Positions 1 through 64,000 of a DNA stretch of 64,000 bases are shown piece by piece. The DNA comes from Methylobacterium terrae (GTDB lineage: Bacteria > Pseudomonadota > Alphaproteobacteria > Rhizobiales > Beijerinckiaceae), in NCBI RefSeq assembly GCF_003173755.1, contig NZ_CP029553.1:3620001-3684000 (forward strand). Direction: 5' to 3'. The first letter of the stretch is position 1, and each line of letters begins with the position of its first letter. The position numbers and the translations under genes are program-made. A model generated the notes under the pieces. The model was not told where the DNA came from. It did no database searches and worked only from the letters and a program-made list of their open reading frames with translations.

Positions 1-432
1 GCGCGCCTGCGGCGGCACGCCGAACGCCACCCGCACCGGCGCCGCGCGGGCGAACTCGCTGCCGGCGGGCTGGCAGGCCGGCCCGGCGATCCAGGCGCTG
101 TGGGGATCGAGCAGGGTGCGGGCGAGGCCGGGCACGTGCTCGACGTCGAGGCTCGACCCGTCGGCGGCGAGGAAGTCGAAGCCGGCGAGCGCGAAGTCGA
201 GGGCCTGTCCCCCCTCCTCCTCGGGCGTCCAGGCGAGGCGGGCCTCGAGGACGCACCAGATCCCCGCCGGCAGGTCGTCGAAGGCCAGCAGCACCCGGGA
301 CCAGCGGTTGTTGGCGGTGATCCGGTGCTCGCCCTCGCGCGCGCCCGGTCCCGCCCCGCCCGCGTAGCGGGCCTGGACCGGCAGGAGAACCGACGGGAAG
401 ACCGGCTCGGAGGACGGCAGGGCCGGAAGCAT
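1..432 (-). CDS. Unidentified protein, N-terminal part only (runs off the window)
   Basis: The reading frame is open from an ATG at 432 to the window edge, giving 143 residues without a stop. The product begins MLPALPSSEPVFPSVLLPVQ and includes a stretch reading ITANNRWSRVLLAFDDLPAG. It has no signal peptide and no motif I recognise. It is divergent from the flagellar operon, with about 230 bases between the two starts. The codon pattern (strong G/C at third positions) supports a real gene. The function is unknown and the C-terminal end is not in the window. Confidence 0.6.
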   Translation of the reverse strand, partial: MLPALPSSEPVFPSVLLPVQARYAGGAGPGAREGEHRITANNRWSRVLLAFDDLPAGIWCVLEARLAWTPEEEGGQALDFALAGFDFLAADGSSLDVEHVPGLARTLLDPHSAWIAGPACQPAGSEFARAAPVRVAFGVPPQAR

Positions 433-662
433 CGCGTGCAGGGAGGACGGGGACGAAGGATGGCGGGAGGCGTCCCGCGGCAGTGCCGGGGACGGGACGC
501 CCAGTCAAGGCGCCGGGGCCCGGGATCGTCGAAGACCGGCCGCGCCAGCTTCGCCAGCCTCGGGCAAGGTAGCGCTCCTAAACCCCCGGTTACGCGGCGG
601 GCCCGGCCATCGGGTCGTTTCGGGACACAGGGTGAAGGAGTGACGGGCATGGAGGGGGTCGC

Positions 663-1043
663 GTGACGGGCGTCTACCTGTTCGATCTCGCCTCGCTGCA
701 CGGCCGCTACCTGTCGGTGCGCCAGTCGGCGATCGCCGGCAACGTGGCGAACGCCAACACCCAGGGCTACCAGGCCCGGGACACGGTGCCCTTCGCCCAG
801 GTGCTGGCCCGCGCCGGCACCGACATGGCGCAGACCTCGCAGGTCCACGTCTCCGCCCCGGGCCTCGGCGTGGCGACGCGCAAGGACCAGACGGGCTGGG
901 ACGTGCTCGAGACCTCGAGCAGCGTCAGCCTGGAGCAGGAGATGCTCAAGGCGAGCGAGGTGTCGCGCCAGCACAACCTCGATATCGGCGTGGTGCGCAG
1001 CTTCGACCGCATGCTGAAGCTGGCCGTGAGGAGCGGATCGTGA
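663..1043 (+). CDS. flgB: Flagellar basal-body rod protein FlgB
   Basis: FlgB is a proximal rod subunit of the flagellar basal body in the periplasm. The 126-residue product has the N-terminal rod motif with [16 protein letters not shown] at about 22-37, and a C-terminal helix with [19 protein letters not shown]. The length is normal for the alphaproteobacterial form. The start is GTG, the only good start in frame with the conserved N-terminus. It is the first gene of a ten-gene flagellar operon, and its stop overlaps the GTG start of flgC by four bases, which implies translational coupling. No flagellar promoter could be assigned with confidence in the 230 bases upstream. Confidence 0.95.
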
Positions 1044-1456
1044 TCGACCCCCTGCTGGCCGCCTCGCGCCTCGCGAGCGCGGGCCTCGAGGCGCAGTCCC
1101 TGCGCATGCGCGTGGTGTCGGAGAACCTCGCCAACGCCCAGTCGACCGGGAACGCGCCGGGGGCCGACCCCTACGCGCGCAAGACCGTGACCTTCCAGGC
1201 CGAGCTCGACCGCATGGTCGGCGCCGCCTCGGTGCGGGTGCGCGACATCGGCACCGACAAGACCCCGTTCCGGGTCGAGCACGACCCGAGCAACCCGGCG
1301 GCGGACCAGAACGGCAACGTCAAGCTGCCGAACGTGAACGCCCTGATCGAGATGGCCGACATGCGCGAGGCCAACCGCTCCTACGAAGCCAATCTGCAGG
1401 TGATCAAGCAGGCCCGCGCGATGGTGGCCAGCGTGATCGACCTCCTGAGGACATGA
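1040..1456 (+). CDS. flgC: Flagellar basal-body rod protein FlgC
   Basis: FlgC is the second proximal rod subunit and is exported by the flagellar type III system. The 138-residue product shows the N-terminal rod signature [17 protein letters not shown] at about 22-38 and the C-terminal [20 protein letters not shown] typical of FlgC. It starts at a GTG overlapping the flgB stop, and fliE follows after seven bases. Length and both terminal heptad regions fit the family, so the assignment is secure. Confidence 0.95.
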
Positions 1457-1463
1457 GCATCCG

Positions 1464-1814
1464 ATGATCGAGGCCCTCACCCTCTCGGCCTTCGACCGGG
1501 CCGCCGCCTCCGCCCGGCCCGAGGCCGCCCCCGTCCAGCGCGCCGCCCTGCCGGCGATGACCGGCGCGGCGATGCCGGGCCTGGACGCCGCCGCGCCGGC
1601 CGATTTCGGGCAGATCATGGCGAGCTTCGCCAGCGGAGTGCGCAACGACCTGCGCGCCGGCGAGGCCGCCTCGATCGCCGGCATCCAGGGCAAGGTCTCG
1701 ACCCAGCAGGTGGTCGAGGCGGTGATGTCCGCCGAGCAGAGCCTCCAGACCGCGGTCGCGATCCGCGACAAGGTCGTGTCCGCCTACCTCGAACTGAGCC
1801 GCATGGCGATCTGA
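1464..1814 (+). CDS. fliE: Flagellar hook-basal body complex protein FliE
   Basis: FliE joins the MS ring to the rod and is needed for export of rod proteins. The 116-residue product has a variable Ala/Pro-rich N-terminal half. The conserved C-terminal helix pair contains [20 protein letters not shown] and ends with [16 protein letters not shown], as in other FliE proteins. It lies seven bases after flgC and 13 bases before flgG, in the order usual for Rhizobiales. Confidence 0.93.
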
Positions 1815-1827
1815 GGATTTCACGCAG

Positions 1828-2616
1828 ATGAGAGCGCTCGCCGTCGCCGCCACGGGCATGTCCGCCCAGCAGCTCAACCTCGAGGTCATCGCCAACAACA
1901 TCGCCAACCTGAACACCACCGGGTTCAAGGGGGCGCGGGCCGAGTTCACCGACCTGCTCTACCAGGCCGAGCGGCAGCAGGGCGTGCCCAACCAGTCCGG
2001 CCAGGAGGCGATCCCCGAGGGCGCGATGCTCGGGCTCGGCGTGCGCGCCGCGGCGATCCGCAACCTGCACCGCCAGGGTCAGCTCACCAATACGGCAAAC
2101 CAGCTCGATCTCGCCATCAACGGCCGCGGCTACTTCCAGATCACGAGCCCCAGCGGCGAGATCAACTACACCCGCGCCGGCGCCTTCAACAAGAACGCCA
2201 CCGGCCAGCTCGTCACGCTCGAGGGCTACACCGTCGATCCGGCGATCCTGATCCCGCCGACCGCGACCGAGATCACCATCAACCAGTCCGGCCAGGTCTT
2301 CGCCAAGATCGACGGCCAGGTGGCGCAGCAGAACATCGGCCAGCTCACCATCGCCAACTTCGCCAACGAGTCGGGCCTCGAGCCCCTCGGCAACGGCCTC
2401 TACCGCGAGACCCCGGCCTCGGGCGCGGCGGTGATCGGCAATCCGGGCGATGCCAGCTACGGCAAGCTGCAGCAGGGCTACCTCGAAGGCTCGAACGTCG
2501 ATCCGGTCAAGGAGATCACCAGCCTGATCACCGCCCAGCGCTCGTTCGAGATGAACTCGAAGGTGATCCAGGCCGTCGACGAGATGGCCGGCACGATCTC
2601 CAAGGGTATCCGGTAG
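1828..2616 (+). CDS. flgG: Flagellar distal rod protein FlgG
   Basis: FlgG forms the distal rod. The 262-residue product has the usual length. Its N-terminal rod domain reads [20 protein letters not shown] followed by [15 protein letters not shown]. There is a central beta domain, and the C-terminal coiled-coil region contains [20 protein letters not shown], the FlgG/FlgE family signature. It follows fliE directly. The stop (TAG at 2614-2616) is followed by a 97-base spacer before flgA, the largest gap inside the operon. Confidence 0.96.
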
Positions 2617-2713
2617 TAATTCGCATCCGGTCGTCGCGGATCCGGCGAGCCAGACCTGAGACTGCCACGCCGCCGGGCCCCGGCGGCGCCCCTCCTCCCG
2701 GCGCGACACCCCC

Positions 2714-3232
2714 ATGCGTTCCCTCCCCCGGCGTTCCCTCCCCCGTCGCTCCCTCCTCCCGCGCGTCCTCCTTCTCCTGGCACTCCTCGGCGTGCCGGCC
2801 GCCCTCGGCGTGGCGCCCCCGGCGCCCGCCCTGGCGGCGGACGAGATGATGCTGCCGGTGCCGACCGTGACGATCTATCCGGGCGACACGATCAAGGAGT
2901 CGATGCTGCGGCTCCAGGCCTACCCGACGACCTACCGGGCGCGGGCCGCGGTGATCGACGCGCCGCTCGCCATCGCCGGGCGGGTCGCGCGCCGGATGCT
3001 GCTGCCGGGCGAGCCGGTGCCGGTCAACGCCGTCGACGATCCCCGCCTCGTCAGCCGCGGCACGCCGACCCAGATGGTGTTCGAGGAGAACGGCCTCGTC
3101 ATCACGGCGGTCGGGGCGCCGCTGCAGAACGGCGGCCTCGGCGAGACCATCCGGGTGCGCAACACCGACACCAACCGCATCGTGCTCGGCACCGTGATGG
3201 CCGACGGCCGCGTCAAGATCGGCGGCTTCTGA
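2714..3232 (+). CDS. flgA: Flagellar P-ring chaperone FlgA (SAF domain)
   Basis: FlgA is a periplasmic chaperone for assembly of the FlgI P ring. The 172-residue product has an unusually long basic leader, MRSLPRRSLPRRSLLPR, then a hydrophobic stretch and a likely cleavage after ALA near residue 41. An SAF-type domain follows (TVTIYPGDTIKESMLRLQ, then the C-terminal segment ending RVKIGGF). It is the short form found in alphaproteobacteria. The arginine-rich leader is encoded by imperfect 15-base tandem repeats, so the signal peptide may start at a later residue than annotated. Its last base overlaps the flgI start. Confidence 0.9.
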   Translation: MRSLPRRSLPRRSLLPRVLLLLALLGVPAALGVAPPAPALAADEMMLPVPTVTIYPGDTIKESMLRLQAYPTTYRARAAVIDAPLAIAGRVARRMLLPGEPVPVNAVDDPRLVSRGTPTQMVFEENGLVITAVGAPLQNGGLGETIRVRNTDTNRIVLGTVMADGRVKIGGF

Positions 3233-4368
3233 TGCGCGCCGCCCTCCGCGTCGCTCTCGCCCTGGCGGTCGCCCTGGTGCCGGCCTTGCCCACGCGGGCC
3301 GCCGCGCCGGTGATCGCCACCGGCGGCTACACCCGGATCAAGGACCTCGCGAGCCTCAAGGGCGTGCGCGACAACCAGATCGTCGGCTACGGCCTCGTGA
3401 CCGGCCTGCAGGGGACCGGCGACACCCTGCGCAACGCCCAGTTCACCGAGCAGTCGCTGCAATCGATGCTCGACCGGATGGGCATCAACGTGCGCGACGC
3501 GCGCCTGCGCACCCGCAACGTCGCCGCCGTGATGGTGACGGCGGACCTGCCTCCTTACGTCGGCGCCGGCTCGCGCATCGACGTGACGGTCACCTCCCTC
3601 GGCGACGCGACGTCCCTGCGCGGCGGCACCCTGCTGATGACCCCGCTCTCGGGGGGCGACGGCAACGTCTACGCGGCCGCGCAGGGGCCGCTCGCGGTCT
3701 CGGGCTTCTCGGCTCAAGGCCAGGCCGAGCAGCTGACGCAAGGCGTGCCGACCGCCGGGCGCATCCCCAACGGCGCGCTCATCGAGCGCGAGGTGCCGGG
3801 CGCCTTCCGCGACCTGCCCGAGCTGGTCTTCGAGTTGAAGAACCCCGACTTCAAGACCGCCACGATGGTGGCCGACGCCATCAACGCCTACGCCATCGGC
3901 CGCTTCCGGCGCCGCATCGCCAGCCCCCGCGACCAGCGCTCGGTGGTGCTCCAGCGCCCCCGCGACATGATCATGACCCGCCTCGTCGCCGAGATCGGCG
4001 ACCTGACGGTCCAGCCCGACGTGCCGGCCCGGGTCGTGGTCGACCAGCGCACCGGCACGGTGGTGATCGGCCGCAACGTCCAGATCTCCACGGTGGCGGT
4101 CACCCACGGCAACCTCACGGTGCGGGTCACCGAGGCGCCGGAGGTGTCGCAGCCCGCACCCTTCTCCAACGGCCAGACAACGGTGGTGCCGCGCACCGAG
4201 GTCACGGCCCGCGAGGAGCAGGGCCGGCTCGCGGTGATCGGCGGCTCCGACCTGCAGACCCTGGTGCGCGGCCTCAACCAGGTGGGGCTGAAGCCGACCG
4301 ACATCATCGCGATCCTCCAGGCGGTGAAGACCGCCGGCGCCCTCCAGGCGGAGCTCGTCGTCCAATGA
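3232..4368 (+). CDS. flgI: Flagellar P-ring protein FlgI
   Basis: FlgI builds the P ring that acts as a bushing in the peptidoglycan layer. The 378-residue product begins with a signal peptide (MRAALRVALALAVALVPALP, cleavage near TRAAA). It then has the family motifs RIKDLASLKGVRDNQIVGYG, GLQGTGDTLRNAQFTEQSL and, near the end, LNQVGLKPTDIIAILQAVK. The length is normal. It starts at the flgA stop and overlaps motE by four bases (ATGA). Confidence 0.96.
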   Translation: MRAALRVALALAVALVPALPTRAAAPVIATGGYTRIKDLASLKGVRDNQIVGYGLVTGLQGTGDTLRNAQFTEQSLQSMLDRMGINVRDARLRTRNVAAVMVTADLPPYVGAGSRIDVTVTSLGDATSLRGGTLLMTPLSGGDGNVYAAAQGPLAVSGFSAQGQAEQLTQGVPTAGRIPNGALIEREVPGAFRDLPELVFELKNPDFKTATMVADAINAYAIGRFRRRIASPRDQRSVVLQRPRDMIMTRLVAEIGDLTVQPDVPARVVVDQRTGTVVIGRNVQISTVAVTHGNLTVRVTEAPEVSQPAPFSNGQTTVVPRTEVTAREEQGRLAVIGGSDLQTLVRGLNQVGLKPTDIIAILQAVKTAGALQAELVVQ

Positions 4369-4949
4369 CCCGGATCCTCCTCAGCGCCGTCCTTTTGGCC
4401 CTGGCCGGCCCGGCCCTCGCCGCCGGCGACGGCCACGGCGCGCCGGCGAGCGACCCGGCCAAGGACGCGGCGATGCGCGCCATCGCGGCCCGCGACGCGC
4501 CCAAGGAGCCGAACGCCCAGGACTTCGCCGCCGGGGCGGCGGGCAGGGATCCCTCGAAGACCGGGTACTGCGCCACCATCGCGGACGCGGCGGCCGATGC
4601 CCGCTTCGCCTGGCAGAAGGAGCAGCTCGCCGCGCTCGAGAAGCAGGTCGAGGAGCGCATCCGCCGCCTCGAGGAGAAGCGCGCCGAGTACGAGGCGGTG
4701 GTCCAGCGCCGCAAGGAGTTCCTGGCCAAGGCCGACGAGAGCGTCGTGGCGGTCTACGCCAAGATGCGGGCCGACGCCGCGGCGCTCCAGCTCACCAACA
4801 TGCCCGAGGACAACGCCGCGGCGATCCTGGTGAAGCTCAACGCCCGCACGGCGAGCGCGGTGCTCGCCGAGATGGAGGCCTCCCGCGCCGCGTCGCTGGC
4901 CCGCAAGATGGCCGAGGCCGGCCGCCGCAAGGACAACGAGAGATCGTGA
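4365..4949 (+). CDS. motE: MotE-like flagellar periplasmic chaperone
   Basis: In rhizobia the gene at this position (between flgI and flgH) is motE, a periplasmic chaperone that stabilises the motor protein MotC. The 194-residue product has a signal peptide ending near PALAAG. Residues 78-125 are a highly charged coiled coil (KEQLAALEKQVEERIRRLEE), and the C-terminal segment NMPEDNAAAILVKLNARTAS resembles the MgtE N-terminal repeat. Two cysteines are absent from most of the chain; one occurs in GYCATI. The function is inferred from position and architecture; the paired MotC is not in the window. Confidence 0.8.
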   Translation: MTRILLSAVLLALAGPALAAGDGHGAPASDPAKDAAMRAIAARDAPKEPNAQDFAAGAAGRDPSKTGYCATIADAAADARFAWQKEQLAALEKQVEERIRRLEEKRAEYEAVVQRRKEFLAKADESVVAVYAKMRADAAALQLTNMPEDNAAAILVKLNARTASAVLAEMEASRAASLARKMAEAGRRKDNERS

Positions 4950-5671
4950 TGACCCGCCAGCTTCCGGCCCTCTGCCTCCTCGGTCTGGCCGTTTCGAGCC
5001 TGTCCCTCGCCGGCTGCCAGAGCAGGCTCGACGAGCTCGGCCGCCCGCCGGTCCTGACCCCGATCGGCACCGGGCTCGCCGCCCCGCGCGAGGCCCTGCC
5101 CTCGACCTTCGGCTCGCTCCAGAGCCGCCACGGCTACCACTCGACCTGGTCGCCGGCGAGCGCCGACCTGTTCCAGGATCCCCGCGCCCGCAACATCGGC
5201 GACGTGCTCACCGTCAGCATCTCGATCAACGACAAGGCGCAGTTTGACAACGCCAGCGACCGCTCGCGCAGCCAGAAGTCGAGCCTCGGCTTCGATTTCG
5301 GCTACGGCGTCTCGGGCCTGAAGGATTCGGCCACCGCCGATACCGGCATCCGCTCCGGCACCGAGACCAAGGGCCAGGGCTCGATCGACCGCAAGGAGAA
5401 CCTGAGCCTGTCGGTGGCCGCCGTCGTCACCGAGGTGCTGCCGAACGGCAACCTCCTGATCAGCGGCTCGCAGGAGATCCGGGTCAACAACGAGGTCCGG
5501 GTGCTCAACGTCGCCGGCATCGTGCGGCCGCGCGACGTCTCGCGCAAGAACACCATCGACTACGACAAGATCGCCGAGGCCCGCGTGTCCTACGGCGGCC
5601 GCGGCCGGCTGACCGACGTGCAGGGCCCGACCCTCGGCCAGCAGATCTTCGAGACCGTCGCGCCGTTCTGA
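4946..5671 (+). CDS. flgH: Flagellar L-ring lipoprotein FlgH
   Basis: FlgH forms the L ring in the outer membrane. The 241-residue product has a lipoprotein signal with lipobox LAGC (Cys at about 24). The family motifs follow: LFQDPRARNIGDVLTVSISI, NLSLSVAAVVTEVLPNGNLL, and VRPRDVSRKNTIDYDKIAEA near the C-terminus. The start is either GTG at 4946, overlapping the motE stop, or the ATG three bases on. The length is normal. Confidence 0.95.
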   Translation: MMTRQLPALCLLGLAVSSLSLAGCQSRLDELGRPPVLTPIGTGLAAPREALPSTFGSLQSRHGYHSTWSPASADLFQDPRARNIGDVLTVSISINDKAQFDNASDRSRSQKSSLGFDFGYGVSGLKDSATADTGIRSGTETKGQGSIDRKENLSLSVAAVVTEVLPNGNLLISGSQEIRVNNEVRVLNVAGIVRPRDVSRKNTIDYDKIAEARVSYGGRGRLTDVQGPTLGQQIFETVAPF

Positions 5672-5694
5672 CGGCCCTGAACCGGAGACGCGCG

Positions 5695-6183
5695 ATGGCG
5701 GACAAGAACGAGAAGAAGGGCGGCGGCAAAGCCTGGATCGGCGCGCTCGCCCTCTGCACCCTGGTGGCGGTCGGCACCGGCGCGGGCTTGGGGATGTACC
5801 TGATGACGAGCGTCGAGCAGGCGGTCGACCAGAAGACCCGCGAGGCGCAGGAGCACGAGAAGGCCGCCAAGGTGCTGAACTACACCGGCGATCTGAGCTT
5901 GCGCAGCGTCGGCTCGGTGGTGACGAACCTCGCCGAGCCGGCCGATTCCTGGATCCGGCTCGAATCCTCGGTGGTGTTCAAGACCGGCAGCCTGCCGACC
6001 CCGGACATCACCGTGGCGGAGATCAAGGCCGACATCATCGCCTACCTGCGCACCCTCTCGACGGCGCAGATCGAGGGCGCGAGCGGCCTGCAGCACCTGC
6101 GCGAGGACCTGAACGAGCGCGTGGCCTTGCGGACCAAGGGTGCGGTGCGCGAGGTCATCGTCGAGGCCCTGGTGGTCCAGTGA
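5695..6183 (+). CDS. fliL: Flagellar basal-body associated protein FliL
   Basis: FliL is a single-pass inner membrane protein around the stator and MS ring. The 162-residue product has a short lysine-rich cytoplasmic tail (MADKNEKKGGGK), one membrane helix at about 14-37, and a periplasmic stomatin-like domain. It ends with LNERVALRTKGAVREVIVEA, which matches the family C-terminus. It overlaps the GTG start of fliP by four bases. Confidence 0.9.
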   Translation: MADKNEKKGGGKAWIGALALCTLVAVGTGAGLGMYLMTSVEQAVDQKTREAQEHEKAAKVLNYTGDLSLRSVGSVVTNLAEPADSWIRLESSVVFKTGSLPTPDITVAEIKADIIAYLRTLSTAQIEGASGLQHLREDLNERVALRTKGAVREVIVEALVVQ

Positions 6184-6992
6184 GCGGTGCTGCAGTGAGT
6201 GGTGCCCCGGTGAGCCGGCGCGCGAACCTCGTCCTCGGAACGGCCGCCCTCGTGCTCCTGCCCGCCGGCGCCGCCCTGGCGCAGGCCGCGGGCGGCGGGG
6301 CCGGCGCCGTCACCGGCATCCCGGGCCTCGACGCGCTGCTGCCGCCCGGCAACGGCGCGGCGAGCGGGCGCATCCTCCAACTTGTCGCCCTGCTGACCGT
6401 CCTGTCGCTGGCGCCCGGCCTGCTCGTGATGGTGACGAGCTTCACGCGCTTCGCCGTCGCGTTCTCGTTCCTGCGCTCGGGGCTCGGCCTCCAGAGCACG
6501 CCCGCCAACCTGTTCCTCGTCAGCCTGTCGCTGTTCATGACCTTCTACGTCATGGCGCCGACCTTCGACCGGGCCTGGAGCGAGGGCGTGCGGCCCCTCC
6601 AGGAGAACCGGATCAGCGAGGAGGAGGCCTTCACCCGGATCACCGACCCGTTCCGCGAGTTCATGTCGGCCCAGGTGCGCCCGAAGGACCTCCAGACCTT
6701 CCAGGACCTCGCCAGCCGCACCTTCCCGAAGCCACAGGACGGCGAGAAGATCGACCTGCGCATCCTGATCCCGGCCTTCATGATCTCGGAACTGCGCCGC
6801 GGCTTCGAGATCGGCTTCCTCATCGCCCTGCCCTTCCTCGTCATCGACATGATCGTCTCGACGATCGTGATGTCGATGGGCATGATGATGCTGCCGCCGA
6901 CGGTGATCTCGCTGCCGTTCAAGGTGCTGTTCTTCATCCTGATCGACGGGTGGAACCTGCTGGTGAGCGGGCTGGTCAGGTCGTTCTTCTAG
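6180..6992 (+). CDS. fliP: Flagellar type III export protein FliP
   Basis: FliP is a core subunit of the flagellar export gate in the inner membrane. The 270-residue product has a signal-like N-terminal helix and the FliP signatures: MVTSFTRFAVAFSFLRSGLG at about 81-100, LRILIPAFMISELRRGFEIG, and a C-terminal pair of helices with FLVIDMIVSTIVMSMGMMML. The GTG start is coupled to fliL. It is the last gene of the operon here; its TAG stop shares the palindrome CTAG with the stop of eutC on the opposite strand. Confidence 0.96.
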   Translation: MSGAAVSGAPVSRRANLVLGTAALVLLPAGAALAQAAGGGAGAVTGIPGLDALLPPGNGAASGRILQLVALLTVLSLAPGLLVMVTSFTRFAVAFSFLRSGLGLQSTPANLFLVSLSLFMTFYVMAPTFDRAWSEGVRPLQENRISEEEAFTRITDPFREFMSAQVRPKDLQTFQDLASRTFPKPQDGEKIDLRILIPAFMISELRRGFEIGFLIALPFLVIDMIVSTIVMSMGMMMLPPTVISLPFKVLFFILIDGWNLLVSGLVRSFF

Positions 6993-7873
6993 ATTTCTTC
7001 GGGATTCCAGCGCGCGCCTGAACCGTCCCCCGCCGCGGGGGGAGGGTACGGGCGCGAAGCTCCGACGATCGGCTTGGATCCTCCCGCCCCCGCCAGCAAC
7101 CGGTCGCTCTCGTCCTTCAGCGCCACGCCCGTCAGCCGCCGGGTCAGCGCCTGGTCGATCAGCCAGTGCAGCTTGAACGCCGCCAGGTCCGGCTTGAGCC
7201 CCGCCGCCCGCACGTTCGACAGGCAGTTGCGCTCCGCGTCGGTACGGCCCGGACGCGGATCGAAGGTGAGGTAGATCCCGAGGCTGTCGGGCGAGGACAG
7301 GCCGGGCCGCTCGCCGATCAGCACCGCGACGGCGCGGGCCTCGAGAAGCGCCCCGACCGCGTCGCCGAGGGCCACTCGCGCCTGCGTCGCCACCACCACC
7401 GGGGCGAGGCGCCAGCCGGATCCGGCGAGCGCGCCTTTCAGGGCCGCCAGCAGCGGCACCGCGCCCTCGTGGACGGCCCGGGCCGAGAGGCCGTCGGCCA
7501 CCACGAGGGCGAGGTCGACCGGGTCGCCGGCGGCCGCCGCGAGCGCCGCCGTCGAGGCCTCGTCGAGCCGGCGACCGAGATCGGGCCGGCGCAGGTAGGT
7601 CGTCCGGTCGGGCGCCGCGGAGGCCGCCGGGAGGGTCTCGAAGCCGAGGGCCGCGATGCCGGCCCGCACCTCGTCCGCCTCGAGGGGCAGGTGCACCGCG
7701 TCGCGCGCCTGGGCGTGGGCGAGGCCGAAGCGCAGCACCTCGCGGGTCGGCAGGCCGGACCCGGCGCGCCCAAGCGCGATGCGGGCCGGGGTCAGGGCGG
7801 CGAGGCGGCGCCAAGCCGTGGCGGGATCGTCCGTGGCGGGATCGTCCGCGGCGGGGTCGTCGGCCCGGCTCAC
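6989..7873 (-). CDS. eutC: Ethanolamine ammonia-lyase small subunit EutC
   Basis: EutC is the small subunit of adenosylcobalamin-dependent ethanolamine ammonia-lyase, which turns ethanolamine into acetaldehyde and ammonia. The 294-residue product contains ARIALGRAGSGLPTREVLRF near the N-terminus, DLALVVADGLSARAVHEGAV in the middle, and RNCLSNVRAAGL near the C-terminus, all EutC hallmarks. The GTG start at 7873 overlaps the eutB stop (GTGA), so the two are translationally coupled. The first 25 residues hold a tandem DDPA(A/T)DDPAT repeat. Confidence 0.93.
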   Translation of the reverse strand: MSRADDPAADDPATDDPATAWRRLAALTPARIALGRAGSGLPTREVLRFGLAHAQARDAVHLPLEADEVRAGIAALGFETLPAASAAPDRTTYLRRPDLGRRLDEASTAALAAAAGDPVDLALVVADGLSARAVHEGAVPLLAALKGALAGSGWRLAPVVVATQARVALGDAVGALLEARAVAVLIGERPGLSSPDSLGIYLTFDPRPGRTDAERNCLSNVRAAGLKPDLAAFKLHWLIDQALTRRLTGVALKDESDRLLAGAGGSKPIVGASRPYPPPAAGDGSGARWNPEEI

Positions 7874-9240
7874 GCGGCGAGCCCCGCGAGGAGCGGCGCG
7901 CCACTGCCCGGCAGGAGCGTCCCGTCGGCGTCGGTCAGGCCCATCCGCGTGAGCCACGCCGCGAATTCCGGCGCCCGCCGCAACCCCATCACCTCGCGCA
8001 GGTAGAGCTGGTCGTGGAACGAGGTCGACTGGTAGTTCAGCATCACGTCGTCGGCGCCCGGCACGCCCATGACGTAGGTCACGCCGGCGGCGCCGAGGAG
8101 CGTCAGCAGCGTGTCCATGTCGTCCTGGTCGGCCTCGGCGTGGTTGGTGTAGCAGACGTCGACCCCGAGCGGCACGCCCATCAGCTTGCCGCAGAAATGG
8201 TCTTCCAGGCCGGCCCGGATGATCTCCTTGCCGTCGTAGAGGTATTCCGGGCCGATGAAGCCCACCACGGTGTTGACGAGGAGCGGCCGGAAGGCGCGGG
8301 CCACCGCGTAGGCCCGGGCCTCGAGCGTCTGCTGGTCGATGCCGTGATGGGCGTCCGCCGAGAGCGCCGAGCCCTGCCCGGTCTCGAAATACATCACGTT
8401 GTCGCCGAGCGTCCCGCGCCCGAGCGCCAGCGCCGCCTCGTGCGCCTCGCGCAGGAGCGGCAGCGTGACCCCGAACGAGGCGTTGGCTGCTTGCGTGCCC
8501 GCGATCGACTGGAACACGAGGTCGACCGGCACGCCGCGGTTCATCGCCTCCAGCGTCGTGGTCACGTGGGTGAGCACGCAGGCCTGCGTCGGGATCGCGA
8601 AGCGCTCGATCATCTCGGCGAGCAGGTGCAGCAGGCCGGTGAGCCCCTGCACCGAATCCGAGGCCGGGTTGATGCCGATGCAGGCGTCGCCGCAGCCGTA
8701 GGCCAGCCCGTCGAGGATCGCCGCGGCGATGCCGGCGGGATCGTCGCTCGGGTGGTTGGGCTGGAGCCGCACCGCGAGCGTGCCCGGCAGCCCGATCGTG
8801 TTGCGCAGGCGCGTGACCACCCGGGCCTTGCGGGCGACCAGGATCAGGTCCTGGTTGCGCATGATCTTCGACACCGCGGCGGCGATCTCCGGCGTCACAC
8901 CCGGCGCGATCGCCGCCAGGGTCTCGGACGGGGCCGCGAGCAGGAACTCGCGGAAATCGCCGACCGTCAGGTGACCGACGCGCGCGAAGGCCGCCGCGTC
9001 GTGGGTGTCGAGGATCAGCCGGGTGACGTCGTCGGCCTCGTACGGGATCAGCGGACGGGCCAGGATCTCCGAGAGCGGCACCGCAGCGAGGCACCAGCGC
9101 GCCGCGACGCATTCCTCGGCGCTCTCCGCCGCCAGGCCGGCGAGCCGGTCGCCGGAGCGGGGCGGGCTCGCCTTCGCCATCAGCTCGGCGAGGTCGGAGA
9201 AGACGAAGGTCCGGGGTCCGACGACGTGACGGTAGCTCAT
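7870..9240 (-). CDS. eutB: Ethanolamine ammonia-lyase large subunit EutB
   Basis: EutB is the catalytic TIM-barrel subunit of ethanolamine ammonia-lyase. The 456-residue length is normal. Recognisable segments include LNTIGLPGTLAVRLQPNHPS missing only small changes (RNTIGLPGTLAVRLQPNHPS), GCGDACIGINPASDSVQ, YFETGQGSALSADAHHGIDQ and GVDVCYTNHAEADQDDMDTL. It is followed by eutC. No microcompartment shell, transporter or regulator genes lie next to the pair, so this looks like the simple non-compartment form used for nitrogen or carbon scavenging. Confidence 0.95.
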   Translation of the reverse strand: MSYRHVVGPRTFVFSDLAELMAKASPPRSGDRLAGLAAESAEECVAARWCLAAVPLSEILARPLIPYEADDVTRLILDTHDAAAFARVGHLTVGDFREFLLAAPSETLAAIAPGVTPEIAAAVSKIMRNQDLILVARKARVVTRLRNTIGLPGTLAVRLQPNHPSDDPAGIAAAILDGLAYGCGDACIGINPASDSVQGLTGLLHLLAEMIERFAIPTQACVLTHVTTTLEAMNRGVPVDLVFQSIAGTQAANASFGVTLPLLREAHEAALALGRGTLGDNVMYFETGQGSALSADAHHGIDQQTLEARAYAVARAFRPLLVNTVVGFIGPEYLYDGKEIIRAGLEDHFCGKLMGVPLGVDVCYTNHAEADQDDMDTLLTLLGAAGVTYVMGVPGADDVMLNYQSTSFHDQLYLREVMGLRRAPEFAAWLTRMGLTDADGTLLPGSGAPLLAGLAA

Positions 9241-9282
9241 GCGGGGCCTCCGGGGAAAACCTAACGCACGCCGTCCGCGGCG

Positions 9283-10125
9283 TCAGGCCCCTTCCGCCGT
9301 CGAGATCGCCGCGACGGTGCGGCCCCCGGCCTCCGGGGCGCCGTCGGCCCGGTCGATGCGGATCGCCATGCCGGTCGGCGTCATCGCGCCGAACGGGGTC
9401 GAGAACGCGATCTCGGCCGCGTCGCGCCCGACGCCGATCCGGACCAGCCCGTCGAGGTTGGCCTGCCGCGTGGCGTCGAACAGCCACCAGCGCCCGTCGA
9501 GATAGGCCTCGAACACCGCGTGGAAGTCGCACGGCACCAGGCCGTAGGCGTAGCAGCTGACGAAGCGGGCCGGGATGCCGAGCGCCCGGCAGAAGGCGGC
9601 GCCGAGATGCGCGAAATCGCGGCACACTCCTGCCCGCTTCAGCAGCGTCTCGTCGGCGGTGGTCTCCTCGTCGCTGGCGCCGCGGACATAGGCGATGTGG
9701 TCGTGGATCCAGTTGCAGATCCGGCTCACCCGCTCGAACCCGGCCGGGGCATCGCCGAACTCGGCCTGCGCGAAGGGCGCGAGCCGGTCGGAGGAGACGA
9801 AGCGGCTCGGCAGCAGGTAGGGCAGGATGTCGAGGGGCAGGTCCCTCACCGGCGTCTCGCCGATGCCGGCCGGGTCGGCCCGGTGCGGGTCGAGGGTCAC
9901 CTCAGCCTCGTAGTCGAGGCTGAATGACCCGCGCGGCACGGTGACGGCGAGGTAGCGGTTGCCGGTCTCGGGCGCGACGTGCCGGCGTACGGGCAGATCC
10001 GGCGTCAGACGGAGCGTCTCCCGCAGGTCGTGGTGCCGCGTGAGCCGGGCGACCTCCAGGTTGAAGATGAAGACCGTCTCGACCTCGACCTCGTAGGCGA
10101 GATGACACCCTAACGTGTAGCGCAC
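9283..10125 (-). CDS. Transglutaminase-like cysteine protease family protein
   Basis: The 280-residue product has an N-terminal beta domain and a transglutaminase core. The probable Cys-His-Asp triad is seen in RAGVCRDFAHLGAAFCRALG (Cys), CDFHAVFEAYLDGRWWLFDA (His and Asp). Family members hydrolyse or cross-link peptides; the substrate is unknown and there is no signal peptide, so it is probably cytoplasmic. I chose the GTG at 10125 (MRYTLGCHLAYEVEVE), where the conserved domain begins; a longer frame upstream has non-coding character. It may share a transcript with eutBC, but 42 bases separate them. Confidence 0.85.
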   Translation of the reverse strand: MRYTLGCHLAYEVEVETVFIFNLEVARLTRHHDLRETLRLTPDLPVRRHVAPETGNRYLAVTVPRGSFSLDYEAEVTLDPHRADPAGIGETPVRDLPLDILPYLLPSRFVSSDRLAPFAQAEFGDAPAGFERVSRICNWIHDHIAYVRGASDEETTADETLLKRAGVCRDFAHLGAAFCRALGIPARFVSCYAYGLVPCDFHAVFEAYLDGRWWLFDATRQANLDGLVRIGVGRDAAEIAFSTPFGAMTPTGMAIRIDRADGAPEAGGRTVAAISTAEGA

Positions 10126-10282
10126 GGCTTGAGACCCTCCCGGCAGGCGGGATAGGGTGACGCAAGAGCCGCGCCGATTCGGTTCGCGACGGCGGCCCGA
10201 TCTTTGCCTCACATGGTTTAGCCTGCGTCAAGGCGCGGGCCGGCCGGCCCGGCAAGATCGGGGCGAGCAGGGAGGACGAACC

Positions 10283-10501
10283 GTGCACCGCTACTTCTTC
10301 GATCTCGATGCCGGAACCTGGGATGCCCACGACGCGATCGGGGTCGTGCTCGACGATGCCGGCGCCGCCCATGCCGAGGCCGTCCAGGCGCTGCGCAGCT
10401 GCGTCCTCGACCTCGCCCGGTCCGCCGGTGCCGTGCTCGCCATGAACGTGCGCGACGAGACCGGGCGCACGCTGTTCCGGGTGTCGCTGGCGGCGCAATG
10501 A
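10283..10501 (+). CDS. DUF6894 family small protein
   Basis: The 72-residue product begins MHRYFFDLDAGTWDAHDAIG and ends RDETGRTLFRVSLAAQ, the pattern of the DUF6894 family, which is abundant in Methylobacterium and Bradyrhizobium. The start is GTG at 10283, eight bases after a good ribosome binding site (GGAGGA at 10271). It is divergent from the transglutaminase gene. The function is unknown. Confidence 0.75.
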   Translation: MHRYFFDLDAGTWDAHDAIGVVLDDAGAAHAEAVQALRSCVLDLARSAGAVLAMNVRDETGRTLFRVSLAAQ

Positions 10502-10534
10502 CGGGGGCGTGAATCGGGGGTGACGGCGGGGCCG

Positions 10535-10891
10535 TCAGCCCTGGTCTTCGATCTCGCCGATCATCCGGTCGATCACGGGTGCCAGTGCGGGGAGATGGGT
10601 CGTCAAGATGTTCCACAGCACCCGGGGATCGACCGCGTAGTAGTCATGGCGCAGGATGTTGCCAATCCCGCGAATGTCCTCCCATGGCGGCCCCGGAGAC
10701 CGCGACGTCAGCTCGATCGGCAGGGCCCGAACGGCTTCCGAGATAATCAGGACCGCGTGCTCGGTCGTGCGTCGCAGGACGTAAGACTCGAGAAAATCGG
10801 CTTGGGCAACGCCGACCGTCGCTGCGGAGAGCGCCCGAATTTCGTCTCGGATGTGCTCCAGACGCAGGAGCGGGTTCCGGCTCGCCGCCAT
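10535..10891 (-). CDS. hepT: HepT-like RNase toxin (HEPN/DUF86)
   Basis: This looks like the HEPN toxin of a HepT/MntA type VII toxin-antitoxin pair; in the family the toxin cleaves RNA and is silenced by AMPylation. The 118-residue all-helical product contains GIGNILRHDYYAVD at about 76-89. This keeps the His-x-Tyr of the active site and modified tyrosine; the arginine usually five residues before the His is replaced by Gly, with an Arg next to the His instead. The ATG overlaps the mntA stop by four bases. The assignment rests on the motif and the neighbour. Confidence 0.82.
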   Translation of the reverse strand: MAASRNPLLRLEHIRDEIRALSAATVGVAQADFLESYVLRRTTEHAVLIISEAVRALPIELTSRSPGPPWEDIRGIGNILRHDYYAVDPRVLWNILTTHLPALAPVIDRMIGEIEDQG

Positions 10892-11190
10892 CAGAACACC
10901 CGGATGGCTTCGCGTTCCACGCGCGGACGGATGTGCCGCGAGAGCCCGGCGCGAGTGGAGTAGCCGATGGCAAGACCCGGGAAGGCCGCCGCCAACCGCT
11001 CGTAGGCGCCCATGTAGTTGCGCAGGTCGTAGAAGGCGTCGTGACCGGGCTCGACCAGGATATCGAGATCCGAATCCGCCCTCGCCTCGTCGCGGGCGAC
11101 GGAGCCGTAGATGGACAGGCTGCCGACGCCGAGTGCGCGCAAGTCCGGCTCGATCGCCTTCAGATGAGCAAGGGCTTCGTCGCGGTCCAT
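10891..11190 (-). CDS. mntA: MntA-like nucleotidyltransferase antitoxin
   Basis: The 99-residue product is a minimal nucleotidyltransferase with the motif GSVARDEARADSDLDILVE (Gly-Ser, then Asp-x-Asp) at about 29-47. In characterised pairs such proteins AMPylate the HEPN toxin encoded next to them. It lies directly upstream of and overlaps the hepT-like gene, so both are made from one message. The start is the ATG at 11190, preceded in the message by a GGAGA sequence. Confidence 0.82.
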   Translation of the reverse strand: MDRDEALAHLKAIEPDLRALGVGSLSIYGSVARDEARADSDLDILVEPGHDAFYDLRNYMGAYERLAAAFPGLAIGYSTRAGLSRHIRPRVEREAIRVF

Positions 11191-11263
11191 CGTCTCTCCC
11201 CGTGTCCGCTCCCGCTCCGTCCCGAGCGGGAGCCAGTCTATCAGGCTGCGGCCGGAGCGGCCA

Positions 11264-12124
11264 TCAGATCATCGGCTTGCCGCCGGTCACCGCCACGGTG
11301 GCGCCCGAGACGTAGCTCGCCTCCTCGCTCGCCAGCATGACGTAGACGGGGCTGAGCTCGACCGGCTGGCCGGGGCGCTTCATCGGCACCTGGGAGCCGA
11401 ACTGGCGCACCTTCTCCTCGGGCATGGTCGAGGGGATCAGCGGGGTCCAGACCGGGCCGGGGGCGACGCAGTTCACCCGGATCTCCTTCTCGGCGAGCAG
11501 TTGCGCCAGGCCGCCGGTGAAGTTCTGGATCGCCCCCTTGGTGGTGGCGTAGGCCAGCAGCTGCGGGCTCGGCGTGTCGGCGTTGATCGACGTGGTGTTG
11601 ATGATGGCCGAGCCCGGCCGCATGTGCGGCACCGCCGCCTTGGTCAGGTAGAACATCGCGTGGATGTTGGTGCGGAACGTGACGTCCCACTCCTCGTCGC
11701 TCATCTCCTCGATCGACTGCACGGTGGCCTGGTGGGCGGCGTTGTTGACCAGCACGTCGACGCGCCCGAACGCCGCCACCGCCTTCTCGACGATGGCGCG
11801 GCAATGGCCTGCGTCCTTGATGTCGCCAGGCACCAAGACCGCCTTGCGGCCGGCCGATTCGATGAGCCTGGCGGTCTCGCGGGCGTCGTCGTGCTCGTCG
11901 TAATAGGCGATCAGCACGTCGGCGCCCTCGCGGGCGAAGGCGAGCGCCACCGCCTTGCCGATGCCGCTGTCGCCGCCCGTGATGATCGCCTTGCGGTCGG
12001 AGAGACGCCCCGAGCCCTTGTAGCGGGTCTCGCCGTAATCGGGCCGCGGATCCATGTCGGCGTCGCGGCCGGGCATCGGGATCGGCTTCTGGCGCGCGAA
12101 CGGGGGTTTGGGGAAGTCGGTCAT
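11264..12124 (-). CDS. SDR family oxidoreductase (glucose dehydrogenase-like)
   Basis: The 286-residue product is a short-chain dehydrogenase with the long N-terminal extension (about 45 residues, Pro-rich) seen in the YhxC/YdaD group of general-stress SDRs. It has the cofactor motif TGGDSGIGKA at about 49-58, NNAA at about 127, and the catalytic Ser plus YATTKG (Tyr-x3-Lys) at about 192. The substrate is not known. It is transcribed alone, 73 bases upstream of mntA. Confidence 0.87.
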   Translation of the reverse strand: MTDFPKPPFARQKPIPMPGRDADMDPRPDYGETRYKGSGRLSDRKAIITGGDSGIGKAVALAFAREGADVLIAYYDEHDDARETARLIESAGRKAVLVPGDIKDAGHCRAIVEKAVAAFGRVDVLVNNAAHQATVQSIEEMSDEEWDVTFRTNIHAMFYLTKAAVPHMRPGSAIINTTSINADTPSPQLLAYATTKGAIQNFTGGLAQLLAEKEIRVNCVAPGPVWTPLIPSTMPEEKVRQFGSQVPMKRPGQPVELSPVYVMLASEEASYVSGATVAVTGGKPMI

Positions 12125-12283
12125 CGGCGAGGCTCCTGGGCGGGGCGTGGAGCCTGGCTAACTGGTAGGGGGTATCACTGTTCCGGGTGGGCTCCTGCCT
12201 CCCCCGCGAGCAGGTGCCCGTCGGGCAACCAAGTCGGAGGAACGGCGTTTCCGGTGTCCTTAGAGGCACCCTCGGAGACCACG

Positions 12284-12892
12284 ATGCTGACGCGCTTCCT
12301 CGCCACCGCCGGCGCCCTCGCGCTGACCACCGGCCTGGCGCTCGCCCAGACCACCGCCCCGACCGCGCCGACCGCCCCCGGCACGGCTCCGGCCGCGCCC
12401 GTGACGGCTCCCGCCGCCACCGGCGACATGAAGGACATGAAGGAGTTCCAGGCCGCCAAGCTCACGAAGATCAGCCTCGCCCAGGCGATCACGACCGCCG
12501 AGCAGCAGGGCGAGAAGGGCCGCGCCATCGACGCCGATTTCGAGAAGGCCGACGGCAAGAACCCGATCCACTGGGCGATCAAGGTCGTGTACCCGGACGG
12601 CAAGCTGGTCGAGTACGGCATCAACGCCGACACGGGCGAGCTCTACAAGAGCGAGAACCAGCCGATCGAGCGCTACTTCACCCGCCTGAAGGTCGCCGAC
12701 TTCAACAACGCCAAGGTCTCGCTGAAGGACGCGCTGGCGATCGCCGAGAAGCAGGCCGGCGGCGGCAAGGCCTACGAGGCCGAGGTCGAGCGCGAGGGTT
12801 CCGCGGTCGCCTACGAGATCAAGGTGGCGCTGGCCGACAAGGAGCAGGAAGTGAAGGTCGGACCGGACGGCCAGGTGATGAAGGACAAGTAG
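12284..12892 (+). CDS. Secreted PepSY-domain protein
   Basis: The 202-residue product has a signal peptide (MLTRFLATAGALALTTGLALA), an Ala/Pro/Thr linker (TAPTAPTAPGTAPAAPVTAP), and two PepSY-like repeats: KISLAQAITTAEQQGEKGRA at about 67 and KVSLKDALAIAEKQAGGGKA at about 145. PepSY proteins are periplasmic and often inhibit or bind peptidases; the target here is unknown. The ATG at 12284 starts the signal peptide. A hairpin at 12899 follows seven bases after the stop. Confidence 0.85.
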   Translation: MLTRFLATAGALALTTGLALAQTTAPTAPTAPGTAPAAPVTAPAATGDMKDMKEFQAAKLTKISLAQAITTAEQQGEKGRAIDADFEKADGKNPIHWAIKVVYPDGKLVEYGINADTGELYKSENQPIERYFTRLKVADFNNAKVSLKDALAIAEKQAGGGKAYEAEVEREGSAVAYEIKVALADKEQEVKVGPDGQVMKDK

Positions 12893-12898
12893 CCCGGA

Positions 12899-12934
12899 GC
12901 GAGTCTCCTTTTCCGTGTGGAAGAGGAGACTCGC
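12899..12934 (+). terminator. Hairpin after the PepSY gene
   Basis: The outer stem GCGAGTCTCC pairs perfectly with GGAGACTCGC, with a short imperfect inner part (TTTTCC...GGAAGA) closing the loop. It begins seven bases after the PepSY stop. There is no T tract after it on the plus strand, so its role as a terminator is inferred from position. Confidence 0.5.
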
Positions 12935-13017
12935 GCCTCCTTGTCATCGCGGAGTCGCCAGCCGTCGGCCTCCCGAGGGCCTGTTCGTCCCGACCGGCAA
13001 GTTCATCCAATCCACGG

Positions 13018-13150
13018 CCTCATCCCGAGGTGTCGGCGATCACAGATCGCACACGATCGAAGATCGACCGACCTCGCAGGAGGCCTCCGGCAATCGCTGC
13101 GGTATCCGGAGCCCGCCTTCGAGGCTGCTGCGCAGCACCTCAGGATGGGG
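13018..13150. repeat. Palindrome-ended intergenic element (REP/RIME-like)
   Basis: Two 15-base ends, CCTCATCCCGAGGTG at 13018 and the inverted copy CACCTCAGGATGGGG at 13136, match at 13 of 15 positions. Between them lie smaller inverted repeats such as CTCCGG...CCGGAG and GCTGC-TGC-GCAGC. The element fills most of the 314-base gap between the PepSY gene and the acetyltransferase gene. I recall similar CCTCATCCTGAGGTGCTGCG elements between genes in Rhizobiales, but that is memory, not a search. Confidence 0.45.
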
Positions 13151-13206
13151 TCGTGAACGGGCTGGAAGGGACCCGTACGATGCAGTCGCCGCGGTCAAGC
13201 AGGCGC

Positions 13207-13710
13207 TCAGATCACCCCGCCGACCACGCTCCCGACCGCCTCCGCCAGCGCGCCCTCGCGCAGTTCCAGGCCCAGGAACCGCGCCGGATCGACCGGGCCC
13301 GGCAGCGTGAGCTTGCGCGGCGGCAGAACGGAGAAGCCGAACCGGGCGTAGTACGGCGCGTCGCCGACCAGGATGACGACGCCGTGGCCGCCGGTGCGGG
13401 CGGCGTCGAGGGAGGCGCGCATCAGGGCGCCGCCGATGCCGCGGTTGCCGAAGGCCGGATCGACCGTGAGGGGCCCGAGCACCAGGAGCGGCGTCGTGCC
13501 GGCCCGGGCCGGCGAGACCCGCACCGAGCCGACGAGCAGGGTGCCGACGAGCGCCGTGAACGAGAGGTTGGGCAGGTGCGGCACGCCCTCGCGCAGGCGA
13601 AAGGCGGTGCGGGCGTAGCGGCCGGGGCCGAAGGCGCGCTCGTGCAGGCGCTCGATGGCGTCGCCGTCGCGCGAGGTTTCGGGCCGGATGACGAGGGGAA
13701 GCGTGGTCAC
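13207..13710 (-). CDS. GNAT family N-acetyltransferase (YhbS-like)
   Basis: The 167-residue product fits the GNAT fold. Its beta strand LLVLGPLTVDPAFGNRGIGG (about 80-99) holds the acetyl-CoA loop, and VILVGDAPYYARFGFSVL matches the YhbS subgroup. The substrate is unknown. The start is GTG at 13710 (VTTLPLVIRPETSRDGDAIE); an in-frame GTG six bases earlier is an alternative. The 307 bases between this start and the next gene hold no gene I can support. Confidence 0.82.
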   Translation of the reverse strand: MTTLPLVIRPETSRDGDAIERLHERAFGPGRYARTAFRLREGVPHLPNLSFTALVGTLLVGSVRVSPARAGTTPLLVLGPLTVDPAFGNRGIGGALMRASLDAARTGGHGVVILVGDAPYYARFGFSVLPPRKLTLPGPVDPARFLGLELREGALAEAVGSVVGGVI

Positions 13711-14017
13711 GGGCACACTCGGGGCAGGCGTTGAATCCAGGACGGGTCGGTCAGCCGATCCGTCGTCGCGCCTCTGCCCTCGGGGCCATGACCGATACTC
13801 CCGGCGGGCCGGGGGCCGCCTCGGGCCTTGAGCGCCCGCCTCGGGCAGAATTGCCCGCGGGGGCGCCATAGCAGCGCTTCGATGTGAGTGCAAACCGCCG
13901 AGCCCCCCCTGGCACGCCGCTCGCATCGTCCCGGCCTGCAGGCTTGCGTCGGGGCACGCCTTGCGGGACAGCTAGGCGCGTGAAGGCCGGGAACGGCTCA
14001 AGGGGGACAACGCCGCA

Positions 14018-14872
14018 ATGAGAATCCGATCTGCTCTCGCCCTCCTCCTCTCGCTCGCCCTCGGCACCGCCGGGGCGGCCCGGGCCGACGACGCGGTGCC
14101 GGCGACCGTGAGGATCGCCACCGAGGGCGCCTACGCGCCCTACAACTTCACCAAGCCCGACGGCACCCTCGACGGCTACGAGATCGAGCTCGGCCGCGAG
14201 ATCTGCGCCCGTGCCAAGCTCAAATGCGAGTTCGTGGCCCAGGACTGGGACGGCGTGGTGCCGGGCCTCAACGCCAAGAAGTTCGACGCGATCATGTCGG
14301 GCATGACCATCACCGACGCGCGCCTGAAGGTGGTGGACTTCACCAAGCCCTATAGCGGCGATTCCTCGGGCTTCGCGGTCGACCGCAACGGGCCGCTGGC
14401 GAAGCTCCCCCTGGGCGGCCAGAAGTTCAGCCTGGCGGACGAGGCCGAGGCGCAGAAGGCGCTGGATACGATCAAGCCGCTCCTCAAGGGCAAGACCGTC
14501 GGCGTCCAGGTCTCAACCATCCACGCCGCCTTCATGGACAAGTACCTCAAGGGTACCATCGAGGTGCGCGAGTACAAGACCACCGAGCAGCACGACCTCG
14601 ATCTCGCCGCCGGCCGCATCGACGCGATCTTCGCCAACGACGCGCCCCTGCGGGCGACCGCCGAGAAGCCGGAATTCGCCGACACCGTGGTGCTGGCCGG
14701 TCCCCGCTTCCGCGGCGGCATCCTCGGCCGCGGCGTCGCGATGGGCCTGCGCAAGGGCGAGGCGAAGCTGAAGGCGCGGCTCGACGAGGGCATCGACGCT
14801 GTGGTCGCCGACGGCACCCTGAAGAAGCTCTCGCTCAAGTGGTTCAAGGCCGACCTGACCCCGCAGGGTTGA
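14018..14872 (+). CDS. Polar amino acid ABC transporter substrate-binding protein
   Basis: The 284-residue periplasmic protein has a signal peptide (MRIRSALALLLSLALGTAGA, cleaved near ARADD) and the family 3 binding-protein fold. Seen motifs are VRIATEGAYAPYNFTKPDGT, GYEIELGREICARAKLKCEF and KKFDAIMSGMTITDARLKVV. Its closest relatives are the lysine/arginine/ornithine and octopine/nopaline binding proteins. It opens a complete importer operon of binding protein, two permeases and an ATPase. A small GC hairpin (TCGGC-GAGA-GCCGA) follows the stop, before the first permease gene. Confidence 0.92.
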   Translation: MRIRSALALLLSLALGTAGAARADDAVPATVRIATEGAYAPYNFTKPDGTLDGYEIELGREICARAKLKCEFVAQDWDGVVPGLNAKKFDAIMSGMTITDARLKVVDFTKPYSGDSSGFAVDRNGPLAKLPLGGQKFSLADEAEAQKALDTIKPLLKGKTVGVQVSTIHAAFMDKYLKGTIEVREYKTTEQHDLDLAAGRIDAIFANDAPLRATAEKPEFADTVVLAGPRFRGGILGRGVAMGLRKGEAKLKARLDEGIDAVVADGTLKKLSLKWFKADLTPQG

Positions 14873-14915
14873 TCGGCGAGAGCCGAACCAGGGACCGAAC
14901 GGGGACCGGATCCGC

Positions 14916-15620
14916 GTGAGCGCCTTCACCCTTCTCGGCTTCGGGCCCGGCGGCTGGGGCGGCGCGCTGCTGCTCGCCGCCGGCACCACGCTGGCCCTCG
15001 CCCTGTGCGGCTTCCTCGTCGGGGCCGTGCTCGGCGGCCTGGCCGCGAGCGCCAAGCTCTCCGGGCTCCCGCCCCTGCGGGTGCTGGCCGACGGCTACAC
15101 CACGCTCCTGCGCGGCGTGCCGGACCTGCTCGTCATCTACCTCCTGTATTTCGGCGGCAGCGCGGCCTTGGGCCATGTCGCGGGCCTGTTCGGCGCGACC
15201 GGCTTCGTCGGCGTGCCGGCCTTCGGGGTCGGCGTCGCGGCGCTCGGGATCATCTCGGGCGCCTACCAGGCCGAGGTCTTTCGCGGTGCCTACCTCGCCC
15301 TCGACCGCGGGCAGATCGAGGCGGCGCGCGCCGTCGGGATGCATCGCGGGCTGATCCTGCGCCGGGTCGTGGCGCCGCTCGTGGCCCGCGACGCGCTCCC
15401 CGGCCTCGGCAACGTCTGGCAGATCCTGCTCAAGGATTCGGCGCTGGTCTCGGTCACCGGCCTCGTCGAATTGCTGCGCCAGGCCCAGGTCGGTGCCGGC
15501 TCGACGCGCCAGCCCTTCACCTTCTACCTCGCGGCCGCCGCCCTCTACCTCGCCATCACCTCGCTCTCGACCTGGGGGTTTTCCCGCGCCGAAGCCCATG
15601 CCCGCCGGGGCGCCCGATGA
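14916..15620 (+). CDS. Polar amino acid ABC transporter permease (HisQ-like)
   Basis: The 234-residue inner membrane protein has five or six hydrophobic helices. The permease coupling loop GQIEAARAVGMHRGLILRRV lies at about 130-149. It pairs with the next permease to form the channel of the importer. The GTG at 14916 is the start that gives the usual short N-terminus. It lies 43 bases after the binding protein gene. Confidence 0.9.
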   Translation: MSAFTLLGFGPGGWGGALLLAAGTTLALALCGFLVGAVLGGLAASAKLSGLPPLRVLADGYTTLLRGVPDLLVIYLLYFGGSAALGHVAGLFGATGFVGVPAFGVGVAALGIISGAYQAEVFRGAYLALDRGQIEAARAVGMHRGLILRRVVAPLVARDALPGLGNVWQILLKDSALVSVTGLVELLRQAQVGAGSTRQPFTFYLAAAALYLAITSLSTWGFSRAEAHARRGAR

Positions 15621-15633
15621 GCGAGATGCCGCG

Positions 15634-16332
15634 ATGATCGACCTCGACTTCCTCGCCTCCACGATCCGGACGCTGCTCGGCGGGCTGCCGCTGACCCTGA
15701 GCCTCACCGCCGGCTCGGTGGCGCTGGGGGGCGTGCTGGCGGCGCTCGCGGCCTGGGGCCGGCTCTCCGGGTTCGCCCCGGCGGACTGGCTCGCCCGCCT
15801 CTACGTCTTCGTGTTCCGCGGCACGCCGCTCCTGGTGCAGATCTTCCTGATATATTACGGGCTCGGCCAGTTCCGGCCGACCCTCCAGGCCTGGGGCCTG
15901 TGGACCTTCTTCCGCGAGCCGTACTGGTGCGCGCTGCTCGCGCTCGCCCTCAACACCGGCGCCTACACGGCGGAGATCTTTCGCGGCGCGGTCCTCTCGG
16001 TGCCGCACGGGGCGCTGGTGGCGGGGCGGGCCTGCGGCATGCCGCGATGGCTGCTGTTTCGCCGCGTCACCCTGCCGCTCGCCACCCGCCAGGGCCTGCC
16101 GGCCTACGGTAACGAGGTGATCTCGGTCGTCAAGGCGACCTCGCTCGCCTCCACGATCACCCTGATGGAGATCACCGGCCTCGCCCAGAAGCTGATCGCC
16201 CAGAGCTTCCGGGCGCTGGAGGTCTTCCTCTGCGCCGGGGCGTTCTACCTCGCCCTCACCTTCGTGATCATCGGCGCCCTGCGGGCCGCCGAGGCCTGGC
16301 TGTCGCCGGACCTGCGCCCGCGCCCCGCCTGA
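15634..16332 (+). CDS. Polar amino acid ABC transporter permease (HisM-like)
   Basis: The 232-residue inner membrane protein is the second permease. It has the motif YVFVFRGTPLLVQIFLIYYG at about 50-69 and the coupling loop HGALVAGRACGMPRWLLFRR at about 128-147, where the usual EAA has become VAG. The ATG at 15634 gives MIDLDFLASTIRTLLGG, the typical start. It lies 13 bases after the first permease. Confidence 0.9.
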   Translation: MIDLDFLASTIRTLLGGLPLTLSLTAGSVALGGVLAALAAWGRLSGFAPADWLARLYVFVFRGTPLLVQIFLIYYGLGQFRPTLQAWGLWTFFREPYWCALLALALNTGAYTAEIFRGAVLSVPHGALVAGRACGMPRWLLFRRVTLPLATRQGLPAYGNEVISVVKATSLASTITLMEITGLAQKLIAQSFRALEVFLCAGAFYLALTFVIIGALRAAEAWLSPDLRPRPA

Positions 16333-16345
16333 CGGATTGTCCTCC

Positions 16346-17128
16346 ATGCTCGCCCCCTCGCCCACTCGTCCCGAGGCCGTCGCGGTCCGCGGCCTGCACA
16401 AGCATTTCGGCCCGCTCGAGGTGCTGCGCGGCGTCTCGCTCTCGGCGCGCGAGGGCGAGGTGGTGGCGATCCTCGGCTCCTCCGGCTCCGGGAAGTCGAC
16501 GCTGCTGCGCTGCATCAACCTCCTGGAGGTGCCGGAGGCCGGCGAGGTCGTGGTCGGCGACGAGGCGGTGGCCTGGCGCGCCCGACGCGGCGGCCGGGTG
16601 CCGGCGGACCGCGCCCAGGTCGACCGCATCCGCGCCCGGGTCGGCATGGTGTTCCAGAGCTTCAACCTCTGGTCCCACCGCACGGTGCTGGAGAACGTGA
16701 TCGAGGCGCCAGTCCATGTGCTCGGCCGCAAGCGGGCCGAGTGCGTCGCCGAGGCCGAGGGGCTGCTCGCCAAGGTCGGCATCGCCGACAAGCGCGACCA
16801 CTACCCGGCCCATCTCTCCGGCGGCCAGCAGCAGCGCGCCGCCATCGCCCGGGCGCTCGCGATGCACCCGCGGGTGCTGCTCTTCGACGAGCCGACCTCC
16901 GCCCTCGACCCCGAGCGCGTCGCCGAGGTCCTCAGGGTGATGCGGGCGCTCGCCGAGGAGGGCCGCACCATGCTGGTCGTCACCCACGAGATGGCGTTCG
17001 CCCGCGACGTCGCCCACCGGGTGGTCTTCCTGCACGAGGGCCGGATCCTGGAGGACGGGCCGTCCGAGCAGGTTTTTTCCGCGCCGCGCTCGGAGCGGTT
17101 CCGGCAATTCCTGGCGCGGGGGGAGTGA
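16346..17128 (+). CDS. Polar amino acid ABC transporter ATP-binding protein
   Basis: The 260-residue ATPase powers the importer encoded upstream. It has Walker A GSSGSGKST at about 43-51, the Q loop GMVFQSFNLWSH, the signature LSGGQQQRAAIARA and Walker B VLLFDEPTSALD, followed by the switch histidine in VVTHEM. The ATG at 16346 is preferred over a TTG nine bases earlier. It closes the four-gene operon. Confidence 0.93.
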   Translation: MLAPSPTRPEAVAVRGLHKHFGPLEVLRGVSLSAREGEVVAILGSSGSGKSTLLRCINLLEVPEAGEVVVGDEAVAWRARRGGRVPADRAQVDRIRARVGMVFQSFNLWSHRTVLENVIEAPVHVLGRKRAECVAEAEGLLAKVGIADKRDHYPAHLSGGQQQRAAIARALAMHPRVLLFDEPTSALDPERVAEVLRVMRALAEEGRTMLVVTHEMAFARDVAHRVVFLHEGRILEDGPSEQVFSAPRSERFRQFLARGE

Positions 17129-17235
17129 GGGTGGCTCGGCTCAGAGCGCGCGCTTCGTGAGCCAGAGGGCCCAGCCGGCGAGGATCAGTGCGCCGACGGG
17201 AACCCCGAGCAGCGCGAGCAGGGGCAGGTCGCTCG

Positions 17236-17508
17236 TTACTGGAGGTTCCGGAGCATGCGTCTGGCAGTCCAATGCAGGAACCCGCTGGTGAAGAAGCAAA
17301 CGACCGAGATCACCAGCGAGGCACCCGAGGCGTTGATCTGGAAGCGCATGATTCCCTTCGCTAATCCGGGATCGACGTCGTGGATGGTGCCGCCCGCGGC
17401 GATCGAGGGGGCAAGGCGGCCGACCGCGAATGTGGCGATGCCGTTGACGTCGGTCGCCGTCGGCTTGGCCTGCTCGGTGGAGATCAGTTTCTCGCGATCC
17501 TGATCCAC
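17236..17508 (-). CDS. Small membrane protein, unidentified
   Basis: The 90-residue product has a polar N-terminal half and one likely membrane helix (ASLVISVVCFFTSGFLHWTA at about 63-82), ending RRMLRNLQ. The GTG at 17508 has a good ribosome binding site (GGAGG) eight bases upstream, which favours a real gene. I do not recognise the family. A second open stretch just downstream (17141-17235, same strand, different frame) encodes another helix (LLALLGVPVGALILAGWALW) but has no clear start, so the pair might be one gene broken by a frameshift. Confidence 0.5.
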   Translation of the reverse strand: MDQDREKLISTEQAKPTATDVNGIATFAVGRLAPSIAAGGTIHDVDPGLAKGIMRFQINASGASLVISVVCFFTSGFLHWTARRMLRNLQ

Positions 17509-17685
17509 TGCACGGTCCTCCCCGCGGGCATCGTCGTCCGATCGACCGGCGTTCCAACGCTGCGTCGGATTTTACCGATGTGCCGCAAACGTCGAGGAAA
17601 AGCGCTCGATGCGATGGACGGTCATCCTGCGCGGATGCCCGTCCGGATGTGTGCGGTCAGGGCATTTGTCGCGAGATGGTGCCTC

Positions 17686-18195
17686 TCACCCCCGCGTCAT
17701 CACCACGTCGAGCTGCGGTTTCTGGTTGATGGTCTGGAACACCACGCAGTAGCGCTCGGTGAGCTTGAGCAACTGGTCCAGCTTCTCCTGCGGCGCATCC
17801 GAATCGACCTCGAAGCTCATCCGGATCGCCCGGAAGCCGACCGGCGCGCCCTTGTCGACGCCGAGCGTGCCGCGGAAATCGAGGTCGCCCTCGGCCTTGA
17901 CCAGCCCCTTGCGCAGCGGGATCTCGAGGGCGGTCGCCACGGCCTTCAGGGTCACGCCCGCGCAGGCGACCAGGGCCTCGAGCAGCATGTCGCCGGAGCA
18001 GAGTTCGGCACCCGAGCCGCCGCTCGCCGGGTGCAGGCCGGCCACCGCCAGCGCCCGGCCGGTCTCGACCTTGCAGGCGATGCCGCCGTCGTCGAGGGAG
18101 CCTTGCGCCTTCAGGGTGATGACCGCCGCGTCCGGATCGGTGCGGTAGCGGTCCTTGATCGGGGCCTGGAGCGAGCGCAGTTCGGTGGCGTCCAT
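17686..18195 (-). CDS. OsmC family protein
   Basis: The 169-residue product belongs to the OsmC/Ohr family of thiol-dependent hydroperoxide reductases or related proteins. It has the motif GSGAELCSGDMLLEALVACA with the first conserved Cys at about 77 and the second in ACAGVTLKAVATALEIPL, and the C-terminal Cys-containing TERYCVVFQTI. The ATG at 18195 follows a GGGAGGA site by five bases; an in-frame ATG 36 bases earlier lacks one. It stands alone between two minus-strand units. Confidence 0.87.
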   Translation of the reverse strand: MDATELRSLQAPIKDRYRTDPDAAVITLKAQGSLDDGGIACKVETGRALAVAGLHPASGGSGAELCSGDMLLEALVACAGVTLKAVATALEIPLRKGLVKAEGDLDFRGTLGVDKGAPVGFRAIRMSFEVDSDAPQEKLDQLLKLTERYCVVFQTINQKPQLDVVMTRG

Positions 18196-18284
18196 CGTGT
18201 CCTCCCTGTTTATGGGCGAACGGCTTAGCATCCCGCGCCGTCGCCTCGCCAGGGCTCACCTGGAAGGACTCACGGCGAAGGGCG

Positions 18285-19067
18285 TCACCACCACAGGGCG
18301 GAGGCGTCGGGCTTTGCCCGGTCGGCCGGCTCCTCCGGGCGGAGCGAACGGTCGAGGCTCGCCATGATGGTGCGGGCGGCCGCCTCGCTGCCCGGCGCCG
18401 AGGGCTGGCGCGGGCGGCTCAAGGAGAGCGAGATCGTGTCGTCGATCCGGCCGGGCTTCGGGCGCAGGACCACGGCCCGGTCGGCGAGCGCCACCGCCTC
18501 GGCGACGTCGTGGGTGACGAGGAGCACGGTCGGCCGGCTCTCCTCCCACAAGGAGAGCAGGTGGCGGTGCAGCCCGGCCCGGGTCAGGGCGTCGAGGGCC
18601 GAGAACGGCTCGTCGAGGAGCAGCACCTTCGGGGCGGCCACGAAGGCGCGGGCGATCGCCACCCGCTGCTGCTGGCCGCCGGAGAGGTCGCGCGGCCAGC
18701 GCCCGGCATGCTCGGACAGGCCGACGCGGTCGAGCGCGTGGGCGGCCCTTTCCCGGCGCTCGGTCTTCGGCAGGTCGGCGAGGCCGAACGCCACGTTGTC
18801 GGCGACGCTGAGCCAGGGCAGCAGCCGCGGCTCCTGGAACACGATGCCGACCCCGGGATGCGGCGCCGCGATCCCCTCGCCGTCGAGGCTGATGCGGCCG
18901 GCGCTCGCCCGGTCGAGCCCGGCGATCAGGCGCAGCAGGGTGGTCTTGCCGCAGCCCGAGCCGCCGATCAGCGCCACGATCTCGCCGGCCCGGACCTCGA
19001 GGGAGAGGTCGGCGAGCGCTCGCGTGCCGTCGGCGTAGGTCTTCGACAGCCGGTCGAGGATCAGCAT
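18285..19067 (-). CDS. ssuB: Sulfonate/nitrate-type ABC transporter ATP-binding protein
   Basis: The 260-residue ATPase has Walker A GGSGCGKTT at about 35-43, Q loop FQEPRLLPW, signature LSGGQQQRVAIARA, and Walker B VLLLDEPFSALD. The EPRLLPW motif is typical of SsuB/TauB/NrtD ATPases. It is the last gene of a three-gene importer with the permease and binding protein genes upstream. The substrate, aliphatic sulfonate, is inferred from the binding protein. Confidence 0.88.
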   Translation of the reverse strand: MLILDRLSKTYADGTRALADLSLEVRAGEIVALIGGSGCGKTTLLRLIAGLDRASAGRISLDGEGIAAPHPGVGIVFQEPRLLPWLSVADNVAFGLADLPKTERRERAAHALDRVGLSEHAGRWPRDLSGGQQQRVAIARAFVAAPKVLLLDEPFSALDALTRAGLHRHLLSLWEESRPTVLLVTHDVAEAVALADRAVVLRPKPGRIDDTISLSLSRPRQPSAPGSEAAARTIMASLDRSLRPEEPADRAKPDASALWW

Positions 19068-19097
19068 CGCGGGTTCACCATGTCGGGATCGCGCATC

Positions 19098-19931
19098 TCA
19101 GAGGGAATCCCGCGCCGTGTCCTGCCAGCGGGCGAGCGGCTGGGTCAGCCCGACGAGCACCGCGTCGCAGAGCTTGCCGAGGGCGGCGAAGGCCAGGATC
19201 GCCGCGACGATCTGGTCGGGCTTGCCGAGCTGCTGGCCGTCGAGGAGGAGGTAGCCGAGGCCCTCCGAGGCGCCAAGGAGCTCCGCCGCCGCCACGAACA
19301 TGAAACCGAGCCCGAGGCCCGTGCGCAGGGCCACGAGCGTCGCGGGCAGGACCGCCGGCAGCAGGATGCGCCGGGCGAGCGCCAACCGCGAGAGCCGGAA
19401 GACGCGCCCGACCTCGACGAGCTTGCGGTCGACCCCCGCGATGGCGCCCGCCACCCCGAGATAGACCGGGAAGAACACGCCGACCGCGATCAGCGTGATC
19501 TTCGAGGCCTCGAAGATGCCGAACCACAGGATGAACAGCGGCACCCAGGCGATCGAGGGAATTGCCCGCAGGGCTTGCAGGCTCGGATCGAGCAGGCGCC
19601 GCACGGGCGGCAGGGTGCCGGTGAGCGCCCCGACCAGGATCCCGGCGAGCGCCCCGAACCCGAACCCGGCCGCGACCCGGGTCAGGCTGGCGAGCACGTG
19701 GGTCCAGAGCTCGCCGCTCGCGGCCAGCCCCCACAGGGTGGCCAGCACCCGGCTCGGCGGCGGCACCAGCCTCCCTTGAGCCAGGCCCGCCCGCACCGCG
19801 CCCTCCCAGGCGAGGGCGAGGGCGAGCGGCAGGATGAGCCCGGCGAGCGCCCGCCCGCCGGGCAGGCGCCGGGCCCGCCGCGGGACCTCCCCGACCGGCG
19901 CGGCCGCGAGGGTGAGCGGTCCGGCCTCCAT
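19098..19931 (-). CDS. ssuC: Sulfonate-type ABC transporter permease
   Basis: The 277-residue inner membrane protein has six likely helices. Family motifs seen are LQALRAIPSIAWVPLFILWF at about 146-165 and the coupling loop KLVEVGRVFRLSRLALARRI. It fits the SsuC/TauC/NrtB permeases. It lies four bases after the binding protein gene, indicating one transcript. Confidence 0.88.
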   Translation of the reverse strand: MEAGPLTLAAAPVGEVPRRARRLPGGRALAGLILPLALALAWEGAVRAGLAQGRLVPPPSRVLATLWGLAASGELWTHVLASLTRVAAGFGFGALAGILVGALTGTLPPVRRLLDPSLQALRAIPSIAWVPLFILWFGIFEASKITLIAVGVFFPVYLGVAGAIAGVDRKLVEVGRVFRLSRLALARRILLPAVLPATLVALRTGLGLGFMFVAAAELLGASEGLGYLLLDGQQLGKPDQIVAAILAFAALGKLCDAVLVGLTQPLARWQDTARDSL

Positions 19932-19935
19932 GCCC

Positions 19936-20934
19936 CTACCGCGCCGCCGGCCCGAAGCGCGGATCGATCAGTGCCTGGACCGCGGCGCCGACATCGGTGC
20001 CGGCCGGGATCACCCCGGCATCGAGGAGCGCGGTGCCGGCATCCAGGATCGTCTCGGCCTGGAGCTTGCCGATCGCCGGCTGCGACAGGTCGGTGCGCTC
20101 GAGCTGGCGCGCCACCACCGGCTCGGGGAGCTTCGTCGCCGCGACGAGGATGCGCCTCAGCTCCTGCGGGTCGGCGAGCGCGATGTTCCGCGCCTCCTCG
20201 TAGGCCGCCAGCACCTTGCGCGTCAGCTCGGGGTTCTGCGTGGCGAAGTCCTCGCGGACGTTGAGCACGCCCCAGGTGTTGGCGGCGGGGTCGCGGTGGA
20301 ACAGCACGTCGCCGTTCTCGATCTCGGCCGCCGCCATGATCGGGTCGAGGCCCGCCCAGGCATCGACGTCGCCGCGGTCGAGCGCCGTGCGCCCGTCGGG
20401 GTGCTGGAGCAGGACGAGCTTCACGTCGCGCTCGGTCAGGCCGGCGCCGCGCAGCGCCCGGATCAGGAAGATGTGCGGGTCGGTGCCGCGGGTGACGGCG
20501 ACGCGGCGGCCCTTCAGGTCCCCCACGGCCGCGATGCCGGTATTCGGCCGGGTCACCAGCGCGGTCCATTCCGGCCGCGAGAAGGCGTAGACCGCCTTGA
20601 TCGGGTTGCCGTTGATGCGCGCGAGCAGGGCCGCGGCGCCGGCGGTCGAGCCGATGTCGATCGAGCCGGCGTTGAGGAACTCGAGCGCCTTGTTGGAGCC
20701 GAGCGACTGCACCCAGCGCACCGTCACGCCGTCCCCGGCGAGCGCCTTCTCGAGCAGGCCCTTCTCCTTGAGGACGAGGCTGACCGGGTTGTAGGTCGCC
20801 CAGTCGAGGCGAACCTCCCTGGCCGGTTCCTTCCTTGCCGGCTCCTTGACTTGCGCGAGGGCCGGCGTGCCGGCGGCGGCGAGGCCGACGGCCCCGAGGG
20901 CGGCGCCGATCAGCGCGCGGCGGTGGATGCGCAT
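19936..20934 (-). CDS. ssuA: Aliphatic sulfonate ABC transporter substrate-binding protein
   Basis: The 332-residue product has a signal peptide (MRIHRRALIGAALGAVGLAA, cleaved near ALAQ); the RR may make it a Tat substrate. The mature part carries VRLDWATYNPVSLVLKEKGL, ALEFLNAGSIDIGSTAGAAA and TRGTDPHIFLIRALRGAGLT, which fit SsuA-type binding proteins. Just after the signal it has a short repeat, KEPARKEPAREVR. It is the first gene of the importer operon. Taurine or another sulfur or nitrogen compound remains possible as the substrate. Confidence 0.85.
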   Translation of the reverse strand: MRIHRRALIGAALGAVGLAAAGTPALAQVKEPARKEPAREVRLDWATYNPVSLVLKEKGLLEKALAGDGVTVRWVQSLGSNKALEFLNAGSIDIGSTAGAAALLARINGNPIKAVYAFSRPEWTALVTRPNTGIAAVGDLKGRRVAVTRGTDPHIFLIRALRGAGLTERDVKLVLLQHPDGRTALDRGDVDAWAGLDPIMAAAEIENGDVLFHRDPAANTWGVLNVREDFATQNPELTRKVLAAYEEARNIALADPQELRRILVAATKLPEPVVARQLERTDLSQPAIGKLQAETILDAGTALLDAGVIPAGTDVGAAVQALIDPRFGPAAR

Positions 20935-21163
20935 CGTCTCTCCCTGGCTGGCCGGCGCCGCGAACGCGGGCGGCCGAACGGGAAGCTAGGGCGCACCGTT
21001 CGGAGTGTCAAACGATCCGGCCGGTGAAGCGGATTAGCCTTTCGCAGCGAACGGACGCGGCGGGCCGCGCGGAAGCGTTGGCTTTCGGCGGGCCGGGATG
21101 CGAAACAGGGGCGACGCGACGGGACCCGGCCGCGCTCCCCTCAACGCCCCGACCCCGGCTGCC

Positions 21164-23989
21164 ATGCCCGACACCACCGCCATCGACCCGTCCGACACCG
21201 ACGCCGCCCTGCGCGCGCTCCTCGCCGGCATCGACCAGTCGCTCAGCGAGCCGACGCGCCTGCGCGAGCGCCTGGTGCCGGAATTGCGCCGCATCATCGA
21301 GGCGGGCCGCGCCGAGGCGGAGCGGCGTCTGCTCACCGATCGCGACGGCCATGCCTGCGCCGGGCTGATCTGCGCCCAGATGGATGCGGTGATCCGGGCG
21401 ATCTACGACGCGGTGGTCAAGCGGCTCTACCGGGCCGACAACCCGACGGCGGCCGAGCAGATCGCCGTGGTGGCGACCGGCGGCTACGGCCGCGGCCTGC
21501 TGGCGCCTGGCTCGGACATCGATCTCCTGTTCCTCCTGCCCTACAAGCAGACCGCCTGGAGCGAGAGCGTCGTCGAGGCGATGCTCTACGTGCTGTGGGA
21601 CCTCAAGCTGAAGGTCGGCCACGCCACCCGCTCGGTCGCCGACTGCCTGCGCGAGGGCCGGGGCGACATGACGATCCGCACGGCCCTCCTCGAATCGCGC
21701 TTCCTGTTCGGCGACCGCGCCCTGTTCGAGGAGCTCGAGACCCGTTTCGACCGCGAGGTGGTGCAGGGCACGGCGGCCGAGTTCGTCGAGGCGAAGCTCA
21801 AGGAGCGCGACGCCCGGGTCCAGAAGAGCGGCGCCTCGCGCTACCTCGTCGAGCCCAACGTCAAGGACGGCAAGGGGGGGCTTCGCGACCTCAACACCCT
21901 GTTCTGGATCGCCAAGTACACCTTCCGGGTGAAGCGGGCCGAGGACCTCGTCGAGGCCGGGCTGTTCACCCCCGACGAGTTGCGGCTGTTCGAGCGCTGC
22001 GACGAGTTCCTGTGGCGGGTGCGCTGCCACATGCACTTCGTCACCGGGCGCTCGGAGGAGCGGCTGTCCTTCGGGCTGCAGCCGCGCATCGCCGAGCGCC
22101 TGGATTACGGCGCCCGCGGCGGCCTCGCGGCGGTCGAGCGGTTCATGAAGTCGTACTTCCTGATCGCCAAGGACGTCGGCGACCTCACCGCCATCGTCTG
22201 CGCCGAGATGGAGGCGCGCCATGCCAAGCGCCCGCCGGTGCTCGACCGCTGGCTGCGCCGCTTCAAGCAGCACTTCCGCGCCCCCGACCTCGAGGCGGAC
22301 GATTTCCGCATCCATACCGGCCGGCTCGACGTTCGCGACGACGCCGCCTTCGAGCGCGATCCCGTCAACCTGATCCGGCTGTTCTGGCTCTCCGACCGGC
22401 ACGACCTCGCGATCCACCCCGATGCGAGCCGGCTCGCGACGCGCTCTCTCGCCCTGATCGGCCCGATGGTGCGGGTCGACCCGGAGGCCAACCGCCTGTT
22501 CCTGGAACTGCTGACCTCCCAGAACGCCCCCGAGACGGTGCTGCGGCACATGAACGAGACCGGGGTGCTCGGGCGCTTCGTGCCGGATTTCGGCCGCATC
22601 GTCGCGATGATGCAGTTCAACATGTACCACCACTTCACGGTGGACGAGCACCTGATCCGCTCGCTCGGGGTGCTGGGCAAGATCGAGGCCGGGGAGCTCG
22701 AGGACGAGCATCCGCTCGCCCACCGCATCGTCGGCACGATCCAGAACCGCCGCGCCCTCTACGTGGCGATGTTCCTGCACGACATCGCCAAGGGCCGGAA
22801 GGACGACCACTCGATCGCCGGGGCCGCCGTCGCCCGCAAGCTCGGCCCGCGCTTCGGGCTCGACGCCGCCGAGACGAATACCGTCGCCTGGCTCATCGAG
22901 CACCACCTCCTGATGTCGATGACGGCCCAGAGCCGCGACCTCTCGGATCCGAAGACCATCGAGACCTTCGCGGGCGTGGTGCAGAGCCTGGAGCGGCTGA
23001 AGCTGCTCCTGATCCTCACCATCGCCGACATCAAGGCGGTGGGGCCCGGGACCTGGACCGCCTGGAAGGCGACGCTCCTGCGCACCCTCTACTACGAGAC
23101 CGAGATGGTGCTCTCGGGCGGGCGCTCGGAGGTCCCGCGCACCGATCGCGTCCGGCTGATCCAGATGCGCCTGCGCGAGCAGCTCGCCGACTGGGCGGCG
23201 GAGGAGTTCGACGCCTACGCGGCCCGGCACTACCCGCATTACTGGCTCAAGGTCGATGCCGGGCGCCAGCTCAAGAACGCCCGCTTCATCCGCGCGGCGG
23301 CGGAGGCCGGCCACACCGTCGCCACCACCTTCGAGACCGACCTCTCGCGCGGGGTCACCGAGCTCTGCGTCTACTCGCCCGACCACCCGCGGCTGCTCGC
23401 GATCCTCACCGGCGCCTGCGCGGCCTCGGGCGGCAACATCGTCGACGCGCAGATCTTCACCACCGCCGACGGCTTCGTCCTCGACACCATCACCCTGTCG
23501 CGGGCCTTCGAGCGCGACGAGGACGAATTGCGCCGGGCCGGCCGCATCGCCACGGCGATCGAGCGGGCGCTCAAGGGCGAGATCCGCATCGCCGACCTCG
23601 TGGCCGACAAGCATCCGGCGAAGGACCGGCCGCGCACCTTCCAGGTCGCGCCGGACCTGTCGATCGACAACGCGCTGTCGGCCCGCGAGACGGTGCTGGA
23701 GATCTCCGGCCTCGACCGGCCGGGCCTCTTGTTCGACCTGACCTCCGCGCTCGGCCGGCTCAACCTCAACATCACCTCGGCCCACGTCGCGACCTTCGGC
23801 GAGCGGGCGGTCGACGTGTTCTACGTCACCGACCTCACCGGCACCAAGGTGACCCAGCCCGACCGGCAGGCGACGATCCGCCGGGCCGTGATGGCGGTGT
23901 TCGAGGCCGACCTGCCCCGCGGCGGCCCGGGCCGGCGCGGGCAGAAGGACGCCCGGCCGGAGGCCGCGCCGGCCGCCGGCGAAGCTTGA
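21164..23989 (+). CDS. glnD: Bifunctional uridylyltransferase/uridylyl-removing enzyme GlnD
   Basis: GlnD adds or removes UMP on PII proteins in response to glutamine and so sets nitrogen assimilation. The 941-residue product has the nucleotidyltransferase motif [20 protein letters not shown] at about 107-126. The HD phosphohydrolase domain has [14 protein letters not shown] and [12 protein letters not shown], and two C-terminal ACT domains begin near [20 protein letters not shown] and [21 protein letters not shown] chose the ATG at 21164; a longer in-frame start at 21098 adds 22 poorly conserved residues. grpE follows after 52 bases. Confidence 0.95.
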
Positions 23990-24041
23990 TTTCGCCGGCC
24001 GTCCACCTGATATCGGGGTCATTCCCAGACCCATTTCCGGA

Positions 24042-24644
24042 ATGACAATGACGCCGAACGACACGGAGAACGCCGCGCGGGCCTACGAGCCCGCGGCTGC
24101 CGAGGGCGCCCCCGCCTCCGCGCCGGAGGCCGCGCCGAACGGCGACGCGCTCGCCGCCCTCGAGGCCGAGAAGCTCGACCTCAAGGACAAGCTGCTGCGC
24201 ACGCTGGCCGACATGGAGAACCTGCGCCGGCGCACCGAGCGCGAGGTGGCCGACGCCCGCACCTACGCGGTGACGAACTTCGCCCGCGACATGCTCAACG
24301 CCGCCGACAACGTCCGCCGCGCGCTGGAGAGCGTGCCGGCCGACGCCCGGGCGAGCGCCGAGGGCCCGCTCAAGGCGCTGGTCGACGGGATCGAGCTGAC
24401 CGAGCGCGACCTCATCAAGACCCTCGAGCGCCACGGCGTGAAGAAGGTGGAGCCCCAGGGCCAGCGCTTCGACCCCAACCTGCACCAGGCGATGTTCGAG
24501 GTGCCCAACCCCGACGTGACCTCCGGCACCGTGGTGCAGGTGGTCCAGACCGGCTACGTCATCGGCGACCGCGTCCTGCGCCCGGCCCTGGTCGGCGTGG
24601 CGAAGGGCGGTCCCAAGGCCGAGGCGAAGCCCGCGGAGGCGTAG
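24042..24644 (+). CDS. grpE: Nucleotide exchange factor GrpE
   Basis: GrpE releases ADP from the chaperone DnaK. The 200-residue product has an acidic, disordered N-terminus, the long coiled coil [20 protein letters not shown] at about 41-60 with [14 protein letters not shown], and the C-terminal beta domain with [17 protein letters not shown] and [20 protein letters not shown], which matches the GrpE signature. The gene starts MTMTPNDTE; the second ATG two codons later is possible. A strong hairpin follows 47 bases after the stop. Confidence 0.95.
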
Positions 24645-24691
24645 GGCGCCGGCGCGCCGGCCCCCCCAGAATCATGCCGTGACATGAAACG

Positions 24692-24737
24692 GCGCGGGTC
24701 CCCCCCTCTCCCACACGGGAGAGGGGGGGACCCGCGC
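24692..24737. terminator. Perfect 21-bp hairpin between convergent grpE and glcF
   Basis: The arms at 24692-24712 and 24717-24737 are perfectly complementary over 21 bases and close a four-base loop ACAC. They include runs of seven C and seven G. It sits between the ends of two convergent genes, so a two-way transcription barrier is the likely role. There is no T run. Confidence 0.65.
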
Positions 24738-24797
24738 CTGATCTCTGACAGGTTTTCCCCCGGACTGCCCTGTCCCCCGCCCCGCGGCGAGCGGCCC

Positions 24798-26141
24798 CTA
24801 CTCCGCCGCCGCCAGCGCCGGCCGCCGGTCGGCCACTCCGTCGAGCGCCGCCGGACGCGGGCCGCCGGTGGCCCAGTCGAGCAGTTCCACCGTGTGGACG
24901 ATCGGGATCTCGGTGCCCTTCCCGATCTGGGTGGCGCAGCCGATATTGCCGGTGGCGATCACGTCGGGCCGCACGCGCTCGATGTTGGCGACCTTGCGGG
25001 CGCGCAGGTGCGCGGCGAGTTCCGGCTGCAGGATGTTGTAGGTGCCGGCCGAGCCGCAGCAGATGTGGCCCTCGGGCACGTCCTTCACGGTGAAGCCGGC
25101 GCGGGCGAGCAGCGCCTTCGGCTCGGTGCGCAATCCCTGCCCGTGCTGCATCGAGCAGGCGGAGTGGTAGGCGACGACGAGGTCGGTCTCGACCACCGGC
25201 TCGGACAGGCCGAGGCTCGTGACGTACTCCGTGACGTCGCGGGCGAGGCCCGCCACCCGGGCGGCCTTCGCCGCGTAGGCCGGGTCGTCGCGGAACATGA
25301 AGCCGTAATCCTTGATCGTGGTGCCGCAGCCCGAGGCCGTGACCACGATGGCGTCCAGCCCCTCGCCGTCCATCTCGGCAATCCAGGCGTCGATGGTGCG
25401 CCGGGCGAGCGCGTGCGACGAGTCCTCGTGGCCCATGTGATGGGTGAGCGCGCCGCAGCAGCCCTCGCCCCTGGCCTGCACCACCTCGACGCCGTGGCGG
25501 GTGAGCAGCCGGATCGCCGCCTCGTTGAAGTCCGGCCGCAGCACGCTCTGGGCGCAGCCGCGCAGGAGCGCCACCCGGCCCCGGCGCGGGCCGGCGGCCG
25601 GGAAGCGGCCGGGCCTGTCATGGGCCGAGCGGGTCGGGAGCGCGCCGGGCGCCAGGTCGAGCATCGCGGCGAGCCGGTTGCCGACCTTCGGCATCCTCGC
25701 GGCGATCCCCCGGAACGGCCGCCCGAGGGTGGCGCCGAGAAGCGCGAGCCGGAAGCGGTTCGGGTAGGGCAGCACCCGGGCGAGCACCGCCCGCAGGAGC
25801 CGGTCCTCCGCCGGGCGCGAATAGGTCTTCTCGATATGGGCGCGGGCGTGGTCGACGAGGTGCATGTAATGCACCCCCGACGGGCAGGTGGTCATGCAGG
25901 ACAGGCACGACAGGCAGCGGTCGACGTGCTTGACCACCTCGGGGCTCGCGGGCTTGCCCCCCTCCAGCATGTCCTTGATCAGGTAGATGCGCCCGCGCGG
26001 CGAATCGAGCTCGTCGCCGAGCAGCAGGTAGGTCGGGCAGGTGGCGGTGCAGAAGCCGCAATGCACGCAGGTGCGCAGGATCTTCTCCGAGGCCGCCATG
26101 GCCGGGTCGGCGAGCTGCGCGGGGGTGAAGCTGGTCTGCAC
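24798..26141 (-). CDS. glcF: Glycolate oxidase iron-sulfur subunit GlcF
   Basis: GlcF is the Fe-S subunit of the membrane glycolate oxidase GlcDEF, which oxidises glycolate to glyoxylate. The 447-residue product has two 4Fe-4S motifs, CVHCGFCTATCPTY at about 25-38 and CLSCLSCMTTCPSGVHYMHL at about 78-97. It also has two CCG domains with EGCCGALTHHMG and GHICCGSAGTYNILQPELA. Length is normal. The FAD subunits GlcD and GlcE are not next to it and must be elsewhere if the enzyme is complete. Confidence 0.93.
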   Translation of the reverse strand: MQTSFTPAQLADPAMAASEKILRTCVHCGFCTATCPTYLLLGDELDSPRGRIYLIKDMLEGGKPASPEVVKHVDRCLSCLSCMTTCPSGVHYMHLVDHARAHIEKTYSRPAEDRLLRAVLARVLPYPNRFRLALLGATLGRPFRGIAARMPKVGNRLAAMLDLAPGALPTRSAHDRPGRFPAAGPRRGRVALLRGCAQSVLRPDFNEAAIRLLTRHGVEVVQARGEGCCGALTHHMGHEDSSHALARRTIDAWIAEMDGEGLDAIVVTASGCGTTIKDYGFMFRDDPAYAAKAARVAGLARDVTEYVTSLGLSEPVVETDLVVAYHSACSMQHGQGLRTEPKALLARAGFTVKDVPEGHICCGSAGTYNILQPELAAHLRARKVANIERVRPDVIATGNIGCATQIGKGTEIPIVHTVELLDWATGGPRPAALDGVADRRPALAAAE

Positions 26142-26300
26142 GGCGGTTCCTCGGACGGTTCCTTGGGGGACGGTTCCCCGGGGGCGGTTCTTCAGCGCCT
26201 TCGCCCGCCGTTTCTAGACCATTTTCAAGGTAGCGGGAGCGGGTTTCGCGGCCGCCCCCCGCGCACGGTGCCGCATGGAGATCCCTCGATCGGGCCCGCC

Positions 26301-27269
26301 TCACGCGCTCCCGATCGCGACGCCGGCGATGAGCACCAGCACCCCGCCGAGCACCACCTGGAGGGCGGCGCGCCAGAACGGCGTCTCCATGTAGCGCGTG
26401 CGGATCCCCGAGATCACGAGCAGCTCCACCGCCACCACCAGGGCGGCGAGCACGGTCGCGACCGAAAAGGCGTTCGTCCAGGAATCCGGCACCAGGTAGG
26501 GCAGCGTGTGGCCGAGGCCCCCGACCGCCGTCATGATCCCGCAGACGAGGCCGCGCAGCCACGGCGAGCCGCGCCCGGTGATGCTGCCGTCGTCGGACAG
26601 GGCCTCGGTGAAGCCCATGCTGATCCCGGCGCCGATCGAGGCGGCGAGGCCGACCAGGAACGTCTGCCAGTTGTTGTGGGTGGCGAAGGCGGCGGCGAAG
26701 AGCGGCGCCAGCGTCGAGACCGAGCCGTCGATGAGCCCGGCGAGCCCCGGCTGCACGTAGCGCAGCACGAACAGGCGGTGCGCCGCGCGGGCCTCCTCGT
26801 CGGCGGCGGCGCCCGTCTCCTGCGCGGCGGCGAGCGCCCCGGCCCGGCGGCCGTGGCCGCGCTCGATCTCGGCGAGCCGCGTGAAGAGCTGGCGCACGCC
26901 GAGATCGCGGGACAGCTCCGCCGCCCGCTCGTAGAAGCCGGCGGCCTGCGCCTCCATCGCCTCCGCCTCCCGCCGCATCCGGCCGGCGTCCAGCCCCTGC
27001 CACCAGACCGCCCGGCGGCGGGGAAAGCCCCGCACATCCTCGCGCCGCAGGGGCGGCAGGTGCTCGCCGAAGCGCTGCCGGTAGGCGGCGTAGAGGTCGT
27101 CCCGGTGCCCCCGCTCCTCGTCGGCCATCGCCTCGAACAGCCCGGCGGAGCCCGGCAGATCGGCCCGCAGGCTCTCGGCGAAGCTGCGATAGATGCGGGA
27201 ATCCTCCTCCTCGCTGGCGATGGCGAGCGCCAGCACCTCGCGCTCGGTGAGATCGGTCAGGGCCATCAT
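26301..27269 (-). CDS. mbfA: Membrane-bound ferritin MbfA (rubrerythrin plus VIT1 domain)
   Basis: MbfA exports ferrous iron and protects from iron and peroxide stress. The 322-residue product has an N-terminal ferritin-like di-iron domain with SEEEDSRIYRSFAE and MADEERGHRDDLY at about 19-61 and a second pair EAQAAGFYERAAE and EIERGHGRR at about 107-140. It is followed by a VIT1/CCC1-type membrane domain of about five helices (from QPGLAGLIDGSVSTLAPLFA onward). In rhizobia and Agrobacterium mbfA is repressed by Irr; a palindromic operator sits right upstream here. The start is ATG 27269 or the next ATG. Confidence 0.9.
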   Translation of the reverse strand: MMALTDLTEREVLALAIASEEEDSRIYRSFAESLRADLPGSAGLFEAMADEERGHRDDLYAAYRQRFGEHLPPLRREDVRGFPRRRAVWWQGLDAGRMRREAEAMEAQAAGFYERAAELSRDLGVRQLFTRLAEIERGHGRRAGALAAAQETGAAADEEARAAHRLFVLRYVQPGLAGLIDGSVSTLAPLFAAAFATHNNWQTFLVGLAASIGAGISMGFTEALSDDGSITGRGSPWLRGLVCGIMTAVGGLGHTLPYLVPDSWTNAFSVATVLAALVVAVELLVISGIRTRYMETPFWRAALQVVLGGVLVLIAGVAIGSA

Positions 27270-27280
27270 GCGCGCGCTCC

Positions 27281-27325
27281 TGTTTGGAATGGCTCCAATC
27301 TATTGATTGGAGCCATTCCAAACAA
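27281..27325 (-). promoter_or_regulatory. mbfA promoter covered by a 20-bp palindrome (Irr/ICE-like operator)
   Basis: Arms 27281-27300 and 27305-27324 are perfect inverted copies with a four-base spacer. Each arm reads TTTGGAATGGCTCCAAT, close to the Irr control element with TTTRGAA...TTCYAAA symmetry. On the minus strand a promoter fits the same bases: -35 TTGTTT (27325-27320), 17 bases, -10 TAGATT (27302-27297). The mbfA ribosome site AGGAG lies just beyond. Occupation would block transcription; Irr as the regulator is inference from the mbfA family. Confidence 0.65.
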
Positions 27326-27359
27326 GGTCCGTCGGGCGGTGGGACGCACCCGATCGATC

Positions 27360-27486
27360 GTCACGCCACCCCCTCGACGAACCGGCGCGCGCCCGGCATT
27401 CTCTCGAAGCTGGGCATTAGGTATTTGGTCCCATATCGGCGACGCTCTTTGACATCGTGAATGGTGCCAGATACTTATCTGGCAGA
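27360..27486 (+). promoter_or_regulatory. Probable CRISPR leader
   Basis: This is a relatively A/T-rich stretch between the mbfA promoter and the first CRISPR repeat. It holds a TTGACA box at 27449-27454, a weak -10 (TACTTA, 27472-27477) 17 bases on, and the palindrome TGCCAGAT-ACTT-ATCTGGCA at 27465-27484, which ends two bases before the first repeat. The orientation of the repeat and the decayed repeat at the far end both put the leader on this side. Confidence 0.6.
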
Positions 27487-29352
27487 GGCTCCCCCGCCTA
27501 CGCGGGGATCGACCCGAGACGGGACAGGCACAGACCCGGTCGGGCCGGGCTCCCCCGCCTACGCGGGGATCGACCCCGATCCCGCGGGTAGGGCGGGAAG
27601 GCGGCCCCGGCTCCCCCGCCTACGCGGGGATCGACCCCCGACCTCGACCAGCTGGGACCTCGTCTCGAAGGCTCCCCCGCCTACGCGGGGATCGACCGTA
27701 GACCCAACGCCGGTGCCCCTCGGCCTCGAGGGCTCCCCCGCCTACGCGGGGATCGACCGTCGGGCCCGGGGAGAGGGCCGAAGCCGAAGGAGGCTCCCCC
27801 GCCTACGCGGGGATCGACCCCCGAAGCCGCACGAGGGACACTAATGACTGAAGGCTCCCCCGCCTACGCGGGGATCGACCCGTGTAGCTGTCGTCCTTCG
27901 CCGCCTTGGCGACGGCTCCCCCGCCTACGCGGGGATCGACCCTCGGCGGCTATCGCGTGCTGCTGACCTGGATCGGCTCCCCCGCCTACGCGGGGATCGA
28001 CCCTCGCTGGCCTCGGGCGCTTCGAAGTCGAAGTAGGCTCCCCCGCCTACGCGGGGATCGACCCGTGTCGGCCCTGACGACGCTCGGCGCCACCCGGGCT
28101 CCCCCGCCTACGCGGGGATCGACCCCCCTCGTCGAAGCTGACCGACCGGCAAGTCGCGGCTCCCCCGCCTACGCGGGGATCGACCCGATCCTAAGGCCGA
28201 ACCTTGGGCCGACGAGCCGGCTCCCCCGCCTACGCGGGGATCGACCCGTGCGGTCAAGTTGCGTGCGTAGACGCGATCCGGCTCCCCCGCCTACGCGGGG
28301 ATCGACCCTGGCCGACCTCTTCGAGCGTGCCCGTGCCGTCGGCTCCCCCGCCTACGCGGGGATCGACCCCTCGCGACGCTCACGGCCTTCGGGGCGACCC
28401 GGGCTCCCCCGCCTACGCGGGGATCGACCCCAGGTCTCGGCGATCGCGTCGGTCCCGACCGCGGCTCCCCCGCCTACGCGGGGATCGACCTTCAGACGCC
28501 GGCATCACGCCCCCGTCTCGTCCTCGCAAGCGACGGCTCCCCCGCCTACGCGGGGATCGACCGGCTTCGGGTTCTCTAGCGGCGAGCACATGGTCGGCTC
28601 CCCCGCCTACGCGGGGATCGACCCCAGCATCCAGTTTCCAGAGCGCTTGAGTTTCCGGCTCCCCCGCCTACGCGGGGATCGACCTTTTCTTATTCATCCG
28701 TATGGCGGGGCGTCGAAGGCTCCCCCGCCTACGCGGGGATCGACCCCCTCCGACCACGCCGATGATGCCGCCAAGCCAGGCTCCCCCGCCTACGCGGGGA
28801 TCGACCCCACGCATCCAGGCCGGCGACGCCGGAGCGGAAGGCTCCCCCGCCTTTGCGGGGATCGACCCTGCCTGCCGCGGGCCGACGGCTACGGCCCGTT
28901 GGCTCCCCCGCCTACGCGGGGATCGACCCCGATAGGTGTCCTGGTCCTCGATCAGCGTGTCGGCTCCCCCGCCTACGCGGGGATCGACCTGCGTGGCTCG
29001 GCCAGACGCTCGACATGCTTAAGGCTCCCCCGCCTACGCGGGGATCGACCCCCGCCGCGCACTTCCAGTTGATGGAGTTCGCGGGCTCCCCCGCCTACGC
29101 GGGGATCGACCCTCGGACAGGGGTGCGACCTGAGCTGCGGAGTGGGCTCCCCCGCCTACGCGGGGATCGACCCGCCGTGTTCTTCGCGGTGTCCACCTGG
29201 ATCTAGGCTCCCCCGCCTACGCGGGGATCGACCCCCGGTTTGCCGCCGCGATCGCTTCGACGAAGGGGCTCCCCCCGCCTACGCGGGGATCGACCCCGGG
29301 GAAATTTGACGGCCAGGGTTAATCCGTGGGCTCCCCCGCCTACGCGGGGATC
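27487..29352 (+). CRISPR. CRISPR array, type I-E-like repeat, 31 repeats and 30 spacers
   Basis: The 29-base repeat begins GGCTCCCC and ends GATCGACCC. It can fold with a six-pair stem CCCCGC/GCGGGG around the loop CTAC, the layout of type I-E repeats. Repeats recur every 61 bases, so spacers are 32 bases. The one exception is a 43-base spacer at 28492-28534. Base 29 of the repeat is C in 24 of 30 cases, G in three and T in three. The repeat at 28840 has CTTT for CTAC, the one at 29267 has an extra C, and the last (29329) loses its final bases. No cas gene is present in the window. Confidence 0.97.
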
Positions 29353-29526
29353 CCTGCCGAAACCGACCCCCGTCGCAACGCGGGTGTGGTGCCGCACGCG
29401 GCCGACGGTTGCCTCGCGGTCCCGAACGGAGCATGACGGCGCCCGGATTCGCGGGGGGGCGCCCGCGTCGCGTCCCGCCGCGTGCCCCCCTTCCCTTGGC
29501 GTCCCCTTCCCGAGCGTTTCGTCCGC

Positions 29527-30258
29527 ATGAGCGTCGTCACCCGCATCGCCCGCAGCCGGGCGGCCCAGGAGAGCCTCGGCTTCCTCGGCGCGAGCTACCT
29601 GAAGCTGGTGCGCCGCACGAATCGCTTCAGCCTCGACCCGCCCGATGCCTACGACTGGCTGACGCCGCTGCGGCCGTTCATCGCCGCGATGTGGCACGGC
29701 CAGCACCTGATGGTGCCGTTCGTGCGCCGGCCCCAGGACCGGGTCGCCACGATGGTGTCGCGCTCGGTCGACGGGGGCGTGAACACCGCGGTGCTCGAGC
29801 GGATGGGCGTGCGGGTGATGCGCGGTTCCGGCGCCCGGCGCTCCAGCGACGTCTGGGCCAAGGGCGGCGTGCAGGCCCTGCGCGGCTGCCTCAAGGCGCT
29901 CGAGGGCGACGAATCGGTGGCGTTCAGCGCCGACGTGCCGAAGGTGTCGCGGCGCTGCGGCGAGGGCATCGTGCTGCTGGCGCGGATGTCCGGCCGGCCG
30001 GTGGTGCCGACCGCCGTGGTGACGAGCCGCTACATCCAGTTCGACAGCTGGGACCGGGCGAGCCTCGGCCTTCCCTTCGGCCGCGGCGTGATGGCCTTCG
30101 GCGAGCCGATCGCGGTCCCCCGCGACCTCGATGCGGCGGGGATCGAGGCGGTGCGCCAGCGCATCGAGGCCGACCTCAACGCGGTGCATGCCCGGGCCTT
30201 CGCGCAGGTCGGCCGGATCGACCCGGTCCACACCCGGAAAGGGGCTCCGGCCCGATGA
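29527..30258 (+). CDS. DUF374 lysophospholipid acyltransferase family protein
   Basis: The 243-residue product fits the DUF374 family, distant relatives of lysophospholipid and lipid A acyltransferases often encoded next to waaA. Seen features are WHGQHLMVPF at about 57-66 (catalytic His), SRSVDGGVNTAVLERMGVRV and FSADVPKVSRRCGEGIV. It probably acts at the inner membrane in lipid A or phospholipid acylation. I chose the ATG at 29527, since the preceding in-frame codons look non-coding. The ATG of waaA overlaps its stop. The space from the array end to this start (174 bases) holds no gene. Confidence 0.85.
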   Translation: MSVVTRIARSRAAQESLGFLGASYLKLVRRTNRFSLDPPDAYDWLTPLRPFIAAMWHGQHLMVPFVRRPQDRVATMVSRSVDGGVNTAVLERMGVRVMRGSGARRSSDVWAKGGVQALRGCLKALEGDESVAFSADVPKVSRRCGEGIVLLARMSGRPVVPTAVVTSRYIQFDSWDRASLGLPFGRGVMAFGEPIAVPRDLDAAGIEAVRQRIEADLNAVHARAFAQVGRIDPVHTRKGAPAR

Positions 30259-31559
30259 GGCGCGACGGGGTCCCGGCGCTCCTGCGCGCCTACCATTACG
30301 GGCTGATCGCCGGCGAGCCGGCGCTCGCCGGGCTCCTCGCCTGGCGGCGGCGGCGCGGCAAGGAGGACCCGGTGCGCCTGCCCGAGCGCACCGGGCGGCC
30401 CGGCAAGCCGCGCCCCGCCGGCCCCCTCGTCTGGGCCCACGGCGCCAGCATCGGCGAGGCCCTGTCGCTCCTCGGCCTCGTCGAGCGGCTGACCCGGCGC
30501 GGCTTCACGGTGCTCGTCACCTCGGGCACCCGCACCTCGGCCGAGCTGCTCGCCCGGCGGCTGCCCCGCGGTGCGCTCCACCAGTTCGCGCCCCTCGACG
30601 CGCCGCGCTACGTCGCGCGCTTCCTCGACCATTGGCGGCCGGACCTCGCGCTCGTCGCCGAATCCGAGATCTGGCCCAACACCATCCTGGCCCTGCACGC
30701 GCGCGAGGTGCCGCTGATCCTGGTCAACGGGCGGATGTCCGAGCGCTCGGCGAAGGCCTGGTCGCGCACCCCGGGGATCGCCCGCGCGCTCCTCTCGCGC
30801 ATCGCGCTCTGCCTCGCCCAGAGCCGCGAGGAGGCGGAGCGCTTCGCGCGGCTGGGCGCCCCCCGGGTGGAGGCCGGCGGCAACCTGAAATTCGATGCCG
30901 GCCCGCCGCCGGCCGATCCCGAGCCGCTGCGCCAGCTCGCCGGCGTCGTCGCCGGCCGCCCGGTCTGGCTCGCGGCCTCGACCCATCCGGGCGAGGAGGC
31001 CGCGGCGATCGCCGCCCACCGGGCGCTGGCGCGGCGGCATCCCGGCCTCCTCACGGTCGTGGTCCCGCGCCACCCCGAGCGCGGCCCGACCGTCGCCGCC
31101 GATGCCGCCGCGGCGGGCCTGCGGGTCGGGCGCCGGGCGGCGGGCGGCCAGCCGCACGACAAGGTCGACCTCTACGTCGCCGACACGGTGGGCGAGCTCG
31201 GCCTGTTCTACCGCCTGTGCCCGCTGGCCTTCGTCGGCGGCTCCCTCGCCCGCCACGGCGGGCAGAACCCGATCGAGCCGGCCCGGCTCGACACGGCGAT
31301 CCTGTCCGGGCCGCACGTGCGCAACTTCGCCTCGGTCTACGCCGCGCTGGAGCGCGCCGGCGGCGCCCGCACCGTGCGGGACGGGCAGGAGCTGACGGCC
31401 GCGGTCGGCGAGCTCCTGGCCGATCCCGCCGGCCGCCAGCGGATGGCCCGGGCCGCGGCGGCCGCGATCGAGGAGGCCGGCGGCGCCACCGACCGGGCGA
31501 TGGCGGCCCTCGAGCCCTTCATCTGCCAGCTGATGATCGCCGGACGGTTCGCCTCGTGA
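30255..31559 (+). CDS. waaA: 3-deoxy-D-manno-octulosonic acid (Kdo) transferase WaaA
   Basis: WaaA (KdtA) transfers Kdo from CMP-Kdo to lipid IVA at the cytoplasmic face of the inner membrane. The 434-residue product has the N-terminal motif VWAHGASIGEALSLLGLVER at about 59-78, the acceptor domain with LALVAESEIWPNTILALHAR, LILVNGRMSERSAKAW, and the CMP-Kdo domain with STHPGEEAAAIAAHRAL and FVGGSLARHGGQNPIEPA. It is coupled by four-base overlaps to the genes on both sides. Confidence 0.95.
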   Translation: MRRDGVPALLRAYHYGLIAGEPALAGLLAWRRRRGKEDPVRLPERTGRPGKPRPAGPLVWAHGASIGEALSLLGLVERLTRRGFTVLVTSGTRTSAELLARRLPRGALHQFAPLDAPRYVARFLDHWRPDLALVAESEIWPNTILALHAREVPLILVNGRMSERSAKAWSRTPGIARALLSRIALCLAQSREEAERFARLGAPRVEAGGNLKFDAGPPPADPEPLRQLAGVVAGRPVWLAASTHPGEEAAAIAAHRALARRHPGLLTVVVPRHPERGPTVAADAAAAGLRVGRRAAGGQPHDKVDLYVADTVGELGLFYRLCPLAFVGGSLARHGGQNPIEPARLDTAILSGPHVRNFASVYAALERAGGARTVRDGQELTAAVGELLADPAGRQRMARAAAAAIEEAGGATDRAMAALEPFICQLMIAGRFAS

Positions 31560-32530
31560 GGCGGGCGCCGGGCTTCTGGTGGCGCGACGCGCCGACGCCC
31601 GCCGCCCGGCTGCTCGCGCCGGTGGCTACGGTCTACGGCGCGCTCGCCGCCCGCCGGATGTCCGCGCAGGGCGCGGCCGCGCCCTGCCCGGTCGTCTGCA
31701 TCGGCAACTTCACCCTCGGCGGCGCCGGCAAGACCCCGACCGCGCTCGCCGTGGCGGCTCAGTTGCGCGACCTCGGCCGGCGCCCGGCCTTCCTGAGCCG
31801 GGGCTATGGCGGGCGGCTGCCCGGCCCGGTGCGGGTCGATCCCGCCTTGCACCGTGCGGACGAGGTCGGCGACGAGCCGCTGCTCCTCGCCCGCGCCGCC
31901 CCGGCGATCGTCGCCCGCGACCGCGTCGCCGGCGCCCGCGCCTGCGTGGCGGCCGGCGCCGACGTGGTGGTGATGGATGACGGGCTGCAGAACCCGAGCC
32001 TCGCCAAGGCCCTCGTGCTCGCGGTGTTCGACGGCGCGGTCGGGCTCGGCAACGGTCGGGCGTTTCCGGCGGGCCCGCTGCGGGCGCCGGCCGCGGCGCA
32101 GTGGCCGCGCATCGACGCCGCCCTGGCGATCGGCGACGGCGCGCCCGGGGAGCGGGTGCTGGCGCAGGCCCGCGCGCTCGGGTTGCCGGCCCTGCGCGGC
32201 CGGCTCGCGCCCGATCCGGAGGCGGCTGCGACCCTCGGCGGTCGTCCGGTGCTGGCTTTCGCGGGGATCGGGCGGCCGGAGAAGTTCTTCTCGACCCTGC
32301 GCGACCTCGGGGCCGACCTGCGCGAGACCCGCGCCTTCCCGGACCACCACGCCTTCACGGCGGCGGAGGCGGAGTCCCTCGCGGTCGAGGCGGCGCGCCG
32401 GGGCCTTCTCCTGGTGACCACCGAGAAGGACCGGGTGCGGCTTCCCGCGGCGATGCCGGTCGCGACGCTGCCGGTGGTGCTGGCGCTCGACGAGCCGGAG
32501 GGTCTCGCCGGCCTGCTACGCGGTCTGTGA
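31556..32530 (+). CDS. lpxK: Tetraacyldisaccharide 4'-kinase LpxK
   Basis: LpxK phosphorylates the lipid A disaccharide. The 324-residue product has the P-loop NFTLGGAGKTPTALAVA at about 49-65, the motif PAFLSRGYGGRLPGP, DEPLLLA, VVMDDGLQNPSLAK, and near the C-terminus AFAGIGRPEKFFSTLRDLGA and LVTTEKDRVRLP. All are family signatures. The GTG start overlaps the waaA stop (GTGA). It overlaps the end of the DUF2093 gene on the other strand by 15 bases. Confidence 0.95.
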   Translation: MRRAPGFWWRDAPTPAARLLAPVATVYGALAARRMSAQGAAAPCPVVCIGNFTLGGAGKTPTALAVAAQLRDLGRRPAFLSRGYGGRLPGPVRVDPALHRADEVGDEPLLLARAAPAIVARDRVAGARACVAAGADVVVMDDGLQNPSLAKALVLAVFDGAVGLGNGRAFPAGPLRAPAAAQWPRIDAALAIGDGAPGERVLAQARALGLPALRGRLAPDPEAAATLGGRPVLAFAGIGRPEKFFSTLRDLGADLRETRAFPDHHAFTAAEAESLAVEAARRGLLLVTTEKDRVRLPAAMPVATLPVVLALDEPEGLAGLLRGL

Positions 32531-32737
32531 CGCCCCGCGCAGGCGCGCCATCACGGCGTCGGTATCGGCATAGGCCTCCTGGCGCTCGACGCTCCAGTAG
32601 CGCAGGGCGTCGAGGGGGATCTCGACCCCGGTCACCGCGCAGCGCACGAACCGGCCGGGCCGCACCACCCGCAGGTTGCTGTCGCCGTACTCGACGACGG
32701 CCTCGCCGGACCCGCCGCGCTCGAACCGTCCCAGCAT
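32516..32737 (-). CDS. DUF2093 domain protein
   Basis: The 73-residue product begins MLGRFERGGSGEAVVEYGDS and contains RPGRFVRCAVTGVEIPLDAL, the compact DUF2093 pattern. This family is commonly encoded next to lpxK in Rhizobiales, convergent or downstream. The single CAVTG may bind a metal, but nothing is known. The ATG at 32737 is the start; longer in-frame extensions are low-complexity. Confidence 0.8.
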   Translation of the reverse strand: MLGRFERGGSGEAVVEYGDSNLRVVRPGRFVRCAVTGVEIPLDALRYWSVERQEAYADTDAVMARLRGASQTA

Positions 32738-32894
32738 CGCTTCACCCCTCTCGACCGCTATCCCCAGGGGTGTAGGGCGCCCATGGCGCCTTGTCGACGG
32801 GCTCGACGGCGGGCGCGCGCGCGGCCATGATCCGGGCTTGCCCGACGACCATGATCCGGGCTCACCCGACGACCGGGGGCGAGGAAGGCCGAGG

Positions 32895-33311
32895 ATGGAG
32901 CCGATCGACACCCTGTTCCCCACCGAGACCCTGCTCTCCGCGGCCCGGGCGGTCCAGGCGCGGGCGCACGCGCCCTATTCGCGCTTCCGCGTCGGCGCCG
33001 CGCTCCGCGACGAGACCGGGGCGGTGCATGCCGGCTGCAACGTCGAGAACGCCGCCTATCCGGTCGGTACCTGCGCCGAGGCCGGGGCGATCGCCGCGAT
33101 GGTGGCGGCCGGCGGCCGGCGCATCGCCGCGATCCTGGTGCTGGGCGACGGCGAGGCCCTGGTCACGCCCTGCGGCGCCTGCCGCCAGCGCATCCGCGAA
33201 TTCGCCGGGCCCGACACGCCGATCCACGTCGCCGGGCCGGGGGGCGTGCGCCGCACCTTCACCCTCGACGCCCTGCTGCCCGCCTCGTTCGGGCCGGACA
33301 ACCTCGCGTGA
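32895..33311 (+). CDS. cdd: Cytidine deaminase
   Basis: Cdd deaminates cytidine and deoxycytidine to uridine forms in pyrimidine salvage. The 138-residue homotetramer type has YSRFRVGAALRDETGAVHAG at about 27-46 and CNVENAAYPVGTCAEAGAIA (zinc Cys and catalytic Glu of CAE). PCGACRQRIREF supplies the other two zinc cysteines. The ATG at 32895 is preceded by GAGGA. Its stop overlaps the start of the phosphorylase gene, and the next two genes also act in nucleoside salvage. Confidence 0.94.
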   Translation: MEPIDTLFPTETLLSAARAVQARAHAPYSRFRVGAALRDETGAVHAGCNVENAAYPVGTCAEAGAIAAMVAAGGRRIAAILVLGDGEALVTPCGACRQRIREFAGPDTPIHVAGPGGVRRTFTLDALLPASFGPDNLA

Positions 33312-34129
33312 GCGCACCGCACGATCCCCGCGTCACGCAAGCCGCCGCGTTCCTGCGGGCGCGCGGCTTCGACGGCCCCTACACCCTCGCCCTCGTCACC
33401 GGGACCGGGCTCGGGCCCCTGGCCGATCGGATCGAGGATCCGGTCGCCCTGCCCTACGGCGAGATCCCGCACTTCCCGGCCTCCGGCGTCTCGGGCCATG
33501 CCGGGCGGCTCGTCGCCGGGCTGTTCGGCGGCCGGCGGGTGCTGCTGTTCCAGGGCCGCGCCCACCCCTACGAGCACGGCGACGCCGCCGTGATGCGGGT
33601 GCCGGTCGGCGTGGTGGCGGCCTTGGGCGCCCCGCCCCTCCTCCTCACCAACGCCGCCGGCTCGCTCCTGTCCGAGGCCGGCCCGGGCAGCCTCGCGCTC
33701 GTCACCGACCACATCAACCTCTCGGGTTTGAACCCGCTCGTCGGCGAGCCGTCCGACGCCCGCTTCGTGCCGATGGTCGATGCCTACGATCCGGCCTTGC
33801 GGGCGGCGCTGAGGGACGCGGCGGCGGTGAGCGGCGTGCCGCTGCACGCCGGAACCTACGCCTGGTTCTCGGGCCCGAGCTTCGAGACACCGGCCGAGAT
33901 CCGCATGGCGAAGATCCTGGGCGCCGACCTCGTCGGCATGTCGACGGTGCCGGAGGTGATCCTGGCGCGGTTCTTCGGCCTCCGGGTCGCGGCGCTCTCG
34001 CTCGTGACGAACTACGCCGCCGGCTTCCAGACCGGTGCGCCGCATCACGCCGAGACCAAGCGGGTGGCGGCGCAGGCGGCCGACGACGTCGGGCGCCTCG
34101 TCGCCGCCCTCCTCGCCGGCGACCTCTGA
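33308..34129 (+). CDS. Purine nucleoside phosphorylase
   Basis: This enzyme splits purine nucleosides with phosphate to base and ribose-1-phosphate. The 273-residue product is of the trimeric PunA/XapA type, with [13 protein letters not shown] at about 31-43, [40 protein letters not shown], and the base-binding [17 protein letters not shown] near 184-200. The start GTG overlaps the cdd stop, forming a salvage operon with cdd and deoA. Confidence 0.92.
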
Positions 34130-34151
34130 TCCTCCTCCCCGGGACCACCCC

Positions 34152-35465
<1,314 letters not shown>

Positions 35466-35492
35466 GCCCGCGTCGTCGGTTCGTCGGTCGGC

Positions 35493-35979
35493 TCAGGCCG
35501 CGAGCGCGTCGACGTTCCCCTTGAAGCGCCGCCACCGCCGAGCCCGCTCGGCCGGAGAGACCTTCCGAGCTCGAAGCTGGTAGACCCATTCGGGACGGAA
35601 TGTCAGGTCGCCGACGCTCAGTTCAACCGTCACCGTAAGACCCGTCGGGTCGAGCTGGTCTGGATCCGCGTGAATGTCCCACCCATAAGCCTTGAGCAGT
35701 TCGTGGGCGACCGACTGAGCCGGCGAATGCAGTCGTACCACGAACGGGGGACACGGCCTGCGGCGTTGCCGCCGCGTTGTATGCATGCGTCAGCAGACGA
35801 TAGAGCTCGAGGGGGCCGACCGCGTCGAACTGCGCCGTCACTAGAACGAGGACGAAGTCCTGGACGGTACGGTCGTGTGCCCAGAGCAAGCCTTCCGGAT
35901 CGAGCCCCAACCCACGCAGGGCGGACAGATACTCGGCGCCGGCTTTTAAATGTCCAGTCGGTAGCGTCTGGCCAGCCAC
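35493..35979 (-). pseudogene. Frameshifted partner gene of the HEPN cassette
   Basis: Two overlapping frames join into one 161-residue protein if one base is removed from the run of five G at 35747-35751. The upstream part reads LKAGAEYLSALRGLGLDPEG to NAAATPQAVSP and the downstream part FVVRLHSPAQSVAHELLKAY to KGNVDALAA. The fused sequence is even in character, which argues for a recent break or a base-calling error. The probable GTG start (35979) overlaps the end of the HEPN gene. I do not recognise the family; it is likely a partner of the HEPN protein. Confidence 0.6.
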
Positions 35980-36396
35980 ACGATTACTCCATCCGGCCCG
36001 ATCGCCGCCGTTACCATGTCCCGTGCGACCCTCATCGGCATGGGCTTCGGATTGTACCCCCTCCGTTCGCTTCCAGAGAAGCACGGTCTGGAACGAGGGA
36101 GCCACCGGATCCCGTATTAGGGCGCCGAAGTCGATACCGGCCTGTCGCGCAAGATGCACCAAATCGTGCGTGTAGAGATCGGGCGGCTCCTCCCGAGCAG
36201 GAAAACGATTGAAGCGCAGATGTGACATCACAGCCGCCTTCAGTGCGCACTCGACGGCGAAACCAGCTGCGCTCCACGCTTCGAGCGGGTGCGAACGGTT
36301 CAATAATGTGCGCGAGGCTGCCTGGTTGCGGCGAGCGACGCCGCACCATGCCTCGACCGTCTCGGGCTGTTGTCCGAGGACGAACTCGTCAGGCAT
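35946..36396 (-). pseudogene. HEPN-domain protein gene with a frameshift
   Basis: The first frame gives MPDEFVLGQQPETVEAWCGV through AGFAVECALKAAVMSHLRF and LYTHDLVHLARQAGIDFGAL to VLLWKRTEG. The protein continues in another frame as YNPKPMPMRVARDMVTAAIG and PDGVIVWLARRYRLDI. The shift is explained by one extra base in the run of five C at 36057-36061. Corrected, it is 149 residues and fits a HEPN-like helical protein (conserved ECALKA and LYTHDL). It may be an inactive defence or toxin gene, a sequencing error, or a slippage site. Confidence 0.65.
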
Positions 36397-36575
36397 GAGG
36401 CCTGCTCGACAGCATCACGATCCTATTCGTGCATCACGTGTCGCTAGAGCATTGTCCGACGAAGTGGATACCGGTTCGCCGCAGACAATGCGGCAGACTC
36501 AGAAACCTAAAGCACTCATCCCGCACCATGCGAGCGGCGAAGTGCCGGTATCCAAACGACCCGACCGATACGCCC

Positions 36576-38111
36576 CTACCCCTCGATCTCGATGCGCGCC
36601 TCGACCCCGAGCAGCCGCCCGAGCCCGCGCAGCCGGTTCGACAGCCGATCGCTCGCCAGATCCTTCAGATCCTGCGGCAGGGTGAGGACGATCGCGCCGT
36701 CGCGCATCGCGAGCGGCGTGCGCGGCAGGATCCCCTCCATCGCCACCGAGACCGGAAAGGCGACGCGCAGCACGGCGCCCAGGAGCCGCGCCTGCTCGAA
36801 CAGCCGCGGGCCGGCGAGCTGGCGCAGCAGCGGGCTCGCCTTCTCGGGGGCGACGCCCTCGTGGCGGAAGAACACCGCGACGGCGAGGTAGGCCCGGCCC
36901 GGATGGTCGATCCCGACGAAGGAGGCGTGGGCGATGACGTTGAGGCTCTGCTCGCCGCGGTAATCCGGATGGGTGCGCCAGCCGACATCGGCCAGCAAGC
37001 AGGCGGCGTGGCGCAGCCGGCGCTCGTCGGCGGTCTCAGGCGTCGACAGGCTCGCCATGAAGGCGTCGGTCCAGGCCTGCAATTCGGGGCCGTGGCCGGG
37101 GCTGCGGCAGCGCAGGCGGTTGAGCTCGCTCGCCGCGAGCAGCAGCGGGTCTCGCGCGCGGGCGGCGGCGTCGAGCTTCTCGAACAGCAGGCCCTCGCGC
37201 ACGCCGGTGGCCGAGATCGCGATCTCGCGCGGACGCCCCGAGCGGATCACCTCCTCCAGCACCACGGCGCCGTAGGCGAGCAGCGGCCTGCGCGCCTCGG
37301 ACACGGTCTCGACGGCGGCGAGCGTCGCGGCGTCGGATTGCTCGACGACCTGGAGGAAGGACAGCTCGTCGTTCGGCTCGATGGTGTAGCCGTGCATCAC
37401 GTGCAGGCGGTAGTCCCGCGCCGCCTGGTGCAGGCGGGCGAGCGCCCGCCAGGTGCCGCCGACGGCGTAGAAGGTGCGGCCTCTCAAGGTATCGAGCTGC
37501 GGGCCGGCCTTCCTGAGGGCTTCCGCCGCGAGCTTGCGCGCCTTCTTGAGCGAGCCGCCGCTGAGGTCCTGGAGCGCGAGGCCGCCGAGCGGCATGGTCA
37601 CGCCGCTGCCGATCGCCGAGCCGCGCACGTCGACGAGTTCGAGGCTGCCGCCGCCGAGATCGCCGACGACGCCGTCCGGCGCGTGGAACCCCGAGATGAC
37701 GCCGTAGGCCGACAGTTCCGCCTCGCGCCGGCCCGACAACAGTTCGATCGGGTGGCCGCAGGCGGCCTGTGCCGCCTCGAGGAAGGCCGGGCCGTTCTCG
37801 GCGTCGCGGGCGGCGGCGGTGGCCAGCACGAAGACCTGGCCGACCCGCATCGTCTCGCACAGGACCCGGAACCGGGCGAGCGCCTGGAGGGCACGGCGCA
37901 CCGCCTCCTCGTTGAGGCGGCCGGTGGAGAGCACGTTGCGGCCGAGGCCGCACAGGACCTTCTCGTTGTAGAGCGGCGTCGGCGCCCGGCTGATGCCCGA
38001 ATAGGCGACCAGCCGGACGGAGTTCGAGCCGATATCGATGATCGCGACGGGGGCGCCGGGCTCGATCCGGGCGAGCGCGGCTTCGTTCAGGGCGGTCTGA
38101 TCCAGGCCCAT
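36576..38111 (-). CDS. ppx: Exopolyphosphatase / pppGpp phosphatase (Ppx/GppA)
   Basis: Ppx removes terminal phosphates from polyphosphate and may act on pppGpp. The product of 511 residues has the actin-like ATPase motifs AIIDIGSNSVRLVAYSG at about 23-39 and VVGDLGGGSLELVDVRGS at about 148-165, then a Ppx C-terminal HD-like domain (RRLRHAACLLADVGWRTHPD). The ATG at 38111 has a GAGGA site six bases upstream; an ATG 12 bases earlier is in frame. It lies 65 bases downstream of ppk, so synthesis and breakdown of polyphosphate are encoded together. Confidence 0.92.
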   Translation of the reverse strand: MGLDQTALNEAALARIEPGAPVAIIDIGSNSVRLVAYSGISRAPTPLYNEKVLCGLGRNVLSTGRLNEEAVRRALQALARFRVLCETMRVGQVFVLATAAARDAENGPAFLEAAQAACGHPIELLSGRREAELSAYGVISGFHAPDGVVGDLGGGSLELVDVRGSAIGSGVTMPLGGLALQDLSGGSLKKARKLAAEALRKAGPQLDTLRGRTFYAVGGTWRALARLHQAARDYRLHVMHGYTIEPNDELSFLQVVEQSDAATLAAVETVSEARRPLLAYGAVVLEEVIRSGRPREIAISATGVREGLLFEKLDAAARARDPLLLAASELNRLRCRSPGHGPELQAWTDAFMASLSTPETADERRLRHAACLLADVGWRTHPDYRGEQSLNVIAHASFVGIDHPGRAYLAVAVFFRHEGVAPEKASPLLRQLAGPRLFEQARLLGAVLRVAFPVSVAMEGILPRTPLAMRDGAIVLTLPQDLKDLASDRLSNRLRGLGRLLGVEARIEIEG

Positions 38112-38176
38112 CCAGGTCCTCATGACGGGAGCGCCGCCGGACGGATGGCCCCGGGGACCGACCCCCGACCGCCGCG

Positions 38177-40507
38177 TCAGGCGCGCTGGGCGCGCCGGCT
38201 GAGCGCGCGCGGACTTGATTTCTTCGATGCCTTCCCGCGCCCCGACAGGCTCGGGTTGGTCATGAAATACTTGTGCGCGTTGAAGGGTTCCTCGCCCTCG
38301 GCGGGCTCGATCCGCTCGCTCGCGCCCGACGCCAGTACACGCCAGCTCTGCTGGTTGTCGAGGAGATTCGCCATCATGATCTGGTCGAGCACCTGCTGGT
38401 GCACCGTCGGGTTGAGGATCGGCAGCATCGCCTCGACCCTGCGGTCGAGGTTGCGGCTCATCAGGTCCGCCGACGAGATGTAGACCCTGGCCTTGGGGTG
38501 CGGCAGCCCGGCACCGTTGCCGAAGGCGTAGACCCGGCCGTGCTCGAGGAAGCGCCCGACGATCGACTTGACGCGGATGTTCTCCGACAGGCCCGGCACC
38601 CCGGGGCGCAGGCAGCAGATGCCCCGCACCACGCAGTCGATCGGCACCCCGGCCTCGCTCGCGTCGTAGAGCGCGTCGATGATCTGGGTGTCGACGAGCG
38701 AGTTGCACTTGATCCAGATCGCCGCCGGACGGCCGGCCTTCGCGTGCGCGATCTCCTCGGCGATGTGCTCGAGCAGCCGCGCCTTGAGGGTCAGCGGCGA
38801 GACCGCCATCCGCTCGAGTTCCGCCGGCTCGGCGTAGCCGGTGATGAAGTTGAAGATCCGCGAGACGTCGCGGCCGATCACCGGGTCGGCGGTGAAGAAC
38901 GACAGGTCGGTGTAGATCCGGGCGGTGATCGGGTGGTAGTTGCCGGTGCCGACGTGGCAGTAGCTCACCAGGCGGTCGCCCTCGCGGCGCACCACCATCG
39001 AGAGCTTGGCGTGGGTCTTCAGCTCGATGAAGCCGAACACCACCTGGGCGCCGGCCTTCTCGAGGTTGCGGGCCCAGCGGATGTTGGCCTCCTCGTCGAA
39101 GCGCGCCTTGAGCTCGACGAGGGCCGTCACCGACTTGCCGGCCTCCGCGGCTTCCGCGAGAGCCGCGACGATGGGTGAGTTCGACGAGGTGCGGTAGAGC
39201 GTCTGCTTGATCGCCACGACGTTCGGGTCGCGGGCGGCCTGCGACAGGAACTGCACCACCGAGTCGAACGACTCGTAGGGGTGGTGGACGATGAAGTCCT
39301 TCTGGCGGATCGCCGCGAAGCAGTCGCCGCCGCTCTCGCGGATGCGCTCGGGGAAGCGCGGGTTGTAGGGCTTGAACTTCAGGTCCGGCCGGTCGATCCC
39401 GACGATCTGGGACAGCTCGTTGAGGGCGAGCATCCCCTCGACGAGGAACACCGCATCGACCGCGATCTCGAGCTCGTCGGCGACGAAGGTGCGCAGGTCC
39501 TCCGGCATGTTGGCGTCGACCTCGAGCCGGATCACCACGCCGCGGCGGCGCTGCTTCAGCGCCGTCTCGAAGTGGCGCACCAGGTCCTCGGCCTCCTCCT
39601 CGATCTCGAGGTCGGAATCGCGCACCACCCGGAAGCCGCCCTGGCCCTTGACGAGGTAGCCCGGGAAGAGCCGGCTCGTGAACAGCACGATCACCTGCTC
39701 GATGGCGATGAAGCGCGCGGTGCCGCTGCCGCCCGGATCGGGCAGGCGCACGAAGCGGTCGATGATCGAGGGCAGGCGGATCAGCGCCCGCAGCACCCGG
39801 GCGTCGCGCGGCCGCACGAGGGTCAGCGCGATGGTCGAGCCGAGGTTGGGGATGAACGGGAACGGGTGCGCCGGGTCGATGGCGAGCGGCGTCAGCACCG
39901 GGAAGATGTGCTGGAGGAAGTAATCCTCGAGCCAGGCCGCCTCCTCGGCCGTGAGGTCCATCGCCTCCACGAGGTCGATGGCGTTCTGGTGCAGGGCCTC
40001 GCGCAGCTCGCGCCAGCGCCGCTGCTGGTCGCGGGCGAGGCCCGACACCTCGGCGTCGATGCGGGCGAGCTGCTCGGCCGGCGACAGGCCGTCGGCGGAC
40101 GGCGCGGTGAGGCCGGCCCGGACCTGGTCGTGCAGGCCGGCGACCCGCACCATGAAGAACTCGTCGAGGTTGTTGGCCGAGATCGACAGGAAGCGCAGCT
40201 GCTCGAGCAGCGGGTGGCCGGTATTCGAGGCCTCCTCCAGCACCCGGCGGTTGAACTGCAGCCAGGACAATTCGCGGTTCACGAACCGGCCGGGCTCGTG
40301 GCGCAGGGCCCGGCCCGCCGCCACGGCGTCGGCCTTCGCCCGGCGGGCGGCGTCCTGGGCGGCGTCGGCCTCGTCGGCGGCGCGCACGGCCGCGGGGGCG
40401 GCGAGCCCCTCGACCGCATCGTGACGGGCACCCTCGGCGGTCGCAGGCGTCGCCTCGGTCTCGTCGAGGACCGGGATGGCACTGGCTCCGGCAGCGGTGT
40501 CCGACAC
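38177..40507 (-). CDS. ppk1: Polyphosphate kinase 1
   Basis: Ppk1 makes polyphosphate from ATP. The 776-residue product has a disordered Ala-rich N-terminal extension of about 70 residues. The N domain follows with [20 protein letters not shown] and [20 protein letters not shown]. The catalytic part has [40 protein letters not shown] and [20 protein letters not shown] (reactive His). The C-terminal part has [12 protein letters not shown]. Length apart from the extension is normal. It is followed by ppx. Confidence 0.95.
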
Positions 40508-40650
40508 GTTTGCTCCTCCTTGGATCGACGCCGGGTCAGTGGCTTCCAGCCCTCCCCGGTGACAGGACAGTTTGACATTTGCGTGAAGGCCGGCGGCGCG
40601 GGCCGCGATTCACCCCACGAATCGATCGGACGACATATCGATAGGAAGAC

Positions 40651-41382
40651 TTACCCCTCGCCCTCCGGTTCCTCGCCCGCCTCGTCGCTGCCCTCGTCCT
40701 CGCCACCCTCGAGGGCCGCCAGGGTCGCGAGCGCCAGCGGCCGGGTGATGCGCCGGCGCCGGCTCAGGCCCTCGCGGTCGAGGAGCGCCACCACGTCGCG
40801 GGCCCGCGCCAGCGACCGGTCGAGGCGCAGGGCCAGGGCGTCGACCACGCTGGTATCGACGACGAGCTGGCGGTCGAGGAAGAGCTTCACCAGCACCACC
40901 TTGAGCAGGGCCTCGTCCGGGGGGGCGAGGCTCGCGCCCGGCGCGAGGCGAAGCCGCGAGCGCAGGTCCGGCGTGGCAAGGCCCCAGGCCTCGACCGGGC
41001 CGGATCCCGTCACCACCACGCTCAGGCCCCGCTCGCGGACGAGGTTGAGGAGGTGGAACAGGGCCTTCTCGTCGCGGCCCGGCTCCCGGTCGGCATCCTC
41101 GATCACCAGGGCGTCGGCTCGCGCCAGCTCCGGCACCGCCTCCGCCGTCACCGCGGCGACCGGCACGGTGAGCGCGCCGGAGCGCTCGGCGAAGATCGCC
41201 GCGAGGTGGCTCTTGCCGCTGCCCGGCGGGCCGGTGAGCACCAGCACCCGGTCCGGCCATTCGGGCCAGGCCTCGATGCGGGCGTAAGCCCCCTCGTTGG
41301 TCGGGCTGACCAGGAAGTCCTCGAGCCCGAAGCGGGGGGCGACGGGCAGGTCGAGGGCGAGCTGGCGCGGCTGGTCGGGCAT
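40651..41382 (-). CDS. hdaA: DnaA regulatory inactivator HdaA
   Basis: HdaA couples the replication clamp to ATP hydrolysis by DnaA and so prevents over-initiation. The 243-residue product has the N-terminal clamp-binding motif QLALDL at about 6-11, the AAA+ Walker A GPPGSGKSHLA at about 51-61, Walker B ALVIEDAD, and a short helical lid. The last 20 residues are acidic (GGEDEGSDEAGEEPEGEG). It lies downstream of the AI-2E permease gene, in the gene order usual for Rhizobiales. Confidence 0.9.
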   Translation of the reverse strand: MPDQPRQLALDLPVAPRFGLEDFLVSPTNEGAYARIEAWPEWPDRVLVLTGPPGSGKSHLAAIFAERSGALTVPVAAVTAEAVPELARADALVIEDADREPGRDEKALFHLLNLVRERGLSVVVTGSGPVEAWGLATPDLRSRLRLAPGASLAPPDEALLKVVLVKLFLDRQLVVDTSVVDALALRLDRSLARARDVVALLDREGLSRRRRITRPLALATLAALEGGEDEGSDEAGEEPEGEG

Positions 41383-41411
41383 GCGGGGTTCGTGGGCGCT
41401 CTTCGACGGGT

Positions 41412-42602
41412 TCAGGGCTTCGATATGGCGGGCGGCGCCGCGTTGGCCACCGCCGGCTTGGCATCCACAGGCTTGGCGACCACAGGCTTGGCGACCACGG
41501 GCTCGGCCACCACCACCGTCGCGTCGGCGCCGAGGATCGGCGTGCCGTCGTGGTAGAGGCGGCTCTCCAGGTAGCGCTTCACCGCGAAGCGGGCGACGAC
41601 CCCGAGCGCCGCCGCCACCGGCACCGCCAGGAGCAGCCCGAGGAAGCCGAACAGCGAGCCGAAGGCGAGGAGCGCGAACATCAGCCAGACCGGGTGCAGC
41701 CGCACCGCGTCGCCGACGAGCTTGGGCTGGAGCACGTTGCCTTCGAGGAACTGCCCGACCAGGAAAACCCCGACCGTCAGCAGCACCGAGACCCAGTCGG
41801 GCCAGAACTGCACCAGCGCGACCCCGGTGGAGAGCAGGAAGCCGGTGAGCGAGCCGACATACGGGATGAAGGTGAGGAAGCCCGCCATCAGGCCGATCAG
41901 CACGCCGAAATTCAGCCCGACCAGCCACAGGCCGACCGCGTAGAAGGTGCCGAGGATCAGGCAGACCAGGCTCTGGCCGCGGATGAAGGCGGTGATGGCG
42001 CCGTCGATGTCGCGGGCCAGCATCCGGGCGGTGTCGCGGTGGCGCGGCGGCACCCAGCGGTCGAGGGTCGCGATCATCCGGTCCCAGTCGACCAGCAGGT
42101 AGAACGCCACCACGGGCGTCACCACGAGCAGCGAGACGATGCCGACGATCGCCTGGCTGCCCGACCACAGCGAACGCAGGAAGGCGAGGATCCAGGCCAC
42201 CGCCTGCCCCATCAGGTTGCTGACGGAGGATTGCAGGTCCTGCAGCGCGCTCGCGCCGCCGACCCGCTCGATCAGGGGACCGGCCCGCTCGGCGATGATC
42301 GCCTGGAGCTTCGCGATCATCGCCGGCAGCGAGGCGACGAGCGCCGCGACCTGGTTGGCCGCGAGCGGCACCACCAGGATCAGGGCCAGGATCAGCCCGC
42401 AGACGAAGACCGCCAGGATGATCAGCGTCGCGGTGAGCCGCCCGAGCCCGAGCCGCTCGAGCCGGTCGGCGACGGGATCGAGGGCGTAGGCGAGCGCGGC
42501 ACCCGCCACGAAGGGCAGCAGCACGTCGCGCAGCTGGTAGAGCAGGAAGACCAGCACGGCGAGGACGGCCAGGGTGAGGGCGGCCCGGCGTTGGATCGGC
42601 AT
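41412..42602 (-). CDS. AI-2E family transporter (PerM-like permease)
   Basis: The product (396 residues from the ATG at 42602) is an inner membrane protein with about eight helices. It has the family regions YALDPVADRLERLGLGRLTA, FLTFIPYVGSLTGFLLSTGV and VGQFLEGNVLQPKLVGDAVR near residue 300. Family members export small molecules or sodium; the substrate is unknown. The cytoplasmic tail is a repeat-rich stretch (EPVVAKPVVAKPVDAKPAV) encoded by four 15-base repeats. A longer in-frame start lies 21 bases upstream. Confidence 0.9.
   Translation of the reverse strand: MPIQRRAALTLAVLAVLVFLLYQLRDVLLPFVAGAALAYALDPVADRLERLGLGRLTATLIILAVFVCGLILALILVVPLAANQVAALVASLPAMIAKLQAIIAERAGPLIERVGGASALQDLQSSVSNLMGQAVAWILAFLRSLWSGSQAIVGIVSLLVVTPVVAFYLLVDWDRMIATLDRWVPPRHRDTARMLARDIDGAITAFIRGQSLVCLILGTFYAVGLWLVGLNFGVLIGLMAGFLTFIPYVGSLTGFLLSTGVALVQFWPDWVSVLLTVGVFLVGQFLEGNVLQPKLVGDAVRLHPVWLMFALLAFGSLFGFLGLLLAVPVAAALGVVARFAVKRYLESRLYHDGTPILGADATVVVAEPVVAKPVVAKPVDAKPAVANAAPPAISKP
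41455..41514 (-). repeat. Four 15-base tandem repeats in the AI-2E permease tail
   Basis: Four consecutive 15-base units (41455, 41470, 41485, 41500), each close to GGCTTGGCGACCACA on the plus strand, encode the Val-Ala-(Lys/Glu)-Pro-Val tail. As the unit is a multiple of three, gain or loss of a unit keeps the frame. Confidence 0.85.
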
Positions 42603-42677
42603 CGCGGTTCGAGCCCGTCGCACGCGCGAATCCGTCGCGCCCCGGCCGACCCGAGATGGAAGGGCCGCGCCGCAGGG

Positions 42678-43235
42678 TCAAGCGCCGGACCGGGTCCGCA
42701 TCGACCGGAGGCCCTGGATCGCCGCCGAGGCGACCGACAGACCGGCGAGCGCCGGCATCGCGAGCGCCTCCGCCGCTGGAGCCTCGATCCCGAGCGCACG
42801 GCCGCCGAGGAGCCAGGCCAGGAAGGCGATCTGGCCCGCGGTGTTGAGCTTGCCGACGAGGAGCGGCGGGGTGTCCAGCGGGCGGCCGGCGAGCCGGGCG
42901 ATACCGGCGCCCACCACCATCAGGGAGTCGCGGGCGACCAGCACGACCGGGAACCAGGCCGGCACGAGCCCGGCGAGGGTCAGGCCCACCAGCACGCCGA
43001 GCATCAGGGCCTTGTCGGCCAGGGGATCGAGGATCGCGCCGAGGCGGCTCGTCAGGCCGTAGCGGCGGGCGAGGAAGCCGTCGATGCCGTCCGAGATCCC
43101 CGCCAGCGCGAAGAGCAGGAAGGCGGTCCCCCAGGCCTCCCGCACGATGGCCCAGACGACGACCGGCACCACGGCGAGGCGCGCGGCGGTGATCAGGTTC
43201 GGCAGCGATCGGAGGAGGGTCGGCGACGGCGTCAT
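42678..43235 (-). CDS. CDP-alcohol phosphatidyltransferase family protein (PgsA/Cls-like)
   Basis: The 185-residue inner membrane protein has the family motif DGIDGFLARRYGLTSRLGAI followed by LDPLADK (DGx2ARx8Gx3Dx3D) at about 51-77, and four or five helices. It probably makes phosphatidylglycerophosphate or a similar phospholipid from CDP-diacylglycerol. The product cannot be decided from sequence alone. The ATG at 43235 is preferred; a longer start 63 bases upstream would overlap the purM promoter. It is divergent from purM and upstream of the AI-2E permease gene. Confidence 0.9.
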   Translation of the reverse strand: MTPSPTLLRSLPNLITAARLAVVPVVVWAIVREAWGTAFLLFALAGISDGIDGFLARRYGLTSRLGAILDPLADKALMLGVLVGLTLAGLVPAWFPVVLVARDSLMVVGAGIARLAGRPLDTPPLLVGKLNTAGQIAFLAWLLGGRALGIEAPAAEALAMPALAGLSVASAAIQGLRSMRTRSGA

Positions 43236-43326
43236 GGCTCCCCCCGGCTGCCCCGACTCGCGATCACGCACAAGAGCGGCTAAGAGCGGTCGCAACACGT
43301 GACGGATCGAGGCGAAGGGTCGAGGG

Positions 43327-44403
43327 ATGACGACGGGCGAGCGCCAGAACGGGATGACCTACGCGGAAGCCGGCGTCGACATCGATGCCGGCAATGCCAT
43401 GGTCGAGGCGATCAAGCCCCTGGTGCGGGCGACCCGCCGGCCGGGAGCGGACGCGGAGATCGGCGGCTTCGGCGGCCTGTTCGACCTCAAGGCGGCGGGC
43501 TTCAAGGACCCGATCCTGGTCGCGGCCAACGACGGGGTCGGCACCAAGGTCAAGATCGCGATCGAGACCGGGCGCCACGCCACGATCGGCATCGACCTCG
43601 TGGCGATGTGCGTCAACGACATCATCGTCCAGGGCGCCGAGCCGCTGTTCTTCCTCGACTACTACGCCACGGCCAAGCTCGTGCCCGGCGTCGGGGCCGA
43701 CATCGTCAGGGGCATCGCCGAGGGCTGCCGCCAGGCCGGCTGCGCGCTGATCGGCGGCGAGACCGCCGAGATGCCGGGCCTCTACGACGGCGCGGATTAC
43801 GACCTCGCGGGCTTCGCGGTGGGAGCCGCCGAGCGCGGCGCGCTCTTGCCGGTCGCCGTCATCGCGCCCGGCGACGTGGTGCTCGGCCTGCCCTCGTCGG
43901 GCGTGCACTCGAACGGGTTCTCGCTGGTGCGCCGGATCGTGGCGGCGTCGGGCCTCGGCTACGACGCGCCCGCGCCGTTCGCGGAAGGGCTGAGCCTCGG
44001 CGAGGCGCTGCTGGAGCCGACCCGGATCTACGTCAAGCCGCTGCTGGCGGCGCTCAAGGAGACCGGTCCCGGCGCCATCAAGGCGCTCGCCCACATCACC
44101 GGCGGCGGCTTCCCCGACAACCTGCCCCGCGTCCTGCCGGACGGGGTCGGCATCGCCCTGAACCTCGACGCGATAGACGTGCCGCCGGTGTTCGGCTGGC
44201 TCGCCCGCCAGGGCAACGTCGCCGAGTCCGAGATGCTGCGCACCTTCAACTGCGGCATCGGCATGGTGGTGGTGGTGGATCCGGCCCGGGCCGAGGCGGT
44301 GAGCGCGGCTTTGTCCGCCGCCGGCGAGGCGCCTGTCCGCCTCGGGCAGATCACCGCGCGCGGTGAAAGCCCGGTCACCTATGCGGGGCGCCTCGCCCTA
44401 TGA
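43327..44403 (+). CDS. purM: Phosphoribosylformylglycinamidine cyclo-ligase PurM
   Basis: PurM (AIR synthetase) closes the imidazole ring in purine synthesis using ATP. The 358-residue product has [20 protein letters not shown] at about 10-29, [71 protein letters not shown] and [20 protein letters not shown], the full set of family motifs. It overlaps purN by four bases. Confidence 0.97.
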
Positions 44404-45062
44404 GCGCCCGCGCCAAGGTCGCGATCCTGATCTCCGGTCGCGGCTCCAACATGGTGTCGCTGCTGGAGGCGGCGCAGGCGCCGGACTACCCGGCCGAGAT
44501 CGTGCTCGTCGCCTCGAACCGGCCCGACGCGCCCGGCCTCGCCCGCGCCGCGGCGGCGGGCCTCGCCACCGAGGCGGTCGACCACCGCGCGTTCTCCGAC
44601 CGGGCCGCCTTCGAGCGGGCGCTCGACGAAGGCTTGCGCCGCCACGGCGTCGAGTTCCTGGTGCTCGCCGGCTTCATGCGGGTGCTGACGCCCTGGTTCG
44701 TCGAGGCCTGGGCCGGGCGGATGCTCAACATCCACCCCTCCCTGCTGCCGCTGTTTCGCGGCACCCACACCCACGCCCAGGCTCTGGCGGCGGGTGTGCG
44801 GGTGCATGGCTGCACGGTGCACTTCGTGGTGCCGGAACTCGACGCCGGCCCGATCGTCGCCCAGGCCGCCGTGCCGGTGCTGCCGGAGGACGACGAGGAT
44901 GCCTTGAGCGCCCGGGTGCTGGTGCAGGAGCACCGGCTCTATCCTGCGGCGCTCGCCCTGGTGGCGAGCGGCCGGGCCCGCCTCGACGGGGGCCGGGTGG
45001 TGTTCGCGGCGGGCAGCGGCGGCGGCGCCGAGGGCGCGCTGGTGGTGCCGGCCCTGGCCTGA
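44400..45062 (+). CDS. purN: Phosphoribosylglycinamide formyltransferase PurN
   Basis: PurN transfers the formyl group from 10-formyl-tetrahydrofolate to GAR. The 220-residue product has [15 protein letters not shown] at about 11-25, [20 protein letters not shown] with the catalytic region, [20 protein letters not shown], and [20 protein letters not shown]. Its ATG overlaps the purM stop, giving a coupled purMN pair. The 231 bases after it hold no gene I can support. Confidence 0.96.
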
Positions 45063-45293
45063 CGGCGGCGGGCCGAGGCGACGGCCGGTGCGGATCATTC
45101 CCGGGCCGGCACGAGGTCTTCTTCCACGTCGGACAGCCCCGCGGGGTTGCGGAGCCGCCCGCCGGGCGAGGCCGAGCGTCGGAGGCCACGGTGCCGCAGC
45201 CCCTGCGGCATTGCACCGGCCCACGCGATCTGGCACCGCCATGGCGGCATTCCGCCAGCCCGGACCGTCCGGTCCGCACGGGGCTCTCCTCTC

Positions 45294-45653
45294 ATGATGT
45301 CCAGAGCGTCACGCCTTCTCGGCTGGCTGATCCTGGCCGCCATCACGGCGGCGACCATCGCCCCGATCGGCTACCGGCCGGTCAGCGCCATGCCGGTCTC
45401 GATCGAGCGGTTCTCCGCCTTCGCGGCGCTCGCCTTCCTGCTGTGCCTCGGCTATCCGCGCCACCGCTGGCAGGTTCTCCTGCTGACGGCCGCCGCGGCC
45501 GGCGCCCTCGAGGCGCTGCAGCTGCTCGAGCCGACCCGGCACGGCCGCGTCGCCGATTTCCTGGTGAAGGTGGTCGGCTGCGGGTGCGGCGCGGCGGCCT
45601 CGCTCGCCGCCGGCCTGGTCTGGCCCCGCCTCGTCGCCCGCGGCGAGGCGTGA
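45294..45653 (+). CDS. VanZ-like membrane protein
   Basis: The 119-residue product has about four helices and the VanZ-like pattern: ERFSAFAALAFLLCLGYPRH in the first half, and EALQLLEPTRHGRVADFLVK followed by GCGCGAAASLAAGL in the second. Proteins of this family are small inner membrane proteins of unclear role. The start is the ATG at 45294, with a second ATG directly after it. It may be transcribed alone. Confidence 0.78.
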   Translation: MMSRASRLLGWLILAAITAATIAPIGYRPVSAMPVSIERFSAFAALAFLLCLGYPRHRWQVLLLTAAAAGALEALQLLEPTRHGRVADFLVKVVGCGCGAAASLAAGLVWPRLVARGEA

Positions 45654-45659
45654 TCGGCG

Positions 45660-45815
45660 TCAGTTGATGCTGTAGGCCCGCTCGATGACGACGCCGCAGC
45701 TCTCGGCGAGGCTGAAGGCCATCTCGCGGGTCAGTCCGAAGATCAGCGGCGTCTCGCCGCGATAGAGCGTGTAGCGGCCGTCGGGCCGCACCGTGATGCG
45801 CACCGCCTCCTGCAT
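45660..45815 (-). CDS. Small hypothetical protein (51 residues)
   Basis: The product starts MQEAVRITVRPDGRYTLYRG and ends SCGVVIERAYSIN. It looks like a small beta-alpha fold with no signal or membrane helix. A GGAGGC site lies just upstream of the ATG at 45815. I do not recognise the family. It is convergent with the VanZ-like gene, with stops seven bases apart. Confidence 0.6.
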   Translation of the reverse strand: MQEAVRITVRPDGRYTLYRGETPLIFGLTREMAFSLAESCGVVIERAYSIN

Positions 45816-45907
45816 GGCTGCCTCCTCCGGTGGCCGTCCCGTTCATCGCGGGACGGCTCGCGGCCGGGGAGCTTAGGGCGATTCGCAGGCCGCGCGAAGG
45901 GGCCGGC

Positions 45908-46087
45908 TCAGGCGACGCGCCGCTTCGTCCGGCGCCGGCGCTTCGCCTTCGGCCTGACGCCGGCCTTGCTCAGCTCGGTGAGCGCCGCGCGCTGCTGGCG
46001 CCGCACTGCGTTCGCGGCGTGACCCATCCAGAATCCGGCGGCCCGGTTGGCGGCGGAGAGCCACAGGCTATACGGGGACCCCTTCAT
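45908..46087 (-). CDS. Small basic hypothetical protein (59 residues)
   Basis: The product starts MKGSPYSLWLSAANRAAGFW and ends in a very basic tail (KAKRRRRTKRRVA). A strong ribosome site (AGGAGGTGA) lies eight bases upstream of the ATG. The middle is an amphipathic helix resembling phasin-like or nucleic-acid-associated small proteins, but I cannot assign a family. Confidence 0.6.
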   Translation of the reverse strand: MKGSPYSLWLSAANRAAGFWMGHAANAVRRQQRAALTELSKAGVRPKAKRRRRTKRRVA

Positions 46088-46159
46088 GGCGATCGTCACC
46101 TCCTGACGGCTTGCACGCCGCTCCGTCAACGGCGCGGGCCCGGGACGGGTTGCGCGGGC

Positions 46160-47308
46160 TCACGGCTCCTCCGCCCGCTGCCCTCCCCGGGGTCCCCCTT
46201 GCACCCCTCCCCGCGGCACCTCCGCCCCGATCGACTGGCGCCACTCGGCGAGGAAGCGGGCGCGCTTGGCCCGGTCCTGCACCGCGAGGAGGACCGGCCC
46301 GACGGTGATCGGCCGGAAGATGCCGGCGGCCGACAGGCTCGGCGGCCCGTCGACCCCGGCCGGCAGGGGCCCGGTGCGGTCGAAGAAGAAGCCCTCGTCG
46401 CGGGACACCCGCTGCCCGCGCTCCGACAGGAGGTAGTCGAGGAACGCGAAGGCGTCCCCCGCCGCCCGGGCGACGACCGGCACCAGGGCGGCGCGGCTGA
46501 GCACCAGGGTGTAGTCCTGCGGCACCACCACGCCGAGGCGGGCGCCGCGCCGCATCGCGCCGTACACGTAGGAGCCGAGCAGGTTGTAGCCGATGGCGAT
46601 GCGCCCCGCCTCGAGGTCGGCGATCAGGTCGGCGGTGCAGCAGCGCACCTGGAGGTTGGCCCGCCCGAACGCCTCGACGAGGCGGCCGTAGGTGGCCGCC
46701 GCGCGCGCGTCGTAGACCGCGAACAGGTAGCCGATGCCCGACAGGGTGATGTCGTAGGAGCCGATCCGCCCGGCATAGGCCTCGGGCTTGCGCCGCAAGA
46801 GGTCGACGAGCTCGACGCGACTGCGCGGCAGGTCCTCACGGGGCACGAGGTCCGGCCGGTAGGCGATCACCGCCGGCTCGGTGGTGAAGCCGAACACCTC
46901 GTTGCGCCAGGCCGCCCAGTCGGGCTGGCGGCCGGTCTCGATCGAGCGGTGGGGCCGGGCGCAGCCGTCGTTGGCGAGCTTGATCAGGTGATCGACCGAG
47001 GACGAGATCACCAGGTCGGCCTCGTAGCCGCCCGCCACCCGCCCGGCGGCACAGGCCGCCGCCACCTCGCTGAACAGGTCGGCGGTGATGTACTCGTGGT
47101 AGACCACCGTCACGTCCGGGTAGAGAAGCTGGTAGTCGCGGATCAGCGGCGCCATCGCGTCGGCATCGGCGGCGGAGCGGATGGTCAGCACGGTGCGCTC
47201 GTGCTCGCTCGCCGGGAAGCGGCTCACCTGCTCGGCGGCGGCCGGGCCTGCGACGAGGGCGAGGGTGACGAGCGCGGGAGCCAGGAGGGCGGCGATGCGG
47301 CGGATCAC
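46160..47308 (-). CDS. Periplasmic iron(III)-type binding protein in a two-component operon
   Basis: The 382-residue product has a signal peptide (VIRRIAALLAPALVTLALVA, cleaved near AAAEQ) and an extracellular solute-binding family 1 fold. Seen are TIRSAADADAMAPLIRDYQL, GYEADLVISSSVDHLIKLAN and EAFGRANLQVRCCTADLIAD. No permease or ATPase is nearby. The GTG start overlaps the kinase stop by four bases, so it is made with the two-component system, probably as a sensing partner rather than a transporter part. The Gly/Arg-rich C-terminus is not conserved. Confidence 0.85.
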   Translation of the reverse strand: MIRRIAALLAPALVTLALVAGPAAAEQVSRFPASEHERTVLTIRSAADADAMAPLIRDYQLLYPDVTVVYHEYITADLFSEVAAACAAGRVAGGYEADLVISSSVDHLIKLANDGCARPHRSIETGRQPDWAAWRNEVFGFTTEPAVIAYRPDLVPREDLPRSRVELVDLLRRKPEAYAGRIGSYDITLSGIGYLFAVYDARAAATYGRLVEAFGRANLQVRCCTADLIADLEAGRIAIGYNLLGSYVYGAMRRGARLGVVVPQDYTLVLSRAALVPVVARAAGDAFAFLDYLLSERGQRVSRDEGFFFDRTGPLPAGVDGPPSLSAAGIFRPITVGPVLLAVQDRAKRARFLAEWRQSIGAEVPRGGVQGGPRGGQRAEEP

Positions 47309-48705
47309 GGCCGCGCCTCCTCGTCCGGCAGGGACAGGATCACGCAGAACCCCCTCTCCGAATGGGTCTCGAAGCGAAGCTCGCCGCCATGGGCCGCCGC
47401 GACCTCGGCGGCGATCGACAGGCCGAGGCCCGAGCCGATGCCGCCGCCGGTGGCGGCCTGGAACGGCTCGCGGACCCGGGCCCATTCGGAGGCCGGGATG
47501 CCCGGCCCGTCATCCTCCACCGCCAGCACCACCCGGCCGCGCTCGCGCCCGAGCCGGACCGTGAGGCGGCGCGCCGCACCGTGCTTGAAGGCGTTGTGGA
47601 TCAGGTTCGCCAGGGCCTCGCGCAGCGCGATGGCGTCGCCCGGGATCGTCACGGCCTCCTCCGGCCCCTCGTAGCCGATGTCCACCGCCCGGTCGCCGGC
47701 CTGCTCGGCGGCGTCGATCAGGGTGCGGCGGGCGAGCCCCGCCACGTCCACGGGCTTGAGCGGCGCGGACCGGGCGCGGTGGATCACCATGGCGTGGTTG
47801 AGGAGCTGGTTGGTGAGGTGCCCGAGCTCGGCGGTGCGCTGGCGCAGCCGGGCGAGCTGGTCGCGGCGGCGCCCCTCGTCGGTCTCGCTCGACAGGAGGT
47901 CGAGCTGGGCGGCGAGGGCGGTGAGCGGCGTGCGGATCTGGTGCGCGGCATCCGCGATGAAGCGCTTCATCACGGCGACGTGGCCCGACAGCCGGCCCAT
48001 GAAATGGTCGATCGAGGTGACGAGGAGGTGGATCTCCCGCGGCGCGGCGAGGCCGAGCGGCTGGAGGTCGTTGGGCCCGCGGGCTGCCAGCACGCCCTCG
48101 ATGGCGCGGAGCGGCCGCAGGGCGGCGCGCACCGCCACCGCGACGGCGCCGAGCGCCAGCGCGCTCATCGCCAGCACCATCAGGCTCGCCTTGACCGTGA
48201 GCGCCCGGGCGAGCGCGCCCCGCGCCTCGCGGGTCTGGGCCACCACCACGGCGGCGAAGCCCGAACGCGCGGCGTCCGGCACGTAGCGCCCGGCCACCAC
48301 CGCCCGCACCGCCTGGCCGCGATGCTCCGCGTCGAGGAGGATCGGCCCGGCGGACAACCGCGCGCGGTCGACCGGCACCGCGAGGTCGGCGTCCCCGGTG
48401 AGCAGGCGGTCGGCCGGATCGACCACCTTGTAGAAGATCCGGTCGCGGGGGCTGAGCCCCAAGGTCTCGAAGGCCGAGAACGGCGGATCGACCGAGACCT
48501 CGCGCCCGTCGCTGGCGATGGTCTCGGCGATCTGGAGCGCCGCCCCGACGAGGAGCCGGTCGTAGGCCTCGTCCGCCGCGAGCCGCGCCGAGGCCCAGGC
48601 GGCGACGAGGAGGAGCCCCGCCCCGACGGCCAGGACCGCCGCCAGCACCGCGACGAGGCGGGCGAAGAGCGAGGAGGCGAGCAGCGAGGGCGCGCGGGTG
48701 ATCAT
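47305..48705 (-). CDS. Two-component sensor histidine kinase (TctE-like)
   Basis: The 466-residue inner membrane kinase has a helix at about 14-38, a periplasmic domain of about 130 residues, a second helix near 172-192, a HAMP-like linker, and the phospho-acceptor box FIADAAHQIRTPLTALAAQL at about 248-267 (His in AAHQIRTP). The ATPase domain has NLIHNAFKHG (N box) and VEDDGPGIP plus GSGLGLSIAAEVAAAHGG. The architecture is that of TctE, the tricarboxylate sensor. It lies 10 bases after the regulator gene. Confidence 0.9.
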   Translation of the reverse strand: MITRAPSLLASSLFARLVAVLAAVLAVGAGLLLVAAWASARLAADEAYDRLLVGAALQIAETIASDGREVSVDPPFSAFETLGLSPRDRIFYKVVDPADRLLTGDADLAVPVDRARLSAGPILLDAEHRGQAVRAVVAGRYVPDAARSGFAAVVVAQTREARGALARALTVKASLMVLAMSALALGAVAVAVRAALRPLRAIEGVLAARGPNDLQPLGLAAPREIHLLVTSIDHFMGRLSGHVAVMKRFIADAAHQIRTPLTALAAQLDLLSSETDEGRRRDQLARLRQRTAELGHLTNQLLNHAMVIHRARSAPLKPVDVAGLARRTLIDAAEQAGDRAVDIGYEGPEEAVTIPGDAIALREALANLIHNAFKHGAARRLTVRLGRERGRVVLAVEDDGPGIPASEWARVREPFQAATGGGIGSGLGLSIAAEVAAAHGGELRFETHSERGFCVILSLPDEEARP

Positions 48706-48715
48706 GGTTGCGGGA

Positions 48716-49393
48716 TCACGATTCCTGGCAGACGACCTGGTAGCCGAGGCCCCGCAGGGTGCGGATCTCGGCCCTCGCGCCCGCGGCGACGAGCTTGCGG
48801 CGCAGGCGCGCCACGATCTGCTCGACGGCGTTCTCGCTCGATTCCTCCTCGAAGGCGAAGACCCGCTCCAGGAGCTCGCCCTTGGCGAAGATGCGGCCGG
48901 GCCGCGCCGCCAGGATCTCGATCAGGGTCCATTCCCGCCGGGTGAGGTCCAGGGGCTCGCCGGCCACGCTGGCGCTGCGGGCCTCGCGGTCGAGGCGCAG
49001 GTTGCCGAGGCTGAGCGCGTTGTCGGCATGCCCGCTGTTGCGCCGCAGGAGCGCGCGCACCCGCGCCTCCAGCTCGCGGAAGTCGAACGGCTTCACCAGG
49101 TAGTCGTCGGCGCCGAGATCGAGCGCGCCGACCCGGTCGTCGACCTCCGAGCGAGCGGTCAGCACCAGCACCGGCACGGGTCCCCTCCGGGCGCGCAGGC
49201 GCTTGAGGATCGCGAAACCGTCGAGCCCCGGCAGGTTCACGTCGAGGATCACGAGGTCGTAGGCCTGGACCTCCAGCACCGCGTCCCCCGCCGCGCCGTC
49301 GACCTCCCAGTCGACCGCATGGCCGAGCCCGCGCAGGCGTGCGGCGATGGCCTCGCCGACGTCCCGCGTGTCCTCGACGAGCAGGATGCGCAC
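48716..49393 (-). CDS. OmpR-family response regulator (TctD-like)
   Basis: The 225-residue product has a receiver domain starting VRILLVEDTRDVGEAIAARL with the phospho-acceptor Asp in DLVILDVNLPGLDG at about 51 and Lys in DDYLVKPFDFRELEARV. Its C-terminal winged helix has REWTLIEILAARPGRIFAKG and RRKLVAAGARAEIRTLRGLG. The GTG at 49393 has GGAGGAA seven bases upstream. It is the first gene of an operon with a sensor kinase and a binding protein, and is divergent from the next ABC operon, which it may control. Confidence 0.9.
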   Translation of the reverse strand: MRILLVEDTRDVGEAIAARLRGLGHAVDWEVDGAAGDAVLEVQAYDLVILDVNLPGLDGFAILKRLRARRGPVPVLVLTARSEVDDRVGALDLGADDYLVKPFDFRELEARVRALLRRNSGHADNALSLGNLRLDREARSASVAGEPLDLTRREWTLIEILAARPGRIFAKGELLERVFAFEEESSENAVEQIVARLRRKLVAAGARAEIRTLRGLGYQVVCQES

Positions 49394-49535
49394 GAAAGTT
49401 CCTCCCCGTTCACCGCGTGGCAATATCTGTCAGGTTGGCGACAGGTTCGAAGGCTACCCCAACGTCCAACGGCGGGCCAAGCACCCTCAGACGGGGCATC
49501 CGGTCCGCGAGCGACGAAACGGGGAGGACAACGCC

Positions 49536-50306
49536 ATGAACGCACGCCCGACCATCATTCCTGAGCCGCTGCTCCAGGTCCAGGGTGTCACGCTCCAGTA
49601 CAAGACGACCGATCACCTCGTGACCGCGACCTACCGGGTCGATTTCGAGGTGATGCCGGGCGACCGCTACATCCTGCTCGGGCCGTCGGGCTGCGGCAAG
49701 TCCACCCTGCTCAAGGCGATCGGCGGCTACATGACCCCGGTCGAGGGCGAGATCAAGCTCAAGGGCCGCAAGGTCACCGAGCCCGGCCCTGACCGGATGA
49801 TGGTGTTCCAGGAGTTCGACCAGCTCCTGCCCTGGAAGACCGTCAGGCAGAACGTCGCCTTCGCGCTGACCGCGAGCGGCCGCGCCACCGGCGCGGAAGC
49901 CGACGACCGGGCGATGTCCTACATCGAGAAGGTCGGCCTCGCGAAGTTCGCCGATTCCTTCCCCCACATGCTGTCGGGCGGCATGAAGCAGCGCGTCGCC
50001 ATCGCCCGCGGCATGGCGATGGAACCCGACATCCTGCTGATGGACGAGCCCTTCGCGGCCCTCGACGCGCTCACCCGCCGCAAGATGCAGGACGAGCTCC
50101 TGCGCCTGTGGGAGGACACCCGCTTCACGGTGCTGTTCGTCACCCACTCGATCGAGGAGGCGATCAAGGTCGGCACCCGCATCCTGCTGCTCTCGCCCCA
50201 TCCGGGCCAGGTCAAGGCGGAGCTCAACAGCCTGCCGGCCTCCGAGCTCGGCACCGCGGCGCAGGGCGCCCTCGAGACCCGCATCAACGACATGCTGTTC
50301 GCTTAG
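49536..50306 (+). CDS. NitT/TauT-type ABC transporter ATP-binding protein
   Basis: The 256-residue ATPase has Walker A GPSGCGKST at about 48-56, Q loop VFQEFDQLLPWKTVRQNVAF, signature LSGGMKQRVAIARG and Walker B ILLMDEPFAALD. It fits nitrate/taurine/sulfonate-type importers. The ATG at 49536 follows GGGGAGGA. It is the first gene of an operon with a permease and binding protein; the substrate is not known. Confidence 0.9.
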   Translation: MNARPTIIPEPLLQVQGVTLQYKTTDHLVTATYRVDFEVMPGDRYILLGPSGCGKSTLLKAIGGYMTPVEGEIKLKGRKVTEPGPDRMMVFQEFDQLLPWKTVRQNVAFALTASGRATGAEADDRAMSYIEKVGLAKFADSFPHMLSGGMKQRVAIARGMAMEPDILLMDEPFAALDALTRRKMQDELLRLWEDTRFTVLFVTHSIEEAIKVGTRILLLSPHPGQVKAELNSLPASELGTAAQGALETRINDMLFA

Positions 50307-50333
50307 ACAGCCAAGATCCTTGGGAGACACGCC

Positions 50334-51221
50334 GTGACCGCCACCCTCGCCCCCCTCTCGACACCCCTGGCCCCGCGGCCCGAGATCGTCCGCGAGACCT
50401 CCGCCGCCGGTGCGATCAGCGTCGAGCAGCGCCTGTCCTTCGCCGAGCTCGCCTACCGCCAGAGCTGGCTGCGCAAGGCGGTCGTGCTCGCCGCCCTCGC
50501 GGTGGTCTGGGAGATCTACGGCCGCTGGCTCGACAACCCGCTGCTGTTCCCGACCTTCTCGGCGACCGTCGAGGCCTTCGTCTCGTCCGTCCTCAGCGGC
50601 GAGATCCCCGCCAAGGCGCTGGTCTCGCTCCAGACGCTCGCCATCGGCTACGGCATCGGCATCGTGCTCGCCGCGCTGCTCACCACCCTCGCCATCGGCT
50701 CGCGGATCGGCACCGACCTGCTCGAGACGCTGACCGCGATGTTCAACCCGCTGCCGGCGATCGCGCTCCTGCCGCTGGCGCTGATCTGGTTCGGCCTCGG
50801 CCAGGGCAGCGTGGTGTTCGTCCTCGTCCACTCGGTGCTGTGGGCGATCGCGCTCAACACCCATGCGGGCTTCCGCTCGGTCTCGAACACCCTCAAGATG
50901 GTCGGCCTGAACTACGGCCTGCGCAACCTGAGCCTGGTGCGGGCGATCCTGATCCCGGCGGCCTTCCCCAGCATCCTCACCGGCCTCAAGGTCGGCTGGG
51001 CCTTCGCCTGGCGCACGCTGATCGCCGCCGAACTGGTCTTCGGCGTCTCCTCCGGCTCGGGCGGCCTCGGCTGGTACATCTTCGAGAACCGCAACGCCCT
51101 CGAGACCACCAACGTCTTCGCCGGCCTGTTCACCGTCATCATGATCGGCCTCTTCGTCGAGAACGTGATCTTCGCCAACATCGAGAAGAAGACGATCCGC
51201 CGCTGGGGCATGCAGCACTAA
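50334..51221 (+). CDS. NitT/TauT-type ABC transporter permease
   Basis: The 295-residue inner membrane protein has a cytoplasmic N-terminal tail of about 50 residues, then six helices. It has MFNPLPAIALLPLALIWFGL at about 139-158 and the coupling loop LKMVGLNYGLRNLSLVRAIL. The end is WGMQH. It starts at a GTG with GGGAGA upstream and lies 27 bases after the ATPase gene. Confidence 0.9.
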   Translation: MTATLAPLSTPLAPRPEIVRETSAAGAISVEQRLSFAELAYRQSWLRKAVVLAALAVVWEIYGRWLDNPLLFPTFSATVEAFVSSVLSGEIPAKALVSLQTLAIGYGIGIVLAALLTTLAIGSRIGTDLLETLTAMFNPLPAIALLPLALIWFGLGQGSVVFVLVHSVLWAIALNTHAGFRSVSNTLKMVGLNYGLRNLSLVRAILIPAAFPSILTGLKVGWAFAWRTLIAAELVFGVSSGSGGLGWYIFENRNALETTNVFAGLFTVIMIGLFVENVIFANIEKKTIRRWGMQH

Positions 51222-51239
51222 CAAGAAAACGAGCGCCAC

Positions 51240-51269
51240 GCCCCCTGGACCGCGGACGGTCCGGGGGGC
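51240..51269 (+). promoter_or_regulatory. Intercistronic 13-bp hairpin between permease and binding protein genes
   Basis: The arms 51240-51252 and 51257-51269 pair at 13 positions (one T-G wobble) around the loop CGGA, with no T run after. Such structures in binding-protein operons usually stabilise the upstream end of the downstream message or limit read-through, raising the ratio of binding protein to membrane parts. The role is inferred. Confidence 0.6.
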
Positions 51270-51297
51270 ATGAACGACGAAAACCGGGAGGATCCCC

Positions 51298-52314
51298 ATG
51301 TTCGCACGCAAGCTCCTCGGCCTCGCGGCCGGCGCCGCCCTGGCGCTCTCGCTGAACCTCGGCGCCGCCCGCGCCGAGGTGTCCGAAATCCGCATCTCCA
51401 AGGGCTACGGCGCCCTCTACCTGCCGCTCTTCGTGATGCAGGAGAAGAAGTTCCTCGAGGCGCAGGCCGCCAAGGCGGGCCTCGGCGACGTCAAGGTGAG
51501 CTGGCTCACGCTGGATGGCGGCAACGTCATCAACGACGCGATGATCGCCGGCTCCCTCGACATCGCCGGCACCGGCGCCCCCGGCTTCCTCGCCCTGTGG
51601 TCGAAGGGCCGCGGCAGCGCCAAGACCGAGGTGACCGGGATCTCGGGCCTGGCCTCGACGGCGCTCGACCTCAACGTCAACAAGCCCGAGATCAAGTCGC
51701 TCGCCGACTTCACCCCGAAGGACAAGATCGCGATCCCGGGCATCAAGACCTCGCTCGCCGCGGTGGTGCTGCAGATGGCGGTGGCCAAGCAGTTCGGGCC
51801 GGAGAACTACACCAAGCTCGATTCGAGCACCGTCGGCCTGCCCCATCCGGAGGCGGTCGCCGCCCTGCTCTCGGGCAAGACCGAGATCGTCGCCCACTTC
51901 GCCTCGCCGCCCTTCACCGGGGTCGAGCGGGCCGATCCGAAGGTGCGCACGATCCTCAAGGCCTCGCAGATCTTCGGCGACATCACCCTCAACGTCGTGT
52001 TCGCGCTCAAGCGCTTCACCGAGGCGAACCCGAAGGCGACGCAGGCTTTCCTGGCCGCCCTCGACCAGTCGAACGACTTCATCAAGACCAACAAGGCCGA
52101 GACCGCCGAGATCTTCGCCCGCGCCTCCAAGGTGAAGGTGAGCCCGGAGGACGTCGTCCAGATCATCGAGGACCCGGACAGCCGGTACTCTGCGACGCCG
52201 CACGGCATCATGGAGTTCGTGAATTTCATGAGCCGGGCCGGCATCATGAAGAACAAGCCGGCCGGCTGGCAGGAGTTGTTCATCCCGGCCCTGCGCGACC
52301 GCGCCGGCAGCTGA
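51298..52314 (+). CDS. NitT/TauT-type ABC transporter substrate-binding protein
   Basis: The 338-residue product has a signal peptide (MFARKLLGLAAGAALALSLN, cleaved near ARAEV) and an NMT1/ThiY-like binding fold. Seen are EIRISKGYGALYLPLFVMQE at about 27-46 and GGNVINDAMIAGSLDIAGTG, a family pattern for nitrate, taurine or related ligands. The ATG follows GGGAGGA. A rho-independent terminator closes the operon. The ligand is not identified. Confidence 0.9.
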   Translation: MFARKLLGLAAGAALALSLNLGAARAEVSEIRISKGYGALYLPLFVMQEKKFLEAQAAKAGLGDVKVSWLTLDGGNVINDAMIAGSLDIAGTGAPGFLALWSKGRGSAKTEVTGISGLASTALDLNVNKPEIKSLADFTPKDKIAIPGIKTSLAAVVLQMAVAKQFGPENYTKLDSSTVGLPHPEAVAALLSGKTEIVAHFASPPFTGVERADPKVRTILKASQIFGDITLNVVFALKRFTEANPKATQAFLAALDQSNDFIKTNKAETAEIFARASKVKVSPEDVVQIIEDPDSRYSATPHGIMEFVNFMSRAGIMKNKPAGWQELFIPALRDRAGS

Positions 52315-52345
52315 TCGGCCCCACGCTTCGGCCCCGCTGCCCGAC

Positions 52346-52375
52346 CCCGCCGCGCCCCGCGCGGCGGGTTTTTTT
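52346..52375 (+). terminator. Rho-independent terminator of the NitT/TauT-type operon
   Basis: A nine-pair GC stem (CCCGCCGCG with CGCGGCGGG, loop CCCCG) is followed by seven T. It lies 31 bases after the binding protein stop. The following 288 bases, to 52663, hold nothing I can support. Confidence 0.92.
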
Positions 52376-52663
52376 ACGTCCCGTCGAGCAGGCCCTCGCC
52401 CGAGGGCGTCCATGCCGACGCGTCCGACGACGTCCCGCTCATCCCTCGATCTGTTCGGCGGTGCCCGGCACCGGCACGCCGGCGTCGCGGCCCTGCGGCG
52501 CCGGCTCGAGGCGCGGAGCCTCCGACGGCGTCGCGACTCAACCCCGAAGTGCAGGCTTGCGGGTCGTGCACGTTGGTGACCAGGCCGTAACCCTGATCGA
52601 CTCACCGATGGACCACGGTCCCCGGCGAAGCGTTATCCGGTTGACTGTGAGAGGAGAGGAAGC

Positions 52664-52909
52664 GTGGACGCCTGCAGCGGGACACCCGTCAGCTTGACCC
52701 TGGGCCGACGCAGGATCGAAGGCGTCCTGCGGGCCGTGGGCGAAGCCGTCGACATGCCCGGGGCGCCGGGGGCACCGGCGCGCCGGCTGCGCAACCTGAT
52801 CCTCGATTTCGGGCCGGCCTGCGCCCCGGTCGAGGTGTGGCTGGACGAGCCCGAGCCGTTCGGGCCCCCGATCGGCCCCGCCTGCCCTAGCCCTTCATCA
52901 GGCTCCTGA
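52664..52909 (+). CDS. Small hypothetical protein (81 residues)
   Basis: The product starts MDACSGTPVSLTLGRRRIEG and has the pattern of a small beta domain (LRNLILDFGPACAPVEVWLD) with a Pro/Ser-rich tail. The GTG at 52664 follows GAGGAGAGGAA. It overlaps the end of the response regulator gene on the other strand by 23 bases. No family is recognised. Confidence 0.5.
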   Translation: MDACSGTPVSLTLGRRRIEGVLRAVGEAVDMPGAPGAPARRLRNLILDFGPACAPVEVWLDEPEPFGPPIGPACPSPSSGS

Positions 52910-53303
52910 GGAGTTCCAGGATGTCGTCGCCGCGGCAGGGCCGGGCGATGAAGCGGGCGTGAGGCGGCATCCGCTCCGGATCGGGCTTGCTGCGGCCGGA
53001 GACGACGACGATCGGCAGGTCGGGCCGCATCTGCGCCGCCGAACGGGCGAGGTCGAAGCCGTCGGTCTTGCCGGAGAGCTCCACGTCGGTGATCAGCGCG
53101 ACGATGTCGGTCCTCCCGGTCAGGAGGCCCAGCGCCCGCTCGGCCGAGGCCGATTGCAGCGCCTCGAAGCCGGCCGCATCGAGCACGTCGCTGAGGTCCA
53201 TGATCGTCAGCGCCTCGTCCTCGACCACCAGGATCACGGGCCGCTCGGCCTGGGCACGATCGTGCTCGGCACCGTCTCGGGCATTCACGCTGTCGTTGTC
53301 CAC
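52887..53303 (-). CDS. Single-domain response regulator
   Basis: The 138-residue product is a receiver domain without an output domain. It has PVILVVEDEALTIMDLSDVL at about 22-41 (acidic pair ED), phospho-acceptor Asp in IVALITDVELSGKTDG at about 73, and the conserved Ser in VVVSGRSK. The usual Lys of the KP pair is replaced: the sequence there reads ARPCRG, so the conserved lysine is Arg. Such regulators work by protein contacts in phosphorelays. The start is GTG at 53303. No kinase is adjacent. Confidence 0.8.
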   Translation of the reverse strand: MDNDSVNARDGAEHDRAQAERPVILVVEDEALTIMDLSDVLDAAGFEALQSASAERALGLLTGRTDIVALITDVELSGKTDGFDLARSAAQMRPDLPIVVVSGRSKPDPERMPPHARFIARPCRGDDILELLRSLMKG

Positions 53304-53584
53304 GTCGCCTGTCCTTGCCGGTCGGCCCGTCCGGGCGCCCGCCCGGGGGCGGCGCCGTCGGAGGGGCGGTCTCGTGTTGTCGGGCGGCCGATCCCGGCCG
53401 GCCGGCGCCCACGCGCCGGCCGTTGATCGAAACGACCGATACCCCGCACCGGTTGCAGCGCCGGCGCCCGCATCGGCAACGAATCCACCGCTCCGGCGAT
53501 CTCGCGCTTGCGCGGCGGCCCGCGCCCCGCTAGAGGACGGCACCTGACCGGCACGGGCGCCCCGCCGCCCCGCAGGTCTGGCCC

Positions 53585-53674
<90 letters not shown>

Positions 53675-54018
53675 GTTTCCTGCTGGCCTGAAAAACTTTC
53701 CCCCTACGTTCGTGATATCGGCAACGCGCTGGCGTCCGCGTGCGGCTGCCGGTTGCCCGTGTGAGGCGCCTCGCGCCGCCGGGCGGGCCGTGCGTCACGA
53801 CATGACCGGCGCAGCCCCACCGCCCGGCAAGGCCGGGCTCGATCCCCCGACACACCCGCTCCGCGTCGTCTCGGCCGCAAAATTCCGCGCGGGCTGGCGC
53901 TCCCCACGGTTGCCCGGGATCGGGTTGCGGGTAGGTAGGACAAGCGGGCCGGCAGCAGCCCGGGGTCTCGACCGGTGCGTGGTCGGGGTCATCAAGACGA
54001 ACGGAACGGGAGGACCAC

Positions 54019-54969
54019 ATGAGCGAGATCGCGGTCGTCGGGGCCGGGCTGATGGGGCACGGCATCGCCCTCGTGCTGGCGCTCGGCGGGCACCGGGTGC
54101 GGCTGACGGACAGCCGGCCGGAGACCCTGGAGCGGGTGCCGGGGCTGATCGCCTCCGCCCTCGACACCCTGCGGGAGGCCGGCGCCGTCTCCCCCGAATG
54201 GACGCCGGAGCGCGCGGCGCAGGCGATCCGCCTCGAGCCGGACCTCGCCGCGACCGTCGCCGGCGCGAGCCTCGTCATCGAGGCGATCACCGAGAACCCG
54301 GAGGCCAAGCGCGCGCTGTTTTCCGAGCTCGACCGCCTCTGCGATCCCGAGACCCGGATCGCCAGCAACACCAGCTACCTCGACGTCTTTCCGCTGATCC
54401 CGGAGAGCCGGCAGGCGCGCGCCCTGGTGATGCACTGGTACACCCCGCCCTACATCGTCGACCTCGTCGACGTGGTGCCGGGCCCGCAGACCGACCCGGC
54501 GGTGATCGAGGAGGCGCGCCAGCTCGTCCTCGGCCTCGGGCAGGTGCCGATCGTCCTCAAGCGCTTCATCCCGGGCTACGTCGCCAACCGGATCCAGTCG
54601 GCGATCTCGGCCGAGGTCTATCACCTCCTCGACGAGGGCGTGGCCTCGGCCCGCGAGATCGACGACGCCATCATCCACGGCCTGGCGCTCCGCATCCCGA
54701 TCCTCGGCCACCTCGCCAAGGCGGACTTCACCGGCATCGAGCTGCTGCGCCACGCGCTGGCGAACGCGAGCTACAGCCCGCCCCCCGCCCGCACCCGCTC
54801 GGAGGCGATCGACGACCTCGTGGCGCAGGGGCGCACCGGCGTGATGGCCGGCAAGGGCTTCTTCGACTGGGGCGGGCGCGACCCGGCCGAGCTGTTCCGC
54901 GACCGCGACCGGCGCCTGCTGGCGCTCAAGCGCGCGATGAAGGAGGTCGGCCGGATGGAGGGCGCCTGA
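54019..54969 (+). CDS. 3-hydroxyacyl-CoA dehydrogenase family protein
   Basis: The 316-residue product has the NAD-binding motif IAVVGAGLMGHGIALVLALG at about 4-23. It also has VIEAITENPEAKRALFSELD, the active-site region SNTSYLDVFPLIPESRQARA, MHWYTPPYIVDLVDVVPGPQ, and a C-terminal helical domain with RFIPGYVANRIQSAISAEVY. It matches soluble NAD-dependent 3-hydroxyacyl-CoA or related (lambda-crystallin/gulonate) dehydrogenases; the substrate is not decided. The ATG follows GGGAGGA. The 344 bases before it, after the tRNA, contain no supported gene. Confidence 0.88.
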   Translation: MSEIAVVGAGLMGHGIALVLALGGHRVRLTDSRPETLERVPGLIASALDTLREAGAVSPEWTPERAAQAIRLEPDLAATVAGASLVIEAITENPEAKRALFSELDRLCDPETRIASNTSYLDVFPLIPESRQARALVMHWYTPPYIVDLVDVVPGPQTDPAVIEEARQLVLGLGQVPIVLKRFIPGYVANRIQSAISAEVYHLLDEGVASAREIDDAIIHGLALRIPILGHLAKADFTGIELLRHALANASYSPPPARTRSEAIDDLVAQGRTGVMAGKGFFDWGGRDPAELFRDRDRRLLALKRAMKEVGRMEGA

Positions 54970-55037
54970 GCCTGTCGACCGGGGCCGCCGCGGCGCTATA
55001 ACCGAAACCCCAAGCGCGCGAGGCGAGGCGGCGGCCC

Positions 55038-56027
55038 ATGTTCGAGTTCCCGGTCCTGTTCGGCGACATCGGTGGCACCAACGCGCGCTTCGCCGTGCAG
55101 GAGAAGCCGGGGGCCGAGCCGGTCGTGCTCGCCCACGAGAAGACCGCCGCCTATCCCGATCCGAGCGCGGCGATCCGCGATGCCCTCGCGCGGAGCGAGG
55201 TCGTCCCGCCCCGCTCCGCCATCCTGGCGGTGGCCGCCCGGGTCGACGGGCCGGCGGTGCACCTCACCAACGCCCATTGGGTCATCGAGGGCGAGCGGAT
55301 CGGCCGCGATTTCGGCCTCGCGAGCTGCCGGGTCGTGAACGACTACGTGCCGGTGGCCGCCGGCGCCGCCGCCCTCGACCCGGCCGGGCGCGACCGCACG
55401 ATCCTCGAGCAGATCGGCCCGATCCTCTGCCCCGACGGCGGCGCGCGCCTGGTTCTGGGCCCCGGCACCGGCTTCGGCGCCGCCGGCCTCGTCCCCTACG
55501 GCCGCCAGCTCGCCATCGTCTCGACCGAGGCCGGGCACATCGATTTCGGGCCGAGCGACGCGGAGGAGGCCGAGTTCTGGCCCCGTCTCGCCCGGATCGA
55601 GGGCCGCATCACCGTCGAGTCGCTGCTGTCGGGCCCCGGCCTGACCCGCCTCCATGCCGGCCTCGGCGGCGGCGAGGCCGATCCGAAGGACATCACCGAG
55701 CGCGGGATGTCGGGCGAGGATCCGGCGGCGCAGCGCACCCTGCGGGTGTTCGCAAAGCTGCTCGGGCGGCTCTGCGGCGACCTCGCGCTCACCTTCCTGG
55801 CGACCGGCGGGGTCTATATCGGCGGCGGCATCGCGCCCCGGATCCTCGACGTGCTGAACGAGGGCACCTTCCGCCGGGCCTTCGAGCACAAGCCGCCCTT
55901 CTCCGACCGGATGAGCAAGATCCCGACCTGCGTCATCACCATCGCCGATCCGGCGCTGGCCGGCCTCTCGGCGCTCGCCTGCCAGCCGGACCGGTTCGCG
56001 TATGACGGGCAGCACTGGACGGCGTGA
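55038..56027 (+). CDS. glk: Glucokinase
   Basis: Glk phosphorylates glucose with ATP to glucose-6-phosphate. The 329-residue product has the phosphate-1 motif LFGDIGGTNARFAVQ at about 7-21, the sugar-binding VVNDYVPVAAGA, LVLGPGTGFGAAGLVPYG and EAGHIDFGPSDAEEAEFW, and the C-terminal TGGVYIGGGIAPRI. Length and motifs fit the proteobacterial Glk family. It begins 68 bases after the dehydrogenase gene; a shared transcript is possible. Confidence 0.93.
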   Translation: MFEFPVLFGDIGGTNARFAVQEKPGAEPVVLAHEKTAAYPDPSAAIRDALARSEVVPPRSAILAVAARVDGPAVHLTNAHWVIEGERIGRDFGLASCRVVNDYVPVAAGAAALDPAGRDRTILEQIGPILCPDGGARLVLGPGTGFGAAGLVPYGRQLAIVSTEAGHIDFGPSDAEEAEFWPRLARIEGRITVESLLSGPGLTRLHAGLGGGEADPKDITERGMSGEDPAAQRTLRVFAKLLGRLCGDLALTFLATGGVYIGGGIAPRILDVLNEGTFRRAFEHKPPFSDRMSKIPTCVITIADPALAGLSALACQPDRFAYDGQHWTA

Positions 56028-56125
56028 GGGTCCGTCGATCGCCGACGCGGGTTGGCGTCCGCGACGGGTCCGGCATCCTTCGCGTCGTTCGACCGGCTTC
56101 ATCGGGCGACGGGAGCGTCGGTCCC

Positions 56126-56539
56126 TCAATACCCCTTCCACAATCCCGGCGTCGCCAGCTCGACCAGGTGTCCGTCGGGATCGCGAAAGTAGAGGCTGAC
56201 GCCGCCCCGCGGCCAGGTGGTCCGCCCCTCGATCGCGGTTCCCTGTGCGGTCAGGTGCTCCTCCCACGCCGCCAGCGCTCCGGCCGGGATCGACAGGGCG
56301 AGGTGCAGCGGGCCGGAGCCGTCATGGGGCGGGATGGTGCCGCCGGGCGTCGCGATCGGATGCAGCGAGCCGCCGCGGGGGAACAGCAGCAGCACGCCGC
56401 GCCCGGCGACGTCGTAGGCCCGCATCCGGTGGTCCTCGTGGATGCAGGGCAGGCCCATCGTCCCGCCCCAGAACGCGGCCGCCCGCGCGAGGTCGTCGAC
56501 GTAGAGGACCGTCTCGAGGATCCCGGCGATCTCCGGCAT
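56126..56539 (-). CDS. VOC family (glyoxalase/bleomycin resistance-like) protein
   Basis: The 137-residue product has paired beta-alpha-beta modules of the VOC fold: ILETVLYVDDLARAAAFWGG near the N-terminus and PLHLALSIPAGALAAWEEHL in the middle, with YFRDPDGHLVELATPGLWKG near the end (metal Glu in VELA). VOC proteins are metal-dependent lyases, dioxygenases or drug-binding proteins; the reaction is unknown. The gene is convergent with glk. Confidence 0.85.
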   Translation of the reverse strand: MPEIAGILETVLYVDDLARAAAFWGGTMGLPCIHEDHRMRAYDVAGRGVLLLFPRGGSLHPIATPGGTIPPHDGSGPLHLALSIPAGALAAWEEHLTAQGTAIEGRTTWPRGGVSLYFRDPDGHLVELATPGLWKGY

Positions 56540-56582
56540 GGCGCTGCCTCCCTGCCGCTGAAACGCGCGGACGGCGCGCTGG

Positions 56583-57089
56583 TTACGCGGCGGCCGGGTT
56601 GACCGCGTCCTCGGCGAGCTCCGAGAGCACCTCGTCGGTGTTCTCCTCCTCGACCAGGGTCTCCTTGATCAGGTCCTCGGCCTCGGCGAAGCCCAGCTGG
56701 CGCGCCCAGGCCAGCAGGGTGCCGTAGCGGGTGATCTCGTAGTGCTCCACCGCCTGCGCGGCGGCGATCAGGCCGGCATCCAGCGCCTCGCCGCCGGCGA
56801 ACTCGCGCATCACCTCCTCGCCCTCGGCGATGATCCCCTGGATCGCCTGGCAGGTGACGCCCTCGGGCTTCTCGCCGACGGCCCGGAAGACCTGGTCGAG
56901 CCGCTTGACCTGCTCGCGGGTCTCCTCGACGTGGACGCTGAGCGCGCCCCGCAGCTCCTCCGACCGGGCCGCCTGCACCATCTTCGGCAGCGCCTTCAGG
57001 ATCGCGTTCTCGGCGAAGTAGGTATCCTTGAGCTGGTGCAGGAAGAGCGCCCGGAGGTTCTTGTCGCCGGTATTCTTGTCGTCAGCCAT
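56583..57089 (-). CDS. DUF892 ferritin-like protein (YciE/YciF family)
   Basis: The 168-residue four-helix protein belongs to the DUF892 family, ferritin-like stress proteins. It has NLRALFLHQLKDTYFAENAI at about 11-30, VEETREQVKRLDQVFRAVGE and AVEHYEITRYGTLLAWARQL, with Glu and His residues placed for a di-iron centre. The ATG follows GGGAGCATC. It is likely induced in stress, but no regulator site was identified. Confidence 0.88.
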   Translation of the reverse strand: MADDKNTGDKNLRALFLHQLKDTYFAENAILKALPKMVQAARSEELRGALSVHVEETREQVKRLDQVFRAVGEKPEGVTCQAIQGIIAEGEEVMREFAGGEALDAGLIAAAQAVEHYEITRYGTLLAWARQLGFAEAEDLIKETLVEEENTDEVLSELAEDAVNPAAA

Positions 57090-57260
57090 TAAGATGCTCC
57101 CGTGGGGTACCGAGGTGCCCCCGGCAACTCGCAGCCGCCCGGCTTCGTTCCGGCCTGCGCCTTCCGGCGATCACGGCTCGGCGACCGGGTCTGGTCGAGC
57201 AGGACCCTCGTCGCCATTGTCAGGGGGTGGGGGCGTGGATCCGCGCGGGAGATCACCCCG

Positions 57261-57605
57261 ATGACGACATTGTTCGACGAACGGGAGCGGGCGGCCGAGG
57301 CGTTGTTCGCCCTCGACGAGGAGTTGCGCTTCCTGGCGATCGCCCGGCGCAACAAGATGCTCGGCGAGTGGATGTGCGCGCGTCTGAACCTCGGCGGCGG
57401 CGAGGCCGAGGCCTACAAGCGCCGGCTGGTCGAGGCCGGCGCGATGCCGCCGCCGGTCGGCCGCTCGCCGGACGACGCGCTGGCCGAGCGGCTTCGCGCC
57501 GAGCTCGCGCAGCGAGGCGCGGCGGCCGACGACCTGCCCGGGCTGATCGCCCGCTACGGCGCCGAGGCGGCCCGGACCGTGCGCGAGCAGGCGCGCTCCG
57601 GATAG
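57261..57605 (+). CDS. ATPase inhibitor subunit zeta (DUF1476)
   Basis: The 114-residue product starts MTTLFDERERAAEALFALDE followed by ELRFLAIARRNKMLGEW. This is the DUF1476 pattern of the zeta subunit that inhibits the F1-ATPase in alphaproteobacteria by entering the catalytic interface with its N-terminal helix. The N-terminal inhibitory region is intact. The ATG at 57261 is clear; longer frames upstream are not conserved. It ends near a convergent spoVR stop. Confidence 0.87.
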   Translation: MTTLFDERERAAEALFALDEELRFLAIARRNKMLGEWMCARLNLGGGEAEAYKRRLVEAGAMPPPVGRSPDDALAERLRAELAQRGAAADDLPGLIARYGAEAARTVREQARSG

Positions 57606-57619
57606 GACGAACTCCAAAC

Positions 57620-57654
57620 CCCACCCGCAGCCTCGGGACGAGGCCGTGGGTGGG
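57620..57654. terminator. Hairpin between convergent zeta-subunit and spoVR genes
   Basis: The outer stem CCCACCC pairs with GGGTGGG, and an inner six-pair stem GCCTCG-GGA-CGAGGC follows a three-base internal loop. It lies 15 bases after the zeta-subunit stop and 25 bases after the spoVR stop. There is no T tract; it may act in both directions. Confidence 0.55.
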
Positions 57655-57678
57655 ATGGCAGGAGGGGTCGACGCCTTC

Positions 57679-59259
57679 TCAGAAGAAGGTCGGCCGCGCG
57701 CTGGCGGTGTGCTCCTTGAGCACGGCGCCGGTGGTGGTATCGACCTCCTTCATCAGCACGTCGTAGCCCCACAGGTCGGCGAGGTGCTGAAGCACCCGCA
57801 TCGCGTCGTCCTTGTTGAGCAGGACGCGGTTCAGCACCTTGTGGTGCAGGATCAGCTTGCGGTCGCCTTCCAGATCGACGTCGACCACCTCGATGTCGGG
57901 ATCGAGCCAGGCGACGTCGTATTGCCGCGCGAAGGCGCGGCGCAGGCGCCGGTAGCCGCGTTCGTCGTGGATCGCCTCGACGCGCAAGTCCGGCTTGTCC
58001 GGGTCGTCGGTGACGTGGAACAGCCGCAGCTGACGCATCAGCTTGGGGCTGAGGAACTGGGCGATGAAGCTCTCGTCGCGGTAATTGGCCCAGACGTCGC
58101 GCAAGACCTCCATCGCGTCGCCGCTGCCGGCGATGTCGGGGAACCACGCCCGGTCCTCCTCGGTCGGCTCGGTGCAGATGCGGGCGATGTCCGTCATCAT
58201 GGCAAAGCCGATGGCGTAGGGGTTGTGGCCGCCGTAATGCCGGTCGTCGTAAGTGGGCTGGCGGATCACGTTGGTGTGCGACTGCAGGAATTCGAGGTAG
58301 GCCGCCTCGTCGATCTGCCCGGTCTCCGACAGCCGGGTCATGATCCGGTAGTGGTTGTAGGTGGCGCAGCCCTCGTTCATCACCTTGGTCTGGCGCTGCG
58401 GGTAGAAGTACTGCGCCACGTGGCGGACGATGCGCAGGATCTCGCGCTGCCACGGCTGGAGCCGCGGCGCCGCCTTCTCCAGGAAGTAGAGGATGTTCTC
58501 CTGCGGCAGTTCCAGCAGCGCCCGGCGCCGCTCGGCGCCCGGGTCGGGCCGGCCCGACTGGGCCTTGGCCGGGAGGGTGCGCCAGAGGTCGTTGTACATC
58601 CTCTCCTGGTGCTCCTGGCGCTCGCGCTCGCGGCGCTGCTCGGAGGAGAGGTCGGGGCGCTTCTTGCGGGGGTAGCGGTGGACGCCCTGGTTCATCAGCG
58701 CGTGGGCGGCGTCCAGCACCGATTCGACGGCGTTGTGGCCGTAGCGCTCCTCGCACCGGGTGATGAAGGTCTTGGCGAATTCCAGGTAGTCGAGGATGCC
58801 CTCCGCGTCGGTCCACTGCCGGAAGAGGTAGTTGTTCTTGAAGAAGTGGTTGTGGCCGAAGGCGGCGTGGGCGATGACGAGGGTCTGCATCGTCGCCGTG
58901 TTCTCCTCCATGATGTAGGAGATGCACGGGTCGGAGTTGATGACGATCTCGTAGGCCAGCCCCATCAGACCGCGGCGATAGCCGGCCTCGTGCTGGGCGA
59001 AGTGCTTGCCGAACGACCAGTGCTTGTAGAACAGCGGCATGCCGATCGACGCGTAGGCGTCCAGCATCTGCTCGGCGGTGATGATCTCGATCTGGTTGGG
59101 GTACCAGCTCAGGCCCAGCTCCGGCCCGGCGATCGCCTCGCAGGCGTCGTGGATGCGCCGGATGGTGTCGAAATCCCAGTCGTTGCCGGTGAAGAGCGGG
59201 CCCTTCCTGGCGAACACGGCCGGGCCGGCGGGCCGCGCGTCGAAGGTGGTGGAACTCAT
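57679..59259 (-). CDS. spoVR: SpoVR family protein
   Basis: The 526-residue product has GLSWYPNQIEIITAEQMLDA at about 49-68, MPLFYKHWSFGKHFAQHEAG, and CISYIMEENTATMQTLVIAH, all SpoVR/YcgB landmarks, with several His/Glu residues that may bind metal. The molecular role is unknown; the name comes from Bacillus sporulation, but the family occurs in non-sporulating bacteria with PrkA and YeaH, as here. It is the last of three genes on one strand. Confidence 0.93.
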   Translation of the reverse strand: MSSTTFDARPAGPAVFARKGPLFTGNDWDFDTIRRIHDACEAIAGPELGLSWYPNQIEIITAEQMLDAYASIGMPLFYKHWSFGKHFAQHEAGYRRGLMGLAYEIVINSDPCISYIMEENTATMQTLVIAHAAFGHNHFFKNNYLFRQWTDAEGILDYLEFAKTFITRCEERYGHNAVESVLDAAHALMNQGVHRYPRKKRPDLSSEQRRERERQEHQERMYNDLWRTLPAKAQSGRPDPGAERRRALLELPQENILYFLEKAAPRLQPWQREILRIVRHVAQYFYPQRQTKVMNEGCATYNHYRIMTRLSETGQIDEAAYLEFLQSHTNVIRQPTYDDRHYGGHNPYAIGFAMMTDIARICTEPTEEDRAWFPDIAGSGDAMEVLRDVWANYRDESFIAQFLSPKLMRQLRLFHVTDDPDKPDLRVEAIHDERGYRRLRRAFARQYDVAWLDPDIEVVDVDLEGDRKLILHHKVLNRVLLNKDDAMRVLQHLADLWGYDVLMKEVDTTTGAVLKEHTASARPTFF

Positions 59260-59351
59260 CGGGCGTCGAACCTCCCGGTGTTTCGTGCATCCCCCGGCGG
59301 GACGCGGGCCCTCGGTTCAGTCGCGCGGCCCGCGCGCGGGCCGCGTCCTCG

Positions 59352-60665
59352 TCACGGCGACGCCGCTTCCTGGCCGGCCTTGCGGGCGAACAGCTCGCGG
59401 AAGACCGGGTAGATGTCGCGGCGGTGGTTGACCTTGCGCATCGCCAGCACCGAGTTGGTCTTGGAGACCGGCTCGTAGGTGCGCCAGAGCGTGGTGCGGT
59501 GCTCGACGAAGCCGGCCCGCGGCCCGCCCTCGTCGCCGACCTCGAGATAGGCGAAGTACTGGCAGGCCGGCAGGATCGCGGAGCGCAGGAGGTCCTGGGA
59601 GGTGGCCCCGTCGCTCGACACGTTGTCGCCGTCCGAGGCCTGCGCCGCGTAGATGTTCCAGTCCTCGGGATTGTAGCGCTCGGCGATGATCCGCTTCATC
59701 TCGACCAGTGCAGACGACACGAGGGTGCCGCCGGTCTCGCGCGAGCCGAAGAAGGTCTCCTCGTCGACCTCCTTGGCGTGGTCGGTGTGGCGGATGAAGA
59801 CGATCTCGACGTGCTTGTAGCGCCGGGTCAGGAAGATGTGCAGCAGGATGTAGAACCTCTTGGCGAGGTCCTTCATGTGCTCGGTCATCGAGCCCGAGAC
59901 GTCCATCAGGCAGAACATCACCGCCTGGGCCACGGGCCGCGGATAGGGCTCGAAGCGCCGGTAGCGCAGGTCGATCGGGTCGACGTAGGGGATGCGCTGC
60001 GAGCGGGTGCGCAGGCGCGCGAGCTCCGCCTTCAGCTCGTCGAGGATCGCGGCATCGGGATCGCTCTCCTCCAGCGCCCGGATCTCCTCCTCCAGCGCCT
60101 CCAGCTCGAAGGCCTTCGGCCGCTTGAGGGCGATGCGCCGCGACAGCGAGTTGCGCAGCGTCCGCCCGAGGGCGAGATTCGCCGGCGAGCCGGTCACCGT
60201 GTAGCCGGCCCGGCGCAGGGCCTCGGTGGCGACGACCGCGAGGCGGCGCTTGGCGAGGTCGGGCAGTTCCAGGTCCTCGAGGAAGAGTTCCAGGAATTCC
60301 TCGCGGGTGAGGACGAAGCGGAACGTGTCCTCGCCGTCCTGGCCGCCGTCGCCGGCGTCGCCGCTGCCCCCCCCTCCCCCGCCGCCGCCCGGCGGGCGCT
60401 CGATCAGGTCGCCCTCGATGTAGGTCTTGTTGCCCGGCAGGATGTGGTCCTGGATCCCGGTCGAGGGGTTGCGGGTGAATTTCGGCTCGCGCACGCCGTC
60501 GACCGGAACGGTGACGTTGCCGTCCTTGCCGAGGTCCTTGATGTCCTTGTCCCGGGCCGCCTCGCGCACGGCGCGCTGGGCCACGTCCCGGACGCGGCGC
60601 AGGAAGCGCTGCCGGTTCGCCAGGCTCTTGCCGCCGGGATTGAGGCGTCGATCGATGATGTGCAT
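59352..60665 (-). CDS. yeaH: YeaH/YhbH family protein (DUF444, VWA-like)
   Basis: The 437-residue product has the family start MHIIDRRLNPGGKSLANRQR and a glycine-rich linker (PPGGGGGGGGSGDAGDGG at about 91-108). A von Willebrand A-like domain follows with the metal site CLMDVSGSMTEHMKDLAKRF near 257-276. In E. coli YeaH works with the kinase YeaG (PrkA) in stress and nitrogen starvation. It lies between prkA (121 bases upstream) and spoVR (92 bases downstream). Confidence 0.93.
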   Translation of the reverse strand: MHIIDRRLNPGGKSLANRQRFLRRVRDVAQRAVREAARDKDIKDLGKDGNVTVPVDGVREPKFTRNPSTGIQDHILPGNKTYIEGDLIERPPGGGGGGGGSGDAGDGGQDGEDTFRFVLTREEFLELFLEDLELPDLAKRRLAVVATEALRRAGYTVTGSPANLALGRTLRNSLSRRIALKRPKAFELEALEEEIRALEESDPDAAILDELKAELARLRTRSQRIPYVDPIDLRYRRFEPYPRPVAQAVMFCLMDVSGSMTEHMKDLAKRFYILLHIFLTRRYKHVEIVFIRHTDHAKEVDEETFFGSRETGGTLVSSALVEMKRIIAERYNPEDWNIYAAQASDGDNVSSDGATSQDLLRSAILPACQYFAYLEVGDEGGPRAGFVEHRTTLWRTYEPVSKTNSVLAMRKVNHRRDIYPVFRELFARKAGQEAASP

Positions 60666-60786
60666 CCGCTTCGCGCTCTCCGATCACGCCATCTTAACCT
60701 GCCGGGCCCGTCCCCCGCCATCGCTCCGAGGGGGGAGGCCCGTGGGACAAGCGCCCGCGGGCCTCGATGGTTCAGCCCGCCCGGGG

Positions 60787-62739
60787 TCAGCCCGCCTGCT
60801 TGACGCGCATGTACCACTCGACGAGGCGGCGGACCTGGCGCTCGGTGTAGCCGCGGTCCTTCATCCGCTCGACGAACTCGCCGTGCTTCTTCTCGGTCTC
60901 GCTGTCCTTCTTCGAGCCGAAGGAGATGACCGGCAGGAGTTCCTCCACCTGGCTGAACATCCGCCGCTCGATCACCTCCCGGATCTTCTCGTAGGAGGTC
61001 CAGGACGGGTTGCGCCCGCCGTGCTGGGCCCGCGAGCGCAGGGCGAACTTCACCACCTCGTTGCGGAAATCCTTCGGGTTGGCGATGCCCGCCGGCTTCT
61101 CGATCTTGGTGAGCTCCTGGTTCAGGAGCTCGCGGTTGAGGAGCTGCCCGGTCTCCGGGTCCTTGAAGTCCTGGTCCTCGATCCAGGCGTCCGCGTAGTC
61201 GATGTAGCGGTCGAACAGGTTCTGGCCGTAATCGTGGTAGGATTCGAGGTAGGCCTTCTGGATCTCGTGGCCGATGAACTCGGCGTAGCGCGGCGCCAGC
61301 TCGCCCTTGATGAATTCGAGGTAGCGCTTCTCGGTCTCGGGCGGCAGCTGCTCGCGGCGCAGCGACTGCTCGAGGACGTACATCAGGTGGACCGGGTCGG
61401 CCGAGACCTCGGTGGTGTCGTGGTTGAAGGTGGCGGCCATCACCTTGAAGGCGAAGCGGGTCGAGATCCCGTCCATGCCCTCGTCGACGCCGGCGGTGTC
61501 CTTGTATTCCTGCATCGAGCGGGCGCGGGGATCGACCTCGCGCAAGGACTCGCCGTCATAGACCCGCATCTTGGAGAAGACGTTCGAATTCGCGTGCTCG
61601 CGCAGGCGCGAGAGCACCGAGAACCGGGCCAGCATCTCGAGCGTGCCGGGGGCGCAGCGCGCCGCGGCGAGCTCGGACCCTGAGACCAGCTTCTCGTAGA
61701 TCCGCTGCTCCTCGGTGACGCGCAGGCAGTACGGCACCTTGATGACGTAGATTCGGTCGATGAAGGCTTCGTTGTTCTTGTTGGTCTTGAAGCTCTGCCA
61801 CTCGGCCTCGTTCGAGTGGGCGAGGATGATGCCGGTGAAGGGGATCGCGCCGATGTTCTCGGTGCCGACGTAGTTGCCCTCCTGCGTCGCGGTGAGCAGG
61901 GGGTGGAGCATCTTGATCGGCGCCTTGAACATCTCGACGAATTCGAGGATGCCCTGGTTCGCCCGGTTGAGGCCGCCCGAGTAGGAATAGGCGTCGGGAT
62001 CGGCCTGGCTCAGGGTCTCGAGCTTGCGGATGTCGACCTTGCCGACGAGGGACGAGATGTCCTGGTTGTTCTCGTCGCCCGGCTCGGTCTTGGCGATTCC
62101 GATCTGGCGCAGGCGCGACGGGTTGACCTTGACGACCTTGAACTTCGAGATGTCGCCGCCGAACTCGTCGAGGCGCTTCAGGCACCACGGGCTCATCAGG
62201 CCGGTCAGGCGCCGCCGCGGCACGCCGTAGCGCTCCTCGATCATCGGCCCCATCGTCTCGGGGTCGAACAGCACCAGCGGGCTCTCGAAGACCGGGCTCA
62301 TCTCGTTGCCGGCCTTGAGCACGTAGATCGGGTGCACCTCCATCAGAGCCTTCAGCCGCTCGGCGAGGGACGACTTGCCGCCGCCCACCGGCCCGAGCAG
62401 GTAGAGGATCTGCTTGCGCTCCTCCAGTCCTTGCGCGGCGTGGCGGAAGAACGAGACGATCCGCTCAATCGTCTCCTCCATGCCGTAGAACTCGGAGAAG
62501 GCGGGGTAGGTGCGGATGGTCCGGTTCATGAAGATCCGGCCCAGGCGCTGATCCCGCGCCGTATCGATGAACTCGGGCTGCCCGATCGCGTCGAGAATGC
62601 GCTCCGGCGCACTCGCGTACATCAAGGGATTGTCACGGCAGGCGTCGAGATACTCGGAGAGCGTCAGCTCCGAATCCCTCCGGGACTCGTAGCTGCGCGC
62701 GAAAGTTTGAAAGAGGTCGCTCGCTGACGGCATTGGCAT
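60787..62739 (-). CDS. prkA: PrkA family serine protein kinase
   Basis: The 650-residue product has an AAA+-like N-terminal domain with Walker A GPVGGGKSSLAERL at about 113-126 and PLLTATQEGNYVGTENIGAI, with GIILAHSNEAEW in the middle, and a C-terminal kinase-like domain containing DYGQNLFDRYIDYADAWIED. Members (YeaG in E. coli) are stress-induced serine kinases or AAA+ proteins. It is the first gene of the prkA-yeaH-spoVR unit. Two base pairs of near-start ATGs exist (MPMPS); 62739 is used. Confidence 0.94.
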   Translation of the reverse strand: MPMPSASDLFQTFARSYESRRDSELTLSEYLDACRDNPLMYASAPERILDAIGQPEFIDTARDQRLGRIFMNRTIRTYPAFSEFYGMEETIERIVSFFRHAAQGLEERKQILYLLGPVGGGKSSLAERLKALMEVHPIYVLKAGNEMSPVFESPLVLFDPETMGPMIEERYGVPRRRLTGLMSPWCLKRLDEFGGDISKFKVVKVNPSRLRQIGIAKTEPGDENNQDISSLVGKVDIRKLETLSQADPDAYSYSGGLNRANQGILEFVEMFKAPIKMLHPLLTATQEGNYVGTENIGAIPFTGIILAHSNEAEWQSFKTNKNNEAFIDRIYVIKVPYCLRVTEEQRIYEKLVSGSELAAARCAPGTLEMLARFSVLSRLREHANSNVFSKMRVYDGESLREVDPRARSMQEYKDTAGVDEGMDGISTRFAFKVMAATFNHDTTEVSADPVHLMYVLEQSLRREQLPPETEKRYLEFIKGELAPRYAEFIGHEIQKAYLESYHDYGQNLFDRYIDYADAWIEDQDFKDPETGQLLNRELLNQELTKIEKPAGIANPKDFRNEVVKFALRSRAQHGGRNPSWTSYEKIREVIERRMFSQVEELLPVISFGSKKDSETEKKHGEFVERMKDRGYTERQVRRLVEWYMRVKQAG

Positions 62740-63156
62740 TCCGGACCCTCACGACATCGCCAGGATCATCCTGTCCCGCCTCGGATGCAATCGATATCCC
62801 CATGTTTGTCGCAGCGCGGCGACGTTGGGAGGGATGCGGAGACGGGCAGGAGCCTGTATGCAGGCCGGCTGCGGGCAAGGCGCGTGCCGCAGCGGCCGGG
62901 AAAGTCGCAAGTTCGCCAAGGCGAAAGCCGGTGCGCGACCGGCCCTGTGCCGTAAAGGACACGCCTGTTCCGGTTCTTCCACACCCCTCGAAGCGCCGTC
63001 GGGCACTCCGCGAGACGTGAGGGAAACGCCGGCCGCCGGGTCGCCGTTCCCGCTTCGTTTCGGCAGCCCGGGGACGGCCCCTGCGCGAGGGGCAAGGGCC
63101 CGGAGGCCGCCAGCGAGCGCCGGCAGGCGCAAGGAAGCCGCCGGCGCGGCGGGCGA
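62740..63156. other. Intergenic region upstream of prkA, no gene supported
   Basis: The 417 bases between prkA and the next gene (both minus strand) probably hold the prkA promoter. I see only small GC inverted repeats (for example GCCGGT-GCGCG-ACCGGC near 62930) and no gene, tRNA or recognised riboswitch. Confidence 0.4.
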
Positions 63157-63630
63157 TCAGAGGTCGGTGGTGTCCTTCTTGGCGCCGTCCTTCGAGTCCT
63201 TGGGGCCTTCCTTGGTCCCGGCGGGCCCGACCGTGAGCTTGATGGTCTGGGTGCTGACGTTGCCGTCAGTGCCCTTGATCTCCACCGTCACCTCGTCGTT
63301 GCCGGTGAAGCCGGCCTTGCTCTCGTAGAACAGGGCCTGGACGTTGGCCTCGGCGTTCGGGCAGCGGTAGGTGGCCGGCGTCTTCACCTTGCCGGCGCGC
63401 TGGATCAGGGCGCCGTTCTTCGGCGGGCTCGTCACCTTCAGCTCGGGCTGCGGCCCGAGCGAGCAGTCCTTCTTCATGTTCGGCACCATCACGAGCCGGA
63501 CCTGCTTGCCGGAGGCGACGGCGTGCTCGCGGACCTTGGGCGCCTGGGCGAGGACGGGGCCTGCGGCCAGCACGGGCCCGGCGGCCATCAGGACGGCGAG
63601 CGCCAGGGTCGGGCGGAAGGGGCTGGTCAT
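63157..63630 (-). CDS. Secreted hypothetical protein
   Basis: The 157-residue product has a signal peptide (MTSPFRPTLALAVLMAAGPV, cleaved near VLAQA, with a repeated AAGPVLAAGPVLA). The mature part is a small beta domain with two cysteines (KKDCSLGPQP and TYRCPNAEAN) that may form a disulfide, and a NDEVTVEIKGTDGNVSTQTI segment. It ends in a Lys/Asp-rich tail (KEGPKDSKDGAKKDTTDL). The family is not recognised. Confidence 0.75.
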   Translation of the reverse strand: MTSPFRPTLALAVLMAAGPVLAAGPVLAQAPKVREHAVASGKQVRLVMVPNMKKDCSLGPQPELKVTSPPKNGALIQRAGKVKTPATYRCPNAEANVQALFYESKAGFTGNDEVTVEIKGTDGNVSTQTIKLTVGPAGTKEGPKDSKDGAKKDTTDL

Positions 63631-63729
63631 GTGGCTCTCAAGCTCTCCGAGGGGATGCCGGCCGCATGTGGGGAGCGGGCCCTTCGCCGTCGAGGGCCCG
63701 AGGCCCGGGTTCCGTCGAGGAAGCCCGTT

Positions 63730-63834
63730 TCAGTGCAGGACCAGCATCACGAACAGGTTGAACAGCCCGAGCAGGGCCACGCCGCCGAGCCAGAGCCAGT
63801 AGCCCCGCCCCTCGACCGGGTAGTCGCCGATCAT
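63730..63834 (-). CDS. 34-residue membrane microprotein
   Basis: The frame encodes a short polar start (MIGDYPVEGRGYW) and one membrane helix (LWLGGVALLGLFNLFVMLVL). Its ATG overlaps the stop of the gene upstream by four bases (ATGA), which indicates translational coupling and favours a real gene. The function is unknown. Confidence 0.55.
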   Translation of the reverse strand: MIGDYPVEGRGYWLWLGGVALLGLFNLFVMLVLH

Positions 63835-64000
63835 TCCGCCCCCTCCTCCGCCCCGTCGCCCTCGGCGGCCTGCAGCACCGCCAGGGTGGCGCCGGTCACC
63901 CGGGCGATCTGGGCCGGCGTGAACTCGCCCGCAAGGGCCGAGGCGAGGCCGCGCTCGATCCGCGCCCGCTCGCCGGCATCCCCGATCGGGTCGGCCGGGA
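63831..64000 (-). CDS. Unidentified protein, C-terminal end only
   Basis: The last 55 codons are seen, ending AEGDGAEEGAE. They include DAGERARIERGLASALAGEF and TPAQIARVTGATLAVLQAA, a helical, charged tail. The rest of the gene lies outside the window, and I cannot assign a family. Confidence 0.6.
   Translation of the reverse strand, partial: PADPIGDAGERARIERGLASALAGEFTPAQIARVTGATLAVLQAAEGDGAEEGAE

Follow-up and report, generated by a model that had tools for sequence, protein, structure and literature searches.

A long CRISPR array at a conserved mbfA-DUF374 site in Methylobacterium terrae, probably served in trans by a distant type I-E cas locus

The window that we analyzed, a stretch of 64,000 nucleotides of Methylobacterium terrae (bases 3,620,001-3,684,000 of a single 6,162,702-base contig, G000:C1), contains a CRISPR array, here termed array W, which repeat detection and core matching place at 27487..29357 on the plus strand. 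It consists of 31 repeats of 29 nt and 30 spacers; the first repeat begins at 27487, and the final one (29329..29357, plus strand) has a degenerate 3′ end that marks the leader-distal end of the array. To the left, on the minus strand, lies an mbfA-like gene (26301..27269) whose product carries a rubrerythrin domain and a VIT1 domain in Pfam and which we take to be mbfA. To the right, on the plus strand, lies the gene of a DUF374 protein (29527..30258), recognized by Pfam and from relatives, which served as the marker for the conserved site. A long palindrome at 27283-27322, upstream of mbfA, is probably an iron-response operator by our assumption, and the related sites compared have a similar one at the equivalent position.

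The first-pass annotation had described 31 near-identical 29-base repeats, and the count and the likeness both hold: a 28-base core is exact in 28 of the 31, the others being one repeat with two mismatches, one with three in register (a one-base shift) and the 3′-degenerate terminal repeat. The spacers are 32 nt long in 28 of 30 cases, with one of 33 nt and one, W17 (28492..28534, plus strand), of 43 nt instead of 32. Together with a stem of 6 pairs in the folded repeat, these lengths give array W the ~29-nt repeats, the palindromic stem and the ~32-nt spacers of a type I-E array. The last base of the repeats is variable (C, G or T); in type I-E systems this base is expected to arrive with the spacer. 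A search of the 6.16-Mb genome with the repeat core, allowing up to 3 mismatches, gave 52 matches, and the reversed core gave 0. A tandem repeat or false CRISPR was rejected for array W, since its 30 spacers are all different and several match mobile elements. No promoter was recognized at the array.

Genome-wide searches for Cas1 (one match), the Cas3 core (six matches) and Cas7 (one match) found no cas genes inside the window, as had been claimed from the window alone, and placed the single Cas1 and Cas7 matches near 3.39 Mb, at the same place as the best Cas3 core match (148.3 bits, cut-off 102.45). Another frame with a Cas3 core, near 0.58 Mb, totals 103 bits, barely above the cut-off, and is taken to be another helicase. 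At the cas locus (L002) the genes cas3, cas8e, cas11, cas7, cas5, cas6e, cas1 and cas2 follow in one direction and lead into a 12-repeat array, which makes up a complete type I-E cas gene set; cas3 was assigned by its core domain and the other seven genes by family, with Cas6e scoring under the NCBIfam cut-off (40.2 vs 45.2) yet above that of Pfam. The cas3 frame that carries the Cas3 match has 880 aa, and an 850-aa frame at cas3 is without a family match. Of the cas genes found, cas3 is the nearest to array W, ~249 kb off on the same contig, and thus no cas operon lies just outside the window. A third array, array R, lies near 3.236 Mb and has 11 repeats, the last of them degenerate.

The leader of array W (27430..27486, plus strand) was delimited by aligning the leaders of the three arrays of the genome, to all of which ~60 nt are common (BLAST of the W leader: E 1.3e-23 and 1.9e-21), so that array W shares its leader with the array beside the I-E cas genes. 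The first-pass annotation had described the stem as type I-E-like and suggested help from a Cas locus elsewhere in the genome, and both proposals are supported: the leader is the same as, and the repeat nearly the same as, that of the array beside a complete I-E locus on the same contig. The check it had proposed, a search of the genome for cas genes (here with Cas1, the Cas3 core and Cas7) and for arrays with the same repeat, recovered that one complete I-E locus and two further arrays. The designation of array W as an orphan array was rejected, since a cognate cas locus is present in the genome. One loop base of the repeat is T in 31/31 repeats of array W, C in 12/12 of the cas-adjacent array and C in 10/11 of array R, which suggests that after their separation every array expanded from a first repeat of its own.

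The window spacers for which a target gene could be named match virion genes. W25 (2 mismatches) and W26 (5 mismatches) fall in a P22-like portal gene and W23 (5 mismatches) in a head gene, all on contig G031:C44, which IMG/VR also lists among its viral contigs (L166, equal in length and 100% identical across the portal gene). W10 (3 mismatches) falls in a tail-sheath gene of G016:C35, and W16 (3 mismatches) matches that contig too, outside any named gene. From the other arrays, R10 of array R (2 mismatches) lies in a TrbI conjugation gene and C3 of the cas-adjacent array (2 mismatches) in no named gene. A control with reversed spacers, at up to 8 mismatches, was empty for six loci and gave 2 matches in the W30 locus, L158. 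Because the spacer search scored no more than two candidates in each of the 111 genomes, an absence of matches in it means little. A comparison of all 51 spacers of the genome with 50,697 annotated phage records gave no match.

We then considered the triplet that precedes the targets, comparing 251 spacers of related arrays with 44 loci (720,346 bases) at up to 6 mismatches. This gave 21 matches, and 0 with the spacers read backwards; as several of the loci had been fetched because they matched, this yield is not a rate. Removal of three matches in L166 that duplicate L155 left 18 distinct matches, of which 10 are preceded by AAC, 2 by AAT and 6 by another triplet. These six belong to C3 (CAG), W30 (AGA), W26 at three sites (TCC or TGC) and one G072 spacer. 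For the window spacers alone, AAC stands before 6/10 matches. The spacers match mobile elements behind a consistent motif, with AAC in 10 of the 18 cases. None of the 251 spacers is shared between genomes, and the only two pairs with at least 22 matching positions both lie inside one genome. The near-unmutated repeats and the lack of any spacer common between genomes among these 251 lend indirect support to a recent activity of array W.

Spacers aimed at cas genes have been reported for the orphan I-F arrays of E. coli, in the part of that study available (PMC8616872). This was not supported here: the 251 spacers gave 7 matches in 10 cas-region loci at up to 7 mismatches, the best with 5 mismatches, in a count that excluded the spacers' own exact matches and was made without a backwards control, and no spacer from the arrays of G001, G031 and G109 is among the 7.

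Of 111 genomes of the genus, 13 show a match to the leader or the repeat, and 16 have the DUF374 neighbor at E 1e-110 or better. An array lies between mbfA and DUF374 in 8 of these 16 DUF374-bearing genomes, with 36 repeats in G011, 34 in G002, 31 in M. terrae (G000) and 19 in G106, and with far fewer in G001 (5-6), G109 (4), G024 (2-3) and G031 (2). One more genome, G072, has a repeat-like relic at the site (22/29 positions; best of 300 shuffles 20, reached in 3), and the repeat-like stretch of G005 (20/29) is reachable by chance. No array was found in G010 and G036, where the whole gap was examined, in the 900 bases before DUF374 of G004, G016, G032 and G064, or at the site in the more distant G013 and G101; in G004, mbfA had no match beside DUF374. 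In the DUF374 gene tree the 8 array-bearing genomes fall in a 14-row group (support 93/92) that is unresolved inside, and this tree does not prove a single origin of the site arrays. Where a genome has both a site array and a cas-adjacent array, the site array is the longer in 4/5 cases (31 vs 12 repeats in M. terrae, 36 vs 6 in G011, 19 vs 3 in G106 and 34 vs 10 or 11 in G002); the fifth, G024, has two very short arrays and a contig that breaks off shortly past the cas array. Against named genomes, the leader pattern gave one match, in Enterovirga aerilata (L039, NZ_JABEPP010000004.1).

Cas1 matches were found in 14/111 genomes and separate into a lineage A (Cas1 97-100%; G000, G011, G036 and G106), a lineage B (Cas1 ~60-80%; G002, G010, G024, G072 and G101) and five further genomes with 34-41% only. 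Within lineage A, Cas1 identity to G011, G036 and G106 is 97-99% and that of Cas2 ~94-98%; we do not claim a recent transfer of the cas locus, since alongside these near-identical proteins the other Cas proteins are only ~74-89% identical. In G002 the 34-repeat site array (L101) has a leader of the lineage A type and a loop of its own (GCAT), and the cas genes are of lineage B, with cas1 apparently frame-shifted; the Cas1 match of G101 is broken. No cas1 match was found in G001, G031 and G109 (completeness 100, 99 and 97%), all of which have a site array that is short and partly degenerate. At ~2932-5658 of L113 (G031:C48:3000-15000), a deletion has joined cas3 to cas2 in one reading frame, next to an array of a single repeat.

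The gap between cas3 and cas8e at the cas locus of M. terrae, outside the window, contains a degenerate mini-CRISPR (L002 16041-16124), composed of a repeat-like unit, a 26-nt spacer and a second repeat-like unit, on the plus strand and opposite to the operon. With the spacer borders drawn by eye according to the 29-nt register of the repeats, this spacer agrees at 21/26 positions with a site in the same gap (L002 15749-15774, plus strand), which is preceded by AAC at 15746-15748; all ten seed positions (1-5 and 7-11) match and position 6 is mismatched. Two repeat-like units around one spacer occur in 9/9 cas3-cas8e gaps examined, including that of M. terrae, and in 8 of these 9 loci all ten seed positions find their match inside the gap itself, preceded by AAC in 7 cases and by AAA in one (G036). 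Six of these 8 have a mismatch at position 6, which is matched in G002 and G010; G101 has no full seed match in the gap (8/10 positions). In single-base shuffles for each locus, a full seed arose in 0-2 of 300 and a seed with AAC in 0 of 300. The upstream repeat has degenerated strongly in M. terrae and G106, whose spacers measure 26 or 25 nt. No sigma-70-like promoter was recognized on the operon strand of the gap.

Five seed bases have been reported to be enough for binding by the E. coli Cascade, with position 6 flipped out, and interference to require much longer pairing than the seed, in the portions of that article available (PMC5904413). Autorepression by CreR has been reported for types I-B, I-E and V-A, again from partial texts (PMC13131331; also PMC12737573 and PMC12948488). 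Since short seed pairing suffices for binding and CreR is known in type I-E, the element is most simply a CreR, and we consider it likely to be one, with a predicted role as a repressor. Like CreR, it is a degenerate mini-CRISPR next to cas genes, and its spacer has a partial match upstream of cas8e that follows a PAM-like triplet; it differs in that two different spacers and two orientations are found here in two cas lineages, and no promoter was located for it. Of the two publications found on Methylobacterium, CRISPR and type I-E, neither concerns such an element by its title, and the available part of PMC10013973 contains nothing on CreR.

Taken together, these data indicate that array W is very probably the largest memory bank of a chromosomal type I-E system and is served in trans. 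This explanation draws on the leader and repeat common with the cas-adjacent array, the complete cas set on the contig, the phage and prophage targets mostly behind AAC, and the conserved address in relatives. Counting against it are the loop base unlike that of the cas-adjacent repeat, the non-uniform triplets, the lack of a match among the phage records, the score of Cas6e below the NCBIfam cut-off, the 2 backwards-control matches in L158 and the lack of a recognized promoter. In such a system, Cas1-Cas2 would add spacers to array W at the leader end in trans, Cas6e would cut its transcript, and Cascade and Cas3 would use its crRNAs for interference in trans. The same crRNAs might compete with the CreR-like RNA for Cascade, in which case cas expression would follow crRNA abundance.

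A remote array served in trans is a known arrangement and ordinary in kind. In E. coli, several arrays (CRISPR-I and CRISPR-II) are served by one I-E cas locus, and the system of array W resembles it in its 29-nt repeat, 32-nt spacers, shared leader and complete gene set, and in the placing of one array next to the cas genes with the others at a distance; it differs in that the remote array lies 249 kb from the cas genes and is the longest in the genome. A survey, as far as its available text goes, found remote arrays to be shorter for most types, I-E included, an effect that nearly vanishes when the repeats agree (PMC12814883), and here the repeats of array W and the cas-adjacent array agree except for the one loop base. 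Array W also resembles the isolated or orphan arrays described in PMC5294841 and PMC8616872, both available in part, in having no cas genes within 10 kb, and the arrays of G001, G031 and G109, without a cas1 match, fit the idea of remnants; the difference is that a cognate cas locus exists in the genome of array W. What distinguishes this system is its well conserved address together with a likely CreR partner.

A broader reading, which we regard as doubtful although the G002 array is in line with it (34 repeats with the W leader type in a genome with only lineage B cas genes), would make the mbfA-DUF374 gap a lasting address of immune memory, independent of any one cas locus. The array would be inherited by descent, served in turn by different I-E lineages and kept as the main archive while cas genes are replaced or lost, with their level tied by CreR to the total crRNA supply. 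It is improbable that array W is instead a silent relic, neither extended nor used any longer by the distant cas locus: G001, G031 and G109 have indeed kept arrays at this address with no cas1 match, but these are short and partly degenerate, whereas array W is long, almost unmutated and has kept its leader in a genome with a complete cas set. Still less probable is that a different cas lineage, since lost or replaced, built array W and that the present cas locus arrived afterwards. The loop base that sets array W apart from the cas-adjacent array and the combination in G002 of a lineage A leader type with lineage B cas genes would fit such a history, but the W leader closely matches that of the present cas-adjacent array. 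That array W mainly makes regulatory RNAs against host genes is hardly credible. In its favor, a mini-array with regulatory features does seem present in the genome, albeit at the cas locus; against it, the W spacers with a named target gene match virion genes and, unlike a conserved regulator, no spacer is common between genomes. Self-matches were covered by the search that scored two candidates per genome.

The mbfA-DUF374 site offers a natural series within one genus: arrays that are long and accompanied by cas genes, one that is long in a genome of another cas lineage, and others that are short and decayed where no cas1 match was found. This series allows testing to what extent a remote array relies on its cas locus and whether the leader of one cas lineage can be served by another, and through the CreR-like elements a connection of a distant array with cas expression levels becomes testable.

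Within array W, the spacers W10 (28065-28096) and W15 (28370-28401) are similar to each other and match the same tail-sheath site, with 3 and 8 mismatches, respectively, a likeness that looks as if they had been acquired from related phages.
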